Assembly (NCBI GenBank): GCA_028687545.1
Contig: JAQTZZ010000038.1
Span: forward strand, 1 to 36,606
Origin: Candidatus Wallbacteria bacterium
GTDB lineage: Bacteria > Muiribacteriota > JAQTZZ01
Length of the DNA stretch: 36,606 bases
Reading direction: 5' to 3'
In this document: positions 1-36,606 of the stretch, in pieces
Numbering within the stretch: the stretch's first letter is position 1
How the letters are laid out: each line of letters starts with the position of its first letter
Notes under the pieces: generated by a model
The model's database searches: none
What the model was told of the DNA's origin: nothing
What the model saw: only the letters and a program-made list of their open reading frames with translations
Position numbers and translations under genes: made by a program

Positions 1-1
1 A

Positions 2-40
2 CCGTAGGGGCATCCTTCACGGATGCCCGTGAAACCTTGC
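2..40 (+). repeat. GTAGGGG-type hairpin repeat, copy 1
   Basis: An 8-bp stem (8-15 with 21-28) closes a TTCAC loop and is flanked by ccgtagg and gtgaaaccttgc. The reverse complement of 4138-4176 matches it at 36 of 39 positions. Two of the three differences are a T-A to C-G swap of one stem pair (13 and 23), so pairing is kept. It ends about 45 nt before glyQ. Confidence 0.85.
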
Positions 41-84
41 ATTTAACAGTGGATGATATAAAATATCTTTAAAGGAAATAGATT

Positions 85-942
85 ATGGAAAAGCGATTTC
101 AGTTCCAGGAGATAGTCAGCCGTCTCAGCCAGTATTGGGCGGACCGCGGATGTCTGATCCTGCCGCCATTTGACCACGAAATTGGGGCCGGCACTTTCGC
201 TCCTGCCACATTTCTCCGATCCCTGGGCAAAAAAGAATGGCGGGCTGCTTACATCCAGCCATGCAGAAGGCCCACAGACGGCCGTTATGGGGAAAATCCC
301 AACAGACTTCAGCATTATTACCAGTTCCAGGTGATCCTGAAGCCTGCTCCTTCCGACGTGCAGGACCAGTATCTGAAAAGCCTGGAATATATAGGGCTGG
401 ACCTCAAGAAGCACGATGTCAGATTCGTGGAGGACGATTGGGAAAGCCCGACCCTGGGCGCCTGGGGCCTGGGGTGGGAAGTCTGGCTGGACGGGATGGA
501 GATCACCCAGTTCACCTATTTCCAGCAGGTGGGCTCGATCGAGGTCGAACTCTGCCCGGCAGAACTCACTTACGGCCTGGAACGGATCGCCATGTATCTG
601 CAGAAGGCGAGCAGCATCTTTGACCTTTACTGGAATGACACGGTTAAATACAGGGACATTTTTTTCCAGTCAGAGGTCGAGAACAGCTTCTACAATTTCC
701 AGTACGCTAATCTGGAAAAGCTCAAGGAATGTTTCGATTTTTTTGAACTCGAGGCCGGAGCGCTTCTTTCTAAAGAAATGGTCTATCCGGCGTTTTCATA
801 TACTCTGAAATGCTCACATGCCTTCAATCTTCTGGACGCCCGCGGCGCCATCTCCGTCAATGAGCGGGCCAATTACATCGGCAGGGTGAGGGCTCTGGCC
901 CGCGGCTGTGCGGAGACATATCTGAAGAAAAGCGAAAATTAA
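85..942 (+). CDS. glyQ: Glycyl-tRNA synthetase alpha subunit
   Basis: This is the 285-aa catalytic alpha chain of the bacterial alpha2-beta2 glycyl-tRNA synthetase, a cytoplasmic class II enzyme that charges tRNA-Gly. The family signature is clear from the start: [12 protein letters not shown], then [35 protein letters not shown] (about residues 53-72), the [19 protein letters not shown] block and [14 protein letters not shown]. Length is normal for GlyQ. The ATG at 85 is preceded by aaaggaaat as ribosome binding site. Normally glyS follows at once. Here the next reading frame is on the opposite strand and shares the TTAA stop bases, so the beta subunit must lie elsewhere. The lack of glyS is seen; its location is unknown. 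Confidence 0.97.
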
Positions 943-1242
943 TTGGTTCGGATCTGATTCAGGTGAGTTTCCATCCAGAACAGCTTGTATAGCTCGGCCG
1001 TAGCCTGGACAGCCAGAGGCAGCAAGGCATCTGCAAATTGCTTTATTTCAGTTTCATTCACGTCACGGTACGGTGGATAAGTAATAGTGTATTCCTCCGG
1101 AAAACATCCATCGCTCCTATAATTATCAGTCACCTCAGCTACAGCGAAAAAAAGTTTGTAAAGATCATTTACAGAGTGTCAACTTTTCGTGGGCAAGATC
1201 ATTTGAGCAATATGTTTAATCTGAATACAGCAAGCTGCTGAT
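939..1242 (-). pseudogene. Decayed HEPN-domain gene remnant
   Basis: The minus-strand frame reads SAACCIQIKHIAQMILPTKS, an in-frame TGA, then HSVNDLYKLFFAVAEV and a tail with EEYTITYPPYRDVNETEIKQF, ending at a TAA that overlaps the glyQ stop. The order of a hydrophobic AAC-(F/I)-Q-IK helix, THS-like L-Y-K-L segment, YPPYR and a final amphipathic helix resembles HEPN proteins. The upstream half lacks a convincing start, and the frame is interrupted. It lies directly downstream of an intact HEPN/MNT pair on the same strand. A GTG at 1133 could still start a 64-aa peptide. I read this as a relic, with moderate to low certainty. Confidence 0.4.
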
Positions 1243-1287
1243 TAGTTTGGGAAAAATGATTAGTAACTCATGAAAATGCTGCACTTT

Positions 1288-1599
1288 TCAGGCAGCCCTT
1301 TGATAAAACACTTTCCCGGTTTTAATGATTGTTTCCAGAAAACCGCTAGGATCTTTGGTATCAGGGAGCAGGACCGGCTCGATTCTGGGGTCTATTTTTC
1401 TGCCTATTCCATTCAAGTCTGCCGACAATTCCAGGTAATTCCCCTCAATTTTGTCTACAATTACAGCAATATCAATATCACTGATTTCCTTTTCCTCTCC
1501 TCTAGCATAGGAACCATAAAGAAAAATAGACTTTGCCGGCAGTTTTTCCAGAACTGCACTCACAAATCTCGTTATGATCCTATTTGTTGCTTGATCCAT
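1288..1599 (-). CDS. mntA: MNT-type minimal nucleotidyltransferase, likely antitoxin
   Basis: This 103-aa protein is a minimal nucleotidyltransferase. The signature GSYARGEEKEISDID at about residues 29-43 fits GS-x10-DxD exactly, the metal- and nucleotide-binding motif of MntA proteins. In studied type VII toxin-antitoxin pairs MntA adds AMP to the HEPN partner HepT and neutralises it. The gene starts 28 nt inside the end of the HEPN gene, so translation is probably coupled. The C-terminal half (IEPVLLPDTKDP, ETIIKTGKVFY) is typical of the small MNT family. The family is seen in the sequence; toxin neutralisation is inferred from known pairs. Confidence 0.85.
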   Translation of the reverse strand: MDQATNRIITRFVSAVLEKLPAKSIFLYGSYARGEEKEISDIDIAVIVDKIEGNYLELSADLNGIGRKIDPRIEPVLLPDTKDPSGFLETIIKTGKVFYQRAA

Positions 1600-1970
1600 T
1601 GAAAAAAAATCTCCGTTTCATTGATCAGCTTTTCACTTACATCTCTATCTATCGATGACATCATTAGTTCCATGTTTTTTGGATACCTGATCTGAATATT
1701 TAAAGGTGTGAGTTTATCGATAAGTCTGTTTTGAGTTTCGGATAGACTTGGAGTAAGGTTAACTGCAGCCACTAAAACTTCAAGTTTGTGAGTATAGGGA
1801 GGTTCTTTTTTCAGAACTATCCAATAATGCGCTTTCAGAGCCTTTTCCAAAACCTGATGACACATGAATCCCACGTAAAGATATCGACCTGAAATGTACA
1901 TCGCTTTCGCGGTTTCAAAATCGTATTCAGCGATGGCCAGCCAGTAATTAACTTTTTCCTTGATCTCCAT
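1572..1970 (-). CDS. HEPN-domain protein, likely toxin partner of MNT
   Basis: This 132-aa all-helical HEPN protein is the first gene of a two-gene unit with the nucleotidyltransferase. Family marks are YWLAIAEYDFETAKAMY, a cysteine-histidine helix MCHQVLEKALKAHYW, PPYTHKLEVL and NIQIRYPKN before a last helix. HEPN proteins of this arrangement can act as ribonucleases or tRNA-targeting toxins held in check by MNT. The classical Rx4-6H catalytic motif of HepT-like RNases is not evident, so it may belong to the subfamily without that motif, and RNase activity should not be assumed. Start is the ATG at 1970. A weak TTGACC/TATAAC pair lies just upstream with a short 15-nt spacer. Confidence 0.82.
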   Translation of the reverse strand: MEIKEKVNYWLAIAEYDFETAKAMYISGRYLYVGFMCHQVLEKALKAHYWIVLKKEPPYTHKLEVLVAAVNLTPSLSETQNRLIDKLTPLNIQIRYPKNMELMMSSIDRDVSEKLINETEIFFQWIKQQIGS

Positions 1971-2140
1971 ATTATTGATGTTATAGGTTATTTTTCAGCC
2001 GGTCAAGCACCTGCTTTCTGACTTGTTTAATCATATGCAAATTCTTTCCACTAATCCCGGGTCCGTTTTTACCGATAATCTTCAAGGAACACTTCCGGAC
2101 CCTTGTCAAAAGGGCATTTTACAATAGCTCTGGAGGAAAC

Positions 2141-4108
2141 TTGAAAAAATTCCAATACTCGATCCTTTTCATGCTGACGCTCGGGATGACCTATCTCCTG
2201 CTGATACACGGAGGCTGCGAGGACAAGGTCACGGTATTTCCGAAGGTGAGCCTTGAGACCGCATACACTGGATACGTTTATGTCCCTGACACGGATGTGC
2301 AGAAGGGATACGTCAGGACCAAGAGCATGGCGCCCCCTGTGGCTCAGGGTTATGTCCCTCTGGCAGGCGGAAAGGTTGAGATCGGTTACGATACCTGCTA
2401 CATCATGAATGACGGCTCGTTCAATCTCCCCCTGACCAGGACCCCGGCGTCTGTTTCGCTTGTCAATATTTACGATTCAGCCGGAGACCTGATCGCCACT
2501 TACCGCACTCTGATCGAAAACCGCAGCACAGTAGCCCAGAAGATCGAGCTGGTGGGAGGCAAGGGATATTACACCCCCAGGATCTATCGCCTGGATCTGC
2601 AGATGCAGTATATCAAGAATGCCATGCCCAGAGCCTGGGCCGGACCCGACAAGATAGTGCTCAACAATCATAAATTCATCCTGCACGGTTATGCTTATGA
2701 CTGGGACAGCTGCGACAGCACCAACTGCGGCGCCGGATCGAACGACATCATAAAATACGAATGGCAGTACCAGTGCGATGGAAAAGTCAGGCTGGCCACT
2801 TCACTGACCGGCACAGTGGAGATCGGGACCGCTGAAATCTGTCCGGGCCCCCACGACATGGTGATGAAAGTCACTGATCATCAGGGAAATGTGGCAGCCG
2901 ACACCATGCGGCTGATCGTGAACACTACTGGAATCGAAGACACGCAGCCAGTGGCCGGCGCCGGCTGTGATGTGAAGACTCACGTTTTTGAGATGGTTAC
3001 GCTGGATGGGAGCGGAAGTTACGATGAAGATGCTGCCGACTTGCTGACTTATGCCTGGGAACAGGTGGCAGGGCCTGTGGTGGCACTAGACAACTATACC
3101 ATAATCAAACCCTCCTTCACTCCTTCGGAAACAGGACTTTACGTATTCGGGCTCAGGGTCAAAGACAACAAGGCCTGTGATATATCCCAGTCGGAATATG
3201 ACTTCGTGAATGTCTGGGTGGAAACCAGGGAGACAAGCACCACTCCTTATATCGTCTTCCATTCCAACATGGATGCGTCAGGCTATTATTATCTCTATAC
3301 TATGAATCCGCAGGGCGCCAACATTCAGAAACTGCCCACATTTGATCTCTATCATTCCTTTGAACCCGTGTTTTCCAGAGACGGGCAGAATGTGTTCTTT
3401 GTTTCGAATTACGGGGGCAGAGGCAATCAGCTCTTCCGCGTAAACATCAGCAGCGGAGTGGCGAACGCTCTTACCACTGACTATGAAAACTCCTCACCTG
3501 CTGCGTCTCCCACTGCAGACTGGATCGCCTATGTCTCTACGAGAACCGGGAAAAAACAGATTTTCATCGTTGATTATCAGGGAAATGCGCCAGATCCTGC
3601 TACCCAGCGAGTCCCATATCAGCTGATGGTCGACACTAACAACCAGAGCGATCCCTGCTTCACTTACGATGGTTCGGTGCTTTATACCACTGACTCGGAC
3701 GAGGTGGCTACAGGAAATCGGAATATCTATAAAGTTAGATTGCTGCTTGATACAGGGGAGATTACTCACGACAATGCTGATCTGACCCGTCTTACAGCCA
3801 CTGCCGACGACGAACATGCTCCAGCCAGCTCAATCACAGGAACCATCGCTTATATCCGGAAAAGAGCCGGCTTTGAGGAAGTCTGGAAGATGAGCGCGGA
3901 CGGCACTTCCCAGCAGGCTGTTGTCACAAGCTGCAACTGCAGGGACCCACATTTCACCAGCGACGGACAGAAAATTCTGTTCTCCTCGATTCAGGGCGGT
4001 GACGGAAACTACGAGATATATTCATATGATCTCAATACAGGCAGCACATCTACCCTGACATCGAACATTGCCGACAACGGGCATCCGGACTACAATCCGA
4101 TTCAGTAA
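2141..4108 (+). CDS. Exported protein with PKD-like domains and TolB/WD40-like propeller
   Basis: This 655-aa envelope protein starts at TTG 2141, which is backed by a strong ggagg ribosome site; no ATG fits better. Residues 1-27 form a signal sequence ending LLLIHGGC, a lipobox-like but imperfect site (His at -3), so it may be a lipoprotein or a soluble exported protein. Residues about 155-370 hold two Ig-like PKD/REJ-type domains (AGPDKIVLNNHKF...YEWQY; VTLDGSGSYDEDAADLLTYAWEQ). Residues about 375-655 contain about five repeats of the D/S-P-x-F-S-x-DG-x-x-I/V-F/Y type typical of TolB and PD40 propellers. Such proteins bind surface or periplasmic partners, and the ligand cannot be told. It stands alone between minus-strand genes. 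Confidence 0.8.
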   Translation: MKKFQYSILFMLTLGMTYLLLIHGGCEDKVTVFPKVSLETAYTGYVYVPDTDVQKGYVRTKSMAPPVAQGYVPLAGGKVEIGYDTCYIMNDGSFNLPLTRTPASVSLVNIYDSAGDLIATYRTLIENRSTVAQKIELVGGKGYYTPRIYRLDLQMQYIKNAMPRAWAGPDKIVLNNHKFILHGYAYDWDSCDSTNCGAGSNDIIKYEWQYQCDGKVRLATSLTGTVEIGTAEICPGPHDMVMKVTDHQGNVAADTMRLIVNTTGIEDTQPVAGAGCDVKTHVFEMVTLDGSGSYDEDAADLLTYAWEQVAGPVVALDNYTIIKPSFTPSETGLYVFGLRVKDNKACDISQSEYDFVNVWVETRETSTTPYIVFHSNMDASGYYYLYTMNPQGANIQKLPTFDLYHSFEPVFSRDGQNVFFVSNYGGRGNQLFRVNISSGVANALTTDYENSSPAASPTADWIAYVSTRTGKKQIFIVDYQGNAPDPATQRVPYQLMVDTNNQSDPCFTYDGSVLYTTDSDEVATGNRNIYKVRLLLDTGEITHDNADLTRLTATADDEHAPASSITGTIAYIRKRAGFEEVWKMSADGTSQQAVVTSCNCRDPHFTSDGQKILFSSIQGGDGNYEIYSYDLNTGSTSTLTSNIADNGHPDYNPIQ

Positions 4109-4137
4109 TCAGCTGTATTCCTTTTGCAGTATGAAAC

Positions 4138-4176
4138 GCAAGGTTTCATGGGCACCCGTGAAGGGTGCCCCTACGG
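4138..4176 (-). repeat. GTAGGGG-type hairpin repeat, copy 2 (inverted)
   Basis: This is the inverted partner of the repeat at 2-40. The stem gggcaccc (4150-4157) pairs with gggtgccc (4163-4170) around gtgaa. It begins 30 nt after the propeller gene, and with copy 1 it brackets glyQ, the HEPN/MNT pair and that gene. The stem substitution relative to copy 1 keeps base pairing, which points to selection on the folded form. Confidence 0.85.
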
Positions 4177-4366
4177 ATTCAATGCACAAACACACTTCGT
4201 TGTAATAACCGAACTATAAATCGATGTTATGTCTGCTAATACCATGTTTTACTTGTCATAAATAAAATAGATGCAATTGCATAGAAATTAGTAAAATCAA
4301 AATTATCGGCTTGAAATCAATCAACTGGAAGTTAATTCTAATGAAATTAATGCGATGAGCCTTTGA

Positions 4367-4636
4367 TCAGGCGACTTTGATCTCTTTATTTTCTTGTTGA
4401 TTCTGAGTAACACTTTTGTTTGCAGCAGTTTCAGGTGGTTTCAGCTGTTCGATCTCGAACTCGACCGGAAGCTCATAGAACAGCACTTTCTTGAGCTTCT
4501 CAAACAGCATGCCGAACCAGCCCACGGCAGCTTCCTGCTGGGGCTGCAGGCATTTTTCGATAACCTCCAGATCCGCATAAACTTCAGAGTACAGTTTATC
4601 CAGAATTGGTTGGTGGTAGTTTTTTAGGTTCTTCAT
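4367..4636 (-). CDS. Small hypothetical protein
   Basis: I do not recognise this 89-aa protein. It is predicted largely helical, with an aromatic, hydrophobic centre (AVGWFGMLFEKLKKVLFYELP), an acidic N-terminal third (DKLYSEVYADLEVIEKCL) and a polar Gln/Asn/Lys-rich tail. There is no signal peptide and no convincing membrane helix. Upstream of the ATG only ctaaggt is present, very close to the start, so initiation is weak. The opposite-strand 77-aa frame has a less protein-like composition. The gene stands alone in an AT-rich stretch, with nothing else evident in 4177-4366. Confidence 0.5.
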   Translation of the reverse strand: MKNLKNYHQPILDKLYSEVYADLEVIEKCLQPQQEAAVGWFGMLFEKLKKVLFYELPVEFEIEQLKPPETAANKSVTQNQQENKEIKVA

Positions 4637-4915
4637 ACCTTAGAAATATCGACTGAAATGGGAATTTTCTTCAAGGTTATGTGGTAATAAAAAAAACTTG
4701 AACAACTTTGTTATTTTTCGCATACTTAAATCATCCAAAAAATACAAAAAAAATAATCGGTTTAAGGTTTTTCGATTCTCCCGGGTGTCTTTGCGCCGGA
4801 ATGGCGGATTTAAGGGCTAATTCTCCGGAAAGAGCTTTAGTATGCTTCTTTATCTATTTCGCACTGGAGATTGCCAAGAAAATATTTTAAAGAACTGGGG
4901 AGAGGGTATCCAAGT
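4637..4915. other. AT-rich intergenic stretch before flhF
   Basis: No gene is supported here. The first 120 nt are A/T homopolymer-rich. The part from about 4770 is GC-richer and could be the flhF leader, but I see no known riboswitch core. The ribosome site GGGGAGAGGG for flhF lies at 4897-4906. Confidence 0.5.
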
Positions 4916-5995
4916 ATGTATGCACATGAAGCCAAGAAGTATCTAGTTAAGTCCATGTCTGAAGCAAGACAGATGATCAAGAGCGACCTGGGCGAAGAAG
5001 CAGTGATTCTGCACAGCAAGAGGCTGGATGATGGAGCAAGTTCATATGGAGGAGCTTTTTTTGAAGTTCTTGCTACTGCCGAGCGGAAATGTTTTGCAGT
5101 GAACACTCTTCGTCCTCAAGACAAGATCAAACAGCTGGAGAGCGAACTTAAAGAAATCAAGGAAACACTGACCCAGCTTGTTTCTCTCTGCCAGCAAAAA
5201 AAAGGAAATCTCGAAAACACGTCGCATTCACCGACCGAAAAAAAACTGATGGAACTTGGCATCGACGAACCGGTGGTGAAAAAACTGGCATCCGAAATGG
5301 AAATGTTTGACGACAAACTCGATTTTGAAAGCAAACTCTCAAAAATTATCGAAAAGTTACCGGCTGCAGTAGACATCAAACAAAAAATATACGCTTTCAT
5401 CGGGCCTACCGGAGTCGGTAAAACCACCACTCTGGCCAAGATATCTTCTGCGCTGAAGCTGTCGGAAAGCGAGCTGGACCCGCATCGGATTATCTACATT
5501 ACACTGGACCATTACAGGCTGGGGGCCCCGGAACAGCTCAAAAACTATTCAGACATACTGGATTCCAAGACATATCGTGTTTACAGCGTGGAACAGCTGC
5601 AGACAGTGATCAACGAGCATCAGGACCATCATGTCTTCATCGACACCTGCGGCAGGAGCCAGCATGACTGCCTGGAAATACTGGAGTCATTCATGTTTCT
5701 AACCACGCTTGGCAAGAAGGTTTATAAGTATCTTGTGCTTTCAGCTGTCACGAAGTATGATGACCTTGTGGATATCTGCGAATCATACAAAAAATTCGAT
5801 TATGATGAGATAATTTTCACCAAGCTTGATGAGACCACGAATTTCGGCAATCTCTTCAGCCTGATTTACCTGTTCGGGTTGCGGATCAGATACATCACCA
5901 TGGGACAGATGGTGCCTGAAGACATCAGGTCATTCGATATCAGGCGGGATCTGTTGAATTTTCTATTGCATCCAAATCTGGTAAGAGTGGGCTGA
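4916..5995 (+). CDS. flhF: FlhF-like SRP-family GTPase
   Basis: FlhF is a signal-recognition-particle GTPase that sets polar flagellar (or pole-located apparatus) placement. The N-terminus [29 protein letters not shown] is the B domain typical of FlhF. The G domain begins near residue 160: P-loop [15 protein letters not shown], then [19 protein letters not shown] (DTAGRS in most members) and TKLDET. An ATG at 4916 with GGGGAGAGGG nine nt upstream is preferred to a TTG at 4871, giving 359 aa. The usual neighbours flhA, flhG and fliA are absent. Instead a sugar acyltransferase starts one nt after the stop. A role in placing another polar structure is possible. Confidence 0.88.
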
Positions 5996-5996
5996 A

Positions 5997-6575
5997 ATGA
6001 AGAAGGATATTTTTATACACGACTCGTCTTACGTGGATGAACGCGTGAGGATCGGAAGCGGTACGAAAATCTGGCACTTCTGTCACATACTTCAGGACAC
6101 TGAAATCGGCGAGAACTGTGTATTCGGGCAGAATGTAATGGCAGGGCCGTCAGTCAGGATCGGGAATGGCGTCAAAATTCAGAATAATGTGAGTATTTAT
6201 AAGGGAGTGACTCTGGAAGATTTCGTATTCTGCGGTCCTTCGATGGTCTTCACCAATGTGATCAACCCGAGAAGCAAGATTGAACGGAAGAATGAATTCA
6301 AATCTACACTGGTGAAAAAATGCGCTACACTCGGCGCAAACTGTACTATCATCTGTGGCGTGACTATCGGTGCATATTCCTTTGTAGCAGCAGGAGCGGT
6401 GGTGACCAGAAATGTCCCTCCATACGCTCTGGTTGCCGGAGTACCGGCCAAGATCATCGGATGGATGTGTGAATGTGGAAACAGAATTGGATTTACTAAA
6501 GGCAAAAATGGGAAATGCTCTGACTGCGGAAAAAAATATCGCGAGAAAGCGGAGAACAAGATCGAGCCTTGCTGA
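5997..6575 (+). CDS. WbpD/WlbB-like hexapeptide-repeat sugar N-acetyltransferase
   Basis: This 192-aa left-handed beta-helix acyltransferase resembles the enzymes that acetylate the 3-amino group of UDP-2-acetamido-3-amino-glucuronate for O-antigen or S-layer glycans. Visible marks are hexapeptide repeats ([44 protein letters not shown]), the FTNVINPR segment, [13 protein letters not shown] and the end motif [26 protein letters not shown]-terminal zinc-ribbon-like tail has CxC and CSDC pairs, which also occurs in WbpD relatives. It starts one nt after flhF and overlaps the next gene. No nucleotide-sugar dehydrogenase or aminotransferase partners are in view, so the exact substrate is inferred. 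Confidence 0.85.
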
Positions 6576-8430
6576 GGCGATTTTATTATTGATTTTATTG
6601 TCCTCAGGACTGTTCGCCGACGACCTGGACCTGTTCAGGGAAGGGTACGAACTTTATAAAAATCACAGCTACAATCAAAGCCTTAATCTGCTCAGAAAAA
6701 TCTCACGTCAATATACAGCTTATGATTACGTCTATTATTTAATTTTGAAAAACTGCGATCGTCTGAATGATCCGATTTACGAAAACCTGATCCTGAAAGC
6801 CGACGATTTTATCAGTCAGGATTTCCCCTATTTCAGAGAAATCGTCGAAACCAGGAAATCAGTTCTGCTAGCGCGAAAAAAATATGCCGAAGCCCTGGAA
6901 TTGACAAGGAATTATCAATCCCATGGAGAATTCCTGCTCTGTGAATTGAGGATCGCAGTCCGAACTGGAGTGCGCAACAATGTTTACGGGACTCTCAATC
7001 TGCTCCTGGAGGAGCAGGACATGGAGCTGGCCAAGCGAGCCCTTCAGTCACTGGGACCTTTTTACAGCGACTGCTGGAAAAGCGTTCTTTCCCGGAATTT
7101 CTTCCAGTTTGCCTCTGCACTGGTGGGGATTAACTCAGGGAAAGCTCTCGAAGTGATCGGGAAATCAGATTTGAGTAAGGCTGACCGCAACTATCTGACC
7201 GCACTGGTTGAATTTCACAGGGACAACATTCCTGCCTCCTGGGAACAGGTAAAAACAGCACTTAACAGTAAAACACAGGCCAGATTTGAACTGATGCTGG
7301 ATTTTCTGCAAGTTCTGAAAAAGAAGGAAAGGAAGTTCTGCGAATATCTGCCAAAGATCGAGCCATACCTGACCGAATCGTTTTTTTCCCAGAAGGAAAT
7401 TTCCGACCTGTATCTGGAGACAGCCAGGATAATGCTTTCCTCTGATTCGGAAAAAGAAAGCTTGCGGCTTTTTAAGAAAGCGCAGGGTTTTGCTGAAAAG
7501 TGTCACGACGCTGAGCACGATGCTGAGAGTCTTTACAACCTGGCTAAGTGTTCATTCCGCTACAAGAATTATCAGGGAGCTTCCTATTTTTCCAAACTGT
7601 TCATCGCTAAATACGGGAACCATAAATACGCTCCTGAGATTTATTTTCTACGCTACCTGCTCGGGAAATTGCTGAAGGACGCGGAGTTTGTTTCGTCAGC
7701 TGCTGATGTGTTACTTACCGACTATCCTGAAACTCCCTACAGTTATTACATCCTGGCTTCCGGAAGAAAATTCAGATCTGAAAGCGCGGATGCATTAGAT
7801 ACATACCAGCCACAGCCAGTTACAGCTGAGATGAAAAAACAGAAATATTACCATCTGTTCAAGGCAGGATTTGTCAAGGAAGCCCTCGATCTGATCAAGA
7901 AACTTCCGGACGAGCGTGAAATCCAGGTGTCGCTTGGATATTACAGGCTGGTGGCAGCATACTCTGATTCGGCAGTTTTTTACGCTGATCTGATCAACAA
8001 AAGGGCCGGGACATACAAGCTTGATCCCGCATTGATTCTTGCCGTGATCAGGGAAGAGTCCCGTTTCGATTTCCGCGCAGTCTCATCTGCTGAAGCCATG
8101 GGTCTGATGCAGATCATGGACGGCACCTACAGCTGGCTCTGCAAGCAACTCGAAATCCGGAAAAAAGGTGCACAGGCGCTGCTCGATCCTGATCTCAATG
8201 TGACTCTGGGCAGCGCATATCTGAAAATCCTCGAGGACAGGTATTCCGGTTACCCCGAAAAATTGATTTATGTAATTGCGGCATATAATGGCGGTCCCGG
8301 TAATGTCGACAAATGGATAGATCGTTACGGACCTGAAAATTTTCTTCTGTTCGTGCCGTTTTCAGAGACTAAGAATTACCTCGCAAAAGTATTCAAAAGC
8401 TATTACAATTACAGAAATCCTTCCGAATAA
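6508..8430 (+). CDS. Secreted TPR lytic transglycosylase (Slt70-like)
   Basis: This soluble lytic murein transglycosylase cleaves peptidoglycan between MurNAc and GlcNAc in the periplasm. The longest open frame runs further upstream, but the ATG at 6508 gives a good signal peptide: basic KRRTR, hydrophobic [11 protein letters not shown], and cleavage after LFA. This makes a 640-aa precursor overlapping the acyltransferase by 68 nt in another frame. Residues about 45-480 are helical TPR-like repeats, as in the Slt70 doughnut. The catalytic SLT domain starts near 500 with REESRFDF (catalytic Glu near 515), [21 protein letters not shown] and PFSETKNYL. Co-directional with flhF and the radical SAM gene, it suggests envelope remodelling near an assembly site. 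Confidence 0.9.
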
Positions 8431-8450
8431 TTCAAAAGCTGGAAAGTTTA

Positions 8451-11057
8451 ATGTTCAAAGCCATTGTCCCCACAGATCGTCTGCCGATCCTGATCCTGGA
8501 CACGATCAGTTACTGCAACCTGCACTGCGTGATGTGTCCGCAGGGAGACCCGGTAGTGAAAGCCAGTACTCCCCGCGGGCAGATGGATTTCGGGCTGTAC
8601 CGGAGTATCATCGACGAGATCACTTCAACTGACGGAATCAAGGTCGATGCGATTCTCCCGTTCTGGAACGGTGAAGCGCTGCTTAACCCGGAATTCAGGG
8701 CAATGGTCGAATATGCAGCGGCCAGGCATAAAATCCTGCCCGGATTCAACGTGTTCTCCATGCATACCAATTTTCTGCTCTGCGATCCTGAGATGAGCAG
8801 AGCGATCATTCGATCCGGCATTTTCGGGCCGATCACTGTTTCCATCGATGCTGTAAACCAGAACACTTATGAAGGAATCAGGCAGGGAGGAAAATTCGGA
8901 GTCCTTCTGCAAAACCTGGAATTCTTTCTGGATTACCGCAGGACTGCGGGGTTGAAATCCCCGAGCATCACTGTGCAGTTCATCGTGATGGACAGAAATC
9001 TTAATGAAGCTATCGAATTCAATCGATTCTGGCAGCAGAAATTCGCAGAATTCGGGAGCTCTCCCCAAATTGTTTTCAATGATTCCGCAAGTTTCGACCG
9101 TGACACGATATTTTTCCGGCTGTTACAGACAGGAGATCCGGCTGGGCAGGCTGAAGCGCGCAACCTGCACTCCCAGATCCGTGCTAAACTTGAGCGCGAG
9201 TCTCAAGCTGCCAGGGTGACTTCTCTGGAAACAGCTAAAGAGGCTGCTGACAGCGGCAGGCCACCATGCGTAGTGCTGTGGCAGCAGCTTGCGGTGCGTT
9301 ATGATGGAACAGTATCACCCTGCTGCCGTGATATCGGATGCTCAATGGAGCTCGGGAATATCAGGGAAAAATCACTGAAGGAGATTTTTTTCGGGGCTCA
9401 GATCAATCAGTTGAGATTTTCCCATATCAGGGGTGAATTTTCCGCTCTGCCGCTCTGCTCAAACTGCCTCGACCAGACCTCTCATGAGATAACCCTGGAA
9501 GAGATTTCCAGGTTTCTCAGCTCAGTCGGGCGCAGCGATCTGGAATCAGGATTCGTGTGCCGTGTCGCTAAAAAAATTCCCCGGGAAAACTCGGCAACCC
9601 ACTATCAGAAGGGACGAAAATCCTTGCAGAAGGGTGACTATCTGAAGGCTGTGGAAGAATTCAGCGAAGCTCTCAGGCATTCCGAAAACGCAGAAATCTG
9701 GGCAGGACTTGGGGAGGCTTATGGTTTCATTGGAAAATACCAGGAAGCCAGGGAAAATTTGAAGAAAGCCATGGAGATCGGCAAATTTTCTCCGGAAGCT
9801 CCGCTGGACGGATACTGTCTGGGTCATTCATTATACAAAGCGAGAGATTCTTTTCTTAAAGCCTTGCTGCTGGATGAGAAAGCAGACTATTTTCACAGCC
9901 TGGGACAGGTGGCACTCTATTCCAGAAATTTCCACGAGGCAGTGCATTATCTCGAACTGGCGGTGGAAAAAGGTGTGAGTGCCGCTGAACGGGATCTCGC
10001 GCTCTGCCATTATCTGAGCGGGGATCCTGAAAAAGCCCTGAAATATTACCCGTATCTGGACCATTTTTCCGCAGAACTGGCTGAAGTCTGCGAAAAATTG
10101 AAACCAGGCTCTTCGAGAGTCTTCAGGCTGGGAAATTCTCTTACTGAAACAGCGGGCAGATTCGTCAAACCGACCATCGCATATGCGCTGGCGGATGAAT
10201 TTAATCTGAGGGTTGTGAACCTGGGTGTAGGCGGCGACTCCGTTTCAGACCTCTATCACAGGATTTCAGCGCAGATGGAAACCTTCCAGCCATTGAGGGA
10301 TAATTATTTCGTGGTCTTCATCGGCGCAAATGACGCCCTGATGGAGCGCGACCCGGCTGAATTCAGAGAGTTTTACCGGAAGTTGTTAAAACTGTTCCCG
10401 GCACTGTCCACGCTCTGCCTGACTCTCCCGGATATTTTCTGCAAAACTAAAATTGGCAATCCTCCTGATACTTCTCTCTACAACAGTATCATTGCGACTG
10501 TTGCCGATGATGCAGGCTGCAAGCTGCTTGATCTTGCCAAAACAGCTCTGCCTCCAGACTGCTATCTGGAAGACGGTTTACATTTCAAAACCAGGGGGTT
10601 AGAATTGATCGAGGAAGCGATCAACAGATCCCTCGGCAGCATGATGCGGAAAGCGAGAATTGGATTGAACGCGACTCTCGAAGCATACAGACAGTTCCAG
10701 GCTGGAAAATCCCCCGCTGATTTCCTGATCCTGGCCGGTTTTCTCACTGAACGGAAAAAATACCGGACATTGCTGGTACTTCATAAATATTACAGAATCA
10801 AGGAACTCAAAGTTTACGCTTATCTGGCTGAGGCACATCAGAAAACAGGATCATACAAAAGGGCCAGGCTGATGTTCTACAAGCTCTCCCGCAGGCTGGA
10901 CCCGCGCTTTTATGAATCTGTGGCCTATTGCCTGAGGATGGAAGGGAAATATTTCCTGTCCACATTCGCTTATCTGTTTTCAGCTCTCATTCTTAAAAAA
11001 CCATCGCTGATCAGGAATGCCTTTTACAATTTCAGGCTGCTGGGCAGAACTCAGTGA
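8451..11057 (+). CDS. Radical SAM/SPASM - TPR - SGNH hydrolase fusion protein
   Basis: This 868-aa protein joins three modules. Residues 1-345 are a radical SAM domain with the cluster motif CNLHCVMC (Cys 22, 26, 29), followed by a SPASM-like Cys region (CVVLW near 273, SPCCRDIGC near 290, CSNC near 343) that would bind extra Fe-S clusters. Residues about 380-550 carry TPR-like repeats. Residues about 555-715 form an SGNH/GDSL-type hydrolase: GNSLTE (Asn for the usual Asp), NLGVGGDS, FIGAND and DGLHF, giving Ser, Gly, Asn and Asp-x-x-His blocks. A final helical TPR-like part follows. It starts 20 nt after the transglycosylase and shares a GTGA overlap with the next gene. The substrate is unknown; peptide or glycan modification followed by deacylation is speculation. 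Confidence 0.85.
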   Translation: MFKAIVPTDRLPILILDTISYCNLHCVMCPQGDPVVKASTPRGQMDFGLYRSIIDEITSTDGIKVDAILPFWNGEALLNPEFRAMVEYAAARHKILPGFNVFSMHTNFLLCDPEMSRAIIRSGIFGPITVSIDAVNQNTYEGIRQGGKFGVLLQNLEFFLDYRRTAGLKSPSITVQFIVMDRNLNEAIEFNRFWQQKFAEFGSSPQIVFNDSASFDRDTIFFRLLQTGDPAGQAEARNLHSQIRAKLERESQAARVTSLETAKEAADSGRPPCVVLWQQLAVRYDGTVSPCCRDIGCSMELGNIREKSLKEIFFGAQINQLRFSHIRGEFSALPLCSNCLDQTSHEITLEEISRFLSSVGRSDLESGFVCRVAKKIPRENSATHYQKGRKSLQKGDYLKAVEEFSEALRHSENAEIWAGLGEAYGFIGKYQEARENLKKAMEIGKFSPEAPLDGYCLGHSLYKARDSFLKALLLDEKADYFHSLGQVALYSRNFHEAVHYLELAVEKGVSAAERDLALCHYLSGDPEKALKYYPYLDHFSAELAEVCEKLKPGSSRVFRLGNSLTETAGRFVKPTIAYALADEFNLRVVNLGVGGDSVSDLYHRISAQMETFQPLRDNYFVVFIGANDALMERDPAEFREFYRKLLKLFPALSTLCLTLPDIFCKTKIGNPPDTSLYNSIIATVADDAGCKLLDLAKTALPPDCYLEDGLHFKTRGLELIEEAINRSLGSMMRKARIGLNATLEAYRQFQAGKSPADFLILAGFLTERKKYRTLLVLHKYYRIKELKVYAYLAEAHQKTGSYKRARLMFYKLSRRLDPRFYESVAYCLRMEGKYFLSTFAYLFSALILKKPSLIRNAFYNFRLLGRTQ

Positions 11058-11497
11058 CAGAATTCCTGAAGATCCTGACTGTTCTGATGCTCGGCCCTTT
11101 TGAACTCTGGGCAGCGATCCCTGCAGGATTCACTTTCGGCTTTTCCCCGCTCAAAACCTTTTTCTGGGCAGTTACCGGCGGCACCTGCGGATCAGTCGCA
11201 GTGGCTGTACTTGGAGTCAGGCTGCGTGATTGGGCACTTAAAAAAATCCAGCTGCAGATTTCCCTGGAGGGCGAAGGCAGATTTTACAGGATCTGGAACA
11301 GATACGGGATCCCGGGGATCGGCCTGCTTTCTCCACTGCTGACCGGCCCGTTTCTGGGCATGCTGATCGGCCTCGCCCTCAGCGCTGAACCGAAGCGGCT
11401 GCTGTTCTGGACAGTCTGCGGAGTGCTGCTCTGGAGTGCAGGCCTGACCCTGGCCGGCATGACCGGGCTGGCGGGATTCAGGGCTCTGGCGGGTTAA
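11054..11497 (+). CDS. Small multi-drug export family membrane protein
   Basis: This 147-aa inner-membrane protein has about four hydrophobic segments and the marks of the Pfam small multi-drug export family: the start FELWAAIPAGFTFG (glutamate in the first helix), a loop RLRDWALKKI, then WNRYGIPGIGLLSPLLTGPFLG and a last pair of helices. Function in the family is poorly defined despite the name. It starts at a GTG that overlaps the stop of the radical SAM fusion gene by four nt, so the two are translationally coupled. It ends convergent with the ankyrin gene, sharing the palindromic TTAA stop bases. Confidence 0.8.
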   Translation: MTEFLKILTVLMLGPFELWAAIPAGFTFGFSPLKTFFWAVTGGTCGSVAVAVLGVRLRDWALKKIQLQISLEGEGRFYRIWNRYGIPGIGLLSPLLTGPFLGMLIGLALSAEPKRLLFWTVCGVLLWSAGLTLAGMTGLAGFRALAG

Positions 11498-12624
11498 AAA
11501 GTATTTTTTGGTTTTTTAGAAGTTTTATCAGACATTTTGGAACGAATCAGTTCAAGTAAGTCTTTACTTATGTTTGAAGGAGCAAAATCAAGGATTGTGT
11601 ATCCCATGGGATGAACAAGATTGACATCCGCCCCTTTTTCTATCAGTAATTGAGAGATCTTAAACATGGAGTGAGACACTGCCAGTGTCAGGGCTGACAT
11701 ACCATTGCCATTAACTGCATTTACATCAACACCTTTTTCGATTAATAATTCAGCAATTTCTGTCTGTTTAAATTCAATGGCAGTCATCAAGGGAGTATCA
11801 TTTTTATATCCTTTCTGATTGATCTCGAGACTCTTGGAAATCATGTCTAGTGCGATTTTTTGATCATTGTAATGGATTGCATATTGAAGGATTGTATCAT
11901 CTCTGAGTTCATTCGTATCCAGGGAGTTGAATTCATTTCCCATGTAATTTTTGTAGAGCTGGTCAGCAATGTCAGAATATCCAAATTTGATCGCAGTTTT
12001 CAGTGAGCCTGTTTGGGTATAGTAAAATTCCTTGTCTTTGCGGAGTATCTCGTTTGCCAGATCCTGAAAACCGAAAATCATCGCATAGCAAAGCGGTGTT
12101 GAAAGAAATCTTTTTTCAATTTCATTCAGATTTATTCCATCTCTAATCAACTCTTCAGCTTTCTGTCTGCCGTGAAACTTGAATACAGGATCCAATTTCC
12201 AGTCATTTAATGCTCCGATCAAAGAATCAACAGGAAAACAATCGATTTCCAGCTTTTCTTTAGGTGGAAAAAGACATCCATGATAGCTGCATTGGCAGTA
12301 ATATCTTGGAACTGCATTAACAATAATGTACTGACCATTATTTGGGCATTTGAATTTTTCCAGCAAATGGGAATCCTTATTAAATTTATCCAGGCGGCCC
12401 GGAGTTGTTTTTTGATACAAATAGTCCCAAAAACCAGGGTTAATGGCCATCTGATTTGCCATGCATTTATTTATACCGTCCACTTCCAGATTATATCGTT
12501 CGGTTTTAGTTACTTCTTCAAATCGTCTGAGGATTGAGTTTATGTTGAGACAAATTGCCACAACAGAAAGATAAAATCCCAGTGCCAGAATGAAAAAAAA
12601 CAAATGAAGTGTTTTTTTTCTCAT
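11494..12624 (-). CDS. Membrane-anchored ankyrin protein with pilin-like head region
   Basis: This protein of about 376 aa has a single N-terminal membrane segment (TLHLFFFILALGFYLSVVAICL). The following region looks like the head of type IV pilin-like proteins: KCMANQMAI, then FKCPNNGQYII and CQCSYHGC, matching the C..N..AI / CPNGG.Y / C..HG pattern of many predicted pseudopilins, though no prepilin cleavage site is seen. Residues about 155-365 hold six or so ankyrin repeats, the last two near consensus (DTPLMTAIEFKQTEIAELLIEKG, MSALTLAVS). ATG 12624 is chosen over an in-frame TTG 36 nt upstream; neither has a strong ribosome site. The ankyrin part may bind periplasmic partners. The function is unknown. 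Confidence 0.75.
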   Translation of the reverse strand: MRKKTLHLFFFILALGFYLSVVAICLNINSILRRFEEVTKTERYNLEVDGINKCMANQMAINPGFWDYLYQKTTPGRLDKFNKDSHLLEKFKCPNNGQYIIVNAVPRYYCQCSYHGCLFPPKEKLEIDCFPVDSLIGALNDWKLDPVFKFHGRQKAEELIRDGINLNEIEKRFLSTPLCYAMIFGFQDLANEILRKDKEFYYTQTGSLKTAIKFGYSDIADQLYKNYMGNEFNSLDTNELRDDTILQYAIHYNDQKIALDMISKSLEINQKGYKNDTPLMTAIEFKQTEIAELLIEKGVDVNAVNGNGMSALTLAVSHSMFKISQLLIEKGADVNLVHPMGYTILDFAPSNISKDLLELIRSKMSDKTSKKPKNTF

Positions 12625-12728
12625 CCAAGTATTGTACTTAGTTTTCTTCAATTTCCGCAAATTTAATAAAATCCGTTATACTAAGGTCAAATTTTGCTAA
12701 TTCCAGCCTGTTTCAGTATATTGAAGCT

Positions 12729-14891
12729 ATGAAAAGAAACTTCGAGCTGCTGCTTCCTGCCGGAGATCTGGCTTCTTTCAAGGCTGCCCTGGCTCTCAAG
12801 GCCCCGGCCGTTTACTTAGGTTTCCACAAGTTCTCCGCCCGGAAGCGGGCTGCCAATTTCGGTCTCTCGCAGCTGATGGACATCATCCACACGGCTCATC
12901 TGCAAGGGATGAAAGTTTATCTCACCCTGAACACGATCATTTATCCGTCAGAGATGAAGAAACTTCTCACATTTCTGTATTTCATGTCCAAATGCCCGCC
13001 TGACGCCCTGATCATCCAGGATCTCGGACTGTATAAGATTTTGCGGGAGAAATTCCCGCAACTCGTGCTCCATGCTTCCACCCAGATGAACAATTACTCC
13101 ATTCATTCCTTGAAATTCCTGGAAGAACTTGGTTTTTCCCGAGCCATTCTGGCCAGAGAGACCACCAGAACTGAAATGATCGCAATGAAGAAGGCCGTAA
13201 AACAGCTGGAACTGGAAGGATTTGTCCATGGAGCTCTCTGTGTGGCCTTTTCAGGAGTCTGCTATTTTTCCAGCTTTCACGGGGGCAGAAGCGGGAATCG
13301 CGGCGACTGTGCCCAGCCCTGCCGCCTGGATTACAGCCTGGTGCGTGACGGCAAGACGCTGGGTCAGGCCGGCTGGCTGTCTCCCAGGGATCTCTGCCTG
13401 GCGGATGAAATTGCGGAACACCCGCTCTGCTTTTTCAAGATCGAGGGCAGGCTCAAAAATTCAAATTACGTCTATCAGGTCGGGGAACATTACCTGAAAA
13501 CGCTCTCTGATTCGACGGCAGGGAAAAATCCGCTGGATTTTGTGTTCAACCGGGATTTCACTAAAGGCCATTATAATCATAGAAATCCCAAAGGTCTGAT
13601 TGAATCGAAAACTCCAAGGGGCCAGGAGATCGGAAAAACCAGGGCAGAGGGGAACAACTGGATCGAGGCGGAACTTACCAGGGCTATTGAACCAGGCATG
13701 GGAATCCTTTTCGGACAGAGGGGCGGGATCATTACCAAAGCCGATCACAGCGGTATTTTCTGGAAAATCTGGGGTGGATTCAAGGGAGACCCTCAGAAAA
13801 AGCCTGAAACAATTTTTCTGAATTACGTACCTTCGACCGCTGACTGCGAAAAAATCGTGCTGGAAAATTTCCAGTCTGAGTTCGAGCTGAAGGTGTTTCT
13901 GAAGCCGCATGAAAAAATCCGGTACTGGATTGAGGAAGAGGAATTCAATTCAGAGATCGTACTTGATGCAGCCCGTACTCCGATGGATATGGGACAGTTC
14001 AAAGAAAAACTTGAAGTATTCAAAGCTGAAAAGATGAAGGCAGACGTGACGATTACTGTGGAAGGGCAGCCGTTTCTGAGCTATACCATGCTGAACAGAT
14101 TCAAGCGGGAGATCAGGGAGAGGCTCTTTAAAAAGCTAAAACACGATTTGGTTTTAGCCACAAGTGGAGTTTTTCGGACTGGGAAAACGGTGAGTCAGAA
14201 GACCAGGCAGCTCTGGGCCAAAGTCTATTCTGAAGCGGATTTCAGGAAATATCAGAAACATGCTGATAAATTCGCAGGTCTGTATTTTTATTACGAACTC
14301 GCGGAGATAGTGAATGTCTCCGCTAATCATGTACCCTGGTTGTTTCCAGTGGGTTACGAGGATCGTGGAAAAATCCTGTCCGGTTTGTGGAACCAGGGAT
14401 TCAACAGGATTCTGGTCGCAGACACAGGCACCTGGCAGCTTGCCAGGCAAAAGGGATTCCAGGTCATGCTTGATTATTTCCTGCCGATGGCAAACAGTTC
14501 AGCACTTGTCTTTGCAGGAGATCAGGGTATCAAGCGCCTGACAGTTTCTCCGGAACTTCCTGTGAGGGAACTGGAATTTCTGCTCTCAGGCGAACATCCA
14601 GTGGAATGCGAACAGGTGGTTGTTTTCAAGCCAGTGCTGTTTTTTTCAGCCTGCTGCTTTTACAATCAGCTCCAGGCAAAGGGGAGGATTTCTCTGGAAG
14701 GATTGCGTGGCGGAAACTATCCCCTGAAGCGGGAGCGCTGCCTGAATTTCCTCATACATGAAAAGTATCTCTCCCCGAAACCTGATCCTTGTGCTGACAT
14801 TTACAGAGTGGATTTTTCATTTTCTGCAGAGAACGAGCGCCAGTTCGATCAGGCTTTTTCGGATTTTCTTTTAAAGATGAAAATCACCTGA
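12729..14891 (+). CDS. Peptidase U32 family protein (RlhA/YegQ-like)
   Basis: This 720-aa cytoplasmic protein is of the U32 family, which includes RlhA (23S rRNA cytidine hydroxylation), TrhP (tRNA uridine hydroxylation) and putative collagenases. The N-terminal barrel opens ELLLPAGDLASFKAAL with VYLGFHKFSAR, then HASTQMNNYS, and the family Cys cluster EGFVHGALCVAFSGVCYFSS...GNRGDCAQPCR near residues 162-200, followed by SPRDLCL and KIEGRLKN. The second half is long, as in RlhA, with RNA-handling extensions. Hydroxylation of RNA is more likely than proteolysis by homology, but the target cannot be read from sequence. A TATACT box sits at 12678-12683 and the ATG follows a weak ribosome site. 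Confidence 0.88.
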   Translation: MKRNFELLLPAGDLASFKAALALKAPAVYLGFHKFSARKRAANFGLSQLMDIIHTAHLQGMKVYLTLNTIIYPSEMKKLLTFLYFMSKCPPDALIIQDLGLYKILREKFPQLVLHASTQMNNYSIHSLKFLEELGFSRAILARETTRTEMIAMKKAVKQLELEGFVHGALCVAFSGVCYFSSFHGGRSGNRGDCAQPCRLDYSLVRDGKTLGQAGWLSPRDLCLADEIAEHPLCFFKIEGRLKNSNYVYQVGEHYLKTLSDSTAGKNPLDFVFNRDFTKGHYNHRNPKGLIESKTPRGQEIGKTRAEGNNWIEAELTRAIEPGMGILFGQRGGIITKADHSGIFWKIWGGFKGDPQKKPETIFLNYVPSTADCEKIVLENFQSEFELKVFLKPHEKIRYWIEEEEFNSEIVLDAARTPMDMGQFKEKLEVFKAEKMKADVTITVEGQPFLSYTMLNRFKREIRERLFKKLKHDLVLATSGVFRTGKTVSQKTRQLWAKVYSEADFRKYQKHADKFAGLYFYYELAEIVNVSANHVPWLFPVGYEDRGKILSGLWNQGFNRILVADTGTWQLARQKGFQVMLDYFLPMANSSALVFAGDQGIKRLTVSPELPVRELEFLLSGEHPVECEQVVVFKPVLFFSACCFYNQLQAKGRISLEGLRGGNYPLKRERCLNFLIHEKYLSPKPDPCADIYRVDFSFSAENERQFDQAFSDFLLKMKIT

Positions 14892-15068
14892 TCTCAAAAA
14901 TAAATGCACCGCAGACAAATATAATTGTAACTAATTGTAACAAATTGTAACTGGATTAACCTTTTGTTAGCGGGTATTATCGGAAGTGAAGAGCAGAGAA
15001 CAGATACGAGGTACCCCCCTCAGTTCAAAACCTCTTCAGACCTGTAGTCCACTTATACTCTAGTCCTC
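14892..15068. other. Non-coding stretch with tandem AATTGTAAC repeat
   Basis: No gene is supported. At 14923-14951 aattgtaac occurs three times at an exact 10-nt step, placing the copies on one face of the helix. The rest up to 15068 shows no recognised element. Confidence 0.6.
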
Positions 15069-15101
15069 TAACCGCTCATCATGAGCGGTTACCTTCTTTT
15101 T
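15069..15101 (+). terminator. Candidate Rho-independent terminator
   Basis: taaccgctcat at 15069-15079 pairs perfectly with atgagcggtta at 15081-15091 around one base, and ttcttttt follows. The T-run suits the plus strand, so it could end the U32 transcript about 180 nt downstream of that gene. Confidence 0.5.
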
Positions 15102-15103
15102 AG

Positions 15104-15229
15104 GCAGATTGTTGAAAAACGACCATCTGCGGCGTTGCGCCCTTCCTGCGCAACTCAAAGTACCTTTTAGTACATCTCGCTTTGCGCTGAATCGCGCGCC
15201 TTGCATCTGGTCATTTTTGAACAATCTGC
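15104..15229. repeat. 126-nt imperfect palindromic element
   Basis: The outer arms gcagattgtt-g-aaaaa-c-gacca (15104 on) and the reverse complement of its right end (to 15229) are nearly identical. Inside are gcgcaa...ttgcgc and gtac...gtac pairs, giving a nested hairpin through most of the element. It ends one base before the panE stop codon. I recall similar elements as dispersed repeats in deltaproteobacterial genomes, but could not check. There is no coding capacity, so it fits a MITE-like or structured-RNA repeat. Confidence 0.75.
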
Positions 15230-15230
15230 T

Positions 15231-16076
15231 TTAATTATCTTTTTTACGATTTTTGAATTTTTCCAGCACCAGATCATAGATCGCTGACAGCAGAGGTAGG
15301 GAACAGTTGTTTTTCCTGACCTGTTTCAGAAGGTAACCTGTGATATAGGGCAGTTCGCAAGGTTTTCCTGATTTAAAATCCTGCAGGGTTGAGCAGTAGT
15401 TGTCGGCTGTTCCCCAGAGCATTCCCTCAAGTTCATCTCTGTCCGGGTAGCGCTTCAGGAACTTCAGCGAGCAGATTTCATTATACAAATCCCCGAAAAT
15501 GTTATAGAGGGGCTGATTCTGGACCAGATCGCCGTTTTTTACCTCGAACAGTGTGGCGAGCGGATTGATCAGGCTGTTGGCAATGCCTTTCTGCCATGAC
15601 ATCAGGCTGTAATCACACAGGAAAATTATCAGATTCGTGAATCTGGGCAGAAGCTGCGGATAATCTGAGAGCGGGGCCAGGTAGAATTTACCCTTGTCGA
15701 TGAGCTTGACACTGTTTCCGGTTTTGTGGGCAGCCATGGTAGTGAATCCAGCCCAGACATTCGGCAGATCGCCAAGCAGCCTTTTTGCGAAATATCTCTG
15801 GTAGAATCCGTTGGAGATCAGGATGATGTTCTGATTTTTGTTGAGATACCTGCGGTATTCAAGCAGCGTCTGATACTGGTCGTAAGCTTTGACGCAGAAC
15901 AGCACTGTATATGAATTGCGCATTATTTCAGGCTTGCGGGTAAAATTTTTAATCGATCTGCCTTTATAGAGAGGCGGTTCTTCACATCTGCCGATTAATA
16001 CGGAATTCGGCATCAGTTGAGAAATGGCCGTGCCTAACGAGCCTGCTCCGACAATGGCAAAGGCGTTAACTGCCAT
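15231..16076 (-). CDS. panE: Ketopantoate reductase (ApbA/PanE family)
   Basis: This 281-aa NADPH-dependent enzyme family reduces 2-dehydropantoate to pantoate for coenzyme A synthesis. It opens with a Rossmann motif AIVGAGSLGTAI, followed by VLFCVKAYDQ and NIILISNGF. The catalytic lysine lies in WQKGIANSLINPLATLF, and the C-terminal domain carries YCSTLQDFKSGKPCELPYITGYLL, where Ser and Glu contact substrate in known PanE. Length is slightly below the usual 290-310. The ATG has a good aggggg ribosome site inside the end of the VWA gene, with a 43-nt overlap. It may act on a different 2-keto acid, since members of this family are hard to tell apart. Confidence 0.85.
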   Translation of the reverse strand: MAVNAFAIVGAGSLGTAISQLMPNSVLIGRCEEPPLYKGRSIKNFTRKPEIMRNSYTVLFCVKAYDQYQTLLEYRRYLNKNQNIILISNGFYQRYFAKRLLGDLPNVWAGFTTMAAHKTGNSVKLIDKGKFYLAPLSDYPQLLPRFTNLIIFLCDYSLMSWQKGIANSLINPLATLFEVKNGDLVQNQPLYNIFGDLYNEICSLKFLKRYPDRDELEGMLWGTADNYCSTLQDFKSGKPCELPYITGYLLKQVRKNNCSLPLLSAIYDLVLEKFKNRKKDN

Positions 16077-17797
16077 TCAACCCCCTGAAAATAGAAATTA
16101 AAGCAGACATTCCTGATTTTAATATCGACATAGGCAGGTATTTCGGTAGCAAAAAAAGGGTTCTCGAATCTCAGAAAATAGCGGAAGATCTCCGGCTTGC
16201 AGAGGGTTTCCACAGGTACTGTTCCGAGCGGGAAAAAATCCCCGTTCGTGCCTTCAGCGATCAGCCTTAAAGTCCTGAGATTCGGGTCTTTCCCGATCGG
16301 GCAGGTGTAAAATTTCACACAGGCGGAATAGCCCAGGTTGATTAATTCGACAGCCTTTTTTTTGCTGAATCGGTTATGGCTTCCTTCGTAGAATTCGTCC
16401 CAGCCGTCTGTGATCACGAGCAGACGGCTGCGCTGGTTATCTGCATTGAGATGCATGGAAAGGTTGAACAGGGCATCGTACAATGGAGTCGGACCGGAAT
16501 ATGACCGCTCTTCAAGCTTTTCCTGGGTATTTTTTTCGAAAAACGGGTAACTTTCGCTGAGAGTGAAAATTTCAGCGGAAACATTGGACTGAATTGTAGA
16601 CTGGACCTGGCTGAGGATAGTTTTGGACAGTTGCTCTTCATTAGCGAGACTGCCGCTGGTATCAATGAATATTCCCAGACTGACCGGGATTTCAGGATTC
16701 TCCCAGCGGAAAAGGTCAGCGTCTGTCTTCAGATAGAATTCAAAGTCCCCGCTCTGCATGTCCAGGACATTCTGACCCTGATAATATGCCTGGAAATAAA
16801 TAATCGTTTCCGGGAAATCCGCAGTCGAAATTTTTGAGATGAAGAGCGAAAAGGCATCGCTTTTCCGGCCAGGAATCGGCTGCAGGAAACCTCTGTCGGT
16901 CTGGAAATCCTTGTATGTGCTGATCTGGAATTTCTGCTTGTAATTACCGGACAGGCAGATGTTGCGCGTTTTTCCTGAAGAGAGTTTCTGATATGGATCC
17001 TGATAACGCAGGGCATAAAAAAACTCCAGATTCTGCCTGAGAAAATCTCCGATTTCCTGAGGACTGCATTGTTCCTGATAGATTCCGGCTGTGGAATCCG
17101 CAATAGTTTTGAGGGGGGCCCTGTCCGGATCGTGGCCGAAGCTTCTAAGTATGGCCTTGCAGTTGATTTTGTTCATTCCTGAGATCACGTCCTCGACCTT
17201 GAACTGGGAATAGGGGCGGGGCGAATTCAGGACAGCCTGATCATTCCCGTCTGATAAGACGATGAAAAATTTTGGCGAGAGTAAATTCTGTTGCTTTTTC
17301 GCTTCGAAATAAAGCAGGTCCCAGAGCCTGGTGGAACCACCAGGCTTCACTTTTGAAAGATCGAAGTTTACTTTGGAATTTTCCTGAAATTCGGTTGCCT
17401 GAGACAACCTGTCAAACAGGATAAGTTTCAGATAGCAGTCCGGGAGGCTTGTAAGAAGTTCAGGGAAAAAATTCTGGAGACGCAGGAAGCCTTCTTTCAT
17501 GCTGCCGCTTTTATCTATGAAGATCGTGATATATGGTTTTTCATAAAAACTGCTGAGTGTGAAAGGGATTTTAGCAGCTATGGAAAGAGTCACTTCGCCG
17601 GTCCGGATTTTTCTGTAATAGTCATCTCCACCCGGCTTGAACTGCCATAAAATTGAATTCTGCTGTGCGATCTCCACAGAATCGGTGAAATAAGATTCAC
17701 CTCTCAGAAGATCATGAAAAAGAAGCATCAATAATAAGAAGAGATATCGAGACACAGCTGTTGAAGGACCCTGAAATAAAATCCGTGTGTAATTCAA
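16034..17797 (-). CDS. Secreted tandem von Willebrand factor A domain protein
   Basis: This 587-aa exported protein has two VWA domains. A hydrophobic run YLFLLLMLLFHDLL is the signal sequence. VWA1 starts near residue 88: MIDAS DKSGSM (95-100), GGSTRLWDLL and VLSDGND. VWA2 starts near 370: IDTSGS, PTPLYDAL and VITDGWDE. Both metal sites look complete, so both could bind divalent metal and a protein ligand. The frame opens at TTG 17797. A GTG about 15 codons later gives a more ordinary signal peptide, so the start is uncertain. It sits between rpoZ and panE on the minus strand, 18 nt after rpoZ. The partner and role are unknown. Confidence 0.82.
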   Translation of the reverse strand: MNYTRILFQGPSTAVSRYLFLLLMLLFHDLLRGESYFTDSVEIAQQNSILWQFKPGGDDYYRKIRTGEVTLSIAAKIPFTLSSFYEKPYITIFIDKSGSMKEGFLRLQNFFPELLTSLPDCYLKLILFDRLSQATEFQENSKVNFDLSKVKPGGSTRLWDLLYFEAKKQQNLLSPKFFIVLSDGNDQAVLNSPRPYSQFKVEDVISGMNKINCKAILRSFGHDPDRAPLKTIADSTAGIYQEQCSPQEIGDFLRQNLEFFYALRYQDPYQKLSSGKTRNICLSGNYKQKFQISTYKDFQTDRGFLQPIPGRKSDAFSLFISKISTADFPETIIYFQAYYQGQNVLDMQSGDFEFYLKTDADLFRWENPEIPVSLGIFIDTSGSLANEEQLSKTILSQVQSTIQSNVSAEIFTLSESYPFFEKNTQEKLEERSYSGPTPLYDALFNLSMHLNADNQRSRLLVITDGWDEFYEGSHNRFSKKKAVELINLGYSACVKFYTCPIGKDPNLRTLRLIAEGTNGDFFPLGTVPVETLCKPEIFRYFLRFENPFFATEIPAYVDIKIRNVCFNFYFQGVEWQLTPLPLSEQAR

Positions 17798-17815
17798 TCC
17801 GACATTTAGGAGAGG

Positions 17816-18052
17816 CTAAGACTGCTGGAGCCTGGATGCCATGAGCGCAGATCTCTTGATCTTGAATTCCTCGGGAGTCAGAAGCTTGATCAGGATTTTT
17901 TCCTGGAGAAGTTCCTTGATGGCGTTGTCGATGGCTTTCTGAGCCGGCACATTGTAAACCTTCTGGATCACTGATGCCCGCTTGAAGATGGCTGTTGTCA
18001 GGAAGTATTTGTTGGGATATTTCTTCTGCAACTCAAAAGGAATCTTGAACAT
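17816..18052 (-). CDS. rpoZ: RNA polymerase omega subunit-like protein
   Basis: This 78-aa protein resembles omega, the small RNA polymerase subunit that helps assemble beta prime. The pattern KKYPNKYFLTTAIFKRASVI matches the omega core (x-NRFxLVLxAxKRAxQL), followed by a helix with AIDNAIKELLQEKI. The longer frame begins 60 nt upstream, but ggagg lies seven nt before the ATG at 18052, which also gives the normal omega N-terminus, so I choose that start. It leads a minus-strand unit with the VWA gene and panE and is divergent from rubrerythrin. The match is diverged, so a look-alike small protein is possible. Confidence 0.68.
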   Translation of the reverse strand: MFKIPFELQKKYPNKYFLTTAIFKRASVIQKVYNVPAQKAIDNAIKELLQEKILIKLLTPEEFKIKRSALMASRLQQS

Positions 18053-18208
18053 TTCACGCCCTCCGTCAAGTTCGAACTTAATAAATCTAAGCGAATTGTC
18101 AGCAATTTTCAACAGTTTCCGCCTGAATTTATGACCAGCTGACCTTTTTTAGCCTTTTTCAGAGTGCAGGAGTAAATTTTCAGTTTTCCTTTTTCCGGAT
18201 CAGATGTC

Positions 18209-18237
18209 TTGAACACTTGCAAAACTCGATGTTCTAT
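18209..18237 (+). promoter_or_regulatory. Possible rubrerythrin promoter
   Basis: TTGAAC (18209-18214) and TTCTAT (18232-18237) are 17 nt apart, about 60 nt before the rubrerythrin ATG. The -10 box is weak. No PerR or Fur box was recognised. Confidence 0.3.
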
Positions 18238-18296
18238 AGGAAAATGTTGTTGCAGGCTGTGCATTTTGTTAAAAAATAGAGTTGTCAGGAGGAAAA

Positions 18297-18872
18297 ATGG
18301 GAAAACTGAAGGGATCAAAGACTGAAAAAAATCTGCTGTTATCCTTTGCCGGGGAATCGCAGGCCCGTAATCGCTATACCTACTTCGCAGGTGCGGCAAG
18401 GAAAGAGGGTTATCAGCAGATTGCAGCGATATTCGAGGAAACTGCCGGGCAGGAAAAAGAACATGCCAAGAGGTTTTACAGCTTTCTGGAAGGCGGAGAA
18501 GTGGAAATCACAGCCTGTTTTCCGGCAGGTGTGATCGGGACGACCCTGGAAAATCTGAAAGCAGCTGCAGCAGGTGAACATCTGGAACAGACCCGGATTT
18601 ATCCGGAATTCGCTAAAACTGCCCGTAAAGAGGGATTCAAGGACATGGGGTTACTTTGGGACAAGATTTCCGTAGCCGAAACCCAGCATGAAAAACGCTA
18701 CCGCGCTCTTGCTGCAAATCTTGAAAAAGGAAGGGTTTTCAAGAAAAACCAGAAAGTAACCTGGCGCTGCCTTAACTGCGGTTATCTCCACGAAGGAAAA
18801 GAGGCACCGGAAAAATGCCCCGCTTGCGCCCATCCGCAGGACTATTTCGAGTTGCTCGGTGAAAACTGGTAA
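18297..18872 (+). CDS. rbr: Rubrerythrin
   Basis: Rubrerythrin is a cytoplasmic diiron-rubredoxin enzyme that reduces hydrogen peroxide in anaerobes. This 191-aa protein has the erythrin four-helix part with diiron ligands in FAGESQARNRY, EETAGQEKEHA, AAGEHLEQ and SVAETQHEKRY, and a C-terminal rubredoxin-like Fe site CLNCGY...CPACAHPQDYFEL (residues about 158-186). The ATG at 18297 follows aggagg by four nt, overriding a TTG five codons earlier. It is the first gene of the oxygen-defence cluster that continues past an octamer-repeat element to 22126. Confidence 0.97.
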   Translation: MGKLKGSKTEKNLLLSFAGESQARNRYTYFAGAARKEGYQQIAAIFEETAGQEKEHAKRFYSFLEGGEVEITACFPAGVIGTTLENLKAAAAGEHLEQTRIYPEFAKTARKEGFKDMGLLWDKISVAETQHEKRYRALAANLEKGRVFKKNQKVTWRCLNCGYLHEGKEAPEKCPACAHPQDYFELLGENW

Positions 18873-18897
18873 GACGCAAAAGAAATTCCGATTGGGT

Positions 18898-18991
18898 AAT
18901 GAAAGAAGTTTGTAGGTCAGTAGGTTAGTATGTTAGTAGGTTTGGAGAAGAGAATTTCATACCAACCTACAAACCTACTAACTTACCAACC
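18898..18991. repeat. Inverted array of 8-nt units, copy 1
   Basis: After aatgaaagaagtttgta, units ggtcagta, ggttagta and tgttagta repeat. After a short spacer (ggagaagagaatttcat) the reverse complements of such units return (accaacctac, aaacctact, aacttacc). The array could fold into one long hairpin. The first 17 nt are identical to those of a second array at 33064. Confidence 0.8.
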
Positions 18992-19026
18992 GCTTTGGAT
19001 GATTAAAGATTCATTGAAGGTGACTT

Positions 19027-19284
19027 ATGAGCAAAAATGTACTGTTAATCCTGATTGGCAAAAGGAAAGACACTGCAATTAATGTGCAGAAGGTCCTCAC
19101 AGCCTGGGGCTGCATGATCAAGACCAGGCTCGGCATCCACGATGGAGTTCTGGATCACTGTTCAGACACCGGACTTCTGATGCTGGAAATGGTGGGGGAG
19201 CATGACAAGCTCGCTGAACTTGAAGCGAAGCTCAATATTCTCCCCAATGTCAAAGCCCAGCTGGTAACTCTCACACTAAATTAG
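19027..19284 (+). CDS. Small ACT-like protein, TM1266 family
   Basis: This 85-aa protein resembles the ACT/NikR-like fold family around Thermotoga TM1266, annotated as a putative iron-only hydrogenase system regulator. Recognisable parts are the first strand [25 protein letters not shown], the middle [10 protein letters not shown] and [21 protein letters not shown], and the last strand PNVKAQLV. Members are thought to bind small ligands and control metal or hydrogenase genes, but none is firmly characterised. The gene has a good gaaggtga ribosome site, and 11 nt separate it from desulfoferrodoxin. No hydrogenase maturation genes are nearby. Its position suggests a redox- or metal-sensing role in oxygen defence. 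Confidence 0.65.
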
Positions 19285-19295
19285 CAGGAGGAAAA

Positions 19296-19673
19296 ATGGC
19301 AAAGATACTGGGTATTTTCAAATGCGAAGTATGCGGCAACATTGTGGAAGTGGTTCATGAAGGCGGAGGAGTGCTTTCATGCTGCGGACAGCCCATGAAA
19401 TTTTTTGAGGAAAAGACTGCTGACTCCAGCAAGGAAAAGCATGTACCGGTAGTGGAGAAGACTGCCACTGGTTTCAGAGTGGTGGTCGGCAGCACAATGC
19501 ATCCGATGGAGGAAAAGCATTATATCGAGTGGATAGAGCTGCTCGCAGACAATGTTTCCTACCTGAAATTTCTCAAGCCAGGCGACAAGCCTGAAGCAGT
19601 TTTCTGCACAGAAGCAAAGACAGCGACTGTCAGGGAATTTTGCAACGTACATGGACTATGGAGAAATGCTTGA
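19296..19673 (+). CDS. dfx: Desulfoferrodoxin (superoxide reductase)
   Basis: This two-iron superoxide reductase turns superoxide into hydrogen peroxide without making oxygen. The N-terminal desulforedoxin domain has the FeCys4 site CEVCG (residues 10-14) and SCCGQPM. The neelaredoxin domain has [19 protein letters not shown] and CNVHGLW, which supply the four His and one Cys of the catalytic iron. The glutamate and lysine of EKHVP are the usual active-site pair. The 125-aa length is normal. It has an excellent aggagg ribosome site, lies next to the TM1266-like gene, and hands peroxide to rubrerythrin in the same cluster. Confidence 0.97.
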
Positions 19674-19698
19674 GTTGGAGAGCCTGAATGGGGGAAGA

Positions 19699-20913
19699 AT
19701 GAACGGCGCATATTCGGCAATCAGAGTCACTGAACGTGTCTACTGGGTTGGAGCCAGGGACTGGGCGGTGAGGAATTTCCACGGTTACGAAACAGACCGC
19801 GGCACTACCTATAATGCTTACCTTGTGATGGGTGACAAGCCTATCCTGATCGATACTGTCAAAGCTCAGTTTTTCCCTGAGATGATGGCCAGAATCACAT
19901 CTGTTACCGACCCGGGGAACATCAGGTATATAATCAGCAATCATGCGGAAATGGATCATTCGGGAGCCCTGCCCCAGACCATCGCGGCAGTCAAACCTGA
20001 AGCTGTCTATGCTTCAGCGCTGGGAGTCAAAGCGCTTTCAGAACATTTTCACCTCAAAGAAGAGATCAGGGCAGTCCGAAACGGCGAAAAACTCTGCCTT
20101 GGCAATCAGGAGTTCTCATTTCTGGAGACCAGGATGCTGCACTGGCCGGACAGCATGGTCAGTTACCTCAGCGGAGATGGGATTCTCTTTTCGCAGGATG
20201 GCTTTGGAATGCATCTTTGCTCCACAGAACTTTATGCCGACGAACTCCCGAAAGACATTCTCTACCATGAAGCTTCCAAATACTTTGCCAACATCCTGAT
20301 GCCTTATTCAGGACTGGTGAAAAAGCTTGTGTCTGATCTGCCTAATCTTGGTTTGCATATCAGTATGCTTGCGCCTGACCACGGGCCTGTCTGGAGGAGG
20401 CTCGAGGACATTTCATACATCATCGGACTCTGGGGAAACTGGTCTTTGCAGAAGCCGAGCAGAAAAGCAGTGATCTTCTATGACACGATGTGGGGAAGTA
20501 CTGCTTCCATGGCTTCAGCCATTTCTGAAGGCCTGATCGAAGGTGGCTGTTCGGTAAAGCTGATGCCTCTTCAGAGTTGTCACCGCAGCAGTGTAGCTGC
20601 AGAACTGCTGGAAGCCGGAGCTCTGCTGGCAGGATCTCCCACTATCAACAACGGTATTTTCCCTTCAGTGGCCGATGTGATGACTTACTTAAAGGGTTTG
20701 AAGCCGCAGAACAAAGTCGGCACAAGTTTCGGGTCCTACGGATGGGGAGGGGAAGCAGCAGGACAGCTCTCTGAATTTCTGAAATGCATGAATCTTGAAC
20801 AGGCAGGGGAACCCTTGAAAGTGAAGTATGTCCCGGATCAGACTGCACTCCGCCTTTGCCGCGAACTGGGTTCCAAAATCGCTCTGGCGCTCCAGAAAAA
20901 ATGTTCCCCCTGA
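19699..20913 (+). CDS. roo: Rubredoxin:oxygen oxidoreductase / A-type flavodiiron protein
   Basis: This 404-aa flavodiiron protein reduces oxygen to water or nitric oxide to N2O using electrons from rubredoxin. The metallo-beta-lactamase half has the diiron ligands in [22 protein letters not shown] and APDHGPVW. The C-terminal flavodoxin half (from about residue 255) opens with the FMN phosphate loop [12 protein letters not shown] and has SPTINN and [10 protein letters not shown]. The frame opens 48 nt earlier inside dfx. The ATG at 19699 behind ggggaag gives the normal N-terminus [13 protein letters not shown]. Eleven nt separate it from the rubredoxin fusion that probably feeds it. Confidence 0.95.
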
Positions 20914-20924
20914 AAGGATTAGAA

Positions 20925-21701
20925 ATGTCGAATGTTGACGGCAATGCTTTTCGTTCAATATCTTACGGGCTCTATGTAATAAATTCACTCTGCGGTGAAA
21001 AAATCAATGGTCAGATCGCCAATGTACTGAACCAGGTCACGAATGAACCGCAGCGGATCGTCACAGCACTTAATAAGAAGAACCTCACTCATGAATATGT
21101 AATGCAGAGCGGTTTGCTGGGAATCTCTGTGCTTGAGCAGGACACACCCATGAAATTCATCGGCAGTTTCGGCTTCAAATCCGGCCGGGAGATTGATAAA
21201 TTCGCGGGGATCAGATTTATCCGCAACCTCACCGGAGTTCCGCTGGTCACCGATTACAGCCTGGCCTGGTTTGAGGCGCAGGTGATCAAAACTGTGGATG
21301 TGGGGACTCATACCCTTTTCGTGGCTGATATACTTGCTTGTGCTGAAGTAAAGAAAGGCATACCAATGACCTATGCCTATTATCACCAGGTGAAAAATGG
21401 CAGATCGCCTGAAAATGCACCGACATTTGTGGCTCCAGCCGGAGGAAAGTCTGAGATCAGGAATCAGGTAGAAAATACCGAAAAAAAACTTGAACCAATC
21501 CCAGAAGTAAAAATCGAGAATAATCAGAAAGGGGATGCGAAGATGAAAAAGTATGTCTGCCAGGTTTGCGGTTATGTTTACGACCCTGCTGCTGGGGATC
21601 CTGAGAATGGAGTGAAGGCCGGAACTGCCTTTGAAAATGTCCCTGAGACATGGGTCTGCCCAGTCTGCGGGGTAGGGAAAAACGAGTTTGCTGCAGAGTA
21701 A
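20925..21701 (+). CDS. hrb: High-molecular-weight rubredoxin (flavin reductase-rubredoxin fusion)
   Basis: This 258-aa protein joins a flavin reductase domain (residues 1-165; [52 protein letters not shown]) to a rubredoxin domain (about 205-255; [19 protein letters not shown]...WVCPVCG). A Glu/Lys-rich linker separates them. In Moorella the same fusion, Hrb, takes electrons from NADH and gives them to the flavodiiron protein encoded beside it, so the pair here is likely an NAD(P)H-dependent oxygen or NO reductase. The start is ATG 20925 with aaagga seven nt upstream; longer readings overlap roo without a better ribosome site. Confidence 0.93.
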
Positions 21702-21726
21702 TTCACTGATTCAGGAAAACCGATCT

Positions 21727-21754
21727 GTAGAGACATGCCATGGCATGTCTTTAC
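21727..21754. repeat. GTAG...CTAC palindrome, copy 3
   Basis: Fourteen bases (gtagagacatgcca) pair fully with the next fourteen (tggcatgtctttac), allowing one G-T pair, with no loop. The outer GTAR/YTAC ends and 28-nt size match the copy at 34420. It lies between hrb and the AhpD-like gene. Confidence 0.8.
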
Positions 21755-21784
21755 TTTTATGGGTGATTTTATCTGAGAGATAAT

Positions 21785-22126
21785 ATGAAAAAAAACAAGG
21801 CAACAGATTTCAACAAGGAACGCGAGAGGCTGAATGAAATAGTGATGAAATATGCCAATACAGGCATTAAACGCTTTTACAACCTGGACTGGAATGCCTA
21901 TCAGGCCGGCGCACTTGACTGTAAAACCAAAGAACTGCTGGGTCTGACTGCATCACTTGTTCTGCGCTGCGACGATTGCATCAGCTATCACATGATTCAG
22001 TGTCACAAGAGCGGAATCAGCAGTGAGGAAATAGTGGAAGCTCTGAATATCGGATTGATTGTCGGAGGTTCAATTACAATCCCCCATCTCAGACGTGCAC
22101 TTGATCTATGGGATAAGATTGTTTAA
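21785..22126 (+). CDS. AhpD-like carboxymuconolactone decarboxylase family protein
   Basis: This 113-aa helical protein of the CMD/AhpD family has the redox centre RCDDCISYHM (CxxC plus His, residues about 59-68), preceded by KTKELLGLTASLVL and followed by GISSEEIVEALNIGLIVGG and an IPHLRRAL end. AhpD-type members reduce peroxide-linked disulfides and work as multimers; true decarboxylases of this family lack the CxxC. The gene is at the end of the oxygen-defence cluster, 83 nt after hrb, with only a weak ribosome site (gagagataat). An alkylhydroperoxidase-like or thiol-transfer role is likely. Confidence 0.88.
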   Translation: MKKNKATDFNKERERLNEIVMKYANTGIKRFYNLDWNAYQAGALDCKTKELLGLTASLVLRCDDCISYHMIQCHKSGISSEEIVEALNIGLIVGGSITIPHLRRALDLWDKIV

Positions 22127-22173
22127 CTAATCAAAGATCATTTTATGCCGAATTTGAATTTTTCAAGTGCCTC

Positions 22174-22204
22174 TTGGACAACAGGCTGACGGAAATGATA
22201 TAAT
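22174..22204 (+). promoter_or_regulatory. Promoter for the 135-aa protein and TPR-kinase unit
   Basis: A TTGGAC/TGGACA -35 box (22174-22180) and a perfect TATAAT (22199-22204) are 18-19 nt apart. TGA directly before TATAAT gives an extended -10. Transcription would start near 22211, about 36 nt before the first ATG. Confidence 0.65.
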
Positions 22205-22246
22205 CTAAACACGCTTTAGATTCTAAACAAGACATTGGAGTAAACG

Positions 22247-22654
22247 ATGAGACGGATCGACCCTAAAAGAGTGGAACAGACCCGCGACCTGCAGCGCGAG
22301 CGGGTGGAAAAATTCATGGATGACCCGCTATATGAAACGATCGACCTGCTGGCACAGGAAATCAAGGGCAAGACTGTGGAAGTGAGCAACAGCCGGAATC
22401 CGGCAGACAGGAAAAAGGTGCATATCGACAGCGTCACTACAACTTATGTTCCAGGCAATTCACTGACCAACAAGTTTATCAAGCTGATTGATAACGGGGT
22501 GGAAGTGATGAAATTTGACATACCTACAGACATCAAAGTCAAGGGCAATCGTTTTACACTGGACTATTCAGAGAAAAACATGGACAAGGTTATCATGAAA
22601 AGTTTCAAACTCAAGGGATCCGACTACCTAGAGGTCTACCTTGATGTGATCTAA
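22247..22654 (+). CDS. Conserved-looking hypothetical protein upstream of kinase
   Basis: I do not recognise this 135-aa cytoplasmic-type protein. Residues 1-45 are charged and helical (RRIDPKRVEQTRDLQRERVE...), and residues 45-135 look like alternating strands (KKVHIDSVTTTYVP, NGVEVMKFDIPTDIKV, NRFTLDYSEK, DYLEVYLDVI), suggesting a small beta fold. It has no signal peptide and no membrane segment. ggag lies eight nt before the ATG, behind a good promoter. The kinase gene starts five nt after its stop, so it may be a kinase substrate, ligand or regulator; this is position-based inference. Confidence 0.82.
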   Translation: MRRIDPKRVEQTRDLQRERVEKFMDDPLYETIDLLAQEIKGKTVEVSNSRNPADRKKVHIDSVTTTYVPGNSLTNKFIKLIDNGVEVMKFDIPTDIKVKGNRFTLDYSEKNMDKVIMKSFKLKGSDYLEVYLDVI

Positions 22655-22659
22655 ACAGG

Positions 22660-25600
22660 ATGCATCAAAGAAAAAGGCTTATCCTGTCCGTTTATTGCCT
22701 GTTGCTCTTTTTTCTGGCGCAGGGTTTTCTAACGCCTGGTGAAATCAAGCGGGCCAGAACATTTTTCGAGAATGGCATTGCACGTCTTAATGAAACCAAG
22801 TATAGCGAAGCGATCGGAGAATTTCAGGAATCCCTGAAAATCAACCCTGATCAGAGCGACGCCCATTTTTTTCTTGGTAATGCCCTGAAAATATCCGGAA
22901 ATGCAGAAGGCGGGATCAAGGAATGGCACGAAGCTATCCGCCTTAACAACCGCTGGCTGGAACCGCGTCTTGCGATCGCTGCGACCCTGCGTGAATTGCA
23001 CCGGCCGGCCGAATCCATTGATGAACTTACAAAAATCACACTGATTTTCCCGGAAAAAATAGATATTTTCAGAGAAATCGGAGATGTTCATTTCGAGACC
23101 GGCGATTATGCCCTGGCTTTGAACGCTTATGGCAAAGTACTGAACAGCCATCCTGAAGATCTTGAAACGCTGCATAGAGTGCTTGAATGCTATCGTAAGA
23201 CCGGTGAGCATGACCTGCTGCTCAGTACTGCGGATAGAGTGCTGAAAATCGACAATACAGACAAATCAGCCCGCGCAATCATACCGCTGCCGGTCAAACC
23301 CACGCTTGAACTGAGCCCTGTCCCCATAGCACCCAAACAGACCAGGAAAGTGGAGCTGGAAAAGCTGGTGGAAGAACCGCTGGTGCCTGTCTTTGTCTGG
23401 AAAACTCTGTTTCTGATCCTGATCTTCTCTTTCCTGTTTTATCTATTCCGAAGGCCACTGATACTTGCATTTCTCCCGACTTTTGAAGATTACGAAGCTT
23501 ATCTCAGAATGGCCGGAGAGCTGTTCCCAGCCGAACCCAGGGTGCGGCTGGCACTGGAAAAAGTTTACATCAAAAGAGGAGATTTCCACCGGTTGTCTGA
23601 ACTGCTGACCCCGTTGCCTGATGAGGAAGTGCCGAGGCAGGATCTGGAAAAATACGCCTATTACTGCGAAAAAGCCATGCTGTTTGACAAGGCTGAATTG
23701 GTGATCGAGAGACTGACTTCCTCAAATGCCGAAACCGGGCTCCTGATCCGACTGGCCGGACTGAAGGTAAGACTGAAAAAATTCGATGAAGCCGGTGACA
23801 TATGTTACAAAATACTGGGGAAATCCAAGAGCGAGTTCCATAATTTGATCGGATTCCTGGAAGAACAGCAGAATATTTTCGAGACTGACTTCAAATTCAG
23901 GGAATTGATCGGGAATGTTTATTTTCTGGGTCACGAGTATCAGAAGGCAGGAATAGCTTTTGACTACATTCTGGACAGAGACAGAGAAAACCAGCAGATC
24001 TTGGTAAAAGCCGAAACCTGTGCCAGGGCTTCGCAGAACTGGAAAAAAGCTGCAAGCTACTTGACAAGTCTGTCGGCCTTGAATCCGAAGAATTCTGAAT
24101 TTTACTTAGACCTTGCTGAAGTCAGCTTCAGGGCGGAGAAATACAGGCAGGCAGTGGAAGGTCTGAAATATGTCCTCGATCATTTTGGTTTCCTTGCCCA
24201 GGAAGTGGAAAAGAGGCACGAACAGTATTTCAAGGAACCTGAATACCGCAAAGTTTCTTTGCAGCTGCAGGAACTTCTGGCGAAATCCACCAAGACAGGG
24301 AAAACCGGAAAAAATCAGGAACAGACATTACGCGAAATGATCGCTGCCAACCCGTCAAATCAGGATCTTCGATTCAAGCTGGCAGATCTTCTGTTTTCTC
24401 AACAGCGTAACGAAGATTGCCTGGACGCGCTGAGCGCTGAAGAACTGATCGGAAATCGCGAAACGATTCCAAGGATCAGAAAACTGGTGGAACTGACAGT
24501 AAGCGAGCGCGCTCTCCTGTTACTGACCAGGGCGATGTCTGAACACTCTGATCTGACAACCCTGATCAGCATGTGGATGAAGTACCTTCCAGCTGAGCGG
24601 AAGGGATGTGATTATCATCAGACACTTGCCAGACTCTATGAATTGAAAGGGGATCTGGCCAGATCCTCACACCATCTGCTCCAGGCCTACCGGATAGGAG
24701 GAAAGCCTGAAGCGGAAGCCGTGCATTCTTCGCTCAAGCGTCTCGCCCTCGCGGCTTCCAGTAAAAACATCATCAAATACAGATTCCTGAATCTGTCACT
24801 CGAACTTAACAAATTTCAGGATTACCGTGAAGGAATTCTACCGCTCCTGCTGAATGGACCCAGGCTTGAAAAGGGCCTTTCACTGTTTCTAAGGGGGAAT
24901 AAATACTGTGAAAGCGATGATGCCTTCTGCAGAAATTTGGCAGCACTCGTTTCCTCCAATCCTCTGAATCCGATTCTCCAGGCAGCTTATGCATCGCTAT
25001 TGTCAGAGAAGGGAGACCGGAAAAACGCCAGAAAAGCTCTGGATAAGGCAACCCAGATTTGGCCTGAGTCTTCATGCATCTGCAGGCTCAAGGGGGATCT
25101 GCTGATCCGGGAAGGCATGCTGGAACAAGGGCTGATACTATATGACCAGGCTCTGGATGCTGCACCCCATAACCAGGACCTGAGGCAGGCAGCCGGACAG
25201 CTCAGAGAGAGATTGCTGGAGAAGCAGATTGCCGAAGCCAAGGCCATTCTGGCCGGGACCGCGCTGGATTTCATCCCTGTCATCGTCTTCGGCAATCAGG
25301 TGGATGCCAAACCAGGCAAGTTCTACCGCGAACTTTTCCCTCAGCGGGAAGGGAAGCGGGAATTCGTGCAGATCCAGCTCGGCAAAAAATACCTTGAAAA
25401 ACGCATGTTTGATGATTGCATCAAATTGGTACAGCCTCTTACTTCTGACGAGAGACCTGACTACCGTCTGGAGATAGACCTGATTCTCTGCGAAGCTTAT
25501 TTTGCAAAGAATTACCGGGACCTGGCCCTGGAAAAACTCAGGGAAATCGAAGTTCTTTCTGCAAAATCAACTCCCAAGGACAGGGTAAGGACTCTTTATA

Positions 25601-26565
25601 AAAAGGGAGTGATCCTGGAACGCTACAACCAGCTCGATGAAGCCAGGAAAAGTTTCCAGGAAGCCGCCCTGCTGGATTTCAGCTTCAGGGACGTGGCGAA
25701 GCGGGTCGAACAGATCAATCGTAAGCTTGACATTAACAGGACATTCATAGTCCGGAAGGACATCGCAGAAATCCTGAGGGAAAAATACCCGACCCTTGAA
25801 AAAATGGGAAGGGGTGGATTGAGTGAAGTCTATCTGGCATCGGAAAGCGTTGGAGGCGGTCAGGTAGCTCTGAAAGTTCTGCTGCCGGAATTCATCAATG
25901 ACGAAGAAATCAGATCCAGATTCCAGAGAGAAGCTGAAGCTACATTAAAACTTTCTCATGAAAACATCCGGAAGGTTCTGAAAGTCGAAGCGAGCGGGCT
26001 GATCTATCTTGTGATGGAATTCGTGGAAGGTTCGACTCTTAAAGAGGAAATCTGCTCCAGGGATAATCTGCCGGAAGCTGAAGCTGTCAGGATCGCGCTG
26101 GGGATACTTGCAGGGCTTGAATATGCCCATGAAAACGGGATTATGCACCGTGACGTCAAGCCTGAAAACATCATTCTGGGAAAAGGTGGTGCAGTCAAGC
26201 TGCTGGATTTCGGCCTGGCCAGATTCGAAGAGGAGATCAGTCGGACCCGGATCGGAGTGGTGATGGGAACCAGGTCCTATATGTCCCCTGAGCAGATCAG
26301 AGGAGAATCAGTGGACCTAAGGTCCGATATTTATTCATTCGGATGCACCCTCTACGAGATGGTTACCGGGCAACCCCCATTTTCCTCGGGTGACATCGCT
26401 TATCAGCATCTCAATCTCAAGCCTGTCTCTCCCAAGCGTTTGAACCCGGAGTTGACGGATAAACTGGAGGTTGTGATTCTCAAGTGTCTGGAAAAGGAAA
26501 AGGAAAAACGATTTTCAACCGATAGGGAAATTATCAAAGAGCTTTTAAGCTTCTCCGGGAAATAA
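22660..26565 (+). CDS. TPR - transmembrane - TPR - Ser/Thr protein kinase
   Basis: This is a 1301-aa membrane protein with the kinase at its C-terminus. Residues 1-23 are a signal sequence or anchor. Residues about 28-215 hold TPRs (AIGEFQESLKINPD, ALNAYGKVLNSHPED). A transmembrane helix follows at about 244-263, flanked by positive residues (FRRP). Residues about 285-1030 are a long TPR-like superhelix. The Hanks-type kinase spans about 1035-1300: GRGGLSEVY, VALK (ATP lysine near 1072), HRDVKPEN (near 1162), DFGLA (near 1182) and SPEQ, all intact. If the first helix is cleaved or crosses, the N-terminal TPRs lie outside and the kinase inside. Most bacterial kinases of this class have the opposite domain order. 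Substrates are unknown. Confidence 0.88.
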   Translation: MHQRKRLILSVYCLLLFFLAQGFLTPGEIKRARTFFENGIARLNETKYSEAIGEFQESLKINPDQSDAHFFLGNALKISGNAEGGIKEWHEAIRLNNRWLEPRLAIAATLRELHRPAESIDELTKITLIFPEKIDIFREIGDVHFETGDYALALNAYGKVLNSHPEDLETLHRVLECYRKTGEHDLLLSTADRVLKIDNTDKSARAIIPLPVKPTLELSPVPIAPKQTRKVELEKLVEEPLVPVFVWKTLFLILIFSFLFYLFRRPLILAFLPTFEDYEAYLRMAGELFPAEPRVRLALEKVYIKRGDFHRLSELLTPLPDEEVPRQDLEKYAYYCEKAMLFDKAELVIERLTSSNAETGLLIRLAGLKVRLKKFDEAGDICYKILGKSKSEFHNLIGFLEEQQNIFETDFKFRELIGNVYFLGHEYQKAGIAFDYILDRDRENQQILVKAETCARASQNWKKAASYLTSLSALNPKNSEFYLDLAEVSFRAEKYRQAVEGLKYVLDHFGFLAQEVEKRHEQYFKEPEYRKVSLQLQELLAKSTKTGKTGKNQEQTLREMIAANPSNQDLRFKLADLLFSQQRNEDCLDALSAEELIGNRETIPRIRKLVELTVSERALLLLTRAMSEHSDLTTLISMWMKYLPAERKGCDYHQTLARLYELKGDLARSSHHLLQAYRIGGKPEAEAVHSSLKRLALAASSKNIIKYRFLNLSLELNKFQDYREGILPLLLNGPRLEKGLSLFLRGNKYCESDDAFCRNLAALVSSNPLNPILQAAYASLLSEKGDRKNARKALDKATQIWPESSCICRLKGDLLIREGMLEQGLILYDQALDAAPHNQDLRQAAGQLRERLLEKQIAEAKAILAGTALDFIPVIVFGNQVDAKPGKFYRELFPQREGKREFVQIQLGKKYLEKRMFDDCIKLVQPLTSDERPDYRLEIDLILCEAYFAKNYRDLALEKLREIEVLSAKSTPKDRVRTLYKKGVILERYNQLDEARKSFQEAALLDFSFRDVAKRVEQINRKLDINRTFIVRKDIAEILREKYPTLEKMGRGGLSEVYLASESVGGGQVALKVLLPEFINDEEIRSRFQREAEATLKLSHENIRKVLKVEASGLIYLVMEFVEGSTLKEEICSRDNLPEAEAVRIALGILAGLEYAHENGIMHRDVKPENIILGKGGAVKLLDFGLARFEEEISRTRIGVVMGTRSYMSPEQIRGESVDLRSDIYSFGCTLYEMVTGQPPFSSGDIAYQHLNLKPVSPKRLNPELTDKLEVVILKCLEKEKEKRFSTDREIIKELLSFSGK

Positions 26566-26595
26566 AAAAAACAGAGCTTCGGAGAGGAAGCCCTG
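26563..26595 (-). terminator. Rho-independent terminator of the zinc-ribbon gene
   Basis: On the minus strand cagggcttc pairs with gaagctctg (one G-U) around ctctcc and is followed at once by eight T and attt. On the plus strand the same stem has an A-C mismatch and no T-run, so the signal serves minus-strand transcription only. It starts 32 nt after the 46-aa gene. Confidence 0.8.
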
Positions 26596-26627
26596 CAAAA
26601 GTTGGGGGGAACGACTTTTGTGGGAAC

Positions 26628-26768
26628 TTAATGGATGTCTAATTTTGGCGCAGGGAAATCTTTTATTCCTCTGAAATAAACAATGAATTCGCAATTAGGG
26701 CATTTCAGGATATTAGTTTCTTTCTGAGGTACGCTTACCAGTTTTTTGTGGCAGAGGGGACAAACCAT
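26628..26768 (-). CDS. Small zinc-ribbon protein
   Basis: This 46-aa protein has two CxxC knuckles, MVCPLCHKKL near the start and LKCPNCEFIVYF in the middle, a compact zinc ribbon, followed by GIKDFPAPKLDIH. gagg lies seven nt before the ATG, and a clear minus-strand terminator follows, so it is a real single-gene unit despite its size. It lies between the kinase gene and the divergent purD promoter. Such mini-ribbons may bind nucleic acid or another protein; the role here is unknown. Confidence 0.8.
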   Translation of the reverse strand: MVCPLCHKKLVSVPQKETNILKCPNCEFIVYFRGIKDFPAPKLDIH

Positions 26769-26849
26769 ATTAATACCTCGCTATTTCATTTTTCGACATG
26801 AATGGTATCGGTGGAAAAAAAAATAACCTTAGAGGTATTGGTAATTTAA

Positions 26850-26878
26850 TTTACATTTTTTCCTATTTTTCTTATAAT
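26850..26878 (+). promoter_or_regulatory. Strong sigma70-type promoter of the purD unit
   Basis: TTTACA (26850-26855) and TATAAT (26873-26878) are separated by exactly 17 nt, in an A/T-rich context, with the ATG 69 nt beyond the -10. The next upstream plus-strand gene ends at 26565. This would drive purD and the four closely spaced genes behind it. Confidence 0.8.
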
Positions 26879-26892
26879 CAGGAAAGAATCAG

Positions 26893-26904
26893 GCGGTCGA
26901 CCGC
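26893..26904. promoter_or_regulatory. 12-bp palindrome at the purD transcription start
   Basis: gcggtcgaccgc is a perfect palindrome placed about 8-20 nt after the expected transcription start. It could be an operator or a short leader hairpin. It does not match the known PurR box. Confidence 0.35.
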
Positions 26905-26947
26905 TAATTCGCAATTTTGTTTCAGGTAAAAAAAGGAGAGGATCAGT

Positions 26948-28207
26948 ATGAGAATACTTGTATTGGGTAGGGGAGGCAGGGAACATGCCATTGTCTGGAA
27001 AGTCTCCCGGAGTCCTCTGGTGAAGAAAATTTACTGTGCAACGGGCAATTCGGGGATTGCTGAACTGGCAGAACTGGTGGATATCAAGGCCGAAGACATC
27101 AACGGCCTGCTCAAGTTTGCCGAACAGAAAAAAATCGACTTGACTCTTGTCGGTCCCGAGGTTTCCCTAACCGAAGGGATTGTAGACCTCTTCCACGAAC
27201 ATGGGCTCAAGATTCTCGGCCCCACTAAAAATGTCGCCAGACTTGAAGGATCAAAAGCCTTTGCCAAGAGGCTGATGATGAAATATGACATCCCCACCGC
27301 CAGATTCGGAGCTTTTTCTGATGAACAGGAAGCTTTCAAATACATAGAGAAAGTGGGAGCTCCACTTGTTGTTAGAGCAGACGGTCTTTCGGCAGGAAAG
27401 GGCATCATCATCGCCAAGGACGAGATCACTGCCAAACTTGCCGTCAATGTGATGATCAAGGACAGAATCTTCGGCGATGCCGGCCGGACGGTAGTGTTAG
27501 AAGAATATCTGATGGGCCAGGAAATCTCCTGTTTTCTGTTCATCCACAAGAACAAGGTGCTCAGCTTTACCACCTGCGAGGATTACAAGCGAGCTTACGA
27601 CGGCAATCGGGGACCGAATACAGGAGGCATGGGAGCGTTTTCCCCATCCAACAAAGTTGATGCTGCCCTGGAAAAGAAGATCGAGAAAGAGATCTTCAAA
27701 CCTGTGATTACAGCAATGAAGAAAGAAGGCATGGAATACAGCGGAGTGATGTTTGTGAGCCTGATCCTGTCGGAAGACGGTACCCCAAAGGTTACCGAAT
27801 TCAATCTGCGTTTCAACGACCCTCTGACCCAGGTTGTGCTGCCACGCCTTAACGCGGACCTGGTGGAAGTGGTGCTCGGCATTCTCAATGACGATACAAA
27901 AAAACTCAAGATTGAATGGGATAAGCGGTCCTGCCTGAACGTGGTCGGTGTTTCTGAAGGATACCCTCTTAAATACAGTACAGGTCATGTGATTACCGGA
28001 CTTGACAAGGTGTCCTGCTCTCCCGATCTGCACCTCTTCCATGCCGGCACTAAGAATCATAACGGGAATCTGGTCACAGGTGGCGGACGCGTGTTCGATA
28101 TCACCTCGATCGGGAAGAGCATTGAGGAGGCCAGAAAAAAAGTTTACGAGGAAATCAAGAAGGTCTGCTATTCCGGTATTCATTACCGCAAAGACATCGG
28201 GATATAG
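26948..28207 (+). CDS. purD: Phosphoribosylamine-glycine ligase (GAR synthetase)
   Basis: PurD is the second enzyme of purine synthesis and joins glycine to 5-phosphoribosylamine with ATP. This 419-aa, full-length ATP-grasp protein shows MRILVLGRGGREHAIVWK, LVGPEVSLTEGIVD, SKAFAKRLMMKYDIPTA, ADGLSAGKGIII, EEYLMGQEISCF, DYKRAYDGNRGPNTGGMGAFSP and EFNLRFNDPLTQ. The ribosome site aggagagg is strong. It is first behind the promoter at 26850, and the single-AAA ATPase gene begins 10 nt after it. No other pur genes are in the window, so this is an isolated purine gene in a mixed operon. Confidence 0.97.
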   Translation: MRILVLGRGGREHAIVWKVSRSPLVKKIYCATGNSGIAELAELVDIKAEDINGLLKFAEQKKIDLTLVGPEVSLTEGIVDLFHEHGLKILGPTKNVARLEGSKAFAKRLMMKYDIPTARFGAFSDEQEAFKYIEKVGAPLVVRADGLSAGKGIIIAKDEITAKLAVNVMIKDRIFGDAGRTVVLEEYLMGQEISCFLFIHKNKVLSFTTCEDYKRAYDGNRGPNTGGMGAFSPSNKVDAALEKKIEKEIFKPVITAMKKEGMEYSGVMFVSLILSEDGTPKVTEFNLRFNDPLTQVVLPRLNADLVEVVLGILNDDTKKLKIEWDKRSCLNVVGVSEGYPLKYSTGHVITGLDKVSCSPDLHLFHAGTKNHNGNLVTGGGRVFDITSIGKSIEEARKKVYEEIKKVCYSGIHYRKDIGI

Positions 28208-28217
28208 GAGGGGGGAA

Positions 28218-29630
28218 ATGAGCAGCAAAGGCGAAGTCCATATGAAGTTCTGCGAATCCCTGGACCGTTTCGTCGAAATCAGACGATTCACCGACGAGGA
28301 AGTCCAGAAGATTTTCCAGAATATAAAGATCACAGACAAGAAATCATACAAGAGGCTGATCATCAGCACTGCGGTCGTTAATTATCTCGACGAGATCGCA
28401 CCGCTGATCTTCGGAAATAACAATTACTCTCTCTTTGGTGAAATCACTGAGCAGGAGCTTTACAACCTATGCATCCAGGTCAATCCGGAGCTGGACATCA
28501 AGAAGGTCACCATCACCATCAAGAAGGACAACGAGGATCAGAACATCCCGTTGCTTGACAACCTTCCGGAGGGCGGCATCGATGTCTCTGAACGTTTCAT
28601 CAACATGGAGAAATATCTCAAGAAACGGATCATCGGCCAGGATGAAGCCGTAGGGCTGGTATCTCAGGCCATCCGCAAGGCGCACGTAGGGTTGCGCAAC
28701 CCGGATAAACCGATTGGAAGCTTCATGTTCGCAGGGCAGACAGGCGTGGGAAAGACTGAGCTCGCCAAAGTGCTGGCGGAATTTCTCTTCGGCGACGAGA
28801 AGGAACTGGTCCGGGTCGACTGCTCCGAATATTCCCAGAGCCATGAATATGCCAAACTGATCGGTGCTCCTCCGGGATACATCGGACATAAGGAAGGCGG
28901 CTTTCTCACCGAGGCCATCAAGAACAAGCCCAAAGCTGTGGTGCTGTTCGATGAAATCGAGAAGGCTCATCCGAAGGTCCACAATATTCTGCTCCAGATC
29001 ATGGACGATGGAATCCTGACCGACAGCCAGGGAGAACTTATTTCGTTCAAGGATTGTGTGAGTATCCTCACCACCAATGTGGGAGTGGAAGAATTCAGGG
29101 AACTGGACAAGGTGATCGGATTCGGTTCGGATGCCATGAAAAAGGATCATCAGGTCAGAGTCAAGGAAACAGTAAGGGCATTGGAAAAGATTTTTCCACC
29201 TGAATTTCTGAACCGCGTAGATGAGATTGTCACTTTCAAGGCTCTGGACAAGAGCAATATGATTGACATCCTGGAGATACAATTGCGCGAGGTCCTCATC
29301 AGGCTGAATAAACTGGGCATCGAAATCGACATGGGCACTGAAGTCAGGGAATTCATAGTGGAGTTGGGAAGCAATGTCAAGTACGGAGCCAGACCCTTGA
29401 AGAGAGCCGTGAAAAACCTGGTGGAAAATCCTCTGGCAGAAGGCATTCTGGAAGGCAGATTCAAAAAAAGCGACAAGATGAGGGCTTTCGTGGATGCTGA
29501 AAGCAGGGAACAGAAAATCATCAAATACGAAGTGGTTGCCGGCGGGACCCCGAGCCTCGAAAAAGACGGCGTGGAACCGGAAAAAGAAAAAGAGAAGAAA
29601 AAAAGCTCCAGGAAGAAGGAAAAGGCCTGA
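28218..29630 (+). CDS. Single-AAA ClpC/ClpX-type ATPase with novel N-terminal region
   Basis: This 470-aa AAA+ unfoldase-like protein equals only the second ATPase module of ClpC/ClpB. Residues 1-135 are not a Clp-N domain. They are a charged mixed region (FTDEEVQKIFQNIKI, ISTAVVNYLDEIAPLIFG) I do not recognise. The AAA part has IGQDEAV, Walker A GQTGVGKTEL (near 172), pore loop APPGYIGHKEGG, Walker B VVLFDEIEKAHP (near 242), sensor 1 TTNVG, Arg finger region FLNRVDEIV and sensor 2 GARPLKRAV (near 390), all intact. The Lys/Glu-rich tail (EKEKEKKKSSRKK) is disordered. ATG 28218 has aggagggggg; the longer frame in purD is discarded. No ClpP-binding IGF/LGF loop was identified. Confidence 0.88.
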   Translation: MSSKGEVHMKFCESLDRFVEIRRFTDEEVQKIFQNIKITDKKSYKRLIISTAVVNYLDEIAPLIFGNNNYSLFGEITEQELYNLCIQVNPELDIKKVTITIKKDNEDQNIPLLDNLPEGGIDVSERFINMEKYLKKRIIGQDEAVGLVSQAIRKAHVGLRNPDKPIGSFMFAGQTGVGKTELAKVLAEFLFGDEKELVRVDCSEYSQSHEYAKLIGAPPGYIGHKEGGFLTEAIKNKPKAVVLFDEIEKAHPKVHNILLQIMDDGILTDSQGELISFKDCVSILTTNVGVEEFRELDKVIGFGSDAMKKDHQVRVKETVRALEKIFPPEFLNRVDEIVTFKALDKSNMIDILEIQLREVLIRLNKLGIEIDMGTEVREFIVELGSNVKYGARPLKRAVKNLVENPLAEGILEGRFKKSDKMRAFVDAESREQKIIKYEVVAGGTPSLEKDGVEPEKEKEKKKSSRKKEKA

Positions 29631-30157
29631 TGCTTTACAAAAACCAGGAACAGATCGAATATTGCCTGCAGCGCATGGGCTATCAGATATTGGAAGAGAC
29701 GCTTCCCGACAAGCTGGCACTGATTGGGATCAAGGAACGGGGCCTTCCACTCGCCAAGAGGCTGAAGCGGAATCTGGAAAAAATCGTGGGCTGCGAAATA
29801 CTGCTGGGAGAATTGAACATTTCCCTTTATCAGAATGACCTGAGCCTGCTTTCCACCGGCCCGATCATTCATGACGTGGAAATCCCGTTCGGCATCGGCG
29901 GCCGGGAACTGGTCCTGGTGGACGATGTCCTGATCACAGGACAGACTGCGCACGCTGCAATCGACGCTATCCAGGATCTTGGACACCCGGCCAGGATCAG
30001 ATTCGCCTGCCTGGTGGACGTGAAGCGCAGAGAACTGCCTATCTACGCCGACTATGTGGGCTGGAAGCTCCGCCTGACTCGTGACGAGCAATTGATTTTC
30101 AAAATATCGGAGATCGACAAAGAAGAAGGTATCTGGGTCGAACCCATCAAGAGGTGA
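29630..30157 (+). CDS. pyrR: PyrR-like phosphoribosyltransferase
   Basis: This 175-aa type I phosphoribosyltransferase is closest to PyrR, the bifunctional uracil phosphoribosyltransferase and RNA-binding attenuator of pyrimidine genes. It has ALIGIKERGLPLAKRL, LGELNISLYQNDL, the PRPP loop LVLVDDVLITGQT and LVDVKRRELPIYADYVGWKL. In the loop Gln replaces the usual Arg of TGRT, and VDRGHRELP has become VDVKRRELP, so catalysis or RNA binding may have changed. The ATG overlaps the stop of the ATPase gene by one nt. No pyrimidine genes and no PyrR-binding leader were seen nearby, so a new partner in this operon is possible. Confidence 0.83.
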   Translation: MLYKNQEQIEYCLQRMGYQILEETLPDKLALIGIKERGLPLAKRLKRNLEKIVGCEILLGELNISLYQNDLSLLSTGPIIHDVEIPFGIGGRELVLVDDVLITGQTAHAAIDAIQDLGHPARIRFACLVDVKRRELPIYADYVGWKLRLTRDEQLIFKISEIDKEEGIWVEPIKR

Positions 30158-30159
30158 TA

Positions 30160-32175
30160 TTGGAGAACAATCTTAACGAAAATGGCATTATCGACGGGAC
30201 TGGAACCAATCCCCAGCAGGAACTGATCGAGCGACTGGCAGCAGTTTCCTGGCAGATCCGCAAGGATGCAGCTGACCGGCTTTCCAAATACGGCGATAAA
30301 GTGATTCCTGACCTGATCAAATCCCTCAATTCCCAGAATGACGATCAGAGATTCTGGGCACTGGTGGCTCTTTCCAAGATCAGCACCGATAATGCCATGA
30401 AGCCTTTGTACAAGCTGTGCAAAGTGCGCGATGAAACTTTAAAGAGTTACGCCACTGTTGCCCTGGGCCATTCCTCTCATCGGGATGCCGTACCTACCCT
30501 GATCCTGCTTTTGAATGACCCGGACTGGAGGGTATGCAACGGTGCCGTCAATTCTCTGGTGATGCAGGGAAACAAGGTGATTGAACCGCTGATCCAGGCC
30601 TTGAAGAGCGCGAGCTACAATGCCGCTTTCTGGATCACCAAGGTATTGAGCAGGCTCGGGGATGAAGGAATCGAGGTGCTGGTCACATTTTCCCGCTTTA
30701 AGAGCAAGAACATCCGGATGCTGGTAGCAGAGGCGCTCGGGGAATCGGAGAATCCCCGGGCCATCAAGGCTTTGCTGAATTTATTGAAAGACGAGCATTG
30801 GATGGTGCGGCAGAGTACAGTCGATTCACTGATCAAGCTGGGGGACAAAGTAATTGAGTATCTGATATTTTTTTTAAAGAGTGAAAAGGAAAACATGCTG
30901 CCTTTTGTGGAAAAGGTTTTTTCCGGGATGGGTGAATACAGGATCGGTCCGCTGGTGAACCTGCTGAAACACGAAGACAGGGAAGTCAGGATACTGGCGG
31001 CAGACGCTCTCGGTAAAACCAACAATTCCAAGGCCGTCAAACCGCTGATCGGAGCTCTGAGCGACAAGGTCTGGCTGGTGCGCAAAGCTGCTGCAATGGG
31101 TCTTTCACAGATCAAGGATCTGCCTCTTGAGGATCTGGTGAAATCGCTTTCTTCCGGCGAGGACAATGTCAGATTCTGGGTCGCAGCGATCTTAGGTGAA
31201 GTAGGCGAACGCGCCATAGAACCGCTGCTCAAGATGCTCACCGCACCCGAAAAGGAACTGCGCTTCTATTCAGCTCAGGCCCTGGGCAAGATCCGGGACG
31301 ACAGGGTTGTGATCAACCTGGTGAATGCGCTGCAGGACGAATCCTGGACTGTCCGCAACAAAGTGTCTGAATCTCTGATTGATCTGGGGGATGTTTCCCT
31401 GATTCCTGTAATGAAATCACTCATGTCCCAGAATGAAGACCGCAGATTCTGGGCTAAAAAGGTGATCGAAGTGATCGGGCCTCAGGAGCTGGATCAGATC
31501 CTGGAGATAATTTCAAATTCCCGCGATTCCGAATTGCGCTATTTCGCGGCCTATACACTCAGCCTGATCGGAAACGAACGCTGCCTGCCTTACCTGATCA
31601 ATGCTTCTCTCAATGATCCCAACGAATGGGTGAGAAAATACTCCATCACTGCGCTCTCTAAAATCAAGGATAATCGGGCCCTGGATGTGATGGCAAAACT
31701 CCTGTTCGACCTCGACGAGGATGTAGCTTACTGGACCGCGAAATCTTTCACCAATATGGGCGAGATGGCGATCGAGAAGATCCGCACGATACTCGAGGCC
31801 GGAGATCCTAAAGCTAAAAATCTGGCAATCCTGGCCCTTGGAGGGATCGGGGACAAACAGGCAGTGACCATGCTGATAGACCGGCTTGCTGAAAAAGGTC
31901 CGGAAGCTGACCGCTGCGCAGGCATTCTTGCCGCCTGCGGAGAAAAAGCAGTGCCTTACCTGATTGACTGCCTGGGCAGCACCAGAGCCGAAATGAGGGA
32001 AAATGCCTCCCGGGTTCTGATCAAGATCGGAGAGCCGGCTGAAGATGCACTGGCAGAAGCTTTGCAGAGCAACAATCAGGACATGAAATACTGGTCAGCC
32101 AAAGTGCTGCGCGAGATTAAAAAACTGAAAGACCGCGGTAAAACAAGAGAAAAAAACATTAATCTTAAGGAATAA
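30160..32175 (+). CDS. Long HEAT-repeat (PBS lyase-like) scaffold protein
   Basis: This 671-aa protein is built almost wholly of about twenty 31-residue HEAT-like repeats of the type L-x-D-x-x-W-x-V-R-x-x-A-A-x-x-L (SWQIRKDAADRLSKYG, DWRVCNGAVNSL, EHWMVRQSTVDSLIKLG, KVWLVRKAAAMGLSQI). They form a right-handed solenoid for binding proteins. Many repeats pair with a DQRFWA or NVRFWVA helix, giving an alternating pattern that implies duplication of a two-repeat block. It has no signal peptide. TTG 30160 is chosen because gaggtga sits five nt upstream; a GTG at 30154 overlapping the pyrR stop is the alternative. It is probably an adaptor for neighbouring gene products. Confidence 0.88.
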   Translation: MENNLNENGIIDGTGTNPQQELIERLAAVSWQIRKDAADRLSKYGDKVIPDLIKSLNSQNDDQRFWALVALSKISTDNAMKPLYKLCKVRDETLKSYATVALGHSSHRDAVPTLILLLNDPDWRVCNGAVNSLVMQGNKVIEPLIQALKSASYNAAFWITKVLSRLGDEGIEVLVTFSRFKSKNIRMLVAEALGESENPRAIKALLNLLKDEHWMVRQSTVDSLIKLGDKVIEYLIFFLKSEKENMLPFVEKVFSGMGEYRIGPLVNLLKHEDREVRILAADALGKTNNSKAVKPLIGALSDKVWLVRKAAAMGLSQIKDLPLEDLVKSLSSGEDNVRFWVAAILGEVGERAIEPLLKMLTAPEKELRFYSAQALGKIRDDRVVINLVNALQDESWTVRNKVSESLIDLGDVSLIPVMKSLMSQNEDRRFWAKKVIEVIGPQELDQILEIISNSRDSELRYFAAYTLSLIGNERCLPYLINASLNDPNEWVRKYSITALSKIKDNRALDVMAKLLFDLDEDVAYWTAKSFTNMGEMAIEKIRTILEAGDPKAKNLAILALGGIGDKQAVTMLIDRLAEKGPEADRCAGILAACGEKAVPYLIDCLGSTRAEMRENASRVLIKIGEPAEDALAEALQSNNQDMKYWSAKVLREIKKLKDRGKTREKNINLKE

Positions 32176-32188
32176 AGGGGATGCATTT

Positions 32189-33034
32189 ATGGAGCGGGAG
32201 AAATTCGATAAAAACCTGTCCAAGGGTACTCAACAGGAAAAATACCAGCTGCTGTATGAAGCCACCAACAACCCGAGGCAGGAGTATTTCGCAACACTGA
32301 TCAAGATGCTGTCTGAAACCGACGAGTGGCTGCGGTTGAATGCTGTGCTTGCCATCACTGCCCTCGAGAATTCCCAGGCTGTGATACCCCTTCTGGAAAC
32401 GCTGAAGAACGAGAAGAATGAGTATGTGATAGCTGCCATGCTGAAAGCCCTGGGCAAGCTTGGCAATAAAAAACTCCTGCCGTTCATTATCCCTTTTTTT
32501 CACGACAACGACAATCGCGTGGTAGCCAATGCCATCGAAGCAGTGGAATTGATCGGTGATAAATCAGTCTCTGAAAAACTAAAACCATTCCTGCATCATG
32601 ATGAGGTACGCGTGAGGGTCAACGCAGCCAAGGCTTTATGGAAATTCGGGCATACCGAAGCCATGGACGAGCTGATCACCATGCTTGCTTCCAAGGAAAC
32701 CTGGATCAGGGACAGTGTGGTCTACGCACTTGGTCAGATCAACACTCCTCAGACCCGTAAAGTGCTGTGTGAACAGCTCCCCGGTGAAGTCGAAGCCTTG
32801 AAGCTCAAAATCATTGAAGTATTAGGCAGGATCGGCGATGAACAGGCGGTTCCATGCCTCAGAGAATGCCTGAAGGACAAATCTCTGAGGGTAGCGGAGA
32901 GCGCCCAGTGGGCTCTGGCAGGCATCAATCTGCGGCGGGGTGAAAGCCACAATTGCCCGCGCTGCAGCGCAATCAACCGAAACAACAACCATTTCTGCGG
33001 TAACTGCGGAGCGACGCTGCCATTAGGGAAATAG
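32189..33034 (+). CDS. HEAT-repeat protein with C-terminal zinc ribbon
   Basis: This 281-aa protein has about seven HEAT repeats (EWLRLNAVLAITALENSQA, VRVRVNAAKALWKFG, ETWIRDSVVYALGQI, KSLRVAESAQWALAGI) and ends in a zinc ribbon CPRC...CGNCG (residues about 254-275). HEAT plus ribbon architectures are typical of protein- or nucleic-acid-binding adaptors. It follows the long HEAT protein by 13 nt with aagggg as ribosome site, and is last in the purD run; the octamer-array element begins 30 nt after it. It has no signal sequence, so it is cytoplasmic. Its target is unknown. Confidence 0.88.
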   Translation: MEREKFDKNLSKGTQQEKYQLLYEATNNPRQEYFATLIKMLSETDEWLRLNAVLAITALENSQAVIPLLETLKNEKNEYVIAAMLKALGKLGNKKLLPFIIPFFHDNDNRVVANAIEAVELIGDKSVSEKLKPFLHHDEVRVRVNAAKALWKFGHTEAMDELITMLASKETWIRDSVVYALGQINTPQTRKVLCEQLPGEVEALKLKIIEVLGRIGDEQAVPCLRECLKDKSLRVAESAQWALAGINLRRGESHNCPRCSAINRNNNHFCGNCGATLPLGK

Positions 33035-33063
33035 CGTGGCTGCTATGAGGCCATGAGTATTTT

Positions 33064-33186
33064 AATGAAAGAAGTTTGTAAGTTGGTAAGAGAGTAAGTT
33101 TGTAAGATGGTAAGTTTGTAAGATGGTAAGTTAAAAGAAATAGCTTCGTAACTTAAAAACTTAAAATCTTATAAACTTATAAACCT
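33064..33186. repeat. Inverted array of 8-nt units, copy 2
   Basis: It begins with the same 17 nt as the array at 18898. Units agttggta, agagagta, agtttgta and agatggta follow in register, then a spacer (aaaagaaatagct) and degenerate reverse-complement units (cgtaactt, aaaaactt, ataaactt, ataaacc). It lies directly before ackA, whose ribosome site starts 25 nt later. Confidence 0.8.
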
Positions 33187-33220
33187 GTATTATTATTACT
33201 AAATGACTTCGGAGGGTTTT

Positions 33221-34423
33221 GTGAAAGTACTTGTGTTAAATTGCGGCAGTTCCTCGGTAAAGTACCAGCTTCTGGAAATGGACACAGAAGATGTGATCGC
33301 CAAGGGACTGATCGAACGTGTGGGCAAAAATGACGCCATCATCAATCATTCTCCCAAAGGGCATCCCAAAGTGAATTACGTTGCTCCAGTCCTGTCCCAC
33401 AAAGTCGCGGTGGAGCAGATGATCAAAGAGCTCACTCACAAGGATTACGGAGTAATCAAGGATAAAGATGAGATTGTGGCTGTCGGACATCGGCTTGTAC
33501 ACGGCGCGGAAAAATTCGCCCATTCGGTGCTGATCAACCAGGAAGTGATTTCAAAGATGGAGGAATGCATCGAACTCGCTCCCCTGCACAACCCTCCAAA
33601 CATCATGGGTGTCAAGATCATGCAGGAACTGCTGCCCGGCAAGCCACAGGTAGGAGTTTTCGATACTGCCTTTCATCAGACTATGCCGGATTACGCTTAT
33701 CTTTATGGGCTTCCATACGAATTCTATAAAAAATATGGAGTCAGGCGATACGGTTTTCACGGCACCAGCCATTTCTATGTGGCCAACGTGGCAGCCCAGA
33801 AAGAAGGAAAAAACATCAATGATCTCAAGATCATCACGATCCATCTGGGAAACGGCGCCAGCATCACAGCTGTGGATCACGGAAAGTCAGTGGACACCAG
33901 TATGGGATTGACTCCACTGGAAGGACTGGTAATGGGTACCCGTTGCGGTGATATTGATCCGGCCATCCCATTTTACCTGGGACGCAAACTGAAGCTGGGG
34001 CTTTCCGAACTTGACGATCTGCTGAACAAGAAAAGCGGGATGCTGGGTATTTCCATGCTTTCCAACGACATGCGTGAAATCGAATCCAGGATGACTGATG
34101 AGAAAGATCCTCACTGCACACTGGCGATGAAAATATACTGCTACAGGATCAGAAAATACCTCGGTGCCTATGCCGCAGCCATGGGGGGACTGGATGTGGT
34201 GGTCTTCACGGCTGGAGTTGGAGAAAACAGTCCTGTGACCCGCGCGATGGTCTGTGAAAACCTTGAGTTCTTGGGGCTCAAAATTGATAAAACAGTAAAC
34301 AATGCCCGCGGATTCGTAAAATTCTCAACCCCGGATTCCAGGGTCAGTGTTTATGCGATTCCCACCAACGAGGAACTGGTAATTGGAAGGGACACGAAGA
34401 GAATCGTCGAAAATAAAATGTAG
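33221..34423 (+). CDS. ackA: Acetate kinase
   Basis: Acetate kinase makes ATP and acetate from acetyl phosphate in fermentation. This 400-aa ASKHA-fold enzyme shows VLVLNCGSSSVKYQLLE, VGHRLVHGAEKF, LAPLHNPPNIMGV, VFDTAFHQTMP, RRYGFHGTSH, IHLGNGASITAV, DTSMGLTPLEGLVMGTRCGDIDP and FTAGVGENSP, all catalytic blocks intact. GTG 33221, five nt after cggaggg, gives the canonical N-terminus and is preferred to the ATG six codons earlier. The stop codon TAG lies inside the palindromic repeat at 34420. Phosphotransacetylase is not in the window. Confidence 0.97.
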   Translation: MKVLVLNCGSSSVKYQLLEMDTEDVIAKGLIERVGKNDAIINHSPKGHPKVNYVAPVLSHKVAVEQMIKELTHKDYGVIKDKDEIVAVGHRLVHGAEKFAHSVLINQEVISKMEECIELAPLHNPPNIMGVKIMQELLPGKPQVGVFDTAFHQTMPDYAYLYGLPYEFYKKYGVRRYGFHGTSHFYVANVAAQKEGKNINDLKIITIHLGNGASITAVDHGKSVDTSMGLTPLEGLVMGTRCGDIDPAIPFYLGRKLKLGLSELDDLLNKKSGMLGISMLSNDMREIESRMTDEKDPHCTLAMKIYCYRIRKYLGAYAAAMGGLDVVVFTAGVGENSPVTRAMVCENLEFLGLKIDKTVNNARGFVKFSTPDSRVSVYAIPTNEELVIGRDTKRIVENKM

Positions 34424-34447
34424 GGGTGAACGGCCGTTCGCCCTTAC
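34420..34447. repeat. GTAG...CTAC palindrome, copy 4, spanning the ackA stop
   Basis: gtaggggtgaacgg pairs with ccgttcgcccttac over all 14 positions (two G-T pairs). The first bases overlap the last codon and TAG stop of ackA. It matches copy 3 in size and end sequence. Confidence 0.8.
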
Positions 34448-34469
34448 GAAGAGGCACCGCAAGGATCTG

Positions 34470-35375
34470 ATGGATACCAGCCAGTTGAAAAATATTTATC
34501 TTGGATGCACCTACAGCGACGAAGAAATCCTGGAAACCTTACAATCCTATCTGGATCGAAGGCTGGCAGTCAGGTTTCTGCGTGACCGGGCTGAATTGAA
34601 TAAGGTGGTTCTCGTTTACAGTCTTCTGGAATGGAAGGAAACACAATTTTCCGAACAGGAGATGACCTACGATGATGCGAACGGAGAATATAAGGCCTTC
34701 ATCGACCTGGGACAGCACCGTTCAGCCTGCTGGAGATTCAGAGTGCATGAAGGGGAAACGATCCGCTGGGAAGACAGAAACCAGCGCAACTGGTTCGTCA
34801 ACACCAGTTCAGGCATCTGTTTCTCGCGCTTCCAGGACATTCCCGCAAGAACGGCCCGGCTTCTGGCTGACGGAAAGATCGTCGCCTGGTTCCAGGGTGG
34901 TTCCGAGTTCGGGAGCCGCGCACTCGGAAACCGCAGCATCCTGGCTGATCCGCGCGATCCTCAGATGAAAGACAAGCTCAATCAGAGGGTCAAACACAGG
35001 GAATGGTTCAGGCCATTCGCTCCTTCCTGCCTGGCTGAATATGCGGCAAATTATTTCGATCCGCCCGGTCCGTCGCCATATATGATGACTGTTTCGGGCG
35101 TCCTGCCTGATAAATGCAGCCTGATCCCTGCTGTGGTGCATGTGGACGGCACTGCCAGGCTGCAGACTGTGGAAAAAGACCAGAACCCCTTGTTCTACTC
35201 CCTGATCGATGAATTCCGCAGGATCACCGGTATCCCGATGCTCCTTAACACCTCGTTCAATCACTCGGACGAACCGATCGTGGAAACCCCGCGGGACAGC
35301 CTGGCCTGTTTCTTGAATACTGGGATCGATTGCCTGGTGATGCACGATTTCCTGATCTGGAAGAAGGAAATATGA
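34470..35375 (+). CDS. NodU/CmcH-type carbamoyltransferase C-terminal domain protein
   Basis: This 301-aa protein matches the C-terminal ATP/carbamoyl-adenylate domain of NodU/CmcH O-carbamoyltransferases. The start IYLGCTYSDEEILETLQSYL is that domain's usual beginning. Then comes a stretch of about 90 residues (40-125) not typical of the family, before LLADGKIVAWFQGGSEFGSRALGNRSILADPR (135 on), KHREWFRPFAPSCL and MLLNTSFNHSDEPIVETP. The large N-terminal Kae1-like domain is missing altogether. Ser replaces Pro in FGPRAL. ATG 34470 has aaggat upstream. The stop overlaps the next start (ATGA). It may be a stand-alone transferase or work with another chain. Confidence 0.8.
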   Translation: MDTSQLKNIYLGCTYSDEEILETLQSYLDRRLAVRFLRDRAELNKVVLVYSLLEWKETQFSEQEMTYDDANGEYKAFIDLGQHRSACWRFRVHEGETIRWEDRNQRNWFVNTSSGICFSRFQDIPARTARLLADGKIVAWFQGGSEFGSRALGNRSILADPRDPQMKDKLNQRVKHREWFRPFAPSCLAEYAANYFDPPGPSPYMMTVSGVLPDKCSLIPAVVHVDGTARLQTVEKDQNPLFYSLIDEFRRITGIPMLLNTSFNHSDEPIVETPRDSLACFLNTGIDCLVMHDFLIWKKEI

Positions 35376-36606
35376 AGATCCTGCTCATGATTCTGATTCT
35401 GACCTTCAGCAGGCAGTCCTTTGCAGATGTCAGGCGGATCGAAATTCCAATCGGGCATATTGCAGATGATTTCACCACATCCGAGAGTTATATCGAAAAA
35501 GACACTGGTATATCATCCGGATGTACGGGTTTCAATAATAAACTTGAAACCGGAGAAATCCTTTTTTACCCGCACCTCTCTAAATATGCTAATGTTGCTC
35601 CTCCAAACGCTAGTGGTGAAATCGTCTTGTCGGGCGATGTCTGTGACATCCCGTTCGGCAGGGTGATCATGCTGCGGCAGACAGGCAGCGAATGGTATGA
35701 CATGTCTGCAGCAGGTTCCTTAACCGGAGTTTCAGATCAGCGGATCGACGGCAAGGTTCCCCAGTTTTTCGCAGGCCAGCCTGTGCTGATCAGAATGGAT
35801 AACCCGCTGGCATACGAAAACATGGGTTTCAATTACCCTTTCAATATCTTCGATGCTACTTATGGATGGAAAAGTTCGACGAATTATTTCTATTCCCCGA
35901 GGCAGGTGTTCTGGAAGTCGATCGCAGATGCCAGTGGAAATGTGAAAATCGCTTACAATTTTGATGTCAACAACCGCAGCATGGGATTCGATGAATACAC
36001 AAACTGGAATGAAACTGACGCTCCTTCAGTCAATACTTATCCATACTGGGCTTATGTACCGATGAAGATTCCTAGTCAGCATGTCCACAATTCCTACTAT
36101 ACCAATCCTCCATATACACCGTTTCCAGCACCAGCTGGATTTACTGTCGACCATCAATGGGACACTCTGGGATACAGCGACATGATCAGCAGGGCACGTT
36201 TTTACTGCACGCTCAAGGACCTGAATCGCGGGCTGGACAGAGCTGAAAGATGGGTTCCGGGCTTAGGCACGCAATGGAGCGGCTATCAGCTCAAGATTCT
36301 GAGCCGTTTCAAGGGTTACGCAGATTACGGAGTGCTGGACATGATCCTGGCTGCACCCAGGCCCAAGGGACTGGTGCGCTGGCTGAACGTGAACATCAGC
36401 CATGCTGTGACTTCTTTTTCAGGTTCAAAGGAATGGTTTGGCAGCGATGAAGTTTTCTACAACGAGCTTTGCGCAGCGAGCACCAGCCGGACTGAGCGGG
36501 AGAAATATGTCGGACCCCTGACAGCCGGTCAGGCTGAAATGGCCTGCCTGTTTCCTCAAATGAACACCTATTCGAATCCTTCCAACGAATATCTGATGTT
36601 CGATCC
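35372..36606 (+). CDS. Secreted protein of unknown function, 3-prime end outside window
   Basis: An open frame of 411 complete codons runs without stop from ATG 35372 to the window edge. The N-terminus ILLMILILTFSRQSFADV is a clear signal peptide with cleavage after SFA. The mature part is rich in Tyr, Trp, Phe, Asn and Pro (NYPFNIFDATYGWKSSTNYF, NSYYTNPPYTPFPAPAGF), as in extracellular or surface beta-rich proteins. I recognise no domain. It overlaps the carbamoyltransferase-domain gene by four nt with gaagga as ribosome site, so the two are co-expressed. Confidence 0.85.
   Translation, partial: MKILLMILILTFSRQSFADVRRIEIPIGHIADDFTTSESYIEKDTGISSGCTGFNNKLETGEILFYPHLSKYANVAPPNASGEIVLSGDVCDIPFGRVIMLRQTGSEWYDMSAAGSLTGVSDQRIDGKVPQFFAGQPVLIRMDNPLAYENMGFNYPFNIFDATYGWKSSTNYFYSPRQVFWKSIADASGNVKIAYNFDVNNRSMGFDEYTNWNETDAPSVNTYPYWAYVPMKIPSQHVHNSYYTNPPYTPFPAPAGFTVDHQWDTLGYSDMISRARFYCTLKDLNRGLDRAERWVPGLGTQWSGYQLKILSRFKGYADYGVLDMILAAPRPKGLVRWLNVNISHAVTSFSGSKEWFGSDEVFYNELCAASTSRTEREKYVGPLTAGQAEMACLFPQMNTYSNPSNEYLMFD

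Follow-up and report, generated by a model that had tools for sequence, protein, structure and literature searches.

A radical SAM/twitch, TPR and SGNH hydrolase fusion in a single reading frame of a Candidatus Wallbacteria bacterium

Contig JAQTZZ010000038.1 of a Candidatus Wallbacteria bacterium (36,606 nucleotides, analysed over its full length and called the window below) carries a gene at 8451-11057 on the forward strand, with an ATG start, 868 codons and no internal stop, whose product combines in order a radical SAM domain, a twitch domain, a tetratricopeptide repeat (TPR) array, an SGNH (GDSL) hydrolase domain and a helical C-terminus (Table 1). This architecture is secure, and the joining of radical SAM/twitch, TPR and SGNH modules in one chain was seen in no other genome or paper searched. 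A sequence-only reading of the same DNA had described one uninterrupted frame in which a CNLHCVMC motif, TPRs and SGNH blocks follow each other, and the open frame, the Pfam search and the motif positions agree with it; its further statement that no described enzyme is known with this order also stands, no counterpart, described or sequenced, having been found in the genomes and literature searched. To its list of modules a fifth is added, a helical, TPR-like segment at about residues 746-868 that is conserved in an orthologue from the genome STB_16. Key residues of the radical SAM and twitch domains are conserved, and the locus is syntenic with that of the orthologue, relative to which the TPR array and SGNH domain are inserted. 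Reading the protein sequence revealed neither a signal peptide nor a membrane-spanning segment, as expected for an iron-sulfur cluster enzyme.

Table 1. Domains of the fusion protein and neighbouring genes in the window.
Feature	Residues	Position (strand)	Basis
FlhF-like SRP GTPase		4871..5995 (+)	PF00448, 6e-31; conserved upstream, syntenic, 46%
Hexapeptide sugar acetyltransferase-like gene		5997..6575 (+)	PF00132, 1.2e-21; conserved upstream, syntenic, 68%
Lytic transglycosylase		6412..8430 (+)	SLT, E 2.6e-29; conserved upstream, syntenic, 36%
Radical SAM domain	1-270	8451..9260 (+)	Pfam, conserved residues, AF2, Foldseek
Twitch-type (one-cluster) SPASM domain	271-370	9261..9560 (+)	Pfam SPASM, BtrN alignment
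TPR array (first half of inserted block)	371-545	9561..10085 (+)	Pfam TPRs
SGNH/GDSL hydrolase domain	546-735	10086..10655 (+)	Pfam, PDB matches, motif positions
C-terminal TPR-like helical domain and stop	746-868	10686..11057 (+)	Orthologue identity, AF2
Small membrane protein (Sm_multidrug_ex)	147 in total	11054..11497 (+)	PF06695, 1.8e-9

The radical SAM part carries its cluster cysteines C22, C26 and C29 in a CX3CX2C arrangement (CNLHCVMC, residues 22-29) and a conserved SAM-binding GE position within PFWNGE (70-75); C22/C26/C29 and P70-E75 are invariant in five relatives. The Pfam Radical_SAM match (residues 19-179, E 1e-5) reaches 26.1 bits, below the cut-off of 29.5, while the STB_16 orthologue scores 40.7 bits, above the cut-off, which most of the paralogues scanned also pass. 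The AF2 model has a pLDDT of about 80-94 across much of residues 40-240, and its Foldseek matches include anSME, SkfB, SuiB, MoaA, BtrN and DesII, the last a sugar enzyme; the highest target-normalised TM among the matches listed was that of BtrN (0.68). Motif, orthologue score and AF2/Foldseek together place the protein in the radical SAM superfamily as defined by CX3CX2C on a partial TIM barrel. The SPASM-like cysteines of the sequence-only reading are present, and Pfam SPASM matches residues 273-339 (E 5e-14), but by sequence the domain is of the one-cluster twitch type: a SPASM domain with two auxiliary [4Fe-4S] clusters needs some seven or eight cysteines to bind them, and only C273, C291, C336 and C339 occupy SPASM positions here, all four invariant in the five relatives, with C292 invariant but adjacent to C291 and C297 not conserved. 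One auxiliary cluster is therefore expected. Twitch is a truncated SPASM that binds one auxiliary cluster, and the twitch enzyme BtrN carries out a two-electron oxidation of an aminocyclitol, its low-potential auxiliary cluster being ligated by four cysteines (PMC9012708). In a phmmer comparison, residues 165-238 of BtrN (2-deoxy-scyllo-inosamine dehydrogenase, PDB 4m7s/4m7t; numbering of 4m7s) align ungapped to residues 269-342 of the fusion protein, and the two have in common the CX3CX2C motif and four auxiliary-cluster cysteines at identical spacing (18/45/3), although full-length similarity is weak (E 6e-7) and BtrN, unlike the fusion protein, has neither TPR nor SGNH. NCBIfam radical SAM equivalogs all scored far below cut-off, and the protein belongs to neither of the best-matching families, TIGR04317 (tungsten-cofactor oxidoreductase maturase; 74.9 against 380 bits) and TIGR04311 (74 against 400 bits), both radical SAM/SPASM putative metalloenzyme maturases.

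Pfam TPR models match at about residues 380-540 (TPR_2, the best at E 4.5e-13, with TPR_12 and TPR_16), where the AF2 model shows alpha-hairpins with pLDDT up to 78, falling below 50 at 445-476. The adjoining domain matches Lipase_GDSL_2 (PF13472) over 560-716 at E 7e-17, scoring 62.9 bits where the cut-off is 32.9, and Lipase_GDSL at E 1.5e-8. It holds SGNH blocks I (GxSx), II (G), III (GxND) and V (DxxH) in order, as GNSL at 561-564, GVGGDS at 592-597, GAND at 625-628 and DGLHF at 708-712, and motif positions suggest as putative catalytic residues the nucleophile S563, block II G592-G595, N627 and the dyad D708/H711. Single-sequence AF2 gave pLDDT 45 for the SGNH region alone and about 30 for the same region in the full model, values too low to read a flavodoxin-like SGNH fold from them. 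Elsewhere the full model is decent, namely in the radical SAM domain, the C-terminus and some of the TPRs, but it does not place the domains relative to each other. Helices over about residues 790-860 of the C-terminal module reach pLDDT 70-87; the TPR match of this module is weak and occurs in the STB_16 orthologue only (E 0.016).

The single same-family genome compared was STB_16 (Candidatus Wallbacteria, genome G001), which is 92% complete and comes from a neighbouring genus. Its orthologue (JAQTRI010000061.1, L044/L071 6208-7809, 534 aa) aligns by BLASTP with 52% identity over residues 1-364 of the fusion and 47% over 746-860, with no significant BLASTP match to residues 365-745, the TPR array plus SGNH domain. 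A tree built from 47 radical SAM/twitch domains places these two proteins as sisters with support of 100/100. Synteny extends upstream through a beta-propeller-like repeat gene (recognised by eye), the FlhF-like GTPase, the hexapeptide acetyltransferase and the lytic transglycosylase, and downstream to PanE-like and VWA genes. With one orthologue to compare, the TPR and SGNH block is either a domain insertion here or a loss in STB_16; gain in this lineage is simpler, because the next paralogues out (L002, L052, L010) are too short for these blocks. GC3 and codon scores of the insert match those of neighbouring genes, falling inside their range or near it. Since the STB_16 orthologue is without the SGNH domain, the radical SAM part evidently exists independently of it, and the fusion looks like a lineage-specific, possibly two-reaction enzyme.

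Our full explanation, offered tentatively and at less than even confidence, is that the protein could be a bifunctional radical SAM-esterase whose two activities share a single acylated substrate, probably of the sugar type, while the TPRs provide a scaffold. It would descend from a radical SAM/twitch protein that ended in a TPR-like tail and that survives as the 534-residue STB_16 orthologue, and a TPR array and complete SGNH hydrolase would have been spliced between the two parts of this ancestor in this lineage, giving what may be a cytoplasmic, oxygen-sensitive bifunctional enzyme. Its CX3CX2C cluster would cleave SAM, the 5'-deoxyadenosyl radical would abstract a hydrogen atom at a carbon of carbinol or amine type in a small molecule, probably a nucleotide sugar, sugar-lipid or amino-sugar, and a second electron would pass to a single BtrN-like auxiliary cluster, for a net two-electron oxidation or, with return of the hydrogen, an epimerisation. 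The SGNH domain, through S563, N627 and D708/H711, may strip an acyl group, most likely acetyl, from that same molecule or from a precursor of it. The TPR segments may tie the catalytic modules to one another or serve as a docking site for a partner. We infer the substrate class, the reaction type and the coupling of both activities. A sugar-type substrate is favoured because of the BtrN-like single cluster, the acetyltransferase-like neighbour (68%) and the acyl-removing character of the added domain; that neighbour, two genes upstream and syntenic across genera, would supply the acyl group for the esterase to remove. Counting against this explanation, several of the weak NCBIfam matches are to maturases of peptides or metalloenzymes. 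That one substrate undergoes two consecutive steps, as the sequence-only reading had suggested, is plausible, and reactions of one pathway are often joined by natural fusions; it is rather doubtful that one chain, made recently by placing a TPR-SGNH block inside an older radical SAM/twitch-TPR enzyme, channels a single sugar-type substrate through both a deacylation and a radical oxidation or epimerisation, in a phylum that employs radical SAM/twitch domains as general modular plug-ins. If both sites do share one substrate, the esterase domain is a clue to the target of an orphan radical SAM/twitch family. The two orthologues occupy the same locus and only one has the insert, which allows a direct test of what the inserted domain does.

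An alternative explanation, somewhat unlikely in our judgement, could be that a single scaffold carries two enzymes that are independent of each other, the SGNH domain having been put into a TPR-tolerant region as an esterase or thioesterase with a housekeeping role and no relation to the radical chemistry. The STB_16 orthologue lacks SGNH, so that a common substrate for the radical and esterase activities is not required; many proteins of the genome mix TPR, SGNH and radical SAM modules, shuffling being common; and the nearest solved SGNH relatives by sequence are generic SGNH/GDSL esterases (PDB 7ddy, 1yzf and 7c2a, E 4e-7 to 8e-6), which align over blocks II, III and V and stand alone, whereas the SGNH domain of the fusion is joined to radical SAM. 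Precise in-frame placement and expression as a single chain, however, usually mean a benefit from co-localisation. With a single example, the kept catalytic residues are not evidence for selection on both activities. Unlikely as we hold it to be, a peptide or protein substrate is a serious rival to a sugar-type one. Here the radical SAM/twitch part would be a maturase that modifies a polypeptide held by the TPRs, whose usual role is to bind proteins, and the accessory SGNH domain would remove an ester-linked group from it, consistent with the Foldseek matches to anSME, SkfB and SuiB and with NCBIfam matches to metalloenzyme and RiPP maturases (TIGR04317, 6e-21; TIGR04311, 9.5e-21; PapB, 3e-10); those NCBIfam scores are all far under cut-off, however, no precursor-peptide gene was recognised adjoining the fusion gene in a non-exhaustive survey of small ORFs, and the conserved neighbour is a sugar acetyltransferase rather than a peptide gene. 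It is quite improbable that SGNH and TPR are non-catalytic recognition modules recruiting a substrate to the radical SAM domain, for although other paralogues bear binding modules (CBM_11/CIA30-like repeats and B12-binding), neither the nucleophile serine nor GxND nor DxxH has been lost here, and pure binding would need none of them. Least probable, to the point of being negligible, is an assembly or binning chimera of two genes, an error the sequence-only reading had allowed for and which we reject: the genome is a 108-contig draft and the exact fusion is without a second copy, but both protein ends match one orthologue with order kept, flanking genes are syntenic on both sides, codon usage of the insert is native, and two joins, both in frame inside one syntenic gene, would have been required.

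The SGNH part has no close relative among the sequences searched. A single-query search (P0001) of genome contigs gave no match, and a radical SAM alignment searched against genome contigs recovered four loci only, all from Wallbacteria/Muiribacterium. The SGNH region was searched against 382 genomes, nearest kin first, of which 22 matched, all weakly except the window itself, the best matches outside the window being 24-40% identical at E 1e-7 or weaker. Ten matches were retrieved, and no CX3CX2C motif was found in the frames read, those of 540 and 907 aa being read in part; in the 540-aa case the longest ORF may lie on the opposite strand, which weakens the negative there, and the matches not retrieved have frames of 180-514 aa, with frames of 455-540 residues only partly covered. 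Two further matches, 241 and 277 residues long, are GDSL proteins of the ordinary kind. No plasmid matched the SGNH region, and viral contigs yielded one weak relative, too few for a deeper alignment. In the open-access literature no paper joined radical SAM, SPASM, GDSL and fusion; searches for radical SAM with SGNH, and for a radical SAM, SPASM and tetratricopeptide fusion, returned unrelated work only, judged by title and abstract, and none was found on radical SAM in Candidatus Wallbacteria.

The gene does follow a lytic transglycosylase, as had been noted (BB0259-like, E 2.7e-34, below cut-off), which probably starts later than 6412, its longest ORF overlapping the preceding gene. The acetyltransferase-like gene matches the NeuD/PglB/VioB family at E 4e-23, below cut-off, and the FlhF-like gene falls just under the NCBIfam FlhF cut-off (E 4.4e-47). 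On the other side, the membrane-protein ORF overlaps the stop of the fusion gene by 4 bases, through which the two are probably translationally coupled. The coupling proposed earlier thus keeps its overlap, but its implied functional link is not supported, the PF06695 gene being absent from the STB_16 locus, and the expectation that it always follows fails there. Searches covering all of the G001 (STB_16), G002 and G006 genomes did not find it, and within the set of genomes checked it is confined to this lineage. Between the fusion and the PanE-like gene, which is directly next in STB_16, lie the PF06695 gene, a gene for an ankyrin protein on the opposite strand and a U32-family gene; these three (11054-14891) are absent from the STB_16 locus and differ strongly in GC (0.59, 0.36 and 0.49). 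Elsewhere in the window, a 330-aa ORF at 34383-35375 holds a carbamoyltransferase C-terminal domain (PF16861, E 1e-71) at residues 158-327, with no N-terminal carbamoyltransferase domain recognised.

This lineage habitually shuffles radical SAM, SGNH and TPR modules, so that the fusion stands less alone than it first seemed to. The host genome encodes about 20 radical SAM/twitch proteins, several fused to other modules, including radical SAM/twitch-TPR fusions at L039 (three genes), L041 and L043. It also has 15 GDSL matches, and at six of the ten loci read (L077-L081 and L084) sequence reading found SGNH proteins that begin with a hydrophobic segment and hold a TPR array inside the fold, after block III and before the terminal DxxH, both domains being Pfam-confirmed in two of the six. 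These share the SGNH and TPR combination with the fusion protein, but are apparently membrane-anchored, carry the TPRs inside the SGNH fold, are without radical SAM and have SGNH sequences not close to that of the fusion. More broadly, radical SAM/twitch proteins are numerous in Wallbacteria and come with partner modules that are interchangeable, a set almost unstudied. The radical SAM/twitch proteins at L004, L054 and L011 have N-terminal regions of about 410-450 aa unrecognised by Pfam. At L039 (G000:C2:134000-149000, 4418-13617) three close radical SAM/twitch-TPR genes of 879-1109 aa stand in tandem with differing TPR copy numbers, which suggests recent duplication. At L038 (G000:C3:156000-171260, 5153-15208) five radical SAM/twitch ORFs lie in tandem on one strand, adjoining a FliM/FliN-like and a methyltransferase-like ORF (both by eye); one encodes a 1096-aa protein (5153-8440) with tandem SPASM, B12-binding and radical SAM followed by a second radical SAM/twitch unit, and another a 1212-aa protein (11573-15208) with repeated CBM_11/CIA30-like modules and then radical SAM/twitch.

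Follow-up and report, generated by a model that had tools for sequence, protein, structure and literature searches.

A leaderless pilin-type head joined to ankyrin repeats in a Candidatus Wallbacteria membrane protein

The gene described here encodes a protein in which a membrane helix, a head homologous to those of type IV pilins, a short linker and ankyrin repeats follow one another (Table 1). It lies in a window of 36,606 nucleotides, the whole stretch of DNA analysed (contig JAQTZZ010000038.1 of assembly GCA_028687545.1, here C38). The homology of the head, the absence of a prepilin leader, the ankyrin repeats and the existence of a subfamily of such fusions are backed by this analysis; from the sequence we infer the probable topology, a stalk role for the head and a binding role for the repeats. 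We favour, at a probability of roughly 60%, a leaderless pilin-head fusion with an uncleaved inner-membrane anchor, a stalk formed by the head, and extracytoplasmic ankyrin repeats.

The reading frame is unbroken, with 376 amino acids from the ATG at 12624, or 388 if the upstream TTG at 12660 is used. The original prediction had described a membrane helix followed by KCMANQMAI (C54), CPNNGQYII (C93), CQCSYHGC (C110, C112, H115 and C117) and then ankyrin repeats, and all of these are present. The most hydrophobic stretch of 19 residues begins at residue 8, and the Pfam Ank_2 match (E 2.8e-21, 76.3 bits against a cut-off of 27.3) makes the product an ankyrin-repeat protein. Across the six frames of the window, this gene has the sole occurrence of the motif C..[NH]-x-CP..G.[YF]-x-C..H. 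The gene shares four bases with the end of a plus-strand Sm_multidrug_ex gene, it is divergent from a U32 peptidase gene, and its G+C content is 36%, against 47.5% for the whole window. The window also encodes an 868 aa protein with radical SAM/SPASM, TPR and GDSL lipase domains by Pfam (8451-11057) and one of 1301 aa (22660-26565) that has numerous TPRs and, at its C-terminus, a protein kinase domain.

Table 1. Features of the fusion gene, in window coordinates. A2, A7 and A8-A10 are alignments.
Feature	Positions	Strand	Evidence
Whole gene, 376 aa: membrane helix, pilin head, DW linker, ankyrin repeats	11494..12624	-	ORF, Pfam, hydropathy
N-terminal membrane helix, about residues 7-29, without class III (prepilin) leader	12538..12606	-	Hydropathy, predicted helix 3-71, no N_methyl match
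Pilin-type head, residues 43-118	12271..12498	-	Profile searches
C54, first conserved head position, on the long helix	12463..12465	-	Invariant in A2 and A7; paired with a Cys of 4IXJ by the A7 profile
C93 of CPNNGQY	12346..12348	-	Invariant in A2 and A7
C112 of CSYH	12289..12291	-	Invariant in A2 and A7
H115 of CSYHG	12280..12282	-	Invariant in A7 (29 rows), nearly so in A2 (20 rows)
DW linker, residues 131-178, common to the fusion subfamily	12091..12234	-	Alignments A8-A10, phylum search
Ankyrin repeats	11581..12096	-	Pfam, Ank_2 at 11713-11997 and 11581-11727; first repeat to 12096 by eye

Neither Pfam (E up to 1) nor NCBIfam gave a match to the head by itself, and Pfam on the whole protein returned nothing besides ankyrin families and a single weak name of an unrelated kind; the case for homology was therefore built on intermediates. 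At E up to 10, a profile of six heads, chosen by eye and all from ankyrin proteins, found 24 places in the same genome, among them C1:145139-145369, a canonical prepilin carrying this kind of head. The neighbours of this pilin match T2SSF, T2SSE and T2SSE plus MshEN in Pfam, and can be read as a putative pilC-, pilT- and pilB-like set; in a related genome, G001, a pilin with the same head (G001:C100) adjoins a gene of the same kind, judged by sequence. Twenty heads of the own genome were aligned (A2), with C, CP and C invariant. Using profiles without the target row, built by successive leave-outs, the target head scored 28.7, 25.9 and 25.3 bits (19, 15 and 11 rows, the last also lacking all ankyrin proteins), while the best of 3000 shuffles reached 9.3, 10.0 and 10.9 bits, respectively. 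The strictest profile was limited to heads, without helix or fusions, of 19 prepilins that have a leader, some from the phylum and some from elsewhere, and with it the target head scored 24.0 bits (E 9.5e-6 at Z=4500), these prepilins having been gathered, with some circularity, via the A2 profile, in which the target is one of 20 rows. No shuffle scored as well, whether among 5000 plain ones or among 2000 in which C and H were held fixed (best 10.9 bits); as the C/H-fixed shuffles do not reach the target score, the likeness goes beyond the motif alone. Homology of the head to pilin heads, that of the own-genome pilin included, is confirmed at the level of profile comparison. Pattern searching was less informative: an in-frame search gave 37 matches, weakly over the 25 of a reversed control, and was left out of the evidence, and viral contigs scanned with the pilin heads gave 42 pattern matches with no confirmed relative.

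The heads were also compared with solved structures. The A7 profile comprises 29 heads without their membrane helix (prepilins, fusions and the target), which we chose from 83 collected heads plus the target, and its invariant positions are C, C, Y, C and H. Its best match in the PDB is PilJ of Clostridioides difficile (4IXJ, E 5.8e-5), followed by GspG/EpsG (E 0.003-0.036); all four positions of the C/C/C/H set, which the target shares with the other heads, are aligned with PilJ. We assume that PilJ binds zinc via these residues. Earlier attempts had been poorer, since the first head alignment found only 7bu0 in the PDB (E 2), none of its six members matched NCBIfam, and Pfam on 20 own-genome heads gave T2SSG in two members (best E 0.19) and otherwise unrelated weak names. 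Among the curated families, a relative with three heads (L156) matches PilJ_Pilin at 29.2 bits (cut-off 26) and T2SSG at 23.1 (cut-off 21), the target has no match to PilJ_Pilin (PF22473) at the curated cut-off, and the NCBIfam ComGC model matches 8 of the 29 heads at E up to 0.01, the best at 5e-5 and, in the match listed, below the model's cut-off.

Structure prediction, proposed as a check against minor pilins, gave a weak model of the target. The AlphaFold2 model of residues 1-145 (mean pLDDT 65.8, from 3 rows of which two are pilin-type heads) has helices at 3-71 and 85-90 and strands at 99-104 and 107-112. As control, the real prepilin of the related genome was modelled with the same three rows (pLDDT 74.5), and it has the same elements in the same order (helices 2-67 and 76-82, strands 100-105 and 109-114). 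With Foldseek, 4IXJ ranked first for the target, at a non-significant E of 1.2. VIA-align also ranked 4IXJ first, giving Z 6.0 against it (rmsd 2.8, 70 aligned), a range that the tool warns may mean a common arrangement only, Z 4.8 against C. difficile PilA1 (6t8s; rmsd 3.5, 80 aligned), and Z 5.5 against an unrelated long helix. For the control, the top two Foldseek entries were 4IXJ (E 0.11) and then PulG, and VIA-align gave Z 7.8 for PulG (rmsd 2.5, 83 aligned) and 7.5 for PilJ (rmsd 2.4, 75 aligned); these values are also modest, and thus a true pilin scores modestly at such alignment depth. The predicted model agrees with a pilin fold and falls short of proof.

A search for the processing site, suggested in the original prediction, did not find one: PF07963 (N_methyl) has 42 matches over the genome at E up to 10, and none at C38:11494-12660. 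The only G before F, G16, sits within the hydrophobic stretch and has V at +5, and the class III leader of prepilins (small residue, hydrophobic stretch, Glu5) is absent. Among those listed of the 29 own-genome head matches counted, N_methyl coincides with a head only at the C1:145 kb pilin; C23:13649 has a leader-like start by eye. Elsewhere, G000:C17:30803-30868 is an N_methyl match within an open frame of 6779 aa. As it has no prepilin leader, the protein is a leaderless pilin-head fusion rather than a pilin. The original prediction of an anchored display is supported in part: the missing processing site fits an uncleaved helix, and the display of the repeats would follow from the topology proposed below.

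The single N-terminal helix would hold the protein in the inner membrane, probably with its N-terminus inside, judging from the MRKK ahead of the helix. Since the class III leader is missing, the prepilin peptidase should leave the protein uncut, so that it would stay anchored and off the usual filament route. The helix is predicted to continue into the head, as in pilins, and the C/C/C/H set, a candidate metal site or source of disulphides, may hold the head together. Beyond the short DW linker, the ankyrin repeats would form a putative extracytoplasmic protein-binding array. The head, apparently of type IV pilin descent, would most likely act here as a rigid, export-competent stalk.

The fusion was held to be unusual, and it is real but no one-off. 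A profile of the DW linker (8 rows, six from the own genome and two from G001) was searched in 39 genomes of the phylum. Strong own-genome members, at E 3.3e-19 or better, lie on C18, C39, C38 (the target), C15, C41 and C31, and in G001 the profile found its own two rows and a new member on C221 (E 2.4e-11); the remaining matches in the 39 genomes have E 5.6e-4 or weaker and chiefly concern the ankyrin end. With C68, a partial member at a contig end whose ankyrin support is weak (Pfam 0.015), the subfamily amounts to about seven own-genome genes, six strong and one partial, and is found elsewhere in one related genome, of a second genus.

Heads of this type are widespread in the phylum, each of the 39 genomes searched having 1 to 29 matches to A2 at E up to 0.001. 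A wider search (threshold 1e-5, fewer candidates scored) matched 65 of 381 genomes, 27 of the 342 outside the phylum included; 6 of 12 outside-phylum loci have a leader by pattern. Within the phylum, prepilins have such heads, and so do proteins in which the head is doubled or tripled; a pilin-helix-like segment without leader precedes some of these heads, for example IAAITVPNFQQAR in L108. The loci inspected inside and outside the phylum were our own choice rather than a random sample and give no proportions. Proteins from other families of the phylum (L094, L095, L099, L108 and L156) have one to three heads, the last often after a leaderless pilin-like helix. An arrangement shared by both genomes of the family, at L044:1057-2316 and L151:2-1141, is a thioredoxin-like domain and then two pilin-type heads, while L164:1812-3491 (the L035 gene) and L150:3-1298, frames of 432-591 aa, have a prepilin-like start and head followed by TPR-like and propeller-like parts. 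At L162:8744-9733 (C72), a signal-peptide-like start, an ankyrin-like part, a head and a short secretin-like domain were recognised by eye, the ankyrin and secretin parts being unconfirmed by Pfam. In the own genome, Ank_2 has 100 matches at E up to 0.001, and seven frames coincide with head matches; among 18 non-seed head matches, ankyrin support was found at C1:23 kb (Pfam E up to 0.001), weakly at C68 and by eye at C72. An enrichment of head plus ankyrin (p ~6e-9) was set aside, because the six seeds all came from ankyrin proteins and gene counts were estimated by hand.

The phylum seems to have made the pilin head a reusable building block. A bolder proposal, which we regard as speculative and doubtful, is that it is a portable extracytoplasmic domain, N-terminal, C-terminal or in tandem and placed beside ankyrin repeats, thioredoxin, HEAT, TPR-propeller and other parts, with head-to-head recognition bringing such proteins together or recruiting them to the pilus, as a pilin-based docking code. 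Leaderless heads separate the head fold from filament assembly, and these proteins are a natural construct set for the role of a lone pilin head, whether in extracytoplasmic fold stability or in the recognition of other heads.

Other explanations bear on the head and on the fate of the protein. That the head is an unrelated small metal-binding domain, zinc-ribbon-like and sharing CPxGG and CxxH with pilins by chance, appears very improbable. CP..G plus C..H is a zinc-ribbon-like pattern, the C/C/C/H set is the most conserved part of the heads, and the insignificant Foldseek rows for the target include the zinc-finger protein 8yoz_B (E 3.4) and ATCase chains. Yet the C/H-fixed shuffles never equal the target's score against prepilin heads, and the motif is itself found in prepilin heads and in 4IXJ, so that the unrelated metal site named in the original prediction as its possible refutation was not seen. 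We also consider it improbable, to a lesser degree, that the gene is a decaying relic, one copy in a family that duplicated within this lineage and is drifting toward AT-rich sequence without function. This would account for the eroded heads of three subfamily members (C15, C18 and C39), which suggest that the head may be dispensable, for the low G+C of C38, C23, C39 and C15 (0.36-0.41) and for the lack of a clear ortholog, residues 1-165 having no more than four matches, all weak (E 0.0016-0.0054), in 4 of the 55 other genomes. However, the target keeps its open frame, its four head positions and the linker, and the subfamily reaches a second genus, with a similar pair in C39 and G001 C181.

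Somewhat better placed, though still unlikely in our opinion, is a role as pilus adapter, in which the head binds pilin heads or minor pilins and the anchored ankyrin protein docks on, or rides, a type IV pilus or type II-like pseudopilus. The target head is of the pilin's own kind, the L162 gene is 338 bases from two same-strand prepilin genes (7503-7958 and 7930-8406), and PMC8179133 describes functional modules fused to pilins for presentation by filaments. Against this, a protein without leader would not be incorporated in the ordinary way, and the fusion genes on C38, C41, C31, C32 and C1 (23 kb) lie outside pilus clusters, by Pfam and the starts of neighbouring ORFs. The leaderless, anchored fusion with the head as stalk remains our preferred reading.

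ComGC, GspG and DUF1559 prepilins are leader-bearing filament subunits, and they are matched weakly by the heads of some relatives, not by the target head. As in other bacterial ankyrin-repeat proteins, Ank_2 repeats are present in the target, and only some of the ankyrin frames of its genome have heads. Of the PDB entries, PilJ matches the head profile best; according to PMC4471445, this minor pilin of C. difficile has two pilin folds, whereas the target combines a single head with ankyrin repeats. In layout, the fusion resembles the modular, or bimodular, type IV pilins, in which a pilin module is joined to a foreign domain by a short linker. In Streptococcus sanguinis PilB, for example, the functional domain is not pilus-specific, as given in PMC8179133, where modular pilins are filament subunits with a class III leader; the target has the foreign domain and lacks the leader. 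The word "ankyrin" is absent from the main text of that article, and a literature search by title and start of abstract found no pilin-ankyrin fusion, with no claim of absence from print. Filament subunits with additional domains are the known form of modular pilins; in the present case, a head lacking the leader is found in many proteins per genome.
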